DNA of 64,000 nt from Pseudomonadota bacterium (lineage in GTDB: Bacteria > Pseudomonadota > Gammaproteobacteria > Pseudomonadales > Pseudohongiellaceae). The translations under genes were made by a program, and so were the position numbers. Shown here piece after piece: positions 1 through 64,000 of this stretch. Location: the NCBI GenBank assembly GCA_027621405.1, contig JAQCBT010000002.1, positions 62,001-126,000 of the forward strand. The letters run 5' to 3'. How positions within the stretch are numbered: position 1 is the first letter of the stretch; every line of letters begins with the position of its first letter. Under the pieces are notes generated by a model. The model was given only the letters and a program-made list of their open reading frames with translations. It was not told the DNA's origin and did no database searches.

Positions 1-1781
1 GGGATCTGCGGACTATTGAGGAGCAGGGATTTCCTCCCGTTCGCCTGGACTACCTGCAGCGCCTTGGGGCGCTGGATTCTCTCAGTGACAGTGAGATGAT
101 GCGGCAGCTGCGCTTGGCCCTGCTTGACCCATCCGGCCCGACGCCCTCCGTGGAGGCCATCCTGCATGCGCTTATTCCGCATAAGTATGTGGACCATACC
201 CATGCCGACGCCGTGGTTACGATCTCCAATTCCCCGAATGGTGAACAGATACTGTGGGAGCTGTATGGCGAGGAAGTGCTTATCCTCCCCTACATCATGC
301 CTGGTTTCATCCTGGCCAGGCAGGTGGCGGCAGCGACCTCGGACCTCGATTGGTCGAGTATCCGGGGCATCATCCTGCTACACCATGGCATATTCACATT
401 CGATGACGACGCCCGGGCGAGCTACGACGCCATGATCGAACTGGTGGATCGTGCGGAACAATTTCTTCAGGAGCACGCGTCCACGGCAGTGTCCTGCGCT
501 GCTGTTGCCGGCACCGAGTGTGATTTGCTCACCCTCGCCGCCATGCGCAAGGCGGCTGGTGCCCAATTTGGCGGGCCAGTACTGGCCAGATTCGATCACG
601 CTGAAGAGGCGGCTGGATTTGCCATGCGGGACAATGCCGGTGAACTCGCCACTCGCGGTCCTCTGACTCCGGATCATACGATTCACTGCAAGGCCTTTGC
701 CGCGCGGCTGGGAGCTGATCCAGTATCTGATCTGGAGGATTTTGCTGCGATTTACAGGCGCTATTTCGATGAATTCAGCACAACCAACCATCAATGCCTG
801 GATACCATGCCGCGCTATGCCGTCTGGCAGGGCAAGGGGATGGTGTATTTCGCCGCCAATCACCAGCGCCTGCAGATCGTGGAAGATATCAGCTCCCATA
901 CCATCCGGGCGATTCAGCAGGCGGAGGCCCTTGGAGGATGGCAGGCCCTGCCGCGGTCCGATCTCTTCGAGGTCGAGCACTGGGAGCTGGAGCAGGCAAA
1001 ACTCAAGGCGGGAAACAAGCGCGGCAAGTTCGAGGGTCAGGTAGCGCTGGTCAGCGGAGCAGCCTCGGGTATTGGCAAGGCCTGCGTGGAGGCGTTGCGA
1101 AAGCAGGGGGCTGTCGTCGCGGCACTCGATATTGCACCTGAAATTCTGAGTGCCTCGAACGATCCTGCGCTCTTGCCTTTGCAGTGTGATGTCACCTGCA
1201 CCGAGGCCATTCGAGAAGCCGTGGCGCGGGTAGTCTGTAAGTTCGGTGGCATCGATCTGCTGGTTTCGAATGCGGGAAACTTTCCCGCCAGTGCATCCCT
1301 GGGCCAGCTGGACGACAAAACCTGGCAACAATCACTGGACCTCAATCTCAGTTCCCACATGAAGCTGTTGCGGGCTTGCTTGCCATTTCTCGAGCTGGGC
1401 TTTAAACCGGCCGTGATCATGGTGGGATCCAAGAATGTCCCGGCACCAGGACCCGGAGCGGCCGCCTATTCGACGGCGAAGGCCGGCCTTACCCAGCTCG
1501 CCCGGGTCGCTGCGCTGGAGTTGGGTGCTTCCGGCATCAGGGTGAACACAGTCCATCCCAATGCAGTCTATGACACCGCCCTGTGGAATGATGAGGTGCT
1601 GGCCCAGCGCGCGGCACATTATGGCAAGAGCGTTGAAGACTACAGGAAATCCAATGTCTTGCGCACCGAACTGAATTCGGCTGATGTAGCTAACAGCATA
1701 GTTGCCTTGCTCGGGGACGAATTTGCCAAGACCACCGGTGAGCAGATAGCCATCGATGGCGGTAATGACCGGGTTATCTAG
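1..1781 (+). CDS. Bifunctional class II aldolase / short-chain dehydrogenase (5' end outside window)
   Basis: Reading frame stays open to the window edge upstream of the listed Met (DLRTIEEQGFPPVRLDYLQRLGALDSLSDSE...). N-terminal class II aldolase motifs (HTHADAVVTI, HHGIFTF); C-terminal SDR motifs (VSGAASGIGKA, YSTAKAGL). Confidence 0.85.
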   Translation, partial: DLRTIEEQGFPPVRLDYLQRLGALDSLSDSEMMRQLRLALLDPSGPTPSVEAILHALIPHKYVDHTHADAVVTISNSPNGEQILWELYGEEVLILPYIMPGFILARQVAAATSDLDWSSIRGIILLHHGIFTFDDDARASYDAMIELVDRAEQFLQEHASTAVSCAAVAGTECDLLTLAAMRKAAGAQFGGPVLARFDHAEEAAGFAMRDNAGELATRGPLTPDHTIHCKAFAARLGADPVSDLEDFAAIYRRYFDEFSTTNHQCLDTMPRYAVWQGKGMVYFAANHQRLQIVEDISSHTIRAIQQAEALGGWQALPRSDLFEVEHWELEQAKLKAGNKRGKFEGQVALVSGAASGIGKACVEALRKQGAVVAALDIAPEILSASNDPALLPLQCDVTCTEAIREAVARVVCKFGGIDLLVSNAGNFPASASLGQLDDKTWQQSLDLNLSSHMKLLRACLPFLELGFKPAVIMVGSKNVPAPGPGAAAYSTAKAGLTQLARVAALELGASGIRVNTVHPNAVYDTALWNDEVLAQRAAHYGKSVEDYRKSNVLRTELNSADVANSIVALLGDEFAKTTGEQIAIDGGNDRVI

Positions 1782-1787
1782 CAAGTC

Positions 1788-2882
1788 ATGCGAATCGAGG
1801 GCAAATACACGCAGAGCATCTGGTACGATCCCGAACTCGATACCGTGAAGATTGTGGACCAGACCCGGCTGCCCCACGATCTGGTCCTGCTCGATCTCGA
1901 GTCCTTGCAGGATGCCTGCATGGCTATTGCCAGCATGCAGGTGCGCGGCGCCCCCCTCATTGGTGTCACCGCGGCCTATGGAGTCTATCTAGGGCTAAGG
2001 GAAGAAGCGGCAGGGCTCGAATCCATCATTCAGCAGCTGGCCACCACTCGCCCGACCGCGGTCAATCTTTCCTGGGCCCTGAATCGCTGCCGACAGGTAT
2101 TGCAGGAATACACTGGTGATGAGCGCGTGTTGAAAGCACTGGAGCTTGCCCAGATTCTCGAGAAAGAAGACATCGCGGTGTGCGAGGGTATTGGCGATCA
2201 GGGAGCGAACCTGCTGGAGGCGCTGTGGGAGCAAAAGCAGGAAGGGCAGGACAGGCTCAACGTGCTCACCCACTGTAATGCCGGATCCCTGGCGACAGTG
2301 GACTGGGGTACGGCGCTGGCGGTGATCTACAAGGCCGCTGATCGTGGTATACCTGTTCATGTGTGGGTGGACGAGACCCGACCCAGGAACCAGGGCGCGG
2401 CAATCACCTGCTGGGAATTGGCGCAACAAGGTATTCCCCATACGCTCATCGTGGACAATGCCGGCGGCCACCTGATGCAACACGGTCAGGTCGATGCTGT
2501 GCTGGTGGGAGCGGATCGCACGACTGCCCGTGGTGATGTATGCAACAAGATTGGCACCTATCTCAAGGCCCTGGCGGCACGGGATAACGATATACCTTTC
2601 TATGTCGCCTTTCCGCTCTCGACCTTCGATCTCTCAATCGAGGATGGCCTGAACGAGATTCCCATCGAGGAGCGGAATGCCGGTGAAATACTGCAGGTAT
2701 CCGGACTTACGGACGAGGGTGCTGCGGCAACGGTGAACATTGCACCTGCAAACACAAGGGCGAGTAACTACGGATTCGATGTTACTCCCGCGCGACTGGT
2801 GTCCAGGTTGATAACGGAAGTCGGTGTATGCGAGGCCACGCCAGAAGCCATCGCGGTCCTGGTGGGTAATCGCGGAGGCTGA
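1788..2882 (+). CDS. mtnA: S-methyl-5-thioribose-1-phosphate isomerase
   Basis: MtnA-type sequence (MQVRGAPLIGVTAAYG, THCNAGSLATVDWGTAL, VLVGADRTTARGDVCNKIGTY); starts 7 nt after the upstream stop. Confidence 0.93.
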   Translation: MRIEGKYTQSIWYDPELDTVKIVDQTRLPHDLVLLDLESLQDACMAIASMQVRGAPLIGVTAAYGVYLGLREEAAGLESIIQQLATTRPTAVNLSWALNRCRQVLQEYTGDERVLKALELAQILEKEDIAVCEGIGDQGANLLEALWEQKQEGQDRLNVLTHCNAGSLATVDWGTALAVIYKAADRGIPVHVWVDETRPRNQGAAITCWELAQQGIPHTLIVDNAGGHLMQHGQVDAVLVGADRTTARGDVCNKIGTYLKALAARDNDIPFYVAFPLSTFDLSIEDGLNEIPIEERNAGEILQVSGLTDEGAAATVNIAPANTRASNYGFDVTPARLVSRLITEVGVCEATPEAIAVLVGNRGG

Positions 2883-2883
2883 T

Positions 2884-2961
2884 GGCTCTCAATACGCTGA
2901 GGGTTCTCAATACGCTGAGGGCTCTCAATACGCAATACGCTGAGGGCTCTTAATACGCGAA
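2884..2961. repeat. Short imperfect tandem repeat, about 18 bp unit (gggctctcaatacgctga), about 4 copies
   Basis: Direct reading: ggctctcaatacgctga / gggttctcaatacgctga / gggctctcaatacgcaatacgctga / gggctcttaatacgcgaa between convergent mtnA and HIT genes. Confidence 0.85.
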
Positions 2962-2964
2962 GGC

Positions 2965-3312
2965 TCAGCCCATGCAGAGGTCCAGCTGCCTGCCTCCAAG
3001 AATGTGCAGGTGAATATGGAATATGGTGCGCCGGCTGTCCTCTCCTGTGTTGAGCACATAGCGAAAACCCGACTCATCGATGCCGAGCTCTCGGGTGATT
3101 TCGTTAGCCCTGAGTAGCAGGCGCCCCAGCAGCGATTCATCTTCCGGGGAAGCAGCCAGCATATCGCTGATGTGCTTCTTGGGTACCACCAATACGTGTA
3201 CTGGAGCGTTCGGTTTTATGTCCTCGAAGGCGTAGACGTCATCGTCCTCGTATACCTTGTTCGACGGTAATTCGCCTGCGATAATTTTGCAGAACAGGCA
3301 ATCGGCTGACAT
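2965..3312 (-). CDS. HIT family protein (HinT-like)
   Basis: CLFCKIIAGELPSNKVYEDDDVYAFEDI and HIHLHILGG histidine triad. Confidence 0.92.
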   Translation of the reverse strand: MSADCLFCKIIAGELPSNKVYEDDDVYAFEDIKPNAPVHVLVVPKKHISDMLAASPEDESLLGRLLLRANEITRELGIDESGFRYVLNTGEDSRRTIFHIHLHILGGRQLDLCMG

Positions 3313-3396
3313 TGGCTCCTCCTTGCGTTTTTTCGGTCACACTTTGCGACAGTTGGCGGTTGACCGGAAAACCATTCTAACCCAGACTCAAATTCT

Positions 3397-4176
3397 GTGA
3401 ATATCCGACACCCAAATTGGCCTCTTTGGCTCCTCATTCTCCTGTTATGGCTGCCCTTGTCCGGCGTGGCCCAGGACGAACCCGTTCGTTTCGGCTTTCG
3501 GGTGGTGAATACCTATCCCCACGATATCACTGCATTTACCCAGGGCCTGTTCTTCCATGACGGATATCTCTATGAAGGAACTGGCAAGCGTGGCTTGTCG
3601 CGCCTGAGCAAGGTTAACCTGGACGATGGCAGTGCCATCATGAACAAGGCGCTAGGCCAACGCTACTTCGGTGAGGGCATAGAACTGGTAGGTGATCGAA
3701 TTTATCAGCTGACCTGGCAGTCCCACATGGTGTTCGTTTACGACAAGGAAAGCTTCGAGCAGGTCGGCACTCATTACAATGCAACGGAAGGCTGGGGGCT
3801 TGCCTACGATGGCCAGCAGTTGATTCTCAGCGATGGCAGCCATGAGCTGCAGTTCCTCGATCCGGAAACCTTTGCTCCCAGTCACAAGGTTCAGGTGACC
3901 CTCAACGGCAATCCAATTGTTAACCTGAACGAGCTGGAATACATCAACGGAGAGGTATGGGCCAACGTGTGGCAGACCGACTACATACTGCGAATCGATC
4001 CGGCTACCGGAGGCGTCAACAGCATCGTCGATCTTACCGGCCTTTCCGATATGACCCGGCTCGGCAGTGCGGAGGCGGTATTGAATGGCATCGCCTGGGA
4101 TCGCGAGACGGAACGCTTGTTCGTCACTGGCAAACACTGGGCCAACCTGTTCGAAATCGAGCTCGTCCAACGCTGA
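3397..4176 (+). CDS. Glutaminyl-peptide cyclotransferase (secreted), GTG start
   Basis: Signal peptide plus YPHDITAFTQGLFFHDGYLYEGTG and LNELEYINGEVWANVW motifs of glutamine cyclotransferases. Confidence 0.85.
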   Translation: MNIRHPNWPLWLLILLLWLPLSGVAQDEPVRFGFRVVNTYPHDITAFTQGLFFHDGYLYEGTGKRGLSRLSKVNLDDGSAIMNKALGQRYFGEGIELVGDRIYQLTWQSHMVFVYDKESFEQVGTHYNATEGWGLAYDGQQLILSDGSHELQFLDPETFAPSHKVQVTLNGNPIVNLNELEYINGEVWANVWQTDYILRIDPATGGVNSIVDLTGLSDMTRLGSAEAVLNGIAWDRETERLFVTGKHWANLFEIELVQR

Positions 4177-4182
4177 TCGCTC

Positions 4183-4626
4183 ATGTGGCTGCAGAAGCGA
4201 CTCACCCTGACACCCAAGGCACGTGGATTCCATCTCATTACCGATGAGGTGCTGGCGCAACTACCGGAGATCGATCGTATCGATGTCGGTCTGGCGCATT
4301 TCCTTCTGCAACACACCTCCGCCTCATTGAGCATTAATGAAAACGCCGACAGCTCGGTACGCCGTGACATGGAGGCGCATTTCAATGAGTTGGCCCCGGA
4401 GAATGCCGCGTACTTTGTCCACACCTGTGAAGGTCCGGATGATATGCCGGCGCATATCAAATCAGGACTACTGGGCTGTGAAGTAACCCTGCCGGTGAGC
4501 AAGGGCAGATTGGCCCTCGGTACCTGGCAGGGCCTGTACCTTGGAGAGCATCGAAACGCTGGCGGCCGCAGAAGTCTGCTGGTTACCCTGCAAGGCAGTG
4601 AGTCCACTTTGGGGGTGCAGGAATGA
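4183..4626 (+). CDS. YjbQ family protein (UPF0047, secondary thiamine-phosphate synthase-like)
   Basis: FLLQHTSASLSINENAD and GTWQGLYLGEHR motifs. Confidence 0.9.
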   Translation: MWLQKRLTLTPKARGFHLITDEVLAQLPEIDRIDVGLAHFLLQHTSASLSINENADSSVRRDMEAHFNELAPENAAYFVHTCEGPDDMPAHIKSGLLGCEVTLPVSKGRLALGTWQGLYLGEHRNAGGRRSLLVTLQGSESTLGVQE

Positions 4627-5690
4627 AGATGCAAAGTCGATTCCTTTCCCGCCCCTCGTTCAGATTTCTCCTGCTCGCATTGCTCTCAGTCGCACTGCTG
4701 TCCTGTGAGTCCGTTCGCTATTACAGTCAGGCGGCCAGGGGGCAACTGGAGATTCTGCTGGGCAGGGAAGACATCGCGGCACTGCTGCAAGACGAGGCGC
4801 TGCCAGTCGAGCTCAGGAACAAGTTGGAGACCGTACTTGCCATCCGGCAGTTCGCGGAAAGCGAGTTGGCGCTGGAAGTCGCCGACAACTATGCCACCTA
4901 TGTCGATCTGGAGCGTGAGCATGTGGTGTGGAATGTGTTTGCGGCAGAGGAGTTTTCCACCCGGGCCATGGAATGGTGCTACCCGATTGCCGGCTGCGTG
5001 ACTTACCGAGGCTATTTTTCCGAACCGGCAGCGCGCAGCTATGCCCAGGGTCTGCAAGAAGATGGCTTCGACGTCTATACCGGCGGTGTAGGTGCGTACT
5101 CGACCTTGGGATGGTTCGATGACTCGCTGCTCAGCACGGTTGTCAATCGATCTGATCATCAGCTGGCTGGATTAATTTTCCATGAATTGGCGCACCAGGT
5201 GGTCTATCTCCCCGGAGACACTACATTCAATGAGAGTTTTGCCACGGCTGTTGAGCGCGAAGGGGTTCGCCGCTGGCTGACCCACACCCGGCAGTCGGGG
5301 CTGATGACCGATGCGGAACAGGGTCTGCAGCGTCAGCAGCAATTTGCTGAGCTGGTGATTGCCTGGCGCGACAGGTTTACGGACCTGTATCAACAGGAAT
5401 TGACGGCAGAGGAAATGCGTCAGCGCAAGAGTGCTCTGCAGGATGAATTGCGGCAGGCCTATCGGGAATTGCAGGCAAGCTGGGGAGGTTACGCCGGGTA
5501 TGATAACTGGTTTGCCCAACCCCTGAATAATGCCCAGCTTTCCACCGTAGGGTCCTACAATGACCTGGTGCCAGAGTTTCTCGCCTTGCTGGACTCCCAT
5601 AGCGGCGACATGGAAGCATTCTTCGCCTCGGTAAGAGAGCTGGCGGAAATGACGGTCGCCGAAAGAGCAGAGCGATTGGCGAGTCTGTAG
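4623..5690 (+). CDS. Putative aminopeptidase, lipoprotein (COG4324-like)
   Basis: Lipobox-like LLSCES; HxxxH in LIFHELAHQVVYLPGDTTFNESFATAVE; overlaps upstream gene by 4 nt. Confidence 0.8.
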   Translation: MKMQSRFLSRPSFRFLLLALLSVALLSCESVRYYSQAARGQLEILLGREDIAALLQDEALPVELRNKLETVLAIRQFAESELALEVADNYATYVDLEREHVVWNVFAAEEFSTRAMEWCYPIAGCVTYRGYFSEPAARSYAQGLQEDGFDVYTGGVGAYSTLGWFDDSLLSTVVNRSDHQLAGLIFHELAHQVVYLPGDTTFNESFATAVEREGVRRWLTHTRQSGLMTDAEQGLQRQQQFAELVIAWRDRFTDLYQQELTAEEMRQRKSALQDELRQAYRELQASWGGYAGYDNWFAQPLNNAQLSTVGSYNDLVPEFLALLDSHSGDMEAFFASVRELAEMTVAERAERLASL

Positions 5691-5697
5691 TCGTGCG

Positions 5698-6465
5698 CTA
5701 GTTGCCCAGCCTTCTTTCCAGGCTGGCCACGAGGTCAGCATAGAAGTCCGATTCCGGATCCTTCGCCGCCGCATCGCGGTAAGCCGCCAGTGCTTCCTCG
5801 AGTCTGCCTTCCTGTTCGAGAATTCTACCCAGGCTACGATTGAAGAACGCGTTCTGTGGCATCACGGCGGCGGCAGTCTGGTACACCCTAATCGCCTTGT
5901 CTGCTTCACCATTATTGTTATAAGTGTTGGCCATGATATGAACCTGGGAATCGTCATTGGGAACCAATTCGATGGCGCGAATATCGTAGCCGATCGCGGC
6001 ATCAAAGTTCCCGTCCTGGCGTTCCAGTTGGCCAAGAGTCTGTACCGCAGCGATGAGTGAGGCGGACGGGGTCGGTTCCAGTTCGATGTAGCGGGCCAGC
6101 AAAGGCTTCGTTTCCGCATAGCGCTCCAGATAGTAATAGGTATTCGCCAGGCTGCGTATGGCATCGCTGAAATTCGGGTCGGCGCTGATGGCCTTGCGGT
6201 ATTCCTCGATGGCTTCCTCGTGACGCTCGAGAGTGCTGTAGGTGTTGCCGCGGCGGAACAGCTTTCTTGCCAGGTCGGCGTCGATGGTCGGGCCTTCGCG
6301 GGTCAGTTCCAGATTGCCATAACGCTCCAGCACTGAATTTCCAGAGTTGTCCTGGGCGAGTACTGCGGTACTCCAGGTGGCGAGTATGCCGCACAGCAGC
6401 AGCAAGCGGGCAGCCGGCTTGTTGTGGAAGTTGGAAATCGATTCGAATGTGGTGAGTCTGATCAT
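5698..6465 (-). CDS. Tetratricopeptide repeat protein (exported)
   Basis: Repeated TPR-like segments (RGNTYSTLERHEEAIEEYRKAISADPNFSDAI...). Confidence 0.8.
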   Translation of the reverse strand: MIRLTTFESISNFHNKPAARLLLLCGILATWSTAVLAQDNSGNSVLERYGNLELTREGPTIDADLARKLFRRGNTYSTLERHEEAIEEYRKAISADPNFSDAIRSLANTYYYLERYAETKPLLARYIELEPTPSASLIAAVQTLGQLERQDGNFDAAIGYDIRAIELVPNDDSQVHIMANTYNNNGEADKAIRVYQTAAAVMPQNAFFNRSLGRILEQEGRLEEALAAYRDAAAKDPESDFYADLVASLERRLGN

Positions 6466-6559
6466 GCGATTCCTGATGCGCTCTCATATTACTGATTGAG
6501 GAGCCTGACTATATCGCAGCGGCTCTCACTCTGCCAATGCAGGGGAGACGGCGTACCCG

Positions 6560-8830
6560 CTATATCAGGGTTATGGTGCTGTTTACCTGTTGTCTGCCGA
6601 TTATCTTGCCGACGATGCTTGCCTCGGTGTAGCCCGCGTCATGCAAGGCTCGCTGGCATTTCTCGGCCTGTTCGGCAGGCAGGGAAAACAGCAGCCCTCC
6701 GGCAGTTTGGGGATCAAACAACAGGGGGTAGATGGCCTGCCGGGCATGCTGTTCGACATTGCGCATTGAGGCTTCAACGAGACTGTTGTCTTCATGAAGC
6801 GAGCTGATTATGCCTTTTCCAAGAGTCTCTGTGGCGCCGGGCAGGGACTTGATGCTGTCCAGAGTGATTTCGGCATCACAAGCCGAAGCCTCCAGCAATT
6901 CCAGCAGATGTCCTGCGAAGCCGAAGCCTGTTATGTCAGTGCAGGCTTTGGCGCCATGTGACACTATTATGGGAATAGCTTCCCGATTGGAAATCAGCAT
7001 CTGCCTGAGAGCGCCCTCCATCCACTCGTGACGGGCAAGCCCGCGCATGTCGGCTGCCAGCAAGGTGCCCGTACCCAAAGCCTTGGTCATAATGAGTGAC
7101 TCACCGGCGCTGGCTCCTGATTTCCTCAATAACTGATCCTCTTCGGCAAAGCCATTCACGCAGAGTCCAAATTCCAGGGTTGCCGTTTCGGCGGTGTGTC
7201 CTCCCAGCAGGGTACATTCCTCCTGCAGCAGGGATTCACTACAGGCTGACATGACCTCCCTGAGTTGTTGCCGCGCATAGCGTTTCTCGGCATGCGGCAG
7301 GCCCACCATGGCGAGTGCAGAATGGGGTGTGCAACCCATGGCATGGATATCGCTGAGGCAGTGGTTCACTGCGATTCGGGTAAACAGCCAGGGATCGTTA
7401 ATGAAGGTCTTCAGGTAGTCGACGCTCTGGATCAGGATGCGGCCATCGTGCAGTCGAATCTGCGAGGCATCCTCTACTGCATCCTTGCGCTCTGTGCCAA
7501 GCACGTCAGGGCGCTCGTAGAAAGTCAGTTCTCCCAATACCTCGGCAAGAATATTGCCGGCTACCTTTGCGCCGCAACCAGCACAGCGCATTGCATGCCT
7601 GCGTATTCGCTGCTCCGTGTCTTTGTTTGCCAGGCCGGGCTCCAGTGATAAGCTGGCGGGCATCTCTGGCAGCTTGCTGAATTTTTCCACGAAGCGGGAA
7701 TCGATCCAGTGCTTTAACCCCCACATGCTGCGTCCGGAGAAAAACAGTTCGCCCCTGGAAGCAATGGCCCTGCCATCGCAGAGATTCATCAGGGCAAGGG
7801 CCTTGCGCTGCGGGAAATAGTTGTCCAGGTGGCGACCGGTTGCATATCGGCGCAGGTTTTCGGCCAGCACCTTGCCCTGGCGTACGGCGTATACTCCTGA
7901 CTTTGGACGCTCTTCGCCGCGCACAGTAGCCGCGTCGCCGGTTGCAAATACAAATTCGAAATTGCTGCTCTGTAGAGTCGGTTTTACTTCGATAAAGCCA
8001 TCTTCACTGGCTTGCAGGCCGCAGTCGAATGGCCATTGAGGAATCGATGCACCGGTAGCGAAAACGACAGCATCAAACTCTCTGATCTCGCCATCGTCGC
8101 TGACCAGTAGCCCTGGCTTGATTTCCGTTATCCTGCAAGCGCTCGTGGTTTCGATGTTGCGCCCTGCCAGTTCCCTGGCAGTGAATTCTTGCACTTTGGA
8201 ATTATGCGACTTAAGGAGTGCGGAGTCGGCAGTGAGCAAGTTGATTTTAAACCTGTTCAATGCCGGGTCTTGTTTTCCCAGGTCCCTGGCTATTCGCGCC
8301 TGGGTTGCGAAGGCGAGTTCCACGCTGGCCGGGCCGCCACCGATGATGGCTAACTTGAACTCCTTGCCTTCCTGGATGGCTGTTACGGCCCGTTGGCGTA
8401 TGCTGTCCCAGCCTGAGAGGAACTGGTCGATGGGTTTAACTGCAAGCGCATGCTGGGCTGCGCCCTTGATCAGATTGGCATCGGGTCGTGAGCCGATATT
8501 CAGGGAAATGATATCGAATGGGATGTCTGGCCGACCGGCTACGGACACCAGCTTTCGTTCCAGATCGATACGGGTCACCTCGGCCTGGATGAGTTGGGCA
8601 GACGCCAACTGTGCAAGCGGGCGCAGGTCGATATGCATTTCCTGATGCTCAATCTGTTGAGCCAGGAAGGCTGGCATGGCGCCCGAATAGGGTGTGACGA
8701 TGTCCCTGCTGATTAACGTGATTGCCAGGCCCGGCATGGGCTTCATGCCGAAGCTGCGCAGCACGGATAGATGGCTGTGCCCACCGCCAACCAGGACGAG
8801 ATGCTTTACAACTGGAGTGGTGAGATTCAT
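6560..8830 (-). CDS. selD: Fused pyridine nucleotide-disulfide oxidoreductase / selenide, water dikinase
   Basis: N-terminal NDH-like FAD domain (LVLVGGGHSHLSVLRSF); C-terminal SelD domain (MRCAGCGAKV, SVDYLKTFINDPWLFTRIAVNHCLSDIHAMGCTPHSAL). Confidence 0.9.
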   Translation of the reverse strand: MNLTTPVVKHLVLVGGGHSHLSVLRSFGMKPMPGLAITLISRDIVTPYSGAMPAFLAQQIEHQEMHIDLRPLAQLASAQLIQAEVTRIDLERKLVSVAGRPDIPFDIISLNIGSRPDANLIKGAAQHALAVKPIDQFLSGWDSIRQRAVTAIQEGKEFKLAIIGGGPASVELAFATQARIARDLGKQDPALNRFKINLLTADSALLKSHNSKVQEFTARELAGRNIETTSACRITEIKPGLLVSDDGEIREFDAVVFATGASIPQWPFDCGLQASEDGFIEVKPTLQSSNFEFVFATGDAATVRGEERPKSGVYAVRQGKVLAENLRRYATGRHLDNYFPQRKALALMNLCDGRAIASRGELFFSGRSMWGLKHWIDSRFVEKFSKLPEMPASLSLEPGLANKDTEQRIRRHAMRCAGCGAKVAGNILAEVLGELTFYERPDVLGTERKDAVEDASQIRLHDGRILIQSVDYLKTFINDPWLFTRIAVNHCLSDIHAMGCTPHSALAMVGLPHAEKRYARQQLREVMSACSESLLQEECTLLGGHTAETATLEFGLCVNGFAEEDQLLRKSGASAGESLIMTKALGTGTLLAADMRGLARHEWMEGALRQMLISNREAIPIIVSHGAKACTDITGFGFAGHLLELLEASACDAEITLDSIKSLPGATETLGKGIISSLHEDNSLVEASMRNVEQHARQAIYPLLFDPQTAGGLLFSLPAEQAEKCQRALHDAGYTEASIVGKIIGRQQVNSTITLI

Positions 8831-8856
8831 GTGTGGCTTAACCAGGAAGGTGGCGG

Positions 8857-10050
8857 CTATTCGGTGGCTGCAATACTGGCCGCTGCGGCCAGTCGGGTTT
8901 CCTGCCCCTGTCCGGGATGGTCAGGAATCAACTGGGTCAGGAGCAGGGAGCAGGACGCGATTCCGGCACCGATGAGAAACACCGCGCTGTGATTGATTAC
9001 CCAGACCAGACCCAACAGCGCTGGCAGAACCACAGCAGCGATATGATTGATAGTAAAACTGATAGAAGAAGTGGCCGCAATGTCAGCCGGATCGGCGATC
9101 TTCTGGAAGTAGGTCTTGATGGCGATGGCCATGGCGAAGAACAGATGATCCAGCAGGTACAGGGCAATCGCCACGGCTACTGAATCCACGAAGGCATAGC
9201 TGGCAAAGACTATTATCAGCCCGATGTATTCCAGGGTCAGCGCCCGGCGCTCGCCTACATAGCTGATTAATGCGCCAATCTTTGGTGCAAGCCAGAAGGT
9301 CAGAACCGCATTTACCAGTGTCAACAGGACCACGTTTTCAACCGGGAATCCGAATTTTTCCACGAGCAGGAAGCCTGCAAATACCACGAAGATCTGACGC
9401 CTGGCGCCAGCGAGGAATGTGAGAATGTAGTATAGCCAGTACTGTTTGCGCAGGAACAGGGATTTCTTCTGCACGACTTCATCTTCAAAGTGCGGTATTG
9501 CCAGCCAGCAGAAGAGTCCGATGGCAACGGTTATCCCACCCGCTATCAAATAGATAAGAAGGTAGTTGGCGGCAAAGGCCATCAGGTAAATATAGATCGC
9601 ACCGAGTACCAGGAAATTGCTGATGGCGCGTGTGCTGAGCAATTTGCCCAGCACTTCGGGAGCTTCCTCTTTCTTTAGCCATTGCAGGCTCAGGGAATTG
9701 TGCAGGGTTTCCAGGTAATGGAAGCCGATGGACATGACAACGGTGGTGAAGTACAGCCACAGGGCGCTGGGATAGAATGCCGTAATCGCGGTACCAAACC
9801 CTAGCGTGATCAGTGACAGGATGGCGAAGTTCTGTTGCCGGATAAACAGCATCAGCAGTATCGCCGTGAACGCGAGGAATCCGGGAACTTCTCTCAGGCT
9901 CTGCAGAATGCCGATTTCCTCTCCCGTGAAGCCCGCCTGCTCCACGGCAAAGTTGTTGAGCATCACCTGCCAGGTTGCGAAGGCGATGGTATTGCCGATG
10001 GCCAGCAGATAGAGCAGCGTCTTGCGGTTCTGTAGGTCGATAGAGGGCAT
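8857..10050 (-). CDS. MFS transporter
   Basis: About 12 hydrophobic segments, MFS-like organisation. Confidence 0.75.
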   Translation of the reverse strand: MPSIDLQNRKTLLYLLAIGNTIAFATWQVMLNNFAVEQAGFTGEEIGILQSLREVPGFLAFTAILLMLFIRQQNFAILSLITLGFGTAITAFYPSALWLYFTTVVMSIGFHYLETLHNSLSLQWLKKEEAPEVLGKLLSTRAISNFLVLGAIYIYLMAFAANYLLIYLIAGGITVAIGLFCWLAIPHFEDEVVQKKSLFLRKQYWLYYILTFLAGARRQIFVVFAGFLLVEKFGFPVENVVLLTLVNAVLTFWLAPKIGALISYVGERRALTLEYIGLIIVFASYAFVDSVAVAIALYLLDHLFFAMAIAIKTYFQKIADPADIAATSSISFTINHIAAVVLPALLGLVWVINHSAVFLIGAGIASCSLLLTQLIPDHPGQGQETRLAAAASIAATE

Positions 10051-10157
10051 GTGGTGCTTGCTGTCGTTATTCGGTTAAACGGGGAATGCCGGTGACGCGT
10101 TGTTAGGCGAGATATCGCACTGGCAGGGCAAGTTGCGCGATTATATCATCTCATCCC

Positions 10158-11237
10158 ATGTCTGCCCTTACACTTTATGCCGGGCCCGTGGCCCGCGAGC
10201 GCATTCTTCAGGAAGGTATCAGGCCGGAGCAGTTCAAGGTTCTCGTTGGTGCGTCTGGAGGTCCCAAATGGTTTGTGCTCTACGGCCTGGATCGATTCCT
10301 GTTCGGGGACTTCTTCAAGGGGCGCACCTCCCCGTTGCTCACCATTGGTTCTTCCGCGGGGGCATGGCGGCTCTGTTGTCTCGCGACGGCAGACCCGCTG
10401 GCTGCGATTGACCAGCTGGCGCGCCGCTATAGTCGCGAGTCTTATTCGGATGCGCCGACAACAGCGGAAATAACTGACAAGATGCGCGTAATGCTGAACG
10501 ATGTGATCGGCCAGCGTGGTATCGCCGAAATAGTACACAATCCTGTTTTTTGTACACATATCGTTGCTGATCGATGCAGGGGGCTTGGGAACGCGTCATC
10601 TTTGGCGTTGCGTAGAGTCTTCCTTGGCGGCAGCGCCCTCGCCAACGCATTTTCACGAAGCGCACTCTCCTGGTTCTTTCAGCGCACGATATTCTCCAGC
10701 CTCGGTGAGGAATGCCCCTGGCACGCGCCGGATAAGCTGGATACCCGGGTGGTTGCCTTGACCGAGAACAATGGGCTCGATGCCCTGCTGTCCAGTGGGT
10801 CAATTCCCTTCGTGCTGGACGGTGTTCGGGATATCTCAGGCGGGCCCCCGGGCCTGTACCTGGATGGTGGGATCATCGATTACCACTTCGATTTCAGATT
10901 TGCGACCGATGACGAACTGGTTCTCTACCCGCATTTTAGCCCCGCCGTTATTCCAGGCTGGTTCGATAAATTTCTGCCCTGGCGCAAGATAAACCCGGAT
11001 AATTTCAGCAATGTGTTGTTCCTGGTTCCTTCGGCAGACTTTGTTGGCTCGCTGCCCCACGGCAAAATTCCGGATCGCAATGATTTTGCAAAGTTTCCCG
11101 TGCATGAACGACTTGCCAATTGGGAAACCGTGCTGCAGAAGAGCAGTATACTGGCTGACGAATTTGCCGAGCTTGTGGAGGGAGTAGTGTCTCCGGATCG
11201 ACTGCGGCCGCTGCAGGAGTTGCGGCGCCAGGGATGA
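10158..11237 (+). CDS. Patatin-like phospholipase
   Basis: GASGGPKW and GSSAGAW (GxSxG) nucleophile motif; DGG in YLDGGIIDYH. Confidence 0.8.
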   Translation: MSALTLYAGPVARERILQEGIRPEQFKVLVGASGGPKWFVLYGLDRFLFGDFFKGRTSPLLTIGSSAGAWRLCCLATADPLAAIDQLARRYSRESYSDAPTTAEITDKMRVMLNDVIGQRGIAEIVHNPVFCTHIVADRCRGLGNASSLALRRVFLGGSALANAFSRSALSWFFQRTIFSSLGEECPWHAPDKLDTRVVALTENNGLDALLSSGSIPFVLDGVRDISGGPPGLYLDGGIIDYHFDFRFATDDELVLYPHFSPAVIPGWFDKFLPWRKINPDNFSNVLFLVPSADFVGSLPHGKIPDRNDFAKFPVHERLANWETVLQKSSILADEFAELVEGVVSPDRLRPLQELRRQG

Positions 11238-11300
11238 TGCCCGAGCAACAGCCTGGAAATGATATTCCCGGATACACAACAACAAGAGAACGGAACTGGA

Positions 11301-11840
11301 ATGCCTCATATTCGACTCGCAACCCTTGATGACAGCATGGCAATTGCAGACATCTACAACTGGTATATCGAAAACACCACGATCACCTTCGAGGAACAAC
11401 GCATAAGCGCAGGTGACATGGCCCAGCGCATAGCGGTCACCGATCGGACTCGACCGTGGTTCGTGTTGGTGGTTGATGATGACGAGGAAATTACTGCCGA
11501 GTTGAAATCGGCAGGGGATGGAAACAGGCAGGGCATCCTGGGTTATGCCTGTGCCGTGCGCTGGAAGGACCGTTCTGCCTATCGCTACGCGCGTGAAACC
11601 AGTATCTATCTGCAGCCCGCAATACACGGCAAGGGCTTCGGCCTCGGTCTGTATCAGCATCTGATCGATGCCCTGCGCAGCACCGATGTGCATACCTTGA
11701 TTGCTGGTATCGCCTTGCCCAACGAGGCCAGCATCGCCCTGCATGAGAAGCTGGGATTCAAAAAAGTGGGTGAGTTTGAAGAAGTCGGGAAAAAGTTCGA
11801 TAACTATCTTAACGTCGGCTATTGGCAGCTCATGTTGTAG
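11301..11840 (+). CDS. GNAT N-acetyltransferase (phosphinothricin acetyltransferase-like)
   Basis: IRLATLDDSMAIADIYNWYIENTTITFEE, SIYLQPAIHGKGFGLGLYQHLI, LHEKLGFKKVGEFEEVGKKFD. Confidence 0.85.
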   Translation: MPHIRLATLDDSMAIADIYNWYIENTTITFEEQRISAGDMAQRIAVTDRTRPWFVLVVDDDEEITAELKSAGDGNRQGILGYACAVRWKDRSAYRYARETSIYLQPAIHGKGFGLGLYQHLIDALRSTDVHTLIAGIALPNEASIALHEKLGFKKVGEFEEVGKKFDNYLNVGYWQLML

Positions 11841-11854
11841 AACGGTCTTGTGAC

Positions 11855-12058
11855 GTGAAACTTTTGAAATTGTTGCGAACTACTATGGTAATCCTGCTTG
11901 TTGGCCTGGGTCTTAACTCATGCATCGGCACTGTGGTCGGTGCGGCTGTCGATACGACGATTGAGGTTGCCAAGGTGCCATTCAAGGTGGCCGGCGCGGC
12001 CGTGGACGTGCTGGTACCGGATGACGACGATGATGAGGCAGATGGTGAGCATGACTAA
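11855..12058 (+). CDS. Small lipoprotein (NF038104-like family)
   Basis: GTG start; lipobox LGLNSC; SCIGTVVGAAVDTTIEVAKVPFKVAGAAVDVL with acidic tail. Confidence 0.6.
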   Translation: MKLLKLLRTTMVILLVGLGLNSCIGTVVGAAVDTTIEVAKVPFKVAGAAVDVLVPDDDDDEADGEHD

Positions 12059-12125
12059 GGTGAAAGGAGACAGGCTATCCGATTTTTCCGGCAGGCCTGT
12101 TTGCGTCGGGACCTGGGAGTAGAGC

Positions 12126-12545
12126 ATGAGCATCAGGGCAGAAGACTTCGGGGTTCCAGCAAACTACCGACACTGGGAAGGAGATCGCGCCGAGGACTAT
12201 ATCGGTCCATTCTTCTATTACATGGAGGGCGAGCATCCGCGCACCGCGTTCCGTATTCAGGAGCACAACTGCAACGCCCACAATTCGGTTCACGGCGGTG
12301 TATTAATGAGCTTCGCCGATTATACACTCTGCCTTGGAGCGAATGGGGGGACCAGCGAGAGTGTCGCCACGGTCACCTGCAATAACGAATTCGTCGCTCC
12401 CGCCTACCAGGGAGAACTGGTGCTTGGAGAAGCTGAAACCATCAGGCGTGGACGATCGATCGTATTTGTACGCTGTATTCTGCGGGTGGAAGAACGGGTT
12501 ATCATGACTAGCAGCGCCGTTATCAAACGCATCCAGAACAAGTAA
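12126..12545 (+). CDS. PaaI family thioesterase (hotdog fold)
   Basis: HNCNAHNSVHGGVLMSFADYTLC motif. Confidence 0.85.
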   Translation: MSIRAEDFGVPANYRHWEGDRAEDYIGPFFYYMEGEHPRTAFRIQEHNCNAHNSVHGGVLMSFADYTLCLGANGGTSESVATVTCNNEFVAPAYQGELVLGEAETIRRGRSIVFVRCILRVEERVIMTSSAVIKRIQNK

Positions 12546-12550
12546 GGCAC

Positions 12551-13192
12551 TCAACCGAGTTTTTCTGCCAGTTCCTGTGGGCTTGCAAATAGCATTGCAG
12601 GAGATTCGTCCTGTAGTTCCTTTTCGCTGCCATATCCCCACAATACGCCAGCAGCTTTCAGTCCATTGGCACTGGCGGCACGCAGGTCGACATGGCGATC
12701 ACCGATCATCAATGCATCCTGGTCGATTAGCCCTTGCTTGAGCAGGAAGGCAAGTTGACCACTCTTCGGGCCAGCTTGTTCCTGTGCGCCATTGACGAGT
12801 TCGAAATAGTCCAATAGCTGGAATTCATTGAGTACCCTGATGGCATTGATCTCCAGCTTCGATGTGCATACGATCATTCTTCTGCCTTTGCGCTGCAGAG
12901 TCTGCAGCATCTCCACCACGCCGTCATAGACAGAGTTTTCCTTGAAGCCAAACTCCCCATAGCGTTCCCTGTAGGCCGCTGCGAGGGCAGAGATGTGGGC
13001 CTTGTCGTCACTGCCGGAGAGTAGCGCCAGGGTATCCTCGAGAGGCGGCCCAATGTGTTTGGAAATCTGGTGATCGGGCAGGGGTGAGTAGTCGAAAGAC
13101 GTGAGTGCGTAGTTCATACAGCGGACAACGCCCAGCGCAGGGTCGGTTAGAGTGCCGTCCAGATCGAATACCAGGGTAGAGAAGTTCCGCAT
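12551..13192 (-). CDS. HAD family hydrolase (phosphoglycolate phosphatase-like)
   Basis: DLDGTLTDPA and IGDRHVDLRAASANGLKAAGVLWGYGS motifs. Confidence 0.88.
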   Translation of the reverse strand: MRNFSTLVFDLDGTLTDPALGVVRCMNYALTSFDYSPLPDHQISKHIGPPLEDTLALLSGSDDKAHISALAAAYRERYGEFGFKENSVYDGVVEMLQTLQRKGRRMIVCTSKLEINAIRVLNEFQLLDYFELVNGAQEQAGPKSGQLAFLLKQGLIDQDALMIGDRHVDLRAASANGLKAAGVLWGYGSEKELQDESPAMLFASPQELAEKLG

Positions 13193-13200
13193 GCAGTGAA

Positions 13201-14229
13201 TCAGTCTTGCAGCCGATATACAGTTTCGGCGGTTCCATAGAACAGCGCATGTTTCTCCTCTTCAGAGAAGTCTGCGGTCATTTTCTTGAAGGCGTTCCAA
13301 AGCACAGGGTAGCCAATCGAGAGCCGATCAACGGGAAAATTGCTCTCGAACATGCAGCGCTCGGGTCCGAAGCAGTCGATCATGTGCAGGTAATACTTCT
13401 TCTGTTTCGCAATAAATTCATCGGAGTCCGGTGGACGTGAGGCCCTGTCCCAGCCGAAGCCATTGTCTGGCATCGCCAACCCACCCAATTTTACATACAC
13501 GTTGGGAAGACGTGCCAACTCAGCCATTTCCTGTTTCCATTCGAGATAAATTTCATCGCGACAGTAGCGATAGACACCAACCCCCAGCGGCGTACCGAAA
13601 TGATCCAGGATCATCGTACATTCGGGGACGGCCTGGGCCAGGTCGATGAAATCCAGGTTCTGATGGTGATAGTGCCAGGTATCATAAGTTAGGCCCTGGC
13701 CGGCGAGGATGCGCAATCCGGCACGAAACGATTCCTTGCCATACAGGTAGGCCGGGGCCGGGCCGGGAATGAACAGGTCCTCGGGTCGACTATCCCGTGC
13801 ACCAGCATGGCGGATGCCGCGGAAGCGCCCTTCACAAATATCCCGGTGCAGTTCCAACAATTCCAGTAGCTTCGCTTCGTCTACACCCGCCAGGGTCAGG
13901 TCGGCATGGGCAATGATGCCTGCAACGGTGGACTTGCCTTCTGCCGCATCACTCTGTTTGGCGAGGTCTGAGATGAATCGGGTCTCGCCGGTGGGCCGCA
14001 GGTACTCGGGTCCTTCACGCAGATAGAAGGCCCGACATTCCATGAACATCGTCTTGACTATCCGGTGTCCACTACCGGTATCTGCCCACAGTTCCGGTAG
14101 CAGGTAGTCCCTGCCAAATCGCTTCATCCACAGGTGATGATGGGGGTCAATGATTGGGCGTTCAGGGTCGACGATGTCTTCCTTCACTTGCTGCAGCCAT
14201 TCATCGCTGCCAGGTACCAGTTCGGCCAT
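13201..14229 (-). CDS. Amidohydrolase family 2 (TIM-barrel metal hydrolase)
   Basis: PIIDPHHHLW and ILDHFGTPLG motifs; start moved to internal ATG at MAELVPGSDEW. Confidence 0.87.
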   Translation of the reverse strand: MAELVPGSDEWLQQVKEDIVDPERPIIDPHHHLWMKRFGRDYLLPELWADTGSGHRIVKTMFMECRAFYLREGPEYLRPTGETRFISDLAKQSDAAEGKSTVAGIIAHADLTLAGVDEAKLLELLELHRDICEGRFRGIRHAGARDSRPEDLFIPGPAPAYLYGKESFRAGLRILAGQGLTYDTWHYHHQNLDFIDLAQAVPECTMILDHFGTPLGVGVYRYCRDEIYLEWKQEMAELARLPNVYVKLGGLAMPDNGFGWDRASRPPDSDEFIAKQKKYYLHMIDCFGPERCMFESNFPVDRLSIGYPVLWNAFKKMTADFSEEEKHALFYGTAETVYRLQD

Positions 14230-14411
14230 GTTATGCCCCTTGTGACTTGATGGCTTAGTGTAACCGATGCCTGCCTTGGTGTAGTATGCCAACGGAAGCT
14301 GATGTTGATGTATGTCAGCAATGCCGTGCCATCCAGGGCGAGGCGTTTGCGCAGATAACACAGCAAACCAACAAACATGGAAATAATAAAAAGCTATTGC
14401 TGGAGTCGCCC

Positions 14412-15953
14412 ATGAATGTCACTGCCCTGGTCATCATTGCCTATCTCGGATTTTTTATTGGCTTCGGGATCTATCTCAATCGAAGCAACAGTAGTGATCA
14501 TGACTGGGCGATAGGTGGCGGCAGCCTGGGTATTTTCATGTTGGCGGCCGGCGTGGCGGGGACGCGCATCGGTGGTGCCGGAACCTATGGTGTGGCCGGT
14601 GACGTCATCAATGAGGGCCTGGGGCATCTGTGGTACGCAGTCAATTCCTTCGCCGCCCTGTTCCTGGTAGGTCTGTTCTTTGCGATTCCCTATCGTCGAC
14701 TCAAGGTAGTCAGTGTCGGACAGGTATTCGATCACCGCTTCAATTCCGCCCGCTGCCAGTGGCTCACCAGCCTCTGCGTTCAGGCCGAGTACCTCGTCAT
14801 CAATATCATCGAACCCTATGTGATCGGCTCCATTATCGCCGGTGTTACCGGGCTTCCCTTCGTGGTTGGCGTAGCCATCGGAGGTTTGCTGATCGTTACA
14901 TTTACCGTCACCGGTGGCCTGAAGGGCACGGCAGTTGCCAATATCGTGCACTGCAGCGTGATCATCTTCGGTCTGCTGTTGGTGGGCTACATCGCCATGA
15001 GCAACCTGGGAGGCTGGGAGCAGGTTGTGAATACGACCGGTGAACGCCTTGCAGAATCCAGTAAGGATAGCGCTAGCTGGTGGAGTTTTACCGGGATCGG
15101 ATGGGCTACGATCATTGCCCTGTTCATCTCTGCGACCATCCACACCCCGGCCGCCTCGGTCTACGCTAACTATGCCAGTTCATCAGCCAGGGAAGAGTTT
15201 CTGATTCCGGGTTTCTTCCTGGCTGGTATTGTGGCAGCCCTGATGCCGCTGGTAGCCGGATTCATCGGTATCCTCACCCTGGCCGCCTACGGAGCCGAGA
15301 GTGGCCTCAGTAGTTACCTCAATATTGCCCAGCTTGCCATCGATACCGGTCCGATCCTCGGCGGCATCGCCCTGGCTGCGGTACTCGCCGCGGTGATTTC
15401 GTCAGGCGCACCGATTCTGTTGGCCAGTGCCACGATGTTCGTCAACGACTGGGTGCCCGGTGTGAAGAGTTATGACGGTGACAAGAAGCTGCGGGCCTAC
15501 AAGATAGTAACGGTGATCTACGGGTCTGCCGCCGCCGTTATCGCCTGGCTCGGTAATATCTCTTCCGTGCTGCAACTATTGTTGCTGGGTTTCGCCATGG
15601 TGGTGCCACCAGCAATCGCCGTCGGTTATGTCTTCTATTGGCGGAGAACCACCGAGTTAGCGGTGTTCTGGGGGATGGCGACAGGATTTGCTGGTGGCCT
15701 GATCATGTGGCTGTTCAATACCCTGTATGACGGCGCCGAAAACGCGACGGCTGGAGGTTTCGCCCAGTGGTGGTATGAGTTGATTACCTGGCTGGGTGAG
15801 TGGAGGGATCCTTCTTTCCTGACCCTGCTACTGCCCCTGGTGGTAATCCCCGTAGTGAGCCTGTTAGTTCCTGGCAGGGATGGCGATGAGGAACTGGCTG
15901 ACACGTTCTACAAGCGCCTGGGGCGAATACAGAAAAACTTCAGCTGGGCGTAG
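14412..15953 (+). CDS. Sodium:solute symporter family protein
   Basis: SSS-type multi-TM protein (AGVAGTRIGGAGTYGVAGDV); internal ATG start preferred. Confidence 0.85.
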   Translation: MNVTALVIIAYLGFFIGFGIYLNRSNSSDHDWAIGGGSLGIFMLAAGVAGTRIGGAGTYGVAGDVINEGLGHLWYAVNSFAALFLVGLFFAIPYRRLKVVSVGQVFDHRFNSARCQWLTSLCVQAEYLVINIIEPYVIGSIIAGVTGLPFVVGVAIGGLLIVTFTVTGGLKGTAVANIVHCSVIIFGLLLVGYIAMSNLGGWEQVVNTTGERLAESSKDSASWWSFTGIGWATIIALFISATIHTPAASVYANYASSSAREEFLIPGFFLAGIVAALMPLVAGFIGILTLAAYGAESGLSSYLNIAQLAIDTGPILGGIALAAVLAAVISSGAPILLASATMFVNDWVPGVKSYDGDKKLRAYKIVTVIYGSAAAVIAWLGNISSVLQLLLLGFAMVVPPAIAVGYVFYWRRTTELAVFWGMATGFAGGLIMWLFNTLYDGAENATAGGFAQWWYELITWLGEWRDPSFLTLLLPLVVIPVVSLLVPGRDGDEELADTFYKRLGRIQKNFSWA

Positions 15954-15967
15954 GTCTCGTCAGGTAG

Positions 15968-17566
15968 TTAGCGCTGAATCTGGCCGCTGGCCTGGATCAG
16001 GAATGGTCCGGGCTCGTGATAGCTGGCTTCCAGTAGTTTGCAGAGTTCATCGGCTGTGTCGGCCCTGGCTGCCGGTACACCAAAACCTTTCGCTATCGCC
16101 ACCCAGTCGATTTCCGGATTTCCGATATCGAACAGGCTTCTGGCGATGGCGCCGGGATTTTCCACTCCCAACCTGGCATATTCGACATTGAGTATGTTGT
16201 AGCTGTTGTTCGCGAAGATCACTGAGGTGACGTTCAAGCCTTCCCGGGCCAGTGTCCACAGGTATTGAATTGTATAGGCCGCACCGCCATCTCCCAGCAG
16301 GGCAAGGACCAGGCGATCCGGGCAAGCCAGTGCCGCGCCGGTGGCGCAGGGGCCGCCCTGTCCGATCGCACCGCCAGTAAGCGTGAGCCAGCTATTGCTT
16401 GCCGTATTCTGGCAATAGGGGAAGGCGGCGTTACCACCTCCGGAATCGGTACAGACGATAACGTCCTCGGGCATGGTGGAGGCGATCGACTGTATGATGT
16501 TCCTGTTATCGAGTTCGCCCGAAGGCTTGGGAATTTCCCTGCGCTCGAAGCGGGTGACAGATTCTTTCGCGGCACCGAGTCTTTCTGCCAATCGTTCAAG
16601 GGCGTCGATGCAATCCTCCTCAATAAAAGCAAGGCGTGAGACCTGGCACGTATCGGGAACGAGTTGGCCAGGAATACCTCGGTACGCGAAGAAGCTTGCG
16701 GGTATCTCGCCGCCTACGAGAATCAGGTTATCTGTACCCTCCAGGGCTGCCAGTAGTTGTTCGGGGAAGTAGGGCAGGCGTTCTACTTTGACGCGTCCGG
16801 GACCACCATCGACGCGGGCAGGGAAGGTACCATTCAAGAGTCGGCAGCCAGTCTTGCTGGCGATTCTGCTGGCAGCTTCCATGGCGGCTTGTTCGGTTGC
16901 CTGATGTTCCAGCAGCAGAGCTGTCTTGCCACCTTTGCCGAGGATGGCGGCGATGTGCTCGATGGTCCTGTCTTCCACACAGGCGCGTTGCGGTACCGGA
17001 TTGGGTGACGCCGGGCCCCCGGAAGGTCCCCAGGCCGCATCGGCGCCCATGATCAGGGTTGCAATCTGGCCCATGGAGCCCGGACTCTGCCGCAGGGTTG
17101 CCGTGAAGGCGTCGGCACCATCCTGGGCCAGAGTCTCCGAGGTTGAGCAGGATTTAATCCAGCTGGAAAAATTTCGGGCCAGGGTATCAATGTCTGATGT
17201 CAGGGGGGCATCGAACCCGATGTGATATTCGGGGTGGTTACCAATGATATTGATCATCGGCGCATTCCCGCGCCTCGCGTTGTGCAGGTTGGCGATGCCA
17301 TTAGCCATGCCTGGTCCCAGGTGCAGCAGAGTGGCAGCAGGAATGCCCGTCATGCGCCCAATGCCGTCCGCGGCACCGGTACAGACGCCTTCGAACAGGG
17401 CCAGCACCGACTTGATTCTGGGGACGGCGTCCAGTGCCTGCACCAGGTGCATCTCGGAGGTGCCGGGATTGGCAATACAATACTCTACGCCACAGTCTGC
17501 CAGGGTATTGATCAACGCCGTTGCGCCATTCATAGTATTTGAATTGGAATCCGCTACATCACTCAT
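15968..17566 (-). CDS. Thiamine-pyrophosphate-dependent enzyme, acetolactate synthase large subunit-like
   Basis: N-terminal CIANPGTSEMHLVQALD; C-terminal TPP site ALLGDGGAAYTIQYLWTLAREGLNVTSVIFANNSYNIL. Confidence 0.85.
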   Translation of the reverse strand: MSDVADSNSNTMNGATALINTLADCGVEYCIANPGTSEMHLVQALDAVPRIKSVLALFEGVCTGAADGIGRMTGIPAATLLHLGPGMANGIANLHNARRGNAPMINIIGNHPEYHIGFDAPLTSDIDTLARNFSSWIKSCSTSETLAQDGADAFTATLRQSPGSMGQIATLIMGADAAWGPSGGPASPNPVPQRACVEDRTIEHIAAILGKGGKTALLLEHQATEQAAMEAASRIASKTGCRLLNGTFPARVDGGPGRVKVERLPYFPEQLLAALEGTDNLILVGGEIPASFFAYRGIPGQLVPDTCQVSRLAFIEEDCIDALERLAERLGAAKESVTRFERREIPKPSGELDNRNIIQSIASTMPEDVIVCTDSGGGNAAFPYCQNTASNSWLTLTGGAIGQGGPCATGAALACPDRLVLALLGDGGAAYTIQYLWTLAREGLNVTSVIFANNSYNILNVEYARLGVENPGAIARSLFDIGNPEIDWVAIAKGFGVPAARADTADELCKLLEASYHEPGPFLIQASGQIQR

Positions 17567-17658
17567 ATGGCTTTCCTGCTTGCTGGTTTAGGTCGATTCA
17601 ATTCCCTGGTCTGCGCTTGTCTGAAGGGGCAGTTATCATAGCACCTGTAGGTTCCCGA

Positions 17659-18033
17659 ATGACTATCGATGAAGAAAAGAAGCAATTCGCATCCCATGTA
17701 GTGGACATCATGCAGGTGATCGGCCCGGTGTACTCGAAGCGAATGTTCGGTGGTCACGGCATCTTCCTTGATGGCCTGATGTTTGGCTTGATCGCGGATA
17801 ACTCCCTGTACCTGAAAGTAGATGATGAGACCCGACCGGCGTTTGACGAACAGGGACTGATGCCGTTCACCTATCAAAAGAAGGGTAGCACTGCCACTCT
17901 CAGTTACTACCAGGCACCGGAAGAGACAATGGAAGACCTGGATAAGATGCGCGATTGGGCTGTTCCGGCATTCGAAGCAGCCCTGCGGGCAGCGGCTCGG
18001 AAGCACAAAAAATCCACCCGTAACCCAGCTTAG
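17659..18033 (+). CDS. TfoX/Sxy family protein (N-terminal domain type)
   Basis: SKRMFGGHGIFLDGLMFGLIADNSLYLKVDDETRPAF motif. Confidence 0.85.
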   Translation: MTIDEEKKQFASHVVDIMQVIGPVYSKRMFGGHGIFLDGLMFGLIADNSLYLKVDDETRPAFDEQGLMPFTYQKKGSTATLSYYQAPEETMEDLDKMRDWAVPAFEAALRAAARKHKKSTRNPA

Positions 18034-18284
18034 AACGGCTACTGGCATTCAGTGACTTGATCTGCAGATGTAGTCTGACAGGCGGGGAAGGCGGTACCTT
18101 TTCGTGTTCGCACCGGGCTCCATGTGTCTGATTTTCATATAATTGTACCTGTTGATCGTGTGCTCATCGCGCGCTGTTTATTGCGCCGTACCCGCTGGTG
18201 GTCTGTCCAGATTTATCTGCGGTCACGGGTGAAATCGGGTACACTAGGCCAGCAACTAGAATCACCGGTTTTTTGGGGGAAAAA

Positions 18285-19262
18285 ATGAAAAATCGCGTAA
18301 TGACCTTGGCCGTGGCCTGTCTCTTGACGTCCGGCATGGCTATCGCCCAGGATGACTACTCGGTCCCGCAAACGGAATGGGGGCAACCGGATCTCCAGGG
18401 TGTATGGAATTTCAGTTCAGTAATACCCTTGCAGCGACCGGCTTTCTTTGGTGACAAGAAAACCCTGACCGAAGAAGAGATCGCGGCATTTCAGGCCCAG
18501 ACCGAGTTGGGACTGCAAGCCCTTAACAACCAGGGTGTAGGTGGTTACAACACATTCTGGACCGAGATGGGCACAGGTGACGATAACCGCACCGCCCGCA
18601 TCATGTATCCGGAAAATGGCAAACTGCCAGAAACGGTTGAAGGCGTGCCTGTGCAGGTGGGAGGTCTTGGTCCCGATGAGCCAGGTGAGCGTCCGGTTCG
18701 CATGGTGGTTGGTGGAATCTCCAAAGATGGCCCGGAAGACCGGGGTCTGTCTGAGCGCTGTATCGTTGGCTTTAACTCCGGTCCTCCGTTCGAGCCCAAC
18801 CTTTACAACAACAACGTACAGCTCATCCAGAACAAGGATACTGTGGTGATCATGACTGAGATGATTCATGACGCCCGTATCGTGCCACTGGATGATCGCC
18901 CGCCACTGGACGATGACATACGACTCTGGACCGGAGACTCCAGGGGATACTGGGATGGCGATACCCTGGTTGTTGAGACGCGAAACTTCAACAGCCTGAC
19001 CCAGAGTTTCAGCGTTTACGGTACATCTGAGGACAAGTTCCTTACCGAGCGTTTCACTCGCACGGGTCCATACACCATGGAGTATGAGTTCACTGTCGAC
19101 GATCCTTCCACGTTTACTGACAAGATTGTCGTGATGACGGTCATGTCAAAGGTAGACGGCCAGCTCTATGAGTATGCCTGCCACGAAGGAAATTACGGCA
19201 TGGTGAACATCCTTCGGGGTGAGAGAATGGCAAAGGCGCGAGGCACTGAAGACTCGCAGTAG
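18285..19262 (+). CDS. Exported protein of unknown function
   Basis: Signal peptide; QTEWGQPDLQGVWNFSSVIPLQRP and WTGDSRGYWDGDTLVVETRNFN are recognisable in a widespread secreted family but no function is assignable. Confidence 0.75.
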   Translation: MKNRVMTLAVACLLTSGMAIAQDDYSVPQTEWGQPDLQGVWNFSSVIPLQRPAFFGDKKTLTEEEIAAFQAQTELGLQALNNQGVGGYNTFWTEMGTGDDNRTARIMYPENGKLPETVEGVPVQVGGLGPDEPGERPVRMVVGGISKDGPEDRGLSERCIVGFNSGPPFEPNLYNNNVQLIQNKDTVVIMTEMIHDARIVPLDDRPPLDDDIRLWTGDSRGYWDGDTLVVETRNFNSLTQSFSVYGTSEDKFLTERFTRTGPYTMEYEFTVDDPSTFTDKIVVMTVMSKVDGQLYEYACHEGNYGMVNILRGERMAKARGTEDSQ

Positions 19263-19285
19263 TCCCTGAGCAGCTAACAGTTAAT

Positions 19286-19313
19286 AAAAAGGCCAGCAAT
19301 TGCTGGCCTTTTT
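19286..19313 (+). terminator. Intrinsic terminator (aaaaaGGCCAGCAATTGCTGGCCttttt)
   Basis: Perfect 18-nt palindrome followed by T-run, preceded by A-run; 24 nt after the upstream stop. Confidence 0.92.
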
Positions 19314-19344
19314 AGTGGCTCTCCGCAGATTTATCGAGAAAAAC

Positions 19345-19788
19345 TATTCTGTGGGATGTGCGGCCTTGTAGCTTAGTGCCTTCGAGCGCGGCTGCGGGGA
19401 GGCAGGGTTCCCACCCCGCCGGCTCGGCGTCCGTCCCGGATGCCTTCACTGGCCCATGCCCATCGCCTGTCTATAAATGAGGAGCGCATGCTGGTTCACA
19501 ATAACAAGCGCATTATGGAGGTGCCCCCAGGGCAACAGGTGATCGCGTAGATTGTGGGTCGGGGAGAACCCAGTTTTACCCTGGTGTCGAAATCGAACGC
19601 CGGACCCTGAAAATCGCTATGAGCTGAATCGTTCAGATTCGGTTCAGGCTGGACTTGCTACCTTCTATTGCAAGCGGATCGGCACAGGCTGTCATTCCTC
19701 GCAGAACCCACATTCGACAGTCTGTTCTTGCCAGATTCCGTGTGTCCCCACTCATCTATATGGCGGATAGAGAGTGGGGATTTTTTAT
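19345..19788 (+). ncRNA. Candidate structured non-coding transcript(s) between two intrinsic terminators (family unknown)
   Basis: No long convincing ORF; several hairpins; a strong terminator at its 3' end that no upstream CDS explains. Confidence 0.4.
19745..19786 (+). terminator. Strong intrinsic terminator
   Basis: tccccactc-a-tctat-atggcgg-ataga-gagtgggga followed by six T; 14 bp with a single A bulge. Confidence 0.92.
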
Positions 19789-19937
19789 GGGCGCTGAAAA
19801 GTACCCTGCCAGAACTCTCGATTCGGCCCCGGCTCTCGCAGGGGACTTGCTTCAACCTTCTTGATCAAATCTAAATCTTTGATAGGATTCATTTTTTAGT
19901 TCGTGGCAGGCTCTCTGCCAACTATTAAGGGAAGCGC

Positions 19938-21314
19938 ATGACAGAGAAGGGGACAGCCTTGCAAGCGGCAGCCTGCCTGCTTCGCCGTGTCTCGTCGTTA
20001 GTCGTTTGCTGTTTCCTGCTCTCAAGCTTGTCTGCCCTAGCCCAGATCCCGGATTTCGATCCCCAGGACTATCCCTTGCCGCCGGATATGAGCGGTGTGC
20101 ATTTCTACCTGATTACCGTGGATGTGGGTGACAAGGTATGGGACAACTTCGGCCACACCGCCTTGCGCATGTACGACGAGAACAGCGCCACCGACCTTAT
20201 ATTCAACTGGGGTGTTTTTGACGTCAGCGGTGGTGTCGTACCCTTCGCCTGGAACTTCTTCAAGGGCATCATGAATTACCGGCTGCAGGCTTCTGCGCCC
20301 ACACTGGAGTTCGACATGTACCGAGCCCAGCAACGCACGGTATGGCAGGAACGCATCAATCTGACCAACCCACAAAAGGAAATGCTGTATCGCCGCCTGA
20401 TGTGGAACATGGAGCCAGCGAACCGGGAGTACGCCTACCAGTACTTCGATGACAATTGCACAACCCGGGTCAGGGATTACCTGGATGAGGCGCTGGGCGG
20501 CAAGCTGTCAGCGATGTTCCAGGCGGAGACAGAGGAAACCTATCGCGATCAGGTGCAGTCCCATTACGCCTCCACGGCGATTATCGCCTTCTCCCTGGAT
20601 ATCCTCATGAATGGCAATATCGATCGCCCGGTAACCGAATGGGAAGAAATGTATCTGCCTCTGCGGCTACGGGAAAACCTTTCTGGCATCATGTCTGATG
20701 TGGCTGAAGATGGAAGGCAACTGCCCCTGCTCTCAGATTACCAGGTGATAATGGCATTCCCGCCACCCACCATAGAGGCTGATGCTTTCCAGATTGCATC
20801 AGTTGGTCTGATTGCCCCCGTGCTGTTCCTGCTGCTCATGCTGAAACGAATCCCCATGTCTTATTTTGCAACCCATTCACGAATTGGTTTCAAGCTGGAA
20901 GGATTGAATTTTCGCATACTAGGTGTGCTGGGCCTGGTCACGGCAATATTCAGTGGTGTGTATGGCGCGTTGATGCTGGGTAGCTGGTTCGTTTCGGATC
21001 ACCTGGATACCCATCACAACATCAATCTCCTGCTGTTCTGGCCTACCGACATCCTTGGAGTATTCGTGGCGCTGCGTTGGCTTCTGTTCTGTAAGCCCTG
21101 GCCGACGGATCACAACACGGCTCCCTTTATTAATTACTATCTCCTCGCCCACGTGGTTGCGATGCTGGTCTATGTTGGTATCGCGCTTTTTGGGGTCGCG
21201 CCACAGCTGATCGACCGACTGGCCTTCTACGTGGTTCCTGGTTTCCTCATGTTCACGATATTAATCTGGACAGTGGGGTTCCAACCGGCGAAACCGAAAA
21301 ACATGTTCTTCTAA
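19938..21314 (+). CDS. DUF4105 (Lnb N-terminal periplasmic domain) membrane protein
   Basis: DNFGHTALRMYDENSATDLIFNWGVFD and YFDDNCTTRVRDYLDEAL motifs plus C-terminal TM segments. Confidence 0.82.
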   Translation: MTEKGTALQAAACLLRRVSSLVVCCFLLSSLSALAQIPDFDPQDYPLPPDMSGVHFYLITVDVGDKVWDNFGHTALRMYDENSATDLIFNWGVFDVSGGVVPFAWNFFKGIMNYRLQASAPTLEFDMYRAQQRTVWQERINLTNPQKEMLYRRLMWNMEPANREYAYQYFDDNCTTRVRDYLDEALGGKLSAMFQAETEETYRDQVQSHYASTAIIAFSLDILMNGNIDRPVTEWEEMYLPLRLRENLSGIMSDVAEDGRQLPLLSDYQVIMAFPPPTIEADAFQIASVGLIAPVLFLLLMLKRIPMSYFATHSRIGFKLEGLNFRILGVLGLVTAIFSGVYGALMLGSWFVSDHLDTHHNINLLLFWPTDILGVFVALRWLLFCKPWPTDHNTAPFINYYLLAHVVAMLVYVGIALFGVAPQLIDRLAFYVVPGFLMFTILIWTVGFQPAKPKNMFF

Positions 21315-22286
21315 ATGGCCGGGTCACTCATTAGCGGCAGGGCCTCACGTGCAGAACGACTTGAAGCTATGGCGGAGAAGGTAGCGCAGTCCGCCGCCCG
21401 CTTACCGCAGATTGAAGATGGATCCCCCGAACAGGCCCGGGCATTCAGGGCTGAGCGAGGCAACCCGTTCGCGCCGCAAGCGGTAGAGCTGGCCGAGATC
21501 AAGGATCTGCAGATTCCCCTGTCCAGGGGGTCGGTGAGGGTGCGCTCCTATCTGCCCAGCGGGCTCGAGCCAGGCAATCTGCCCTGTCTCATTTTCTATC
21601 ACGGCGGTGGCTATGTGCTCTCCACTGTGGATGACTACGATACGGTCACCCAGCGCATTGCACAGTATGGACAATGCCGGGTGTTGTCGGTGGACTACGA
21701 ACTGGCACCCACCAACAAAATACGGTCGATCCATAATGATGGCTTCGAAGTCTATCGCTGGGTAAGAGACCATGCGCGCGACTTGGGCATAGACCCACAA
21801 CGAATCGCCCTCGGTGGCGACAGCGCGGGTGGTAACCTGACCGTGGCTGTTACCCATGCCTGCAAGCAGTCCGGCTACCCCCAGGCCGCTTTCCAGGTTC
21901 TGCTCTATCCGTCGGTGGATCTGAGTATGGGTTTCCCCTCGATTGCAGAATTTGCCGCCGGTTATTTCCTTACCAGAAAAGGCATGGAGTGGTTCCGCAG
22001 TCACTATCTGGATTCACCCGCGCAGGCCAGCGATCCCGAATTGTGTTTTCTGGAGAAGGATTTGGCAGGCCTGCCGCCGGCCTATGTCATCACTGCGGGA
22101 TTCGATCCCCTGCGAGATGAAGGACAGGCCTATGCAGATCGCCTGGCCGAGTTCGGCGTTGCAGTAAAGCACGAGTGCTACACCGACATGATTCATGCAT
22201 TTATCTCATTCGCCGGAGGTATTGAAGCTGGTGAGCACGCGCTTAAGAGGATAGGAGAGGAGTTGTGCGGCGCGCTCGAGCGTTAG
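21315..22286 (+). CDS. Alpha/beta hydrolase (hormone-sensitive lipase-like esterase)
   Basis: FYHGGGYVLST (HGGG oxyanion motif), GGDSAGGN nucleophile motif; ATG abuts the previous stop. Confidence 0.9.
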   Translation: MAGSLISGRASRAERLEAMAEKVAQSAARLPQIEDGSPEQARAFRAERGNPFAPQAVELAEIKDLQIPLSRGSVRVRSYLPSGLEPGNLPCLIFYHGGGYVLSTVDDYDTVTQRIAQYGQCRVLSVDYELAPTNKIRSIHNDGFEVYRWVRDHARDLGIDPQRIALGGDSAGGNLTVAVTHACKQSGYPQAAFQVLLYPSVDLSMGFPSIAEFAAGYFLTRKGMEWFRSHYLDSPAQASDPELCFLEKDLAGLPPAYVITAGFDPLRDEGQAYADRLAEFGVAVKHECYTDMIHAFISFAGGIEAGEHALKRIGEELCGALER

Positions 22287-22326
22287 GAATCTGTTCGATC
22301 TTCCGGGCCCGAATAAATAGCAGACG

Positions 22327-22355
22327 AAAAAAAGCCGAACCCAAAGGTTCGGCTA
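22327..22355 (-). terminator. Intrinsic terminator of the pal-like gene
   Basis: On the minus strand AGCCGAACCTTTGGGTTCGGCT followed by a T7 run. Confidence 0.88.
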
Positions 22356-22392
22356 GTTCTTCCAAAAGCTGTACTACTGGAAAAATCGGTGT

Positions 22393-22929
22393 TTAGGGAT
22401 CTACGATCTCTACCCGACGATTTCTCTGATAAGCGGCTTCTGTTGTTCCTCTGTCGGCGGGGCGTTCCTCGCCGTAACTCACTGTCTCAATCTGGTTGCG
22501 AGCAGCGCCGTTAACGATCAGGTAATTCAGAATGCCATTCGCTCGACGCTCACCAAGTGCCAGGTTGTACTCTCTGGTACCGCGCTCGTCAGCATGACCT
22601 TCCAGCCGAATGCGCTTGCTTGGGTTGGCAGCGAGATCCTGAGCGTGGAAAGTCAGGACGTCACGGTCGGCTGGTCGAAACTCTGAAACGTCAAAATCAA
22701 AATAGAAAACACGTGTTGACAGCGCGGAGCGGCGCATGCGCTCTTCGGCTGCGGCGGCGCGACGGGCAGCGGCCTCAGCCTCTTCCTGTGCACGGCGGGT
22801 AGTAGCGTCGATGCCAGACTCAGACTGCGCTACCTCTTCGGCAGCTTCTTCGCTGGTTGAGCTACAGGCAACTACGCCGCTAAGGGCGAAGAACATTAGG
22901 GCCAATTTTGTAAGTTGGGTTATTTTCAT
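22393..22929 (-). CDS. pal: Peptidoglycan-associated lipoprotein (OmpA C-terminal domain)
   Basis: Lipobox VVACSS; FYFDFDVSEFRPADRDVLTFHAQDLAANPSKRIRLEGHADERGTREYNLALGERRA. Confidence 0.88.
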   Translation of the reverse strand: MKITQLTKLALMFFALSGVVACSSTSEEAAEEVAQSESGIDATTRRAQEEAEAAARRAAAAEERMRRSALSTRVFYFDFDVSEFRPADRDVLTFHAQDLAANPSKRIRLEGHADERGTREYNLALGERRANGILNYLIVNGAARNQIETVSYGEERPADRGTTEAAYQRNRRVEIVDP

Positions 22930-23297
22930 GGCAACTCCTGAAAATGTAGTGCTATCCGTTAAAAATTGCGCGAAAAAACAATGCCTTAAAAACGAGTGCG
23001 AAGCATAACTCATTTGTTTGTGCAAATCCATGCAAAGACCATATTTATAGCACGGGATTTTGACATTATCAGGTTTGCTGCAGACCGCTAGTTCACTGGC
23101 ACCCGGACCAGTCCGGGAGAGGAAATCAGTTTATCGAACGCTTGCTCGAATCCAGTTTATCTGGCCCCGGAATCAATGGTACTCTTCGCTCTCCCAGCCG
23201 TTCCTTGCTGCATCGCTTTGCGGGTAAATCTCATACAATCAATGAGTTATCAGAGCTTGTCCCCGGGACGGAAAATCAATAATCCAGGAGTCATCCA

Positions 23298-24497
23298 GTG
23301 AACGCTGATTTTACATCCGAGGAACTGGCCTTCCAGCAGGAAGTCAGGGAGTTCCTTGCCACCGAATTTCCAGCGGATTTAAAAGACAAGGTCGACAACA
23401 ACATCCGCCTAACCAAGGACGACATGGTCCGCTGGCAGAAAATTCTCTTCGCAAAAGGCTGGGCAGCACCCTCCTGGCCCGAGGAATATGGTGGTACTGG
23501 ATGGACCCATACACAACGGCATATCTTCGCCACGGAAATGGGACTGTATGGGGCACCCGAGCCCATCCCGTTCGGTATGAAAATGGTGGCTCCGGTAATC
23601 ATGGCCTATGGCTCCGAGGAACAGAAGCAGCGTTTTCTACCCGACATCCTCGCCAGTAATGTGTGGTGGTGCCAGGGTTATTCAGAGCCCAATGCAGGTT
23701 CCGACCTCGCTTCACTGAAGACCAGTGCGGTGCGGGACGGTGATCACTACGTGGTGAATGGCAGCAAGACCTGGAACACACTGGGTCAGTATGCGGATTG
23801 GATATTCTGCCTTGTGCGTACTGACAACACGGCGAAGAAGCAGGAAGGCATCAGCTTTCTGCTCATCGATATGAAGACTCCGGGCATTACCGTTAAACCC
23901 ATCGTGCTATTGGACGGATTTCCTGAAGTGAACGAAGTATTCTTCGACGATGTGCGGGTTCCTGCTGAAAACCTGATTGGCGAAGAGAACAAGGGCTGGA
24001 CCTATGCCAAAGTCCTGCTAACCCATGAGCGTACCAATATTGCGGGTGTACCAAGGAGCAAACGCAGGCTGGATGCACTCAAGCGACTGGCAGAAGAAAC
24101 GGAAGACGGCTTCGGCAAGACCATGGCGGATAATCCTTCGATCCAGCAACGCATCGCTGAGATGGAGATTGAGCTGCAAGCCCTGGAATATTCCGAGTTA
24201 CGCTCACTCGCGGCGTTGAGTGTCGGCAAGGCGCCCGGACCCGAATCCTCAATCCTGAAGATCGTCGGCACGGAGCTGGCACAAGCCATGGATGAGATGT
24301 TCCTGGAACTGTCTGGCTACTCGAGCCTGCCTTTTGTACCGGAGCAGTTTGAAGCAGAGTTCGAAGGCGAACGACTGGGACCGGGATCTACCAATGCGGC
24401 AGCACTGACCTATTTCAATAATCGCAAGCTGTCCATTTTCGGCGGATCCAATGAGATTCAACGCAATATCATCTGTAAGGCTGTACTGGGACTGTAG
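23298..24497 (+). CDS. Acyl-CoA dehydrogenase family protein (large-type partner)
   Basis: WCQGYSEPNAGSDLASLKTSAVRDGDHYVVNGSKTW; C-terminal IFGGSNEIQRNIICKAVLG. Confidence 0.93.
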   Translation: MNADFTSEELAFQQEVREFLATEFPADLKDKVDNNIRLTKDDMVRWQKILFAKGWAAPSWPEEYGGTGWTHTQRHIFATEMGLYGAPEPIPFGMKMVAPVIMAYGSEEQKQRFLPDILASNVWWCQGYSEPNAGSDLASLKTSAVRDGDHYVVNGSKTWNTLGQYADWIFCLVRTDNTAKKQEGISFLLIDMKTPGITVKPIVLLDGFPEVNEVFFDDVRVPAENLIGEENKGWTYAKVLLTHERTNIAGVPRSKRRLDALKRLAEETEDGFGKTMADNPSIQQRIAEMEIELQALEYSELRSLAALSVGKAPGPESSILKIVGTELAQAMDEMFLELSGYSSLPFVPEQFEAEFEGERLGPGSTNAAALTYFNNRKLSIFGGSNEIQRNIICKAVLGL

Positions 24498-24573
24498 CGC
24501 AGTTGCGCGTATAGATATGGCGGCCGGACAGATGATGCTGATCACAGAAAGAATTTAGGTGGAGTACTAGCAG

Positions 24574-25707
24574 GTGGATTTTTCATATACCGAAGTGCAG
24601 CAGATGCTGCAGGACCAGGTGCAGAAGTTTGTACACAAGAGCTACGACTTCGATTCTCGCAATTCCATCGTGGCGAGTGAGAAAGGTTTCAGTGCCGAAC
24701 ATTGGCAACTATTTGCCGAGTTGGGTTGGCTAGCAGTGCCATTCACGGAAGAGGACGGCGGACTCGGCGGTTCGGCGGTCGATCTGATGGTGATCATGGA
24801 AGAGTTTGGCAAGGCCAACCTCGTTGAACCCTATTTGGCTACCGCGGTGCTCAGTGGATGCCTGGTCGCGCAGCTGGCAGAGGGTGAAACCAAGGAAGCA
24901 TTGTTAGGTGGAATAATTGGTGGTGAATCGCAGTTCGCCTGTGCCTATGCGGAACCAGGAAGCCGTTTCAACCTGGCATCGGTTACAAGCTCGGCAACTA
25001 CCTCGGGTGATCAGGTCACGATTAATGGCAACAAGACCGCGGTAGAAAATGCCCCCAACGCTGACAAGTTAGTAGTAATCGCACGCGAATCAGGTGATCG
25101 CTTCGCGTCCAGCGGCATCTCGGCGTTTCTGGTGGATGCCGGAACTGAAGGTATCAGCATGCGCTCCTATGCCACTGTCGATGGCAAGCGTGCCGCCGAA
25201 GTGAGTTTTAACAATGTCGTTGTTCCGGTGAATGCACGCCTCGGTGCTGCAGGAGAGGCTCTGCCTGCCTTACGTGTTGCGGTGGATCGGGCGACCCTGG
25301 CGGTGAGTGCCGAAGCCGTGGGGGCGCTGGAAGCGCTTCTGCAGAAGACCGTGGAGTACAGCAAGACCCGCAAGCAATTTGGCACTCCCATTGGTTCGTT
25401 CCAGGCCCTGCAACACCGAATGGCCGACATGTTTGTGCAGTGCCAGATGGCGCGCTCGATCGTCATCATGGCTGCCATGTCCCTGGACAGCGCTGACTCG
25501 GCTCAGCAAAAGACCAGGGCCGTGTCGGCGGCGAAGAGCCGGGTAGGCAAGGCGATCAAGCTGGTAGGCCAGGAAGCCATTCAGATTCACGGTGGTATCG
25601 GCATGACAGAAGAGTTGGATGTTGGACACTTGTTCAAGCGGGTAACTGCCCTCGACCTGCTCTTCGGTGATGAAGAATTTCACCTGCAGCGTTTCGCATC
25701 CTTGTAG
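24574..25707 (+). CDS. Acyl-CoA dehydrogenase family protein (small-type partner), GTG start
   Basis: VEPYLATAVLSGCLVAQ; RKQFGTPIGSFQALQHRMADM; HGGIGMTEELDVGHLFKR; no C-terminal EGT/GGT-xxIQ motif. Confidence 0.92.
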   Translation: MDFSYTEVQQMLQDQVQKFVHKSYDFDSRNSIVASEKGFSAEHWQLFAELGWLAVPFTEEDGGLGGSAVDLMVIMEEFGKANLVEPYLATAVLSGCLVAQLAEGETKEALLGGIIGGESQFACAYAEPGSRFNLASVTSSATTSGDQVTINGNKTAVENAPNADKLVVIARESGDRFASSGISAFLVDAGTEGISMRSYATVDGKRAAEVSFNNVVVPVNARLGAAGEALPALRVAVDRATLAVSAEAVGALEALLQKTVEYSKTRKQFGTPIGSFQALQHRMADMFVQCQMARSIVIMAAMSLDSADSAQQKTRAVSAAKSRVGKAIKLVGQEAIQIHGGIGMTEELDVGHLFKRVTALDLLFGDEEFHLQRFASL

Positions 25708-25732
25708 TTACTCACATAGCTAACCTTGGTCC

Positions 25733-26440
25733 ATGAGCGAGTTAATCCTGGTCCGTCACGGACAGGCTTCCTTTGGTGCAGAATCCTACGACAAGCTGAG
25801 CGAGCTCGGGGTCGCGCAGGTCCGTGAACTGGCCAGGCATTGGCAACTCATGGGCGACAGGTTCGACCACATAATCAGTGGCGAATTGCTCAGGCAGCGG
25901 GAGACAGCGACTGAGTTACTCAATCTCGTTTCCGGTTCGCCCGTCGCCCCGGAAATCCATCCGGCCTTCAATGAATACAATGGTGACCCTCTCATCCAGA
26001 TTTATCTGAGGGATCATGCTGCTGCCGAAGGTTTCGCGGACATCGATTGGCCGATCCGTGATTCCCGCCTGTTCCAGAAGGTTTTCGAGGCTGCTACAGC
26101 GAAGTGGATCAAAGGTGAGCTTAAGCCTTCGGCCAATGACGCGGGCTTCGAGAACTGGCAGGATTTTCAGGAGCGCGTGCACCTTGGCCTGAATCAGATC
26201 ATGGAACAGCACAGTGGTGGTCGCCGGGTCCTGCTGTCGACGTCGGGTGGAGTAATCGCCATGGCTCTGCAACGTGTGCTAGATTTCCCAGACCAACAGG
26301 TAATCGCCACCAACTGGATGGTACACAATAGCTCCGTGACGAAGATCAGGTATGGCAACGGCAAGCTGTCCCTGACCCAGTTCAATAGCCTGCCTCACCT
26401 TGAACGTGGTGAATTGCGGTACATGATTACTTACAGATAG
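25733..26440 (+). CDS. Histidine phosphatase family protein
   Basis: LILVRHGQASFG (RHG motif). Confidence 0.9.
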   Translation: MSELILVRHGQASFGAESYDKLSELGVAQVRELARHWQLMGDRFDHIISGELLRQRETATELLNLVSGSPVAPEIHPAFNEYNGDPLIQIYLRDHAAAEGFADIDWPIRDSRLFQKVFEAATAKWIKGELKPSANDAGFENWQDFQERVHLGLNQIMEQHSGGRRVLLSTSGGVIAMALQRVLDFPDQQVIATNWMVHNSSVTKIRYGNGKLSLTQFNSLPHLERGELRYMITYR

Positions 26441-26510
26441 GCAAATTGGTTTCGCATTACCGCCGAACTGCACTTAGAACAAGAAAGCAATTGAAGAGAA
26501 GGACCAGGCA

Positions 26511-27590
26511 GTGTCTTCAGAAGATCTAATCGATCGCGCTGGCGCTATCCGCGAAGGTGAAGAGTTGGACATGGATCGTCTGCGTGCCCATCTCGAACCT
26601 GTGCTAGGGCCCCAGGCGCAAACGCTGGAAGTCAAACAGTTCCCCGGCGGCCACTCCAATCTCACCTACCTGCTCAGCAGTGGCGACGAATCCTGGGTTC
26701 TTCGCCGCCCTCCCTTTGGCAGCAAGGTGAAGTCTGCGCACGATATGTCGCGGGAATACCGTATCCTGTCAGCTCTCAAGGGTGTGTTTTCCTACGGGCC
26801 GGTGCTCATTCATTTCTGTGATGATCCTGATGTCATCGGCTGCGATTTTTACCTGATGAACTATATCCGCGGGCTGGTGATTCGCCGGGATTACCCGACC
26901 CACCTGGGTTTGAGTCCGTCACAGATACGTCAGCAACTCCTGAATTTCTTCGATGTTCTCAGCGAATTGCACTCCGTGGACCTGGTGCAAGCCGGCCTCG
27001 ATAATTTTGGCAAACCCCAGGGCTACGTGCAGCGCCAGGTGGATGGTTGGTGTCGACGCTGGGCAGATGCGGTGACTCCGGATACGGTAAACGTCGATGC
27101 CACCATGCAATGGCTGCAAGACAATATGCCGGCTGAGAGTGGCAAGGCCAGTGTGATCCACAACGATTACAAGCTGGATAATGTGATCTTCAGTGCCGAC
27201 AACCCCTTGCAGGTGATAGGTGTGCTGGACTGGGAAATGGCCACAGTGGGGGATCCATTAATGGATCTCGGTTGTACCCTGGGGTATTGGGTACAAACCT
27301 CTGACCCTGAATTTTTTCGGGAGTCGCGCACCATGCCTTCCGATATCGAAGGGGCGCCGGGGAGGGGGGAGATTATCCAGCGCTTCCAGGAAAAGACCGG
27401 CTTAGCGGTCGATAATTTTCCCTTCTATTTCTGTTTCGGCCTGTTCCGGCTCTGCGTAATCGGCCAACAAATTTACTATCGCTACTATCATGGTCACACG
27501 AAAGACGAGCGCTTCGCGGGTTTCCTGAAGAAAGCCTACGTGTTGCAGCAGATGTGTGAGTTGATAATTCGCGGCGAGATTACCGAGTAG
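26511..27590 (+). CDS. Phosphotransferase (APH) family protein, ACAD10/11-kinase-like, GTG start
   Basis: FPGGHSNLTYLL, SVIHNDYKLDNVIF (HxDxxxxN), VLDWEMATVGDPLMDLG. Confidence 0.93.
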   Translation: MSSEDLIDRAGAIREGEELDMDRLRAHLEPVLGPQAQTLEVKQFPGGHSNLTYLLSSGDESWVLRRPPFGSKVKSAHDMSREYRILSALKGVFSYGPVLIHFCDDPDVIGCDFYLMNYIRGLVIRRDYPTHLGLSPSQIRQQLLNFFDVLSELHSVDLVQAGLDNFGKPQGYVQRQVDGWCRRWADAVTPDTVNVDATMQWLQDNMPAESGKASVIHNDYKLDNVIFSADNPLQVIGVLDWEMATVGDPLMDLGCTLGYWVQTSDPEFFRESRTMPSDIEGAPGRGEIIQRFQEKTGLAVDNFPFYFCFGLFRLCVIGQQIYYRYYHGHTKDERFAGFLKKAYVLQQMCELIIRGEITE

Positions 27591-27596
27591 AAAATC

Positions 27597-28388
27597 ATGT
27601 CCCTTAAATCTCAAGATCTTTTCAATGTGGCGGGCAAGACAGCGATCGTGACCGGTGGCTCCCGTGGAATCGGGCGCATGATCGCGGAAGCCTACGTTGA
27701 GAATGGCGTCAAAACCTATATTACGGCGCGAAAAGAAGATGCGTGTAAGCAGGCCGCGGAAGAGCTATCGAGCAAGGGAACCTGCATAGCGTTTCCGGCG
27801 GACCTGTCCACCACCGAAGGGCGTGCAAGCTTCGTCGACAGGATAAAGTCGGAACTGGATACTCTGGATATCCTGGTCAACAATGCCGGCGCGGCCTGGG
27901 GCGCACCGTTCGCCGAATACCCCGAAGAAGGCTATGACAAGGTGATGAATATCAACGTGAAGGCCATCTTCATGCTGACTCGTGATCTACTGCCACTGCT
28001 GACAAGGAACGCGTCACCCGCGGATCCATCCCGTGTCATCAATATTGGGTCTATCGATGGCCTGCGTGTGTCGACCACGGACAACTTCGCCTACGGTGCC
28101 AGCAAGGCGGCCGTGCACTTTCTGACCAAGAACCTGGCCTTGCGTCTGGCGCCCCAGGGCCTGACAGTGAATGCCATTGCCCCAGGCCCATTCGAAAGCA
28201 AGATGATGGATTTTATGCTGGAGAAATACCGGGACAAGATTGAGGCAGAGAACCCGTTGGGTCGCATAGGGAGCCCCGAGGACATGGCTGGTCTGGCGCT
28301 CTACCTGGCTTCGCCAGCTACACGTTACCTCACCGGACAGGTCATCGCCCTTGATGGCGGTCGTCACCTTGGCTCACGCCAGGATTGA
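27597..28388 (+). CDS. SDR family oxidoreductase
   Basis: VTGGSRGIGR, NNAGAAWG, YGASKAAVH motifs. Confidence 0.93.
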   Translation: MSLKSQDLFNVAGKTAIVTGGSRGIGRMIAEAYVENGVKTYITARKEDACKQAAEELSSKGTCIAFPADLSTTEGRASFVDRIKSELDTLDILVNNAGAAWGAPFAEYPEEGYDKVMNINVKAIFMLTRDLLPLLTRNASPADPSRVINIGSIDGLRVSTTDNFAYGASKAAVHFLTKNLALRLAPQGLTVNAIAPGPFESKMMDFMLEKYRDKIEAENPLGRIGSPEDMAGLALYLASPATRYLTGQVIALDGGRHLGSRQD

Positions 28389-28469
28389 TTCGCCTCAACC
28401 CGTTTCTTTCTACCTATGCAGGTGGTACTTTAATTCACCCGATCAACCATCGATATTCGAGAGTAGCTG

Positions 28470-29129
28470 TTGAGCAAATCAAGTAACAAGACAATCCCAC
28501 GTGGGGTCATTGCCGCCATGGCTTTTGCCAGCGGCGCCTGCATCATGACCATTGAGATGTTGGGAGCGCGAATTCTCTCGCCCTATTTTGGCGGCAGTCT
28601 CTCTGTGTGGGGCAGCATCATCACTATATTCATGCTGGCCCTGGCCATGGGTTACCTGTTCGGTGGTCGATTGTCCACACGCAATCCCAATGCTGTCACC
28701 TTCGCGATGTTCTATATCAGCGCCGCCGTGTTCTCATTGCCGGTTATCTTTCTGTCGGACCAGATCATGGAGCCAATATTCATGGTCATGGAAGATCCCC
28801 GATATGGTTCACTATTCGCCGCGATATTCCTGTTCTTTATCCCGACAACCATTCTCGGCATGATTTCTCCGTATGCGGTGCGCTTGATGGTAAAGAGCGA
28901 AGAGCATAGTGGTCACATGGCTGGCTTGCTCTATTTTGTCTCTACCCTGGGAAGCGCAGTAGGAACCCTGGGAACCAGTTTCTATTTTGTCCTGTGGTGG
29001 GAAGTCGACCAGATCCTGTGGGGAACCATCGCAGCCCTGGCGCTCTGTGGCTGCATGATCCTGGTCGCGCACTACGCCATTAATCCTCAGTCGCAGAAAG
29101 AGCAAGGACGGCATGCGAAGAATGCCTAA
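28470..29129 (+). CDS. Membrane protein equivalent to the TM domain of fused spermidine synthase-like proteins (TTG start)
   Basis: ACIMTIEMLGARILSPYFGGSLSVWGSIITIFMLALAMGYLFGGRLS and multiple TM segments; stops before any synthase domain. Confidence 0.75.
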   Translation: MSKSSNKTIPRGVIAAMAFASGACIMTIEMLGARILSPYFGGSLSVWGSIITIFMLALAMGYLFGGRLSTRNPNAVTFAMFYISAAVFSLPVIFLSDQIMEPIFMVMEDPRYGSLFAAIFLFFIPTTILGMISPYAVRLMVKSEEHSGHMAGLLYFVSTLGSAVGTLGTSFYFVLWWEVDQILWGTIAALALCGCMILVAHYAINPQSQKEQGRHAKNA

Positions 29130-30015
29130 GTTAATTTCCTGTTTTCTGTTTGTAGTATCGCTGCAACTGGCCACCGGTCTCGGCGCTGCCGAGGCTATTC
29201 ACGAGGAGCGCTCACGTTATCGCGACATCACCGTGACCCAGATTGGAGAGCGTCGATGCCTGTTGTTCAACGTCCATCGCGGTGATCGCAATCAAACCTG
29301 CGTGATGGTGAACGACCGCGATCGACTCGTATTCGATTACACGAAGATGAGTTTCGCCGGTTTATTGCTTAATCCCGAACCGTCCAGAATTCTGGTGATC
29401 GGGCTGGGAGGCGGCTCTATCCCCCTGACGTTCTCGGATATGTTCCCCACTGCCCAGATAGATATTGTGGAAATCGATGACGCAGTGGTTCGGGTCGCGA
29501 AAGAATTTTTCTTCTTCGAAGAAACAGAGAATATGCGGGTCTTTGTCGATGATGGCAGGCCCTTCATAAAACGCGCCGGAATTCGCGGGCAGACTTACGA
29601 TTACATTGTTCTTGATGCATTCAGCGGGGACTATATTCCCGAGCACATGTTGACCCGGGAGTTCCTGGAAGAGGTCAAATCCATAATGGGCCCGGACTCT
29701 GTTCTGATTGCCAACACCTTTTCCACGAGTCGCCTGTACGACCATGAATCCGTTACCTACCAGCGAGCATTCGGTGAGTTTTTCAACTTCAAGCTGCCCA
29801 CGTCCGGAAACCGGATCATCATCACGCAACTCGAGCCGCTCCCGCCCCGTGGTGAGCTGGTGACACGTGCGGCTGATCTGGCCGAACGCATGGTCAAGTA
29901 TGATGTTCCGCTCAATGATTATCCGCGGCGGCTGTCAACGCGTGTCGATTGGGATATGAGTCGCCGCGAGTTGACCGATCAGTACTCCCCCGGAAATCTG
30001 CTGCAGGAAAACTAG
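29113..30015 (+). CDS. Spermidine synthase-like methyltransferase-fold protein
   Basis: ILVIGLGGGSIPLTFSDMFPTAQIDIVEIDDAVVRVAKEFF; YDYIVLDAFSGDYIPEHMLTREFLEEVK; overlaps the upstream ORF by 17 nt. Confidence 0.85.
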   Translation: MRRMPKLISCFLFVVSLQLATGLGAAEAIHEERSRYRDITVTQIGERRCLLFNVHRGDRNQTCVMVNDRDRLVFDYTKMSFAGLLLNPEPSRILVIGLGGGSIPLTFSDMFPTAQIDIVEIDDAVVRVAKEFFFFEETENMRVFVDDGRPFIKRAGIRGQTYDYIVLDAFSGDYIPEHMLTREFLEEVKSIMGPDSVLIANTFSTSRLYDHESVTYQRAFGEFFNFKLPTSGNRIIITQLEPLPPRGELVTRAADLAERMVKYDVPLNDYPRRLSTRVDWDMSRRELTDQYSPGNLLQEN

Positions 30016-30087
30016 CGGGTCACAAACCAGTTTTTTCAATCTGCCCTCAACAGAACCTGGCAAACCGAAGCCAGACGGGAGAAAACC

Positions 30088-30918
30088 ATGCGCCACATTA
30101 GCAGTCTCGTTCTTGGCCTGTCCCTGCTGCTATCCCTGCCCAGCCGGGCGGACGTCGAAATCGTTGCAGATGTAGTCTATGGTCATAAAGACGGCATGGC
30201 CCTCTTTTATGATGTGCTCAAGCCGGAAAACGCCAACGGTGCCGGTGTTGCCTACATGATCAGCGGCGGCTGGTTCTCGCGCTGGTCGCCACCGCAGGCT
30301 AGGGCAGGCCAGTTCAGTGCCTTGTTGAGTGAGGGCTTTACCGTGTTTGCCGTTCATCATGGCAGTGCCCCGCGTTATAAAGTCCCCGAAGCCTACGCCG
30401 ACGTGAGTCTCGCGCTCAGGCATATCAAACTTCATGCGAGCGACCACGGTATTGATGCAGACCGCCTGGGGGTCATGGGGGGAAGCGCCGGAGGTCATCT
30501 GTCACTGATGCTGGGCCTGAATTCAGATGCGGGCGATGAGCGGGCCGATGAAGCCGTGCTGCGACAGGATAACCATATAGCAGCTATCGTGGCCTATTTC
30601 CCGCCAGTAGACCTGCGGCCGCTGGTCGGCCCCAGTGAGCGCTTTCCCGCTCTCGATTTCGAATCTGGCAAGGCAGCATCTATCTCACCGATTTTGTTTG
30701 CGGACAGGGCAGACCCACCCACCTTGCTGATTCATGGTGATGCCGATACCCTGGTGCCGATCTCCAATTCAGAGATCATGCAGGCCGAGTTCAGGAAACA
30801 GGGTGTGGTTTCCGATTTCATCACGATCCCGGGTGCTGGACACGGCTTCCGTGGCGACGACGCCATGACAGCCTGGAACGCTTCCGTGGATTGGTTCAGG
30901 ACCCATCTGCTCGATTGA
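30088..30918 (+). CDS. Alpha/beta hydrolase (prolyl oligopeptidase / esterase-like), exported
   Basis: Signal peptide; GVMGGSAGGHLSLMLG; LLIHGDADTLVPISNSEIM. Confidence 0.87.
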   Translation: MRHISSLVLGLSLLLSLPSRADVEIVADVVYGHKDGMALFYDVLKPENANGAGVAYMISGGWFSRWSPPQARAGQFSALLSEGFTVFAVHHGSAPRYKVPEAYADVSLALRHIKLHASDHGIDADRLGVMGGSAGGHLSLMLGLNSDAGDERADEAVLRQDNHIAAIVAYFPPVDLRPLVGPSERFPALDFESGKAASISPILFADRADPPTLLIHGDADTLVPISNSEIMQAEFRKQGVVSDFITIPGAGHGFRGDDAMTAWNASVDWFRTHLLD

Positions 30919-30958
30919 TTCGGGATATGCTTAGCTCGAGAGGGCGTTGATTTGCTTG

Positions 30959-33855
<2,897 letters not shown>

Positions 33856-34063
33856 AGGAGTTCTCTCAAGCTCAGGCGGCTAGTTTGCCACTAATTTCCT
33901 TCTTGCACAATTTCCACCGCCGTCTCGAATTTCAACGGTTTTCAGGGAGTTTGTGTGGATTCGGCACTTTTCCCTGGGCAGGGAAACAAAGTGGGTTACG
34001 TTTTCAATAGCCCGTGAGTCGATCATGCGCCACGAGAGAGGCTGTCATAGTAAAGCAGCATTG

Positions 34064-34077
34064 TTGATGTAGATTAA
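34064..34077 (+). promoter_or_regulatory. FNR/ANR box TTGAT-GTAG-ATTAA upstream of the USP gene at 34150
   Basis: 9 of 10 half-site positions match TTGAT-N4-ATCAA; TACACT -10-like hexamer at 34100-34105. Confidence 0.75.
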
Positions 34078-34149
34078 TTTGTTGTGTCATATTGGGCCAT
34101 ACACTGAGCCTGTTACATATTTGATCCAAGGTCAGCGAGGGAATAATCC

Positions 34150-35055
34150 ATGGAGCTATCAAAACTGCTGGTAATAATCGAGCCGGACTCTGGAACCCAG
34201 CCCGCACTCGAAAAAGCAAAATCCCTGGCCAGGTTAGCCGATTGCGAAATCGAATTATTGCTGACTGAGTTCACTACTTACCTTGAAGATGGATTTTTCT
34301 TCGATCCGGAGCAGGCCAAACAGATGCGCTATGACCTTGCTGACCGACGCATGGCCGATCTCGAGGCGCTCGCGCAACCTCTCCGGGAGCAGGGGCTGGA
34401 AGTTAGTTGTTCTGTAGCCTGGGGTAATCCTCCTTATATGGAAACCTTGTCTCGCATCAAGCAACTTAATCCTTCTATGGTGTTAAAGACCACGCGTCAT
34501 CACAGCAAGGTGTCCAGGATGTTTCTCACGCACGAGGACTGGGAACTGGTGCGCTATTCGCCTGTACCGCTACTGCTGGTGAAAGAGAGACACTGGGAAG
34601 ATGCGCCAAGAATTCTGGTAGCGGTGGATCCTTATCACATCAACGACAAGCCAGCGGCCTTGGAGAACAAAATGATCACGGCAGCCAGGGCATTCGCCAA
34701 TGAAACCGGTGGTGATGTGCATCTCTTCCATTCGGCCTGGGTGTCTCCACTGGCCGGATCCTATCCCCTGGCACCCAATATCGAGAAAGAAGAGACGGTA
34801 TTGCACGACATGGCCGCAGCCAATGGGGTTGATGGCAACAATGTGCACTGGTCACTGGATCGTGTCGATGAATCCTTGCCCGAGATAGTGGATGAGCTTG
34901 GCGTCAATATTCTCGTCATGGGAGCAATCTCGCGCTCCAAGATTGACCGACTGCTACTGGGAAGCACGGCAGAAAAAATTATCGATTCCGTGGAGTGCGA
35001 TATCTTGATTCTCAAACCGGACGAAATGCCCAGTCTGAACACTATTCTGGTGTAG
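34150..35055 (+). CDS. Universal stress protein, tandem domains (UspE-like)
   Basis: Two Usp domains; C-terminal LGVNILVMGAISRSKIDRLLLGSTAEKIIDSVECDILILKP. Confidence 0.9.
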   Translation: MELSKLLVIIEPDSGTQPALEKAKSLARLADCEIELLLTEFTTYLEDGFFFDPEQAKQMRYDLADRRMADLEALAQPLREQGLEVSCSVAWGNPPYMETLSRIKQLNPSMVLKTTRHHSKVSRMFLTHEDWELVRYSPVPLLLVKERHWEDAPRILVAVDPYHINDKPAALENKMITAARAFANETGGDVHLFHSAWVSPLAGSYPLAPNIEKEETVLHDMAAANGVDGNNVHWSLDRVDESLPEIVDELGVNILVMGAISRSKIDRLLLGSTAEKIIDSVECDILILKPDEMPSLNTILV

Positions 35056-35110
35056 GATTTTAAGGCAGGCTCAGGGAGAGCGAGGAGAGTCGGGGTAGGC
35101 CTGGTGCCGG

Positions 35111-35153
35111 GGTACAGGGTGCAGGCAGAGCCTGCTGCACCATACTCTGTACC
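35111..35153. other. Long hairpin between convergent USP genes (possible bidirectional termination)
   Basis: ggtacag...ctgtacc outer stem and ggtgcag...ctgcacc inner stem; no adjacent T-run. Confidence 0.4.
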
Positions 35154-35180
35154 TGCATCGCTGCCTGTCAGGAAGCATCG

Positions 35181-35615
35181 TTAAGCCTCTTTGCCCACGT
35201 GGACGGTCATGACATCGCAGGTTGCGCCGTGTAGCACCTTGATTGCTGTCGAACCCAGCAGAATCTTCCAGCCGGAATGGCCATGGCTTCCTATCACAAT
35301 CGCATCGGCATTGATTTCGTTGGCCAGATTTCTCACCTCGGGTGCTGGTGCTCCCAGCAGGGTATGCACGCGATCTGCGTCCACTGATAATTCATCGGCG
35401 ATCTTTTTCAGTTTCTGTTCGGCAAAATTTATCGCCTCCTGCTGTAATTCGCTGATATTTACCGCGTAAATATCCATGCTATAGGCTGCTGCAACCGGTT
35501 CTACCACATGCACGAGGTGCAGTTTCCTGGTGTCACCTGCCAGTTGCACGGCGGTATCTATGACTTTCTTCGAGTCTGCTGAAAGGTCTATTGCTACGAG
35601 GACTGTGTTGTACAT
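35181..35615 (-). CDS. Universal stress protein (UspA-like)
   Basis: YNTVLVAIDLSADSKKVIDTA; ADAIVIGSHGHSGWKILLGSTAIKVLHGATCDVMTVHV. Confidence 0.92.
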   Translation of the reverse strand: MYNTVLVAIDLSADSKKVIDTAVQLAGDTRKLHLVHVVEPVAAAYSMDIYAVNISELQQEAINFAEQKLKKIADELSVDADRVHTLLGAPAPEVRNLANEINADAIVIGSHGHSGWKILLGSTAIKVLHGATCDVMTVHVGKEA

Positions 35616-35695
35616 GGGCTTGCTCCCGTAATTGGCTGTACGGCAAAAGTGCCTGCTCTATCTTGTCATTGTGATTGCTATGGTCAGTTAGTCGC

Positions 35696-35709
35696 TTGAT
35701 TTATGTCAA
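35696..35709 (-). promoter_or_regulatory. FNR/ANR box TTGAT-TTAT-GTCAA upstream of the UspA-like gene
   Basis: 9 of 10 match to TTGAT-N4-ATCAA, within cttgatttatgtcaag; CACAAT -10-like hexamer on the minus strand at 35673-35668. Confidence 0.7.
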
Positions 35710-35722
35710 GCGTGATCGCTGC

Positions 35723-37156
35723 CTACAGGTACGGTGAAAACAGCCAGGATAGCGCGTTGCGGATACGAATGGGCAGAGGTTCCTTGCCAAGCAGCTCAAC
35801 ATTCACCCGTTTTGCCTGGGCCAGGTTTTTTCCAATGTATTCCGCTAGCTGACTTGTGAATTCTCTGCTGAACACTTCAACGCCCAGTTCAAAATTCAGT
35901 CGCAAGCTGCGTGGGTCCATGTTCGCAGAGCCAATCAGACTGTACAGATCATCGACCAGTATCGCCTTGGTATGAATAAATGGTGCAGGCAGAAAGAATA
36001 CATCGAGTTCTCTTTCAATTATGTAGCGCAGGTTGTGCTGTGCAGCGTAGTGGGCAAGATGGATGTTGCTGCGCTCAGGTAGCAGTATTTTGACATCGAC
36101 ACCCCTTAGGGCAGCCCCCTGCAGCGCTGCTACGATTTCCGGGCCGGGAAGAAAATACGGTGTCACCAGCCATATCCGCGTCCTTGCCACAGAAAACACT
36201 CCCAGCATGACTTCCACCAGTTGATCGAGATGTTCATTGGGGCCATCCAGTATCAGGCGTGTCCAGATATCAGACTCAGTCTTGTTGGTATTGGCCGGGT
36301 GAAAGCAGGAGTCAGAATCATCGCCAGTGCAATGATTCCAATCCCTGAGGAAGGCTCTTTCCAGGTCATCGACGATTTTTCCGTGCAGTCGGAAGTGCAG
36401 GTCTTTGGCACACTTGGGATTGTTCGTACGTGAAACCAGGTGACGATCACTGATGTTTTGTCCACCTATAAAAGTCGTATGCGAATCAACGACCACAATC
36501 TTCCGGTGATTGCGCATATTGATGTGCAACGAGGGAGGCAATAGTTGAATCGGATTAAAATATTCAAAGGGTATCCGGGCCTTGCGCAGTTTGCGGGCGA
36601 TGCCCGGAGGGTAGGCGATGCCACCCAGGCCGTCGAGAATGATCCTGACATCGGCACCGTGAGACTTTGCTTCCTTGAGCGCTTCTACGACCTGACCTCC
36701 CGATTCGCCATCCTGGAAAATATAGGTGGAGAGGTAGACCCGTTCCCTGGCCTGGCTGATGGCCTCTATCACGGCTGGATAAAAGGCTTCGCCATTTTCC
36801 AGAATCGTCAAGTCATCACAGGAGTGCAATCCGTAGCCTGTCACCCTTTCTCCGATCAGGGAGTACGGCCTGAAGTTTGTGCCTGTGGGCTCGCTGATGC
36901 TCTTGCCGGTGCCCTTAAGATCGCCGGGCTGGTAGCTGCCTTGCGCCCGTTGGCGCGTGCGATTGATGCCCAGAATCAGGTAGGTGATGGGCCCAATTAA
37001 TGGTAATACCAGACAGAAAACTACCCAGGCGAGGGCGGACCTGCTGTCGTTCTTGGTGAGCAGTGCATGCAATGCAGCCGTGACACTGGCGATCACGGTG
37101 AGTAGCGCGACCGCTATATCGATCCAGCCATCCAGTGATATCTGGGCGACGCTCAT
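35723..37156 (-). CDS. cls: Cardiolipin synthase
   Basis: Two HKD motifs (NHRKIVVVD, IHTKAILVDDLYSLIGSANMDPRSLRLNFELGVEVF). Confidence 0.92.
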   Translation of the reverse strand: MSVAQISLDGWIDIAVALLTVIASVTAALHALLTKNDSRSALAWVVFCLVLPLIGPITYLILGINRTRQRAQGSYQPGDLKGTGKSISEPTGTNFRPYSLIGERVTGYGLHSCDDLTILENGEAFYPAVIEAISQARERVYLSTYIFQDGESGGQVVEALKEAKSHGADVRIILDGLGGIAYPPGIARKLRKARIPFEYFNPIQLLPPSLHINMRNHRKIVVVDSHTTFIGGQNISDRHLVSRTNNPKCAKDLHFRLHGKIVDDLERAFLRDWNHCTGDDSDSCFHPANTNKTESDIWTRLILDGPNEHLDQLVEVMLGVFSVARTRIWLVTPYFLPGPEIVAALQGAALRGVDVKILLPERSNIHLAHYAAQHNLRYIIERELDVFFLPAPFIHTKAILVDDLYSLIGSANMDPRSLRLNFELGVEVFSREFTSQLAEYIGKNLAQAKRVNVELLGKEPLPIRIRNALSWLFSPYL

Positions 37157-37905
37157 GGCGCCCGACCCGGACTGACGAGCGACACTTCTGCCAGCAAGGC
37201 ACAGTGATCTGAAAGGTCGCGCCAGGATTTGCTGCTGAGCACCTCCACTTTGTTGACCTGGAATCCCCGCACATAGATTCGATCCATGGGCAGCATCGGG
37301 AAGGCCGCAGGATAAGTGACGGCAGTCTTATCCTTGATGAGTTCATGCGCGTCCAGGAGGCCGCAACCATTAGTGAGTTCCCGGTGCAGGGTCTTGCGCC
37401 AGTCGTTGAAGTCACCAGCCAGTATCAGTGGCGAACTGGCCGGGACGGAGGTCTCGATATGTTTGATCAGGCGCTGTAGCTGGACCCTTCTCTCGCTCTC
37501 AAACAGGCCGAAGTGTACGCAAAGCAGGTGTATACCATTCTCGAGCACCCCATGCAGGATGCCTCGTTGGGAGAATCTGAGAGTAGAGACGTCGATGTTA
37601 TTGGTCTCACTGAACGGCAACTCGGACAGTATGGCATTGCCGTGGTGGCCATGCTGGTAAATGGCGTTCTTGCCGTAGGCGAAATGGTCCCAGACCGAGT
37701 CTGCGAGGAACTCGAATTGATTCCCCTCTGGCCAGCCAGGAATCCTGGCCCTGTGGCGGTGATTTTCGCCGATTACTTCCTGCAGAAAGACCAGGTTTGG
37801 TGTAGACTCCCTGAGTTTACTGCGAATAGATTCCAGCGTATAACGGCGGTTGCCGATTGAGAACCCCTTGTGGATGTTCAGCGTCAAAATCCGGAAATTG
37901 ACCAT
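37153..37905 (-). CDS. Endonuclease/exonuclease/phosphatase family protein
   Basis: FRILTLNIHKGF, VFLQEV, LILAGDFNDWR, LSDHCALLAEV; overlaps the cls start by 4 nt. Confidence 0.88.
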   Translation of the reverse strand: MVNFRILTLNIHKGFSIGNRRYTLESIRSKLRESTPNLVFLQEVIGENHRHRARIPGWPEGNQFEFLADSVWDHFAYGKNAIYQHGHHGNAILSELPFSETNNIDVSTLRFSQRGILHGVLENGIHLLCVHFGLFESERRVQLQRLIKHIETSVPASSPLILAGDFNDWRKTLHRELTNGCGLLDAHELIKDKTAVTYPAAFPMLPMDRIYVRGFQVNKVEVLSSKSWRDLSDHCALLAEVSLVSPGRAP

Positions 37906-37925
37906 ACGCCTGTGCTGCACAATAG

Positions 37926-37939
37926 TTGATTTGCGTCAT
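37926..37939 (+). promoter_or_regulatory. Degenerate FNR/ANR box TTGAT-TTGC-GTCAT upstream of the USP gene at 38030
   Basis: One perfect half site plus 3 of 5 in the second; TATATT -10-like hexamer at 37962-37967. Confidence 0.5.
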
Positions 37940-38029
37940 CCGGCATTATTTCAAGCCGCGGTATATTTTTCTATTAGAAACAATGGGTTTTTAGGATTTT
38001 AAGTAGGATCTGGGGAAGGAGAGAAGCCA

Positions 38030-38935
38030 ATGGAAAACCTGCAAAAAATAATGGTCGTAATCGATGCCAACGAAGACTATTCGAATGCACCGGATGGGCT
38101 CCCTATCGAGCTGCGCAAGGCGCTACAACTCGTTCAGGACAAGGGGCAAACCGAACTCAAGTTGATCAGTGTCGGTTATGAGCGTTATCTGTCCTATAGC
38201 TTTCGCAGCATTGGCTACGACTATACAAAATTGCGACAGGAATATCTGACCCGCCTGAAAGATGCCATGGGCCAGATGGTAGAGAAGCTCTCTGCTGATG
38301 GTTACAACATATCCTGCGAAGTCGGCTGGGCGCATCCGCGCTATGAGGCTATCGTGAAGATGGCCCTGGAATTCGGCGCCGATCTCCTCATTCAACATTG
38401 CCGTGCGTTTGCGAAACTGAAGAATCTGCATCTAACCCACGAAAGCTGGAATCTGGTCAAGCACTGCCCGATTCCACTGCTACTAGTTAAAGACGAAAAT
38501 TGGTTCGAACCGTTCAGGGTCATGGTGGCGGTGGATCCCGTACATAGTCACAACAAACCACTGCAGCTTGATCACAAGCTCATTACAGCAGCGGACACCT
38601 TCGCCAGGAATATGGGCGGCGCGTGTCATGTGATTCATGCCTATGCAGAGACGGCTCGCCCGTTTGCTCCCGCCGGCCAGATCAAGGAAGAGCATGAGGC
38701 GGCCTTTAAAGAGTTGATGAGTGACTTCGACATTCCAGCGGAACAGTGCCACCTGATTGATGCCGATCCGGTCGATGCTATCCACAGCTTCGAGAAGACT
38801 ATCGGTGCTGACGTGGTGGTGATGGGAGCCATTTCCCGATCGCGATTCTCCGAGGCGCTCGTGGGCAGCACTGCCGAGGCGGTTCTCGACTACGTCAAAA
38901 TCGACATCCTGATTATCAAGCCGAACCAATCATAA
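38030..38935 (+). CDS. Universal stress protein, tandem domains (UspE-like)
   Basis: Similar to the 34150 gene; GADVVVMGAISRSRFSEALVGSTAEAVLDYVKIDILIIKP. Confidence 0.9.
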   Translation: MENLQKIMVVIDANEDYSNAPDGLPIELRKALQLVQDKGQTELKLISVGYERYLSYSFRSIGYDYTKLRQEYLTRLKDAMGQMVEKLSADGYNISCEVGWAHPRYEAIVKMALEFGADLLIQHCRAFAKLKNLHLTHESWNLVKHCPIPLLLVKDENWFEPFRVMVAVDPVHSHNKPLQLDHKLITAADTFARNMGGACHVIHAYAETARPFAPAGQIKEEHEAAFKELMSDFDIPAEQCHLIDADPVDAIHSFEKTIGADVVVMGAISRSRFSEALVGSTAEAVLDYVKIDILIIKPNQS

Positions 38936-39008
38936 GGCGGCACTGATTTCAGAAGCTCGCAATCGGCTATCAGCCACGATTCGAACAAGAGCGGTCAGTT
39001 GAGGATTA

Positions 39009-40157
39009 TCAGCTGGCCGCTTTTATCATGTTGCGAGCAATAATAAGCTGCTGGATCTGGCTGGTTCCTTCGTAGAGCCTGAACAGTCTGACGTCGCGAT
39101 AGAATCGCTCCACAGCATATTCCGACATATAGCCTGCGCCACCGTGAATTTGCACGGCCCTGTCGGCAACCCGGCCTACCATCTCGGTGGCAAAGTATTT
39201 GCTGGCCGAGGACTCGGTGCTTACGTTCTCACCATTGTCGCGCTTGCGGGCAGTCTCCAGCACCATGCATTTGGCCGCATAGGCTTCAGTCTGTGAATCC
39301 GCCAGCATGGCCTGAATGAGTTGTTGCTCTGCCAGGGGTTTGCCGAACTGCTTGCGCTGGATGGCGTAATCCAGGGCATCCTTGATGAGCCGTTCCGCGA
39401 CACCGACCGATACGCCGGCAATGTGCAGGCGGCCGCGATCCAGTACCTTCATGGCGGTGACGAATCCTTCACCTTCTTCGCCAATGATGTTTTCCGCAGG
39501 TACCCGACAATCTTCGAAGATCACGTCACAGGTAAGGGAGCCCGCCTGGCCCATCTTCTTGTCCACGGGCCCGAGAGTGATGCCCGGCGTGTCTTTTTCT
39601 ACGATGAAAGATGAGATACCACGCGCACCCTTGTTGTCAGGATCCGTTCTGGCCATAACATTGAACGTGTGGGCTACCTTGGCATTAGTGATATAGCGCT
39701 TGGTTCCGTTGAGTATGTAGTGATCGCCATCGCGCACGGCAGTTGTCTTGAGCGAGGCCGCATCGGAACCCGCATCGGGTTCTGTCAGGCAAAAACAGCT
39801 GACCCATTCTCCAGTAGCATACCTGGGCAGATACTTCTGCTTCTGCGCCTCGGTGCCATTGAACACGATGGCCGCGGAACCAATGCCATTGTTCGTGCCC
39901 ATGATGGAGCGAAATGCGGGTGAGGTGCGCCCGAGGGCGATCGAGACCAGGATTTCTTCCTCCATGGTGAGACCCAGACCGCCGTACTCCTCCGGGATCG
40001 TGAGACCGAACAGGCCCAGTTCCTTCATCTCCTGCAGTATGTCATCGGGTAGCCTGGCATCTTCTGCCATCTTGTTTTCTGCAGGCACCAGTCGGTCGCG
40101 GACAAAGCGCTCAATCAGGTCGACTAACTGCTTGATTGTTTCGGGGTCTCTGATCAT
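39009..40157 (-). CDS. Acyl-CoA dehydrogenase
   Basis: FCLTEPDAGSDAASLKTTAVRDGDHYILNGTKRYITNA; C-terminal RLYEGTSQIQQLIIARNM. Confidence 0.94.
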   Translation of the reverse strand: MIRDPETIKQLVDLIERFVRDRLVPAENKMAEDARLPDDILQEMKELGLFGLTIPEEYGGLGLTMEEEILVSIALGRTSPAFRSIMGTNNGIGSAAIVFNGTEAQKQKYLPRYATGEWVSCFCLTEPDAGSDAASLKTTAVRDGDHYILNGTKRYITNAKVAHTFNVMARTDPDNKGARGISSFIVEKDTPGITLGPVDKKMGQAGSLTCDVIFEDCRVPAENIIGEEGEGFVTAMKVLDRGRLHIAGVSVGVAERLIKDALDYAIQRKQFGKPLAEQQLIQAMLADSQTEAYAAKCMVLETARKRDNGENVSTESSASKYFATEMVGRVADRAVQIHGGAGYMSEYAVERFYRDVRLFRLYEGTSQIQQLIIARNMIKAAS

Positions 40158-40435
40158 TTTTTGCCTCTCTCTGAAGACCGGCTAAGCTACCATACACACC
40201 CGTTTTATGCGACTTGTAGCGCGATTTCCCGGGGCAATACCCTATGCTAGAATGGCCGCCCTTGTGGCTTTAGAGCGGCGTCTGGGCCAGGCCCGAATCC
40301 CGTTTCCAGGCAGGCTGGTTTCCTGCCGTAGCTACTGGCTACATCTGCTGAGAGCCCTTAATCCTGGTTCCGGAATGCCAAGGGATTGGATCGGAACCTC
40401 TTCGAATTCACTCAATAACACAGAAAGAGAAGGCA

Positions 40436-41656
40436 ATGTCTGATAGCCCGCTACTCGAAGCATTTATCTACGATGGGGGGCGAACGGCGTTTGGCCGGCA
40501 CGCTGGTGCCCTGTCTCCTGTTCGTCCCGATGATCTCCTTGCCCACACCATAAAATCGGTAGTGGAACGTAACGATTTCCCCAAGGAAGTCTATGAGGAT
40601 GTGATAGCCGGCAATACCAACCAGGCGGGGGAGGACTGTCGCAATGTGGCGCGGTTTGCATCCTTGCTGGCGGGTATGCCAGTGGAGGTCGGTGGACTAA
40701 CCGTTAACCGGCTCTGTGCCTCGGGGTTGGCAGCTACACTCAGCGCTGCCAATTCGGTGAAAATTGGCGAAGGTGAATTGTTTGTCGCCGGCGGTGTTGA
40801 ATCCATGAGCCGGGCACCACTCGTCTTGTCCAAAGCCAATGCCGCGTTCGATCGCGGTCAGCAGATTGCAGATACCACTCTCGGTGCCCGCTTCACAAAT
40901 CCCCGCTATGGTGATGCATTCGGTCACGACAGCATGCCCCAGACCGCGGATAACATCGCAGCCGATCATGGTATTAGCAGGGAAGACAGTGACGTATTCG
41001 CGGCCGGTTCCCAGGCCAAGTACGAGGCGGCCAGGGCAGACGGCTTCTTCAAGGATGAGATTATTCCAATAGAAGTTCCCCAGGGACGCAAGCAAGCTCC
41101 CCTGCTTGTCGATGCTGACGAACATCCCCGGCCGCAAACCGACCTGGCGGCGCTGGCCGGACTGCGTAACCTCTTCGAAGGAGGGGTGGTCACTGCTGGC
41201 AATGCCTCCGGGATCAACGATGGCGCTGCCGCATTGATTATCGGAAGTCGCGCAGTCGGCGAGAAATACGGTGTGAAACCGCGGGCTCGTATCATTGCCG
41301 GTGCGGCAGCGGGTGTGGCACCGCGAGTGATGGGTCTCGGCCCAGTCTTTGCAATCCAGAAGGCACTGGCCCGGGCGAACCTGTCTCTCAAGGATATGGA
41401 CATCATCGAAATCAATGAGGCGTTTGCCACCCAGGTACTGGGTTGCCTGAAGCTTCTCGATATCGATTTTGCCGACAGCCGGGTTAACCCCAACGGTGGT
41501 GCAATCGCTGTCGGTCATCCACTTGGTGCATCCGGTGCGCGCATCGCGATTACCACGCTTCGACAATTGGAGCGCAGCGGTGGGCGGTACGCGGCGGTGA
41601 GCCTGTGTATCGGTATCGGTCAGGGTCTCGCAGCCATCATCGAACGCCTCGACTAG
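40436..41656 (+). CDS. Acetyl-CoA C-acyltransferase (thiolase)
   Basis: NRLCASGLAATLSAAN, GGVESMSRAPLVL, NPNGGAIAVGHPLGASGARI. Confidence 0.94.
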   Translation: MSDSPLLEAFIYDGGRTAFGRHAGALSPVRPDDLLAHTIKSVVERNDFPKEVYEDVIAGNTNQAGEDCRNVARFASLLAGMPVEVGGLTVNRLCASGLAATLSAANSVKIGEGELFVAGGVESMSRAPLVLSKANAAFDRGQQIADTTLGARFTNPRYGDAFGHDSMPQTADNIAADHGISREDSDVFAAGSQAKYEAARADGFFKDEIIPIEVPQGRKQAPLLVDADEHPRPQTDLAALAGLRNLFEGGVVTAGNASGINDGAAALIIGSRAVGEKYGVKPRARIIAGAAAGVAPRVMGLGPVFAIQKALARANLSLKDMDIIEINEAFATQVLGCLKLLDIDFADSRVNPNGGAIAVGHPLGASGARIAITTLRQLERSGGRYAAVSLCIGIGQGLAAIIERLD

Positions 41657-41730
41657 CGACAGGTGCCGGTTCTGCCGTCCTGGTTTACGAATTCACATAG
41701 ATTACGAATACACAACGATAAGGAAAGAAC

Positions 41731-43842
41731 ATGTCCGAAGTAGTGAGCTACCAGCTACAGGGAAACGTTGGCGTCATAACAGTCAACAGCCCACCCGTGA
41801 ACGCGCTCTCGCAAGCCGTGCGCAAAGGCATTCTTGATGGAGTCAAGGCTGCTCAGGCAGATGACTCGGAAGCCATCGTGATTCGTTGTGATGGCCGAAC
41901 GTTTATTGCTGGAGCAGATATCACAGAATTCGGTAAGCCGCCGCTGGACCCCTGGCTACCTGAAGTATTGACGGCAATCGAAAATTCCAGGAAGCCGGTT
42001 ATCGCCGCTATCCACGGAACGGCCCTGGGTGGAGGCTTCGAGGTTGCGCTGGCCTGTCACTACCGGTGTGCGGTGGCGTCAGCAATGGTAGGCCTGCCCG
42101 AGGTCAAGCTGGGTCTGCTGCCCGGAGCTGGAGGTACCCAGCGGGTGCCTCGAGTCGCCGGTGTGAAGGCAGCCCTCGACATGATAACCGGTGGCAACCC
42201 GATTGCTGCCGCGAAGGCGAAAGACATGGGCCTGATCGACGAGATTGTAGAGGGAGACGACCTGGCAGCCGGTGCGGTCAGTTATGCCAGGGACCTCGTC
42301 GCCTCCGGTGCGCCGCTGAAGCGCATCAGGGACATCAGCATCAAGAAGGAAACAATAGAACCAGGCTTCTTCGATAATGCGCGTAAGCAATTGGCGAAAC
42401 GGGCAAGGGGTCAGATCGCCCAGGATAGAATCGTGAGCTGCATAGAAGCCGCCGTGAATCTGCCTATGGATCAGGGACTGGCAAGGGAACGGGAATTGTT
42501 CCAGGAGCTGGTGAAGTCACCTGAGTCTGCAGCCATGCGGCATATCTTCTTCGCCGAGCGACAGGCAGCCAAGATCAAGGATCTGCCAAAAGACACACCG
42601 ATTCGAGACATCAAGAGTGTTGCCATCATAGGTGGCGGAACCATGGGTGGTGGTATCGCCATGTGCTTCGCCAATGTGGGCGTTCCCGTGACCCTGCTTG
42701 AGGTAAATGATGAGGCACTGCAGCGCGGAATGGGCATTATTCGCAAGAATTACAGCATCACCGTGCAGAAAGGAAAGATGTCGGAAGAGCAGATGGAGAA
42801 GCGCATCGGTCTGATCCAGGGCTCAACGGACTATGTCGAGATCGCCGATGTCGACCTGGTCATCGAGGCGGTATTCGAAAATCTTGAGCTCAAGAAAGAA
42901 ATCTTTGCCAGGCTCGATGGTGTGTGTAAGCAGGGTGCGATTCTCGCCACCAACACCTCCTATCAGGATGTAGATGCCATCGCTGCCGCCACCGGCCGCC
43001 CGCAGGATGTCCTGGGCCTGCATTTCTTCAGTCCTGCCAATGTGATGAAACTGCTGGAAGTGGTGCGCGGTGAAAAGACAGCAGACGATGTGCTTGCAAC
43101 CAGCATGGCGATAGGCAAGAAGATCGGAAAGGTCTGTGCACTGTCTCGCGTCTGCTATGGATTTATCGGTAATCGCATGCTCGGAGGCTATGGCCGCGAA
43201 GCGCAGATGCTGCTCCTCGATGGCTGTACACCCGAGCAGGTAGATTCCACGCTGGAGGAGTTCGGCATGGCCATGGGACCCCTGGCTATGGGTGATCTCG
43301 CAGGACTGGATGTGGGCTACAAGGCAAGGCAGGCACGTACCGATCTGCCAGATGATCCGAAGCTCTATCGCATGGGGACGTTGCTGGTTGAAATGGGGCG
43401 TCATGGCCAGAAAACCGGCTCAGGTTTCTACAAGTACGATCCCGAGACTCGCCAGCGCCAGTCTGATCCCGAGGTTGATGCGCTGATCAAGGAAGAGGCT
43501 GCGAAGCTGGGAGTCGAGCAGAGAGACATCAGCAAGGAAGAGATACTGGCACGTTGCTTTTATCCTCTAATCAATGAAGGCGCGAAAATTCTCGAGGAGG
43601 GCATTGCCCAGCGACCATCAGACATCGACGTGGTGTATGTATTCGGCTATGCATTCCCGGTGGCCAAGGGAGGTCCCATGTTCTATGCAGACCAGGTAGG
43701 GCTGAAGAACGTCTACGACAAGATCTGTGAATTCCGTGATCGCTACGGTGCCGATTACTGGCAACCCGCGCCCCTGTTGGAGAAGCTCGCCAATGAAGGC
43801 AAAACTTTCGCGCAATGGGACCAGGAGAGGGGTGACGGATAA
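41731..43842 (+). CDS. Multifunctional enoyl-CoA hydratase / 3-hydroxyacyl-CoA dehydrogenase (FadB/FadJ/PimF-like)
   Basis: IHGTALGGGFEVALACHYR, VAIIGGGTMGGGIAMCFANVGVPVTLLEVND, GLHFFSPANVMKLLEVVRG. Confidence 0.94.
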   Translation: MSEVVSYQLQGNVGVITVNSPPVNALSQAVRKGILDGVKAAQADDSEAIVIRCDGRTFIAGADITEFGKPPLDPWLPEVLTAIENSRKPVIAAIHGTALGGGFEVALACHYRCAVASAMVGLPEVKLGLLPGAGGTQRVPRVAGVKAALDMITGGNPIAAAKAKDMGLIDEIVEGDDLAAGAVSYARDLVASGAPLKRIRDISIKKETIEPGFFDNARKQLAKRARGQIAQDRIVSCIEAAVNLPMDQGLARERELFQELVKSPESAAMRHIFFAERQAAKIKDLPKDTPIRDIKSVAIIGGGTMGGGIAMCFANVGVPVTLLEVNDEALQRGMGIIRKNYSITVQKGKMSEEQMEKRIGLIQGSTDYVEIADVDLVIEAVFENLELKKEIFARLDGVCKQGAILATNTSYQDVDAIAAATGRPQDVLGLHFFSPANVMKLLEVVRGEKTADDVLATSMAIGKKIGKVCALSRVCYGFIGNRMLGGYGREAQMLLLDGCTPEQVDSTLEEFGMAMGPLAMGDLAGLDVGYKARQARTDLPDDPKLYRMGTLLVEMGRHGQKTGSGFYKYDPETRQRQSDPEVDALIKEEAAKLGVEQRDISKEEILARCFYPLINEGAKILEEGIAQRPSDIDVVYVFGYAFPVAKGGPMFYADQVGLKNVYDKICEFRDRYGADYWQPAPLLEKLANEGKTFAQWDQERGDG

Positions 43843-44885
43843 TGCTGTCCTATCAAACCGCTGCACCTGGCGCGCCCCTTGTCGCCGTAGAATCTGAGAC
43901 GCCTCAGCCGCAAGGTACAGAAGTGCTGGTCAGGATGATTGCCTGCGGCGTCTGCCACTCCGATATCCACCTGCACGACGGTGCCTTCGAATTGGGTGGC
44001 GGAAAGAAACTGGAGGTTGGCCGGGAAGGACAGGTTCTGGGACACGAAATTTTCGGTGAGGTCGTGGCTGTGGGTCCCGAAGCCAGCGAAGTCTCGATAG
44101 GTGACAGGCGTGTTGTCTATCCATGGATTGGTTGTGGTGAATGTGCAGTTTGCAAGCGTGGCGAAGAACATCTGTGCACACCAGGCAGGGCGCTCGGCAT
44201 TGTCGCCCAGGGCGGATTCGCTACCCATGTACTTGTTCCTCACAGTCGTTACCTGTTTGACAAGGGAGCGGTGAAAGACAGTCTGGCAGCAACCTATGCC
44301 TGCTCCGGACTAACAGCATACGGAGCCCTGAAGAAACTGGGTGAATTGCAGGCAGGTGACGAAGTGGTCATCATCGGTGCCGGCGGGGTGGGCATGATGG
44401 CAATCCAGATAGCGCGAACAATGGGCCTGGATCCCATCGTGGTGGATATTGATGAGGCCAAGCTGGCTGCCGCGAAAGGCCTTGGGGTTACCCGCACGTT
44501 TAATTCTGCAGAGCCCGACTCGGCGAAAGCGATTCGTAAATCCACTGGTGGTGCCTATGCTGCGCTGGATTTTGTCGGTGCCGAGGCCAGTGTGAATTAC
44601 GGGCTGGCCTGCCTGCGTAAGGGCGGGATGCTGGTCATCGTTGGCCTATATGGTGGCTCCCTCACCATGCCTATACCCTTTATTCCCATGAATGCACGGA
44701 TCATTCATGGCAGTTATGTGGGGAGTCTCGCCGACATGGGTGAACTCATGGCCATGGTTCGCGATGGCAAAATATCCCCCATAGACATCATAGAGCGTCC
44801 CCTGAACGAGGCCAGTGCCGCACTCGATGATCTCAAGGCAGGCAAGGTTACTGGCCGCCAGGTGTTGATTAACGAGGGGGCCTGA
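43842..44885 (+). CDS. Zinc-dependent alcohol dehydrogenase
   Basis: CGVCHSDIHLHDG, GHEIFGEVVAVG, structural-zinc cysteines GCGECAVCKRGEEHLC; overlaps upstream stop (TAATG). Confidence 0.92.
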   Translation: MLSYQTAAPGAPLVAVESETPQPQGTEVLVRMIACGVCHSDIHLHDGAFELGGGKKLEVGREGQVLGHEIFGEVVAVGPEASEVSIGDRRVVYPWIGCGECAVCKRGEEHLCTPGRALGIVAQGGFATHVLVPHSRYLFDKGAVKDSLAATYACSGLTAYGALKKLGELQAGDEVVIIGAGGVGMMAIQIARTMGLDPIVVDIDEAKLAAAKGLGVTRTFNSAEPDSAKAIRKSTGGAYAALDFVGAEASVNYGLACLRKGGMLVIVGLYGGSLTMPIPFIPMNARIIHGSYVGSLADMGELMAMVRDGKISPIDIIERPLNEASAALDDLKAGKVTGRQVLINEGA

Positions 44886-44889
44886 AGCC

Positions 44890-46122
44890 GTGACCGCACT
44901 ACAGGAATTTAGGGACAGTACCCGCGCCTGGCTGGAAGAGAACTGCCCTCCCTCCATGCGCACAGCCATGGTGCCCGAGGAGATCGTCTGGGGTGGCCGC
45001 AATGCCGAATTCGTCAATCCGGAAAGCAGGCTCTGGCTGGAGCGGATGGCGGCAAAGGGCTGGACCTGTCCAACCTGGCCAGCCGAGTACGGCGGCGGAG
45101 GATTATCGAAAGACGAGGCTATCATCCTGAGCCAGGAACTGGCGCGCATCAACGCGCGACCGGCACTGACCAGCTTCGGCATCAGCATGCTGGGTCCCGT
45201 ACTCCTGGAATACGGCTCCCATGAACAGAAGATGGAGCATATTCCGAAGATCGTTCGCGGTGAGATCCGCTGGTGCCAGGGTTACTCGGAGCCCGGTTCG
45301 GGTTCTGATCTGGCCAGTCTCAAGACCAGGGCCGAACTGGTGGGCAATCATTACGTGATCAATGGCTCCAAGGTCTGGACTTCCTATGCGGACAAGGCGG
45401 ACTGGATATTCTGCCTGGTGCGTACCGATTTCGAGGTCCCAAAGCACGCGGGAATAAGTTTTATCCTGTTCGACATGGCCAGTGAGGGAGTCAGCACTAA
45501 GCCCATTCAGCTAATCAGCGGCTCGTCGCCTTTCTGTGAAACATTCTTCGACGATGTGCGGGTGCCTGCAGGGAATCTGGTCGGTCAGCTGAACGATGGC
45601 TGGACCATCGCCAAGCGCTTGCTGCAACACGAGCGCACCATGATTTCCAGTTTCGGTCTGGCCAGTGGTCAATCAGACCGCGGTGGCACGACATCTACGG
45701 TTGCCAGTGTCGAAGGCGCCGCAATGCATTATCGTGGCGATAGCGGACGCCTGTCCGACCCGGTCCTCAGGGACCGCATCGCCCAATTCAAGATCGACAG
45801 TGAAGCCTTTGCCTTGACCTCCCAGAGATCTGTCGAGGAATCCAGGCTGGCGCAGGGTCCCAATGCCACTTCTTCCATGCTCAAGTACTACGGCTGTGAG
45901 TTGAACAAGCGTCGATATGAACTGCTACTGCAGGCCATGGGCAGCCAGAGCCTGGGCTGGGAGGGCGAGGGCTTTGAGGCAGACGAACTGCAGGTCACAC
46001 GGGAATGGTTGCGTTCAAAGGCCAATTCCATCGAGGGCGGCACCTCGGAAGTACAACTGAATATCGTAGCCAAGCGAGTGCTGGGGCTGCCCGACATGCT
46101 TGGCATGGTGCAGAAAAAGTAA
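44890..46122 (+). CDS. Acyl-CoA dehydrogenase family protein (large-type partner), GTG start
   Basis: WCQGYSEPGSGSDLASLKTRAELVGNHYVINGSKVWTS; C-terminal SIEGGTSEVQLNIVAKRVLGLP. Confidence 0.93.
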   Translation: MTALQEFRDSTRAWLEENCPPSMRTAMVPEEIVWGGRNAEFVNPESRLWLERMAAKGWTCPTWPAEYGGGGLSKDEAIILSQELARINARPALTSFGISMLGPVLLEYGSHEQKMEHIPKIVRGEIRWCQGYSEPGSGSDLASLKTRAELVGNHYVINGSKVWTSYADKADWIFCLVRTDFEVPKHAGISFILFDMASEGVSTKPIQLISGSSPFCETFFDDVRVPAGNLVGQLNDGWTIAKRLLQHERTMISSFGLASGQSDRGGTTSTVASVEGAAMHYRGDSGRLSDPVLRDRIAQFKIDSEAFALTSQRSVEESRLAQGPNATSSMLKYYGCELNKRRYELLLQAMGSQSLGWEGEGFEADELQVTREWLRSKANSIEGGTSEVQLNIVAKRVLGLPDMLGMVQKK

Positions 46123-46177
46123 ATAGGCCAACTTGCAGCGTAGTAGACACTGAAAAGCAAAGGAATACGAAGTCACC

Positions 46178-47326
46178 ATGGCACTCGTGCTTAGCGAAGA
46201 TCAACAACTGTTAAAGGATGCTGCAAGAAATTTTTGTCAGCAGAATTCTCCCATCGCGGTCCTGCGCAGACTCCGCGACGAGAAAAACCCTCGTGGCTAT
46301 GATGAGGCAATCTGGAAACAGATGCTGGAGCTGGGCTGGACCGGTATGGCTGTACCTGAAGCCTATGGCGGTTTCGAGTTCGGTTACGCTGGCCTGGGTA
46401 TCGTGCTGGAAGAGACTGGTCGAACCCTGGTGAGTTCGCCGCTCATAGCCTCGACCTTGCTATCCAGTACCTTGGTCACTATTGCCGGCAACGAGGAACA
46501 GAAGACGAAATTATTGCCAGCGCTGGTTGCGGGGGAAATCCTGATGTGCGTCGCGCTGGATGAGCGGGCGCAGCATCAACCGCAGAACATCGCCAGCACA
46601 GCGCAGAAGGAAGGCGACCTATATATCATCAATGCCGAAAAGACCTTTGTGCTCGATGGGCACATCGCAGACAAACTGATCGTAGTGGCACGCACATCGG
46701 GCGCGCAGACAGATCGCGACGGGATCAGCCTGTTCCTTGTCGATAGCAGTGCCGAGGGAGTCACGATCACCCGAACCATCATGGTAGACAGTCGCAACAG
46801 TGCACGGGTCGAACTCTCCGATGTCAGAGTGCCGAGAGAGGCGCTGTTGGGCGAAGAGGGGCAGGGCTATGCAGCGCTGGAACAGGTCCTGGATATCGCC
46901 CGTATCGGTATCGCGGCCGAGATGCTGGGCAGTATCGAGTCGGTGTTTGCGGCGATACTGGAATATCTGAAGCAGCGAGAGCAGTTTGGCGTGCTGATCG
47001 GTTCCTTCCAGGCTTTACAACATCGCGCGGCTATCATGTATAGCGAGATCGAACTCTGTCGATCCGTGATTCGCGCCGCTGTCAACTCGCTGGATGATCC
47101 CGAATGCTCCGTGGACGAGCGAGCGAAATACGCCAGCCTCGCCAAGGCCAAGCTGTCTGAAGTGTTTGAGTTGGTGAGCAACGAGGGCGTCCAGATGCAT
47201 GGTGGTATTGGTATGACCGATGAATTCGACATCGGTTTCTACCTGAAGCGAGCGCGGGTGGCTCAGCAATTCCTCGGTGATGCCTGTTTCCATCGTGATC
47301 GTTACGCCACCCTGAATCAGTTCTGA
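46178..47326 (+). CDS. Acyl-CoA dehydrogenase family protein (small-type partner)
   Basis: REQFGVLIGSFQALQHRAAIM, HGGIGMTDEFDIGFYLKRARVAQQFLGD. Confidence 0.92.
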   Translation: MALVLSEDQQLLKDAARNFCQQNSPIAVLRRLRDEKNPRGYDEAIWKQMLELGWTGMAVPEAYGGFEFGYAGLGIVLEETGRTLVSSPLIASTLLSSTLVTIAGNEEQKTKLLPALVAGEILMCVALDERAQHQPQNIASTAQKEGDLYIINAEKTFVLDGHIADKLIVVARTSGAQTDRDGISLFLVDSSAEGVTITRTIMVDSRNSARVELSDVRVPREALLGEEGQGYAALEQVLDIARIGIAAEMLGSIESVFAAILEYLKQREQFGVLIGSFQALQHRAAIMYSEIELCRSVIRAAVNSLDDPECSVDERAKYASLAKAKLSEVFELVSNEGVQMHGGIGMTDEFDIGFYLKRARVAQQFLGDACFHRDRYATLNQF

Positions 47327-47435
47327 TCGCCTTCACACCTGAACTGAAATTACATAGACTGTGTGAGGGTATTTGTCGGCAATGCCTTGCTACAAGGTGT
47401 GTCTCTCACTTCATCAACGAATATAGTCAAGCACG

Positions 47436-48125
47436 ATGACGGCGAAACCGCGTAAATTCTATGAAACGGGCAATCCGGTGAACGAAGACCCCATGGTCTG
47501 TGTGTTCGAGGATTTCCTGACGGCGGAGGAGATAGAAGAGTTGCTGCATGCGGCACGTCCAAAGCTGCAGCAGGCACTGGTCAGTTCTGACAAGGCCGGA
47601 GTTGAGAGTGCAGGCAGGACGGGCAGCAACTGCTGGATTCCTCACGCCTATAATCCAGTCATCGAGGAGCTTTCACTGAGAGTCGCAGAAGTTGTTGGTA
47701 TCGGGCTCGAATACGCTGAATCCTTACAGGTGATCTACTACGGGGAAGGGCAGGAGTACGCGCCTCACTATGATGCCTGGGATGCGACTACTGAGCGTGG
47801 GCGTCGCTGCATGATCAAGGGTGGGCAAAGGCTCGTGACCTGCCTGCTCTATCTCAATGAGCCAGCGAAAGGTGGTGGTACGGCGTTTCCCAAACTGGAT
47901 ATGGAAGTGCGCGCGAAGAAAGGGCGTATGTTGCTGTTCCATAACTGCCACGAGGGCAGCTCGGTAAGGCATCCGGATTCCCTTCACGGCGGGCTACCCG
48001 TGATTGAGGGAGAGAAGTGGGCCTGTAACTTCTGGTTCAGGGAGCGTGAGTACCAGACCAGCGGCGCTGTTCCAACTCGCAAGAAAAGCGCTCCAGAGCC
48101 TCCTGCTTACGGTAAAGTGATCTAG
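47436..48125 (+). CDS. 2OG-Fe(II) oxygenase, prolyl 4-hydroxylase-like
   Basis: YAPHYDAWD (HxD), LLYLNEPAKGGGTAFPKL, DSLHGGLPVIEGEKWACNFWFRE. Confidence 0.85.
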   Translation: MTAKPRKFYETGNPVNEDPMVCVFEDFLTAEEIEELLHAARPKLQQALVSSDKAGVESAGRTGSNCWIPHAYNPVIEELSLRVAEVVGIGLEYAESLQVIYYGEGQEYAPHYDAWDATTERGRRCMIKGGQRLVTCLLYLNEPAKGGGTAFPKLDMEVRAKKGRMLLFHNCHEGSSVRHPDSLHGGLPVIEGEKWACNFWFREREYQTSGAVPTRKKSAPEPPAYGKVI

Positions 48126-48275
48126 GGAACCTCTGATTATGTATGTTACAACTCTGGCTTGCAGCCGAGTCCGCTATCAAGGTGCAGTTTCGAATGCATG
48201 CATCGTCCTGTCGATTAACTGCAACAGGCTCCGCAGAGACGCAACATTCTTCATCAGAGGTTTCCTGGCCGCGCC

Positions 48276-48962
48276 GTGATCTTCGCAGTCATCGCATTGA
48301 TCCTGGCGTTATTGATCTACCTGCCCTCATTCTGGGTGAAGAGAGTCATGCGAGCCAATAGCGTTGAACTACCAAACCTGCCCGGAACTGGTGGTGAATT
48401 GGCGCAACATCTCATCAAGCGATTCGAGCTCGATGGCATTCGCGTAGAGGAGACAGATCCATTCAGGGATCATTTCGATCCTCATAACAAGACTGTGCGC
48501 CTCGGACCTGCCAATCTCAATGGTAAATCACTCACCGCGGTTGCCGTTGCGGCCCATGAGGTGGGTCACGCGATTCAGTATCATCGCAAGGAAAAGATAT
48601 TCGAACTGCGCAGCCGGTATTTGCCCAAAGCTCATTTCCTCGCCAAGGCCGGCATAGTCCTCATGTGGGCACTGCCGCTGATCGCCTTCCTGGTGCGTGT
48701 CCCATTTGCCATAGGGATCGTCATAGCCGCCAGCCTGTTCTTGCAGCTCGCCGGCGCCATGGCCTATTTAATCATTTTGCCCGAGGAGTGGGATGCGAGT
48801 TTCAACAAGGCGCTACCCATTCTGATTGAGGGAGAGTACGTAAATACCGAACAACTCCCCGCTGTGAGGAGAGTATTGCAGGCTGCGGCTCTCACCTACT
48901 TCTCGGCAGCGCTGGCTAATATTCTGCATATCGGGCGCTGGTTTATGTTGATGCGCCGCTAG
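48276..48962 (+). CDS. Zinc metallopeptidase, YugP-like membrane protein (GTG start)
   Basis: AVAAHEVGHAIQ (HExxH) plus TM segments. Confidence 0.87.
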   Translation: MIFAVIALILALLIYLPSFWVKRVMRANSVELPNLPGTGGELAQHLIKRFELDGIRVEETDPFRDHFDPHNKTVRLGPANLNGKSLTAVAVAAHEVGHAIQYHRKEKIFELRSRYLPKAHFLAKAGIVLMWALPLIAFLVRVPFAIGIVIAASLFLQLAGAMAYLIILPEEWDASFNKALPILIEGEYVNTEQLPAVRRVLQAAALTYFSAALANILHIGRWFMLMRR

Positions 48963-48987
48963 GACAAGGGACTGAAGGGAAATACCT

Positions 48988-49566
48988 GTGAAATCAATCT
49001 GTGTTTATTGTGGTTCTGCCAGTGGCAAAGGCGAAGTCTATCTCGCAGCCGCAAGAAAGTTGGCAAAGGAACTGTGCAGCCGCGGGCTGGACCTTGTGTA
49101 CGGTGGTGCCAGCATCGGTCTCATGGCAGAGACTGCAAACACCGTGATGGCCAATGGTGGCTCGGCAACCGGAGTCATGCCGCGAAATCTGTTTCGACGG
49201 GAGGTTCCCCATGAAGCGCTTACACAGATGATCTATGTGGATTCCATGCATGAGCGCAAATCGAAGATGGCGGATCTGTCCGATGGATTTATCGCCATGC
49301 CGGGAGGATTGGGAACCGTTGAGGAGTTGTTCGAGATAGTGACCTGGGCACAACTGGCGATCCACAGGAAACCCTGTGGTATCCTGAATGTGGATGGGTA
49401 TTATGACCATCTCATTCAATTTCTGGATAGAGCGACTGAACAGGAATTTATTCGACCGGTGCACAGGTCGATGATCATAATAGAGGAAGATCCGGCCCGC
49501 TTGTTGGACAGGTTCGAGGTGTATACACCGCCGGACAAGCAAAAATGGGTAGACCTGGATAATTAA
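48988..49566 (+). CDS. LOG/TIGR00730 family Rossmann-fold protein (GTG start)
   Basis: VYCGSASGKGEVYLAAARKLAKEL, DLVYGGASIGLMAETANTV, MPGGLGTVEELFEIVTWAQLAIHRKP. Confidence 0.92.
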   Translation: MKSICVYCGSASGKGEVYLAAARKLAKELCSRGLDLVYGGASIGLMAETANTVMANGGSATGVMPRNLFRREVPHEALTQMIYVDSMHERKSKMADLSDGFIAMPGGLGTVEELFEIVTWAQLAIHRKPCGILNVDGYYDHLIQFLDRATEQEFIRPVHRSMIIIEEDPARLLDRFEVYTPPDKQKWVDLDN

Positions 49567-49591
49567 GGACGTGGACTAACAACTTAAAACT

Positions 49592-49963
49592 ATGGATGAG
49601 TCTTTGAATGTTTTCGATGAACCGCTCCAACCCTGCGGGGAAGATCCTCTAACGGGCTATTTTCGTGATGGCTGTTGCAATACCAGTGACGATGACTTCG
49701 GATCCCACACAGTTTGCGTCGAGGTCAGTCAGCAGTTTCTTGAGTTCTCCCGATTCCGGGGAAATGACCTGAGTACACCGGTGCCCGAGTTCGGTTTCCC
49801 TGGTTTGCAGCCTGGGGATACCTGGTGCCTCTGTGCCGCACGTTGGCTGGAGGCGCTGGAATATGATCGAGCACCGCGGGTCTATCTTGCCCGAACCCAC
49901 AAGCGAGCCCTGGAAATAGTAAGCCTGGAGCAGCTGAAGGCGTTTGCGATAGATATCAATTGA
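49592..49963 (+). CDS. DUF2237 family protein
   Basis: NVFDEPLQPCGEDPLTGYFRDGCCNTSDDDFGSHTVC and GDTWCLCAARWLEAL. Confidence 0.85.
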   Translation: MDESLNVFDEPLQPCGEDPLTGYFRDGCCNTSDDDFGSHTVCVEVSQQFLEFSRFRGNDLSTPVPEFGFPGLQPGDTWCLCAARWLEALEYDRAPRVYLARTHKRALEIVSLEQLKAFAIDIN

Positions 49964-50049
49964 TTCGAATGCGGTGCTCTGCCTTTAAGTTGTTCGCGCT
50001 TCATCGGAATATGCGGTGAGGAGCACAGGAGACGGACTAGGAACCGCGA

Positions 50050-50460
50050 ATGCGAAGATCAACCTACATCAAGCTTGTCGTGATCCCGCTGCTTATCTAT
50101 GTGGCGATCGTCCTGCTGTTCGAATCCAGTCTTGGGTTTTTCCAGCCCCAGGCGGGTAATACCGTCGTAATTTCAACCTTTGACGACGCTGGTGTCGAGC
50201 ATCAGAGAGTGGTGTCGTTATTGGAGAGTGACGGCAAGCTCTACGTGGCAGTGAATCACTGGCCCCGGGCCTGGTATCGCCGGGTCCTCAATAATCCCGG
50301 GATGAGGATGAACAGGGAAGGGATCAGCAACGAGTATCGGGGTGTTGTGGTCGTCGATCCCGAGTATCGGAGAGTGCAACAGGACAACCCAGTACCTCTG
50401 GCCTTTCGATTCCTGACCGGTTTTCCTCCCCGGCACTTCGTGCGCCTGGATCCACAGTAG
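50050..50460 (+). CDS. Small membrane-anchored protein, possibly nitroreductase/deazaflavin-oxidoreductase-like
   Basis: N-terminal TM; HWPRAWYRRVLNNPGMRM resembles that fold family; weak. Confidence 0.5.
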   Translation: MRRSTYIKLVVIPLLIYVAIVLLFESSLGFFQPQAGNTVVISTFDDAGVEHQRVVSLLESDGKLYVAVNHWPRAWYRRVLNNPGMRMNREGISNEYRGVVVVDPEYRRVQQDNPVPLAFRFLTGFPPRHFVRLDPQ

Positions 50461-50668
50461 TCCCAGTCATTTACATGAATAAGCCCGGCGGGGAATACTG
50501 ACAGGCGATCATATTAGGGCTTATGATGAACCTGTGCCGAAAGAACCGCGACCGGAACTGGACAGCTGGCTGGAGTATTGTTGGAGAGCTGGACTGACAG
50601 TGCTCCCGGCTAGATGATCCAGGCCATACCAATAAAAACAAGAGATGAGAACAAAGAGGAGATATTCC

Positions 50669-51370
50669 ATGCAAAGCTACAGGACAGTATATAGCGCGCT
50701 CATTGCGATTATCTGTATCTTGCTGGCGATTCCAGCAACGGCACAGCGCAACACAGATCCAGAGCGCTGGGAAGAGGCGATGGCTCGCTTCGACGAACAG
50801 GACCGGCTCAGCCCGCCTCCAGAGAACGCCATCGTATTGACCGGTAGTTCCAGTATCGCGCGCTGGAACGAGCAATCCATCAAGGCCCTGGCTCCCCTGA
50901 CTGTCATCCCGCGGGGGTTTGGCGGCAGCGTGATGGGCGATGTGTTGCACCACCTGGACCGGGTCGCACTACGCTACAATCCGCGAGCTATCCTGATCTA
51001 TGAGGGTGACAACGACACTGCTTTCGGTATCCCGGAAGAGACGATAATTGACCAGTTGCAACAGATCATCGCCAGGGTTCACCAGGAATTGCCGCAGACC
51101 CGCATCTATATCTTGTCGGTGAAGCCCAGCGTGCTGCGGGAAGCAATCTGGCCGGTGGCAGTAGGCGTTAATGCCAAATACAAGTCCATTGCTGACAAGG
51201 ACCCACTTGTCTATTACGTAGACGTGGCAACACCGTTCCTGAAAGCCGATGGCAAGGTGATGACCGATATATTTGTGGAAGATAACCTGCATCTCAACGA
51301 TTTGGGCAACCTGATCTGGGGCTCGGCAATTCGTGCCGCCCTGATGCCCCACGAAGCGCGTTACGAGTAA
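50669..51370 (+). CDS. SGNH/GDSL hydrolase, exported
   Basis: Signal peptide; IVLTGSSSIARWN, RAILIYEGDNDTAFG, NLHLNDLGN; SD-like aagaggagat. Confidence 0.85.
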   Translation: MQSYRTVYSALIAIICILLAIPATAQRNTDPERWEEAMARFDEQDRLSPPPENAIVLTGSSSIARWNEQSIKALAPLTVIPRGFGGSVMGDVLHHLDRVALRYNPRAILIYEGDNDTAFGIPEETIIDQLQQIIARVHQELPQTRIYILSVKPSVLREAIWPVAVGVNAKYKSIADKDPLVYYVDVATPFLKADGKVMTDIFVEDNLHLNDLGNLIWGSAIRAALMPHEARYE

Positions 51371-51381
51371 GGGAGTTCTGA

Positions 51382-51942
51382 TTGGTAGAACCAATGGATA
51401 TCGCGCTGGCACTGGCCATGCTGGGCTTGCCCATGGCAGTCCTGAGCTGGCTGCTGTTCTCGTGGATGGTGGATTCTGGCGATATCGATCTGCAGGATAG
51501 TCACGAGGCCATTAACCAGAAACTCAAACAGCTGCGCAAACTGGATAAGAAACCGCGCAAGGGTCCCGCTGGCAGGAAGAAGATCCTGTTCGATAAATGG
51601 ATGTGGTTCGGCAGTGGCTTCTATGGGCTGGCAGGATTCTGGACGCTGCTGGTGATTGAGATCAATGAGGTCATGTCCCTGATCATGCATCCCGTTTTGG
51701 ACCAGGCGAGTCCGCAGCGGGGCATAATCGACTGGATCATATCCTTCCTGCTGGATCAGCTAGGAAATGTCATACAGGCTTTTCTGTGGTTTGGCTATTG
51801 GCCTGCAGACTCGGTCATCGCCTGGGTACTGGTTGCCTACCTGGGCTACTGGCTGGGGGTTGAACTCGCCAGGCACCAGAAAGTAATGACGCCGGCTCAA
51901 CTCTATAGAAGGTTCTTCCCTCACCATTCGGGCAATGAATAG
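51382..51942 (+). CDS. Conserved membrane protein, unknown function
   Basis: Open frame with TM segments; start may be TTG 51382 or ATG 51394. Confidence 0.6.
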   Translation: MVEPMDIALALAMLGLPMAVLSWLLFSWMVDSGDIDLQDSHEAINQKLKQLRKLDKKPRKGPAGRKKILFDKWMWFGSGFYGLAGFWTLLVIEINEVMSLIMHPVLDQASPQRGIIDWIISFLLDQLGNVIQAFLWFGYWPADSVIAWVLVAYLGYWLGVELARHQKVMTPAQLYRRFFPHHSGNE

Positions 51943-51965
51943 AGCCGCTATAGGTTATCTATTCC

Positions 51966-52766
51966 CTAGAAAAATCCGCCGAGCCCCTCGGTCAGTTCCA
52001 CGACCACTCCCCGGGGATCGGTAAAGAATGCGGTGCCCAGGTTGATGGACTCTATATAGTTATAGGGTCTGTCGAATACTACTCCCCGTGCCTCCAGTTG
52101 TTTGCAGAAAGCCTCCAGGTTGTCGATTTCAAAACCTATGTGGTCGATGGCCGCGCCCGCGGAAGGTGCGCGTTCAGTATCCGAATTGCCAAAGCTGATG
52201 TTCATGCCCGGTACGTTGGTCGTGGTGGCGATGCTGCCCCGGGATCGAATTTCCAGATTAAACATGTCGACATACCAGTTCAGTAGCTCTTCATATCCAG
52301 GTGTAAAGTAATGTACATGGTAGGCAGTAACCTCTTCATGCAGCCCCTGGTCTTCCTGTAATTCCACGTAGGTGCCACCGGGGAACGTCAGGTAGGCGTT
52401 GGTTTGCCCCTCGGCGCCGGTGAATACCCGGCCCATCTCCAGACCAGCGGCCTCCCATTTATCGATGAAGGACTGGATGTCCCTGACCTTGAAGCCAAAG
52501 TGATCCATTACGGTCTGTCTGGAACCCATGCTTGGTTCCTGCTCGCGCAAGACCAGCAACATGTTTGGAAACCTGATGGCTATCTGCGATCCCAGCGGGG
52601 TGCGTTCACCGCCGAAGTGTTCTTCCCAGAGTGCAGCATGTTGCTCGGCATCAGGCACATTCAAATGTACATGGCCAAAGCGGATACCATCTGCATTGGG
52701 AGTCGCCAGCTGGCCATGGCTGTACAGCGGCAACAGGGCGAGAATCAAAAGAGCTAGCTTGTTCAT
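51966..52766 (-). CDS. Exported VOC family (glyoxalase-like) protein
   Basis: Signal peptide; GHVHLNVPDAEQHAALWEEHFGGE and IDHIGFEIDNLEAFCKQLEARGV. Confidence 0.85.
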   Translation of the reverse strand: MNKLALLILALLPLYSHGQLATPNADGIRFGHVHLNVPDAEQHAALWEEHFGGERTPLGSQIAIRFPNMLLVLREQEPSMGSRQTVMDHFGFKVRDIQSFIDKWEAAGLEMGRVFTGAEGQTNAYLTFPGGTYVELQEDQGLHEEVTAYHVHYFTPGYEELLNWYVDMFNLEIRSRGSIATTTNVPGMNISFGNSDTERAPSAGAAIDHIGFEIDNLEAFCKQLEARGVVFDRPYNYIESINLGTAFFTDPRGVVVELTEGLGGFF

Positions 52767-52783
52767 AAGGAATTCCTGCCGGA

Positions 52784-54082
52784 TTAGTCGATGATTGCCT
52801 GGTAGATGCCACTGCGCAGCTTGTTGTAGTCATCTACACCAGTGGCTGGTATGAGTTGGGTCATGTAAACGACGACCAGTTCTTCTGCCGGGTCGACCCA
52901 GTAGGTGCTGTGATAGGCGCCGCCCCAGCCGTACTCGCCTTCGGATCCGAGAATACCCCTGGCCCCGAGGTCGGTGACCACGAAGAAGCCCAGGCCAAAA
53001 CCCTGTCCCGGGCGAAACGGTTTGCCTTCCAGATGATCGGTAGTCATCAGTTCAATAGTCTTGCGTGACAGGATCCTGTTGCCATCCAACTCGCCGCCGC
53101 TGAGGGTCATTTGCAGGAAGCGGGCGTAGTCGTGGGCTGTAGACAGCAGGCCAGCACCTCCCGAATAGCTCATATTGGGGCCGCTACCCTGCACATAGAG
53201 CCCCTGGCTCTGCATGCCGTCTCGCGCCGCAATGGCTTCGACTCCATCATCACCGGGCTGGTAGACCACAGCGAGCCTGTCCGCCTTGCTCTGCGGCAGA
53301 TAGAAGTGAGTGTCATGCATGGCAAGCGGATCGAAGATCTCCTGCTGCAGGAAGCTGCTCAGATCCATTCCGCTGGCGACTTCGATCACGGCTCCGAGAA
53401 TGTCTGTGTTGTAGCCATAGATCCATTCTTCACCCGGGTGTTGATCCAGGGGTAGTGAACCCATGCGCTTGATGGATTCCAGGATAGGTTCCTGTTTGTT
53501 GGCAAAGTACCAGCCCTGGAATCCGGCAGCTTCCCATTCTTTCTGGGCTGGGCCACTACCGTAACTCATGCCGCCGGTATGGGTAAGTAGTTGGCGAATC
53601 GTTATCGGCCTGCGTGCCTCTTCCAGAGTGTAGCTGCCGTCTTCCCTGGCTACGGCCACCTTCATGTCCGACCATTCCGGAATATAGCGGCTCAGCGGAT
53701 GGCTGATATTCAGGTCACCTCGCTCATGCAGGATCATGATTGCCGTACTCACGATCGCCTTGGTCTGGGATGCGATGCGAAATATGGTGTCTTCCGTCAT
53801 GGGTATACCGGATTCCTTGTCGCGCATCCCATTGGCCGTGGAGTAGACGATACGCCCCTTGCGCAAAACGACAGCCACCTGTCCGGCCACCAGTCCCTCA
53901 TCAACATAGGTGTTCAATACGGAGTCCAGGCGTTCCAGGCGCGCGGAAGACATGCCAACCCGTTCCGGTCGGACCCGGGAGAGCTCCGCGGCATAGCTGC
54001 TGCTGCAGACAGCGGCCAGCAACAGCAGGCTCAGGTATTTACGGTAATTTGCCGGGGTCAGGAGGGGATGGGTCAGGCGCAT
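52784..54082 (-). CDS. Serine hydrolase, beta-lactamase class C-like (exported)
   Basis: RIASQTKAIVSTA (SxxK), QLLTHTGGMSYGSGP, YGYNTDILGAVIE (YxN). Confidence 0.9.
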   Translation of the reverse strand: MRLTHPLLTPANYRKYLSLLLLAAVCSSSYAAELSRVRPERVGMSSARLERLDSVLNTYVDEGLVAGQVAVVLRKGRIVYSTANGMRDKESGIPMTEDTIFRIASQTKAIVSTAIMILHERGDLNISHPLSRYIPEWSDMKVAVAREDGSYTLEEARRPITIRQLLTHTGGMSYGSGPAQKEWEAAGFQGWYFANKQEPILESIKRMGSLPLDQHPGEEWIYGYNTDILGAVIEVASGMDLSSFLQQEIFDPLAMHDTHFYLPQSKADRLAVVYQPGDDGVEAIAARDGMQSQGLYVQGSGPNMSYSGGAGLLSTAHDYARFLQMTLSGGELDGNRILSRKTIELMTTDHLEGKPFRPGQGFGLGFFVVTDLGARGILGSEGEYGWGGAYHSTYWVDPAEELVVVYMTQLIPATGVDDYNKLRSGIYQAIID

Positions 54083-54231
54083 TCTGGAATCCTGTTTTAT
54101 TCTGTTCCCTAGACTATCCCTGTTTGCCGCGTAAACACAACGGTGAATGGCAATAATCTGGGGCAGGACCGCGCCGCATAGACACAGTAAAAGGCAGGCG
54201 AATGGAACGGCCCGGGTGGTCGGCGCTGAAC

Positions 54232-56052
54232 CTAATCCAGGCTCGAATTAGCCGGCATGTGCCGGGAGAGAATTGAATCGGCGATCTGGCTATTGAACAG
54301 CGTGGAACTGGCTTCGAAGACACCTGCAAATTCCACCCGGTTCCTGCCGTTCTCCTTCGCCCGATACAGAGCCTTGTCAGCTTCCTTGAACAGCTCTCGG
54401 GCCTTGGGTGCAACCACTTCATTGTTCATTGGCCGGTAAGTCACACTGCCGATGCTGACCGTGACCACATCACTCACCCCGGAGCCAGCGTCAGGCATCC
54501 TCAGCTCCTCGATTGCTGTTCGTAGTGTCTCGGCCCTTTCCTGCAGGTCGAGGCCGTCGCAGCCGGGAAGCACTACCACGAATTCCTCGCCGCCATAGCG
54601 CGAAGGGAGGTCTCCACTACGTTTAAAAAGCTGGTTCATGCAGTTGCCCACCCTCGACAGGCAGTCATCACCGAGCAGGTGCCCGTAGCGATCGTTGTAT
54701 TGTTTAAAGAAGTCGATGTCTACTATTAGCAAGGACAGTGGAGTTGATTGACGGGTCGCACGAGCTAGTTCCTTGCTGAAAGTCGCGTCGAAGTGTCGCC
54801 TGTTATACAGACCGGTGAGGCTATCGGTAATTACCGATTGTTCGAGTTGCTCATTGGTATGGGAGAGCTGCTGGTTTAATTGCAGTAGCTCTTCTTCCAT
54901 CTCTTTTATATCGGCGATATTGCTGAGCACGCAGATATAGATACTCTTGTCATCGATTATCATGCTACGAATTGAAATGCGGGCCGGCACCTCGGCGCCA
55001 TCCTTGTTTCGCATCCAGACTTCCCAGTGTGAGTCGCTATTGCCAGCGGTGTGTTCGTCAATGTATTCCTGCAATGAGAAGTCATTGGATTGCGCAATAT
55101 TCTTATCTGCTATTAGCTGGTTGAACTTCTTCCCCACGAGCTCTCTGCGCTTGTAATCCAGCAATCGTTCCGCTGCGCTGTTCATGGATTCGATATTGCC
55201 ATTGGGCTGCAGGGTAATAAGTCCGTCGCCCATGGTCTCCAGTAACGCCGCGTACATGGTTTGCTTCTCCAGTAGCTTCCTCTCGCCTTGCTGGATCGTG
55301 TCAAATAGCTTGTTCACGCTGTCTACCAGTGACCTCAGCTCCCAGGCGCCATGTGGAGAGCAGCGCAGGTTATGATTACCGGCGGCGAACTCGTCCAGAT
55401 TGGCGATAGTCTGCCTTGCTGGCTGGAATACCCTGCGATCCAGGATGGCCAGAATGGTGAAGATGCAGAGCGCAATGACAGAGCTGAAGATCAGCAACTG
55501 GGTCAATAGCTCCGCTTTTACAGCTGTCAGCAACTCTCCGGTAGCGGTCTCAAGGTAGAGAGTCTCGCAGGGCATGGTCGGGGAGGTTGTCGATAAGGGA
55601 CAGAGTCGCAAGATGCCGACGAGATTGGAATCGCTGTCGAGAAATGTCTGGAATCGGGATGAATCGTTAACGATGCCCAGACGGCCAGGCTCGCCTTTGG
55701 CCTCTGTCCAGTTCTGTCCTATGTCTATGCTGCGGGTGCTCTGGAGGATGAGTCCAGCATCGTTAACTATATGCGCTGTACTTATATGGGTCTGTCCGCC
55801 TATATCCTGTATCAGTACGCGACGAAAGTCCGCTTCGAATGCATCACCTGTCAGGGCCAGGCCCCTCTCCGCTAGTTGCATTGTTCCGTGTAACAGCAGG
55901 TTCTGATTTTCGATCAGGCGTGATTGTTCACGTTGCCAGCTCCACAGCGTATTAACGACGAGTATGGCCGCCAGCATCAGTACAGAGCCAGCTATGACAG
56001 CGCGCCTCGTGCTAATTCCTGGAATCATCTGGTTCCTGTCCCTGATTACCAA
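54232..56052 (-). CDS. Diguanylate cyclase with periplasmic sensor, HAMP-like and PAS regions
   Basis: RYGGEEFVVVLPG (GGEEF), DSLTGLYNRRHFD, PAS segment ETMGDGLITLQPNGNIESMNSAAERLLDY. Confidence 0.92.
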   Translation of the reverse strand: MVIRDRNQMIPGISTRRAVIAGSVLMLAAILVVNTLWSWQREQSRLIENQNLLLHGTMQLAERGLALTGDAFEADFRRVLIQDIGGQTHISTAHIVNDAGLILQSTRSIDIGQNWTEAKGEPGRLGIVNDSSRFQTFLDSDSNLVGILRLCPLSTTSPTMPCETLYLETATGELLTAVKAELLTQLLIFSSVIALCIFTILAILDRRVFQPARQTIANLDEFAAGNHNLRCSPHGAWELRSLVDSVNKLFDTIQQGERKLLEKQTMYAALLETMGDGLITLQPNGNIESMNSAAERLLDYKRRELVGKKFNQLIADKNIAQSNDFSLQEYIDEHTAGNSDSHWEVWMRNKDGAEVPARISIRSMIIDDKSIYICVLSNIADIKEMEEELLQLNQQLSHTNEQLEQSVITDSLTGLYNRRHFDATFSKELARATRQSTPLSLLIVDIDFFKQYNDRYGHLLGDDCLSRVGNCMNQLFKRSGDLPSRYGGEEFVVVLPGCDGLDLQERAETLRTAIEELRMPDAGSGVSDVVTVSIGSVTYRPMNNEVVAPKARELFKEADKALYRAKENGRNRVEFAGVFEASSTLFNSQIADSILSRHMPANSSLD

Positions 56053-56076
56053 TTTCCCGTATGCATCCGCTTTAAT

Positions 56077-56097
56077 CCGGCCCGGTCACCGGGCCGG
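56077..56097. repeat. Perfect 21-bp GC-rich palindrome ccggcccggt-c-accgggccgg
   Basis: Direct reading; 10-bp arms with 1-nt centre, 25 bp upstream of the diguanylate cyclase start. Confidence 0.85.
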
Positions 56098-56321
56098 GAA
56101 AGGCGAAAGACTGGTCTGGCTCTAATCCTGTTTTGCTATTAACTGGCTGAAAACTATATAAAAACCCTGCTGTGACGCAGAATGCCTGAATGTTCAGCGC
56201 GCTTACTATTTAGTTTAGACTCAAAATTCCCGACCGTAGTGCTGTCTGGCCCTGGATGCCAGTGTTTCCGCGGCTTTCGTGGGTTGACTTCGATCAAGTG
56301 CTGGCGCATCATCGCGGCCCT

Positions 56322-56384
56322 ATGAATATACAATTCTATTTCTGGTGGTTTGATTATTCGGGCTGCCAGGTGAACAAGTTCTGA
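56322..56384 (+). CDS. trpL: Putative trp operon leader peptide MNIQFYFWWFDYSGCQVNKF
   Basis: 20-codon ORF with tandem TGG codons 134 nt before the trpE(G) start; downstream alternative pairings described in findings. Confidence 0.75.
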   Translation: MNIQFYFWWFDYSGCQVNKF

Positions 56385-56415
56385 TTCATCTTTGGCCGCC
56401 CAGGGTTGTGGCGGT
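56360..56415 (+). promoter_or_regulatory. Candidate trp attenuator alternative structures
   Basis: gggctgcc (56360-56367) can pair 7 of 8 with ggccgccc (56394-56401); gccgcc (56395-56400) can instead pair with ggcggt (56410-56415). No clear U-run follows. Confidence 0.55.
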
Positions 56416-56517
56416 CTATTGCTCTCAAAAAGTTTCCACTCCACGCCATAGCTCAAAGCGGTCTAGACAGGTCCGTTATCAATTCTCTTGATAGCTGGAC
56501 AATAGAGGAGCGTGGCT

Positions 56518-58728
56518 ATGCAAGCCCTTCGTCAAATTCAGTATCAATGTGCCAGCGGCATCCAGGTCCGGCGCAGCGCCCAGTCGTTGAACTACAAAAC
56601 TGCCATGGACGAGCTGGCGTTGGCCCTGAATGCCAATCGTGGTGTGCTGCTGGCTTCCAGTTTCGAATATCCCGGGCGCTACACCCGTCTGGATATCGGG
56701 TTCATTAATCCGCCACTGGAAATAGTCGCCAGAAGCACGTGCATGGAAATCACTGCCTTGAACAAGCGTGGTGAGATCCTTCTACCCGAGTTGTATTTCG
56801 CCCTTCAGGGCAGCGCCTCGATTTCCCGGTTGCATGCGGGCGACCGCAAACTCGAAATCGACGTCAGGCAGGAGGAATACGACGGTTATGAGGAGAACCG
56901 CAGTCGGCGACCCAGTATGTTCTCGGTGTTGCGTGAAATAATTCACTGCTTCGGAAGTGGTGAGGACAGTTACCTTGGCCTCTATGGTGCGTTCGGCTAC
57001 GACCTTACTTTTCAGTTCGAGGATATTGAGCGCTTCCAGAAACGGGATGAAGACCAGCGTGATCTGGTTCTGTATCTCCCGGATCAGATTACCGTTGCCG
57101 ATCACCGTTCCGAACAGACCGTGTGTTACAACTATGAGTTTCAATGTCGAAGCTGGGACTCTGACAGGCGTCAGGAAACCACGGGCGGCTTTCGTCGTCA
57201 GGGGGAAGCACTCAGGTTCGCCCCAGCCATACGCGTGGACAGCTCATGCGATCATGAGCCCGGCGAGTATGCACAGAACGTCAGGCGGGCGCTGCAATAC
57301 TTCCAGCGTGGAGATTTGTTCGAGGTCGTTCCCGGGCAATGCTTCTTCGAGCCCTGTAAAGACTCGCCCGCGGATGTATTCATTCGATTGAAGAAGAACA
57401 ATCCCGCGCCCTATGGCGCACTCATGAATCTGGGTGAGCAGGAATACCTGGTAGCCGCTTCGCCAGAGATGTTTGTGCGCGTCGAGGGACGACAGATCGA
57501 AACCTGCCCAATCTCGGGAACCATCAAGCGCGGTGGCGATGCCATAGAAGATGCGGGACAAGTACTGGCCCTGTTGAATTCGGAGAAAGACAAGTCTGAA
57601 TTATCCATGTGTACGGATGTGGACCGAAATGACAAGGCTCGCGTGTGTGAACCGGGGTCAGTCAGGGTAGTAGGCAGGCGACAGATCGAAATGTATTCAC
57701 GCTTGATTCATACCGTCGATCATGTGAAGGGACAGCTCAGGCAGGAATTCGATGCGCTCGATGGATTCCTGGCCCATACCTGGGCGGTAACCGTAACGGG
57801 CGCGCCAAAGTTGGCCGCCATGCAATATATCGAAGAATATGAGAAGTCACCGCGCCGCTGGTACGGTGGTGCCATCGGCTTTGTCGGCTTCAATGGCAAT
57901 ATGAATACCGGCCTCACCTTGCGTACCCTGCGCATCAAGGATGGGATTGCCGAGATTCGGGCAGGAGCGACACTGTTGGCGGATTCCGATCCTGTCGCGG
58001 AGGAGGAGGAGACTCGCCTCAAGGCCTCGGCCTTGCTGGATGCCGTCAGGGGTGTGTCCAGGACAGCACAGAATAAGGCGGGCAGGGTGCAGTTGTCGCC
58101 TGTCGGTCTCGGCATGAAGGCGTTGATGGTGGATCACCAGGACTCTTTCGTACACAACCTGGGAGCCTATTTCCGCGAGTTTGGTGTCGATCTGTTGACC
58201 CTGCGACCGGAGGCAGCTCGAGACTATCTGCAACACAGTTCGGTAGACATGGTCATTTTGTCACCGGGACCATCCGAACCAGCAACTTTCTCTATGGCAG
58301 AGACGATCGCACTGGCGCTGGAGCGAAACCTGCCAGTTTTCGGTGTATGCCTCGGCCTGCAAGGTCTGGTTGAATACTTCGGTGGCAGTTTGGGAACCCT
58401 GAGTCATCCCATGCACGGGAAATCATCCCCGGTGAATCATGAGGGGGGTGTGTTATTCCAGGGCATAGACAGAAAATTCAATGCGGGAAGGTATCATTCA
58501 CTTGCCGCGGAGCAGGTGCCTGACTGCTTGCGTGTGACCGCCCGAACCGATGATGGCTGTGTGATGGCGGTCGAGCATGCAAGCTTGCCAATCTATGCAG
58601 TGCAGTTTCATCCGGAATCCATCATGAGCCTGGAAGGTTCCATGGGTCACAGATTGATTTACAATTTCCTCGCAGCGATCGCCGGGCAAGCAGAAGGGAA
58701 GCTGGGAGCTAAAACCGGCTCAGGGTAA
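56518..58728 (+). CDS. trpE(G): Anthranilate synthase, fused TrpE-TrpG
   Basis: Chorismate-binding domain (CPISGTIKRGGDAIED, TVTGAPKLAAMQYIEEYEKSPRRWYGGAIG) plus glutamine amidotransferase domain (VFGVCLGLQGLVEYFGG, VQFHPESIMSLEG). Confidence 0.92.
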   Translation: MQALRQIQYQCASGIQVRRSAQSLNYKTAMDELALALNANRGVLLASSFEYPGRYTRLDIGFINPPLEIVARSTCMEITALNKRGEILLPELYFALQGSASISRLHAGDRKLEIDVRQEEYDGYEENRSRRPSMFSVLREIIHCFGSGEDSYLGLYGAFGYDLTFQFEDIERFQKRDEDQRDLVLYLPDQITVADHRSEQTVCYNYEFQCRSWDSDRRQETTGGFRRQGEALRFAPAIRVDSSCDHEPGEYAQNVRRALQYFQRGDLFEVVPGQCFFEPCKDSPADVFIRLKKNNPAPYGALMNLGEQEYLVAASPEMFVRVEGRQIETCPISGTIKRGGDAIEDAGQVLALLNSEKDKSELSMCTDVDRNDKARVCEPGSVRVVGRRQIEMYSRLIHTVDHVKGQLRQEFDALDGFLAHTWAVTVTGAPKLAAMQYIEEYEKSPRRWYGGAIGFVGFNGNMNTGLTLRTLRIKDGIAEIRAGATLLADSDPVAEEEETRLKASALLDAVRGVSRTAQNKAGRVQLSPVGLGMKALMVDHQDSFVHNLGAYFREFGVDLLTLRPEAARDYLQHSSVDMVILSPGPSEPATFSMAETIALALERNLPVFGVCLGLQGLVEYFGGSLGTLSHPMHGKSSPVNHEGGVLFQGIDRKFNAGRYHSLAAEQVPDCLRVTARTDDGCVMAVEHASLPIYAVQFHPESIMSLEGSMGHRLIYNFLAAIAGQAEGKLGAKTGSG

Positions 58729-59718
58729 CTCGTTGCTGAAGTAGATCGCCAGGCGCAGGCCCGCAAGTCCGAGTCGCTGTCTCGCCACCTGCTGCATGGA
58801 GCTGACGTAGGCCTCGTCGAGGCTCAGGGTCTCCAACTCTCGGCCTGACGCTTCCGCGCTTCGAATCGCTGCCCTTATCGTGGGCGAATAGACGAGATTC
58901 AGCAGGGTCATCCGGCTCTCGTTCAGCCACTGATCCCAGTCAGAATCCACTCCTTCGATCTGCGGTCGTGAGAAACCGGTGAGGAGTTGCATGATCTCGG
59001 CCAGTTCCGCTTCCAGTCCACTGTCGGTCACGGCTCGGTCCCAGCGACTGTGGAGATTGCTGTCGTCGATCGTAACGGCATTCCCGCCCCGGTCTCCACG
59101 CGCAAACAGTTCAGGGGAAAACAGGGCGCCAGCATGCAGAGGTTGGTGAATGTCCCCCATCAGGTGCAGCACCCAGCACAGGGCGACGGCACGCTCGGCA
59201 GGGTTCGCATTCGGGTTAGCCAGGATGCGGGTGTTGTAGTCGATGGCTGTCGATACGTTGATCACCTGATCTTCTTCCCGTATTTCTGCTGAAGCAACGC
59301 CGGGTATATCGGCAAAGGGCTCCAGGTCTATGTACACGTTGCCCTGAAAGGCGGCGGAGCCGCGTACCCAGGCTCCATCGGTGTAGTGCCACGAGGGTCT
59401 GTTGTATTGCTCCCGGTCCGGTTCCGGTAAACCGCGGGCTATATCCGGCCAGTAGGCAGCCTGTCCCAACAGCCAGCGGCTGAGTTGTGCTTCATCGTCC
59501 CTGTTGACGAAGCGGGGAATAGAATCCAGAAAATCTTCCTGGTATCTCGGGTGGGCAGATAGAATCCCGACCAATTCCGCACGCACTTCGGCGCTGACAA
59601 ATTCGAGTGCGACGGCTGCGCTGATGCGGTGACCCACCGAGTCCCAGGCCACGGCAGAAGTGGTAGCAAGAGCAAACAGCAGTGTAACAAGGCTATTGAG
59701 GATAAATCGCTTATTCAT
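58720..59718 (-). CDS. S1/P1 nuclease family protein, exported
   Basis: Signal peptide then WDSVGHRISAAVA; LHLMGDIHQPLHAG metal-binding motif. Confidence 0.9.
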   Translation of the reverse strand: MNKRFILNSLVTLLFALATTSAVAWDSVGHRISAAVALEFVSAEVRAELVGILSAHPRYQEDFLDSIPRFVNRDDEAQLSRWLLGQAAYWPDIARGLPEPDREQYNRPSWHYTDGAWVRGSAAFQGNVYIDLEPFADIPGVASAEIREEDQVINVSTAIDYNTRILANPNANPAERAVALCWVLHLMGDIHQPLHAGALFSPELFARGDRGGNAVTIDDSNLHSRWDRAVTDSGLEAELAEIMQLLTGFSRPQIEGVDSDWDQWLNESRMTLLNLVYSPTIRAAIRSAEASGRELETLSLDEAYVSSMQQVARQRLGLAGLRLAIYFSNELP

Positions 59719-59801
59719 AGTAAGGGCAAATTTTCAGGATTTGGCCTGATTTTCCAACTTGAATGTTAAACAATTATTGCAGAACGGTATAAAACCCGGA
59801 T

Positions 59802-60506
59802 TTATACCTCGAGCCATTCGGCCCGAATATCGTCGGACTGCATGAGGCTGTCGGGAGTGCCCTCGTAGACAATTCGGCCATGTCCCATCACAAACAAGCG
59901 GTGGGAAATGCGCAGTGCTACCGAGAGTTTCTGCTCAACCAGCAGGATCGCAACCCCGCGCGAGGCGATTTCTTCCAGCAAGTCACCAACCTGTTCCACA
60001 ATTTTGGGTGCCAGTCCCTCGGTAGGCTCATCGATCATGATCATGTCCGGGTCGCCCATGAGTGTTCGGCACATGCACAGCATCTGTTGCTCTCCACCGC
60101 TGAGCACACCGCCATGCACATCGGCCCTCTCGGCGAGGTTGGGGAACATGTCGAACATCTCGTCTATGGTCCAGCGACCTTGCACCTGGCCGCTCTTGAT
60201 ACCGAGCAGCAGGTTCTGGCGTACGGTGAGAGTGGGGAAGATGTCGCGATTTTCCGGTACATAACCCAGGCCGCGATGGGCGATCTCGAAGCTGGGCTTG
60301 CCGGCGATTTCTTCTCCCTTGAACAGGATCGAGCCCTGGGGTGCCACTTCACCCATTATCGCTTTTACGGTAGTCGAGCGCCCGACACCGTTTCTGCCCA
60401 GGAGGCTGACGATCTCGCCTTCTTCCACGCTGAAATCAACACCCTGCAGAATGTGACTCTTGCCGTAATAGGCGTGTAGGTTCCTGACCTTAAGCACCGT
60501 CAACAC
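59802..60506 (-). CDS. ABC transporter ATP-binding protein, LivF-like (GTG start)
   Basis: LLGRNGVGRSTTVKAIMG, GYVPENRDIFPTLTVRQNL, LSGGEQQMLCMCRTL. Confidence 0.92.
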   Translation of the reverse strand: MLTVLKVRNLHAYYGKSHILQGVDFSVEEGEIVSLLGRNGVGRSTTVKAIMGEVAPQGSILFKGEEIAGKPSFEIAHRGLGYVPENRDIFPTLTVRQNLLLGIKSGQVQGRWTIDEMFDMFPNLAERADVHGGVLSGGEQQMLCMCRTLMGDPDMIMIDEPTEGLAPKIVEQVGDLLEEIASRGVAILLVEQKLSVALRISHRLFVMGHGRIVYEGTPDSLMQSDDIRAEWLEV

Positions 60507-61287
60507 CCTCCGGGTTCTGTCCCGAACTCGTGTCGGTAGCTGCCTCTGGCACTTCTCCCAGATAGGCTTCCTGTACCCTGGGATTGGCTCGAATGGCTGC
60601 AGGCGTATCGCTGGCAATGATTTCACCATAAACGAGTACCGAAATCCTGTCGGCCACATCGAAGACGATGTTCATGTCGTGTTCGACCATAACCAGGGTC
60701 TTGCCTTCAGTTATTTTGCGGATAAGCGCCACTGCGTTCTCGGCTTCGCTGTGACTCATGCCTGCCACGGGTTCGTCCAGCATGATCAGCTCGGCCCCGC
60801 TGGCAATGGCGATTCCCAGCTCGAGAGCTCTCTGTTGTGCGTATGCCAGTTCTCCCGCGGGGAATTCCGCACGGTCGGCGAGGCCAATCTCCACCAGCAG
60901 TGCCAGGGCCTTGTCATTCAGCTCCTTCTGTCTGCCCAGTAGATGCCAGAATGAGTAACCGAATCCTTCTTTCCACAACAGGCCACAGCGTATGTTTTCG
61001 AAGACACTCAGCCGGGGAAAAATATTGGTGACCTGGAAGCTTCGTGCCAGCCCCAGTCGGGCGATAGCGAACGGCGTCTTGCCTTGTATCTCGTTATCTC
61101 GGAACAGAATCTTTCCTGCTGTCGGCTGGTATTTGCCACTGATCAGGTGAAACAGGGTGGATTTTCCCGCTCCGTTGGGGCCAATGATGGCGTGCCGCTC
61201 GCCAGGCTCAATATCGAGGCTCACATCACGAATGATCCTGGTCTCTCCGAATTGCTTGCTCACGTTTTGCAGGGATAGCATGCTCAT
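60490..61287 (-). CDS. ABC transporter ATP-binding protein, LivG-like
   Basis: IIGPNGAGKSTLFHLISG; branched-chain amino acid type. Confidence 0.93.
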   Translation of the reverse strand: MSMLSLQNVSKQFGETRIIRDVSLDIEPGERHAIIGPNGAGKSTLFHLISGKYQPTAGKILFRDNEIQGKTPFAIARLGLARSFQVTNIFPRLSVFENIRCGLLWKEGFGYSFWHLLGRQKELNDKALALLVEIGLADRAEFPAGELAYAQQRALELGIAIASGAELIMLDEPVAGMSHSEAENAVALIRKITEGKTLVMVEHDMNIVFDVADRISVLVYGEIIASDTPAAIRANPRVQEAYLGEVPEAATDTSSGQNPEGVDGA

Positions 61288-62531
61288 GACGCTTCCCTCT
61301 CTTCGCCAGCCTCATCGATGGCATTTGCCGACTCCCAGGCTTCCCGCAACTGCGGCAAGCTGCGCTTGCAGCCCAGGTAGGCGATCGCAGCGAGTACTGT
61401 GCACATCAGCCAGTGCGACAGATTCGCCGATTCCAGTGGAATTCCCAGGAAGTGAAATACTTCTCCTTCATGGTGCAGCATCTCGATCATGGCGACGCCG
61501 GCGATGGCGAAAACCAGGGCTGGCAGGCCGGTGATGAGGTAGGGCAGTAACAGGCTGCCGAGCTTGCCCCTGATCCAGGCGGTGCGGTGCATCATGATGA
61601 ATCCAGCGAATCCGCGAGGCAGGAAGAGCACTGTCAGCACGAACATGATTCCCAGGTAGAGCATCCATAGCTCGGTGTAATTGCTGAGCAGGGAGTTCAT
61701 GAGGGTCAGAATCACGGCACCGATAATGGGTCCGATGAAATAGCCCAGGCCACCGATATAGGCCATGAGCAGCACCCGGCCCGAGGTGACGGCATTCAGG
61801 TTTTCCTCGGTGATGAATTCATAATTGAGAGCGAACAGGCCGCCGGCGATTCCAGCGAAGAATCCCGCTGCACAGAATGAGATGAAGCGGACACGTCGTG
61901 CGCTATAGCCAATGAACTCTGCACGCTCAGGGTTATCCCGCACGGCATTCGCCATGCGTCCCGCCGGAGTCTGGGTAAACAGATACATGAACAGAGTAGC
62001 GATGAATACCCACGCGGCACCGAGATAATAGATTTCACTATCCTGGAAAAACTCTATTCCAAAAAACGCAGGTCCGTAGGTGCGGTCGGCATTGACGCCT
62101 GCTTCGCCTCCAAAGAAGCTGACAAAGATAAGCGAAGACGCGGCCACCAGTTCCCCGATACCGAGGGAGATCATGGCGAAGACAGTGCCTGCCTTGTGTG
62201 TAGAGAAGCTGCCGATGAATACTGCGGCCAGTAAGCCTATCAGACCACCAATCAAGGGAATGTAGATGATCGAGAAATAGACGGTTTCGTATTCGATCAT
62301 CACCAGTGTATGCACGGCCATGAATCCGCCCAGACCGAAATACACCGCATGCCCAAACGACAGCATGCCGCCTTGGCCCAGCAGCATGTTGTAGCTGAGG
62401 GCGAAGATGATGGCGATAGCCATCTGGTTGAAAATCGTAATGGCCAGTATGGAATCGAAGAGCAGGGGAAGTCCCAGCAATACTCCCAGGTAGGCAAGCC
62501 AGATAGCAGACTTTTTTGCCAGGGTCTTCAT
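61284..62531 (-). CDS. Branched-chain amino acid-type ABC transporter permease, LivM-like
   Basis: NMLLGQGGMLSFGHAVYFGLGGF and multiple TM segments. Confidence 0.92.
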   Translation of the reverse strand: MKTLAKKSAIWLAYLGVLLGLPLLFDSILAITIFNQMAIAIIFALSYNMLLGQGGMLSFGHAVYFGLGGFMAVHTLVMIEYETVYFSIIYIPLIGGLIGLLAAVFIGSFSTHKAGTVFAMISLGIGELVAASSLIFVSFFGGEAGVNADRTYGPAFFGIEFFQDSEIYYLGAAWVFIATLFMYLFTQTPAGRMANAVRDNPERAEFIGYSARRVRFISFCAAGFFAGIAGGLFALNYEFITEENLNAVTSGRVLLMAYIGGLGYFIGPIIGAVILTLMNSLLSNYTELWMLYLGIMFVLTVLFLPRGFAGFIMMHRTAWIRGKLGSLLLPYLITGLPALVFAIAGVAMIEMLHHEGEVFHFLGIPLESANLSHWLMCTVLAAIAYLGCKRSLPQLREAWESANAIDEAGEEREAS

Positions 62532-63478
62532 TGCTCTCGCTTACCTGCGATACCCGTGGGGCGGAATATCAACACCAGCACCAACAACAGGAAGGGGAGT
62601 ATGGGTGCAATCTGGGGCAGGGTCAGGGTCCACAGGTCGGTGAGCGGATGATCGCGAGAAAATTCGAGACCCACAAGATTCAGTAAGTCTGGCATGCCAA
62701 CATTGGATGCGATGGCATAGCTCTGCAGCAGGCCGATCAGCAAGGATGCAATGAAGGCACCACCCAGGGAGCCCAGGCCCCCGATGACGACGATGACAAA
62801 CACGATGCTGCCCAACACTACGGCCATGCCAGGGAAGGTAGTCAGCACAGGCCCCGCGATAACTCCAGCCACACCTGCGAGTGCCGTTCCCACACCGAAC
62901 ACGCCCATGAAGATAAACGGAACATTGTGACCCAGGTTGGCCACAGTATGTGGATGGGTGATGGCAGCCTGAATAATAATGCCTATACGGCTGCGGGTAA
63001 GCACATAGTAGAGGCCGATAAAGATGCCAACGGATATGGCGATCATGAATCCGCGATAGGCGGAGAACTCCTGGCCGAATAGTGTGAAGAGTGGGAAGTC
63101 CAGGATGTCGGGTGATTGGTAGTTCTTGGTGTCCGGCCCCCAGAAGAACTGCACCGCTTCTTCTATGAGGAATGCCAGTCCAAAGGTGAATACCAGTTCA
63201 GCCACGTGACCATGGGCATGCACTCTTCTCAGGGCAAAGCGTTCTACTACAGCGCCCAGTATGCCTACGATCAGGGGAGCGAAGATCAGGCCCATCCAGA
63301 AGCCAAGGTGCAGGGAGATGGAATAGGCGAAATAGGCGCCCAGCATGTAGAAACTGGCGTGGGCAAAATTGAGTACCCCCATCATGCTGAAGATGAGAGT
63401 GAGCCCGCTGGCCAGCATGAATAGAAGTAGCCCCGTGACGAGGCCATTCAGAGTAGAAAAAATGAAGACTTCCAGCAT
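62528..63478 (-). CDS. Branched-chain amino acid-type ABC transporter permease, LivH-like
   Basis: MLASGLTLIFSMMGVLNFAHASFYMLGAY; overlaps the next gene by 4 nt. Confidence 0.92.
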   Translation of the reverse strand: MLEVFIFSTLNGLVTGLLLFMLASGLTLIFSMMGVLNFAHASFYMLGAYFAYSISLHLGFWMGLIFAPLIVGILGAVVERFALRRVHAHGHVAELVFTFGLAFLIEEAVQFFWGPDTKNYQSPDILDFPLFTLFGQEFSAYRGFMIAISVGIFIGLYYVLTRSRIGIIIQAAITHPHTVANLGHNVPFIFMGVFGVGTALAGVAGVIAGPVLTTFPGMAVVLGSIVFVIVVIGGLGSLGGAFIASLLIGLLQSYAIASNVGMPDLLNLVGLEFSRDHPLTDLWTLTLPQIAPILPFLLLVLVLIFRPTGIAGKREQ

Positions 63479-63530
63479 TAAGGGATCAGGGTTTCCTTAA
63501 ACAGAGATAATCTGGGGCGATGATTCTGTT

Positions 63531-64000
63531 TTAGCGTCGCGGGCGTTGCATGCGGCAGCTGTGATCCATGATGGTGTTTTCGGCGGGGACTGAATACTCA
63601 CGTAGCAGGCCGAATCCAGAGTTGTCTGCGTCCACCACGATGTTCTGGTCTGTGTGCACCGAGATATGCAGCGATTGGATTATCTGGTGATCTTCGCCGC
63701 GCATCCACAACTCCTCTCCGCTCATGTTGACGAAACGCATATCCTCCAGAGCCAGGGCAATATCGTAGGGATCGGTACTCTGGCTTTCTTCCATTGCCTT
63801 GACCAGCATCTGCAGCGCGTTGGTGATGCGGTGCTGGGTCATATCATTGTCAGGATTCAGGCGCTTGAACTTCTGAATGTATTCGAGGCGTTCCTGGGTC
63901 GGGATCGGATTGCCGGCGTCATTGTGGATCAGGCGTATCTTGTCTACACCATCGGCGCCCAGCGTTGCAGTGATGCCATCATAGGCGGCATAGAAAGTAT
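63531..64000 (-). CDS. ABC transporter substrate-binding protein, branched-chain amino acid type (N-terminus beyond window)
   Basis: Frame is open through the window end (...FYAAYDGITATLGADGVDKIRLIHNDAGNPIPTQERLEYIQKFKRLNPDNDMTQHRI...); C-terminal LWMRGEDHQIIQSLHIS. Confidence 0.8.
   Translation of the reverse strand, partial: TFYAAYDGITATLGADGVDKIRLIHNDAGNPIPTQERLEYIQKFKRLNPDNDMTQHRITNALQMLVKAMEESQSTDPYDIALALEDMRFVNMSGEELWMRGEDHQIIQSLHISVHTDQNIVVDADNSGFGLLREYSVPAENTIMDHSCRMQRPRR

Follow-up and report, generated by a model that had tools for sequence, protein, structure and literature searches.

Does the gene for the fused anthranilate synthase TrpE(G) in this 64,000-nucleotide stretch of DNA (the window) carry an attenuator ahead of it, and if so, does that attenuator act on transcription or on translation? 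The gene (56518–58728, + strand, 736 amino acids) scores above cut-off for both NCBIfam TIGR01815 and PRK13566, reaching 1003 bits for TIGR01815 (TrpE-clade3), where 739 are required. On another contig the genome also carries trpE and trpG as separate genes, and the attenuated fused gene is therefore a second anthranilate synthase; no leader was seen ahead of the separate trpE, which closely follows an rpe-like gene. Downstream of trpE(G), on the other strand, lie branched-chain amino-acid type ABC transporter-like genes (59802–62531), and no link between these and the leader was seen.

The first-pass annotation had placed a small ORF with tandem Trp codons before the fused gene. This ORF is indeed found at 56322–56384 (+ strand; 20 codons, MNIQFYFWWFDYSGCQVNKF, stop codon at 56382), with the Trp codons at 56343–56348, and it is conserved in the orthologues, so that the gene is preceded by a short reading frame in which codons for the pathway's end product stand in tandem, a hallmark of ribosome-mediated transcription attenuators. 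The pattern [YF]F-WW-...-G[CR]Q recurs in the leaders of nearly all family orthologues examined, with single-Trp variants in L013, L015, L139, L156, L158, and L146. A different single-Trp peptide, MNFS...LVQGWRRSLGR-like as read by eye, occurs together with similar stems ahead of trpE(G) in L140, L163, and L166. The Phe/Tyr codons that precede the Trp codons (56334–56342 and relatives) are kept with synonymous changes: Phe stands at position −1 in 21 of 22 leaders, and the codon at position −3 is TTC or TTT. These codons, which possibly serve the sensing of other aromatic amino acids, are absent from the g15/g16 leaders examined.

A consensus scan placed a promoter at 56284–56312 (+ strand), consisting of TTGACT (56284–56289), 17 nt, and CATCAT (56307–56312), followed after 9 nt by the leader ATG. 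All type-I leaders keep the arrangement TTGACW-17 nt-CAnnAT-9 nt-ATG, the exceptions being one with 10 nt and one with TTGACC. Because this spacing is invariant across type-I leaders, the predicted 5′ end of the transcript falls at about 56317–56322, at or a few bases from the leader ATG and not downstream of 56345, where a start had been named beforehand as an observation against the leader; translation of the leader is likely to be nearly leaderless.

Between the start of the leader ORF and that of trpE(G), we distinguish five segments on the + strand. The Trp codons lie in segment 1 (56342–56351), whose partner is segment 2 (GGGCTGCCAG, 56360–56369); segment 2 can alternatively pair with segment 3 (GGCCGCCC, 56394–56401); and segment 3 can alternatively pair with segment 4, which together with the hairpin loop reads GGGTTGTGGCGGTC (56403–56416). 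The antiterminator-like pairing proposed between 56360–56367 (GGGCTGCC) and 56394–56401 forms with one mismatch, and the terminator-like pairing of 56395–56400 with 56410–56415 is contained in a helix of 56394–56400 with 56410–56416. What the first-pass annotation missed is segment 5 (CGCCATAGCTC, 56444–56454), a putative anti-Shine-Dalgarno segment, and both its partners: 56403–56413 in the hairpin loop and segment 4, and 56508–56516 in the Shine-Dalgarno (SD) and spacer region of trpE(G) (AGAGGAGCGTGGCT, 56504–56517). The loop with segment 4 is a mimic of the trpE(G) SD region.

The comparative alignment that had been recommended for the Trp codons and stems (A1, 25 leaders of the genus, with paired cells counted against slid controls) showed that the five pairings hold in 86 to 99% of cells against 17 to 71% in the controls, a measure of preservation more than of covariation, as the leaders are similar and changes on both sides few. 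Stem 1:2 was paired in 94% of cells (controls, 17 to 60%), 2:3 in 95% (17 to 61%), 3:4, the best kept stem, in 99% (27 to 71%), 4:5 in 92% (39 to 53%), and 5:SD in 86% (35 to 53%). In two relatives, stem 3:4 shows a change from G-C to A-U. The combination of 1:2 with 3:4 and the stem 2:3 are thus mutually exclusive and conserved, and the preservation of ORF, tandem Trp codons, and stems supports the ribosome-mediated attenuation logic originally suggested for this leader.

Such logic usually calls to mind transcription, and the E. coli trp operon attenuator is the classical case of ribosome-mediated transcription attenuation. However, the window leader lacks an intrinsic terminator with a U-tract: the tail after the hairpin, CTATTGCTCTCAAA, has no U-run, as the first-pass annotation had remarked, and a promoter/terminator scan found no terminator after the 3:4 hairpin. 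The U-tail score is about 1.2 in nearly the whole genus (exceptions, L126 with 3.05 and L117 with 2.04; the type II tail, CGTTCTGTTTCCTT, has residual U-richness) versus 2.4 to 3.1 in the sister genera g15 and g16, where the corresponding hairpin is followed by CTTTTT, a canonical U-tract terminator, and lies 42 to 63 nt past the leader stop. In genus g1 the hairpin lies 9 to 18 nt past the leader stop and has a U-poor tail; given these differences in distance and tail, the two modes differ in architecture. By analogy with rhizobia and g15/g16, the canonical U-tract form would be the older one.

Classical transcription attenuation would have stem 3:4 terminate without a U-tract, as a weak intrinsic or Rho-assisted terminator, and segment 5 would be incidental or concern mRNA stability. 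The same gene and the same Trp leader logic in Sinorhizobium meliloti trpL (PMC7298713) speak for it, as do the canonical terminators at the corresponding hairpin in g15/g16 and the preservation of stem 3:4, which exceeds that of every other stem. We nevertheless consider it unlikely, as almost all leaders of the genus have a low U-tail score and as it leaves the conserved pairings 4:5 and 5:SD, downstream of the would-be terminator, unexplained; segment 5 lies about 27 nt beyond the hairpin, too late to act on termination there. Of the two readings offered earlier for the missing U-run, a weak terminator is accordingly not favored, while translational control by sequestering finds support in segment 5, which pairs with either the 3′ arm of the hairpin or the SD.

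The evidence for segment 5 comes from both duplex analysis and an exchange of partners. Loop and arm 4 together can form a near-continuous helix with segment 5, mostly 11 to 14 bp long, and the best partners of the SD region and of arm 4 share 4 nt or more in 97% of type-I leaders and in every type-II leader, an overlap whose chance level is not negligible because the linker is short. In L130 and L135, arm 4 reads GGUGG and segment 5 carries a matching CACC change. In a swap test, in which cognate segment 5/SD pairs were compared with partners exchanged between species, cognate pairs were stronger (T1, p=1e-4), also among 20 leaders less than 80% identical (p<5e-5) and among 10 leaders less than 70% identical (p=4e-4). 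Windows not overlapping the SD and start showed little or no such preference, with p=0.44 (−40..−22), p=0.89 (+0..+18), and p=0.14 (+40..+58), the lowest value among them being p=0.017 (+20..+38). This test is not circular, because segment 5 was picked by its fit to arm 4 and not to the SD. The corresponding 4:5 test is biased, segment 5 having been selected as the stretch that fits the cognate arm best, and we did not rely on it; the 4:5 alignment count is free of this bias. Type-II leaders are too alike for a swap test, and single 5:SD duplexes are mostly non-significant on their own (median p 0.145). The comparison thus reveals a putative anti-SD segment that co-varies with the SD window and is predicted to pair with the downstream start region, as in translational attenuators.

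Folding adds a view of how the start region might be freed. The leader as a whole gains only a moderate advantage over shuffled sequences (z −2.4). When the footprint of a stalled ribosome is masked in the window leader, the unforced minimum free energy structure contains 2:3 and 4:5, and when 3:4 is forced, 5:SD forms; the trpE(G) AUG is unpaired in 87% with the stalled ribosome modeled versus 25% with 3:4 forced. The SD hexamer of the window copy is not clearly freer upon stalling (0.36 unpaired versus 0.46), only spacer and AUG being so. Of 39 leaders of the genus, 37 need more energy for opening the SD and start when 3:4 is formed, and among 20 divergent leaders the difference from the stalled state amounts to 4.7 kcal/mol, whereas shuffling of the linker reduces it to 0.24 (p=1e-5). 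For the window copy this difference is 0.5 kcal/mol with 2:3 forced, not above shuffles (L014 being the other such exception), and 3.8 if no pairing is imposed on the stalled leader. The window copy also has an extra hairpin at about 56470–56500 that was not seen in the aligned relatives. Comparison and folding together suggest, more weakly for the window copy, that an alternative partner would free the start region upon ribosome stalling.

Without a ribosome, the leader at equilibrium combines 1:2 with 4:5, an ON-like state 7.6 kcal/mol better than with 3:4 forced; taken alone as a guide to the leader's state, it is misleading and was set aside. Since the ground state of the free leader is ON-like, the OFF state would require that 3:4 forms first and lasts, i.e., a kinetic trap. 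The barrier from 3:4 to 4:5, estimated along nested paths that omit a pseudoknot route from the loop to segment 5, is 14 to 19 kcal/mol in 12 leaders (15.9 in the window copy), and such a trap is plausible from these models.

Taken together, comparison and modeling make it probable that the leader attenuates trpE(G) at the level of translation, with the ribosome as mediator. The direction of the switch and its response to Trp, as we infer them, would be as follows. Translation of the leader peptide would begin right at the 5′ terminus of the mRNA. With ample Trp-tRNA, the ribosome would reach the stop codon at 56382, and 1:2 and then 3:4 would pair; 3:4 would bury segment 4, leaving segment 5 to pair with the ribosome-binding region of trpE(G) and keeping translation low. 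When Trp-tRNA is scarce, the ribosome would stall on the Trp codons (56343–56348) and cover segment 1, so that 2:3 forms; the loop and 3′ arm—the SD mimic—would then pair with segment 5, and the trpE(G) start site would be freed. Alternatively, partial termination at 3:4 might be combined with masking by segment 5, a dual control like that of the Bacillus subtilis trp leader but with the ribosome as sensor. All that favors a translational attenuator favors this as well, as do the residual U-rich tails of type II, L126, and L117, but the window copy bears no positive sign of termination, and we regard dual control as improbable.

Of the 137 genomes in the family, 73 have a TrpE(G) orthologue at E<=1e-200, and within the order-level sample one genome outside the family has one at E<=1e-150; more distant relatives are mainly from rhizobia and other alphaproteobacteria, cyanobacteria, and others, and those of rhizobia are preceded by the WWWAR-type leader already known. 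A covariance model of the leader, built from the genus and searched in the own genome and the family, gave a single strong match within the own genome, the one ahead of trpE(G), and no convincing further copies there. In the family it found one copy per genome, adjoining trpE(G) wherever both were located, except for G121 with two leader copies and two trpE(G) genes. Order-level matches outside the family were weak (E 0.005 to 0.009). Loss of the leader in relatives, named beforehand as an observation that would speak against it, was confined to genomes that have also lost trpE(G): G008 and G012 hold leader relics (L189 and L190) without trpE(G) downstream, in which the start codon is lost (TTG, ATA), WW has become WR or the ORF is interrupted by a stop, and stem 3:4 is damaged, which looks like decay after loss of trpE(G). 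That ORF and stems arose by chance and have no regulatory function is hardly credible and already contradicted by these comparative data, for although WW-containing ATG ORFs of 10 to 35 amino acids are not rare by themselves (6 of 590 such ORFs in the window), this one is conserved over divergent orthologues, normally occurs once per genome ahead of trpE(G), and decays where trpE(G) is lost. Leaders of genus g19 (L145–L149, L170–L176) are without a U-tract, have the SD inside a hairpin in several cases, and carry a GGYGCAGCCTC-like segment complementary to arm 3, not arm 4; the SD-access model is weak there, and we do not extend the mechanism to this genus or to g20.

We then compared the putative translational attenuator with known elements. 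Rfam 15 gave no matches at gathering score in the whole window and, for selected loci at E<=5, nothing at the leader. The RF02552 (RcsR1, rnTrpL) covariance model had no match at E<=5 in the window locus (L001), and as a positive control it matched a rhizobial trp leader (L088:2822-2918, 100.3 bits). Searches of openly available full text found no description of this leader. The window leader shares with the E. coli trp attenuator the tandem Trp codons in segment 1 and the logic of 1:2/3:4 versus 2:3, but it is without a U-tract terminator and has the additional 4:5/5:SD switch. In erm-type translational attenuators, a ribosome stalled on the leader ORF rearranges hairpins and frees a downstream SD; the rearrangement upon stalling is alike, but this leader would respond to uncharged tRNA-Trp where those respond to an antibiotic. 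Chen and Yanofsky are said to have described in 2004 a leader-peptide control of B. subtilis rtpA translation, reportedly by ribosome occlusion near the start and without an alternative anti-SD helix; it resembles our leader in Trp-dependent SD access and differs in lacking that helix. In the actinobacterial LEU element, it is the Leu codons that pair with the SD, whereas here a separate segment 5, released by an SD mimic, would do so. TRAP of B. subtilis likewise provides Trp-dependent SD access at trpE (PMC11255114), but with a protein as sensor. For S. meliloti trpL, PMC7298713 reports established transcription attenuation and an sRNA, rnTrpL, that begins at the ATG. This rhizobial leader has in common with ours the fused trpE(G) downstream, a (near-)leaderless ORF, consecutive Trp codons, and alternative stems; there, however, a transcription terminator releases the sRNA, whereas here the U-tract is missing, the leader ORF runs through segment 2, and a fifth segment is predicted to mask the start site. 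Translational control via leader ORFs or anti-SD helices is known in other settings (PMC1262725, PMC11255114).

It is tempting to speculate that, in a single bacterial family, a textbook Trp transcription attenuator turned translational by losing its U-tract and gaining an anti-SD segment, the decoy for which is an SD mimic in the former terminator hairpin, and that the conserved Phe/Tyr codons may allow all three aromatic amino acids to be sensed, a scenario that we put forward tentatively. If the translational reading is true, the ribosome-mediated attenuator of an amino-acid gene would here act on the start of translation, not on transcription, in bacteria whose close relatives kept the terminator. 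These relatives would make the change from one mode to the other directly accessible to experiment.
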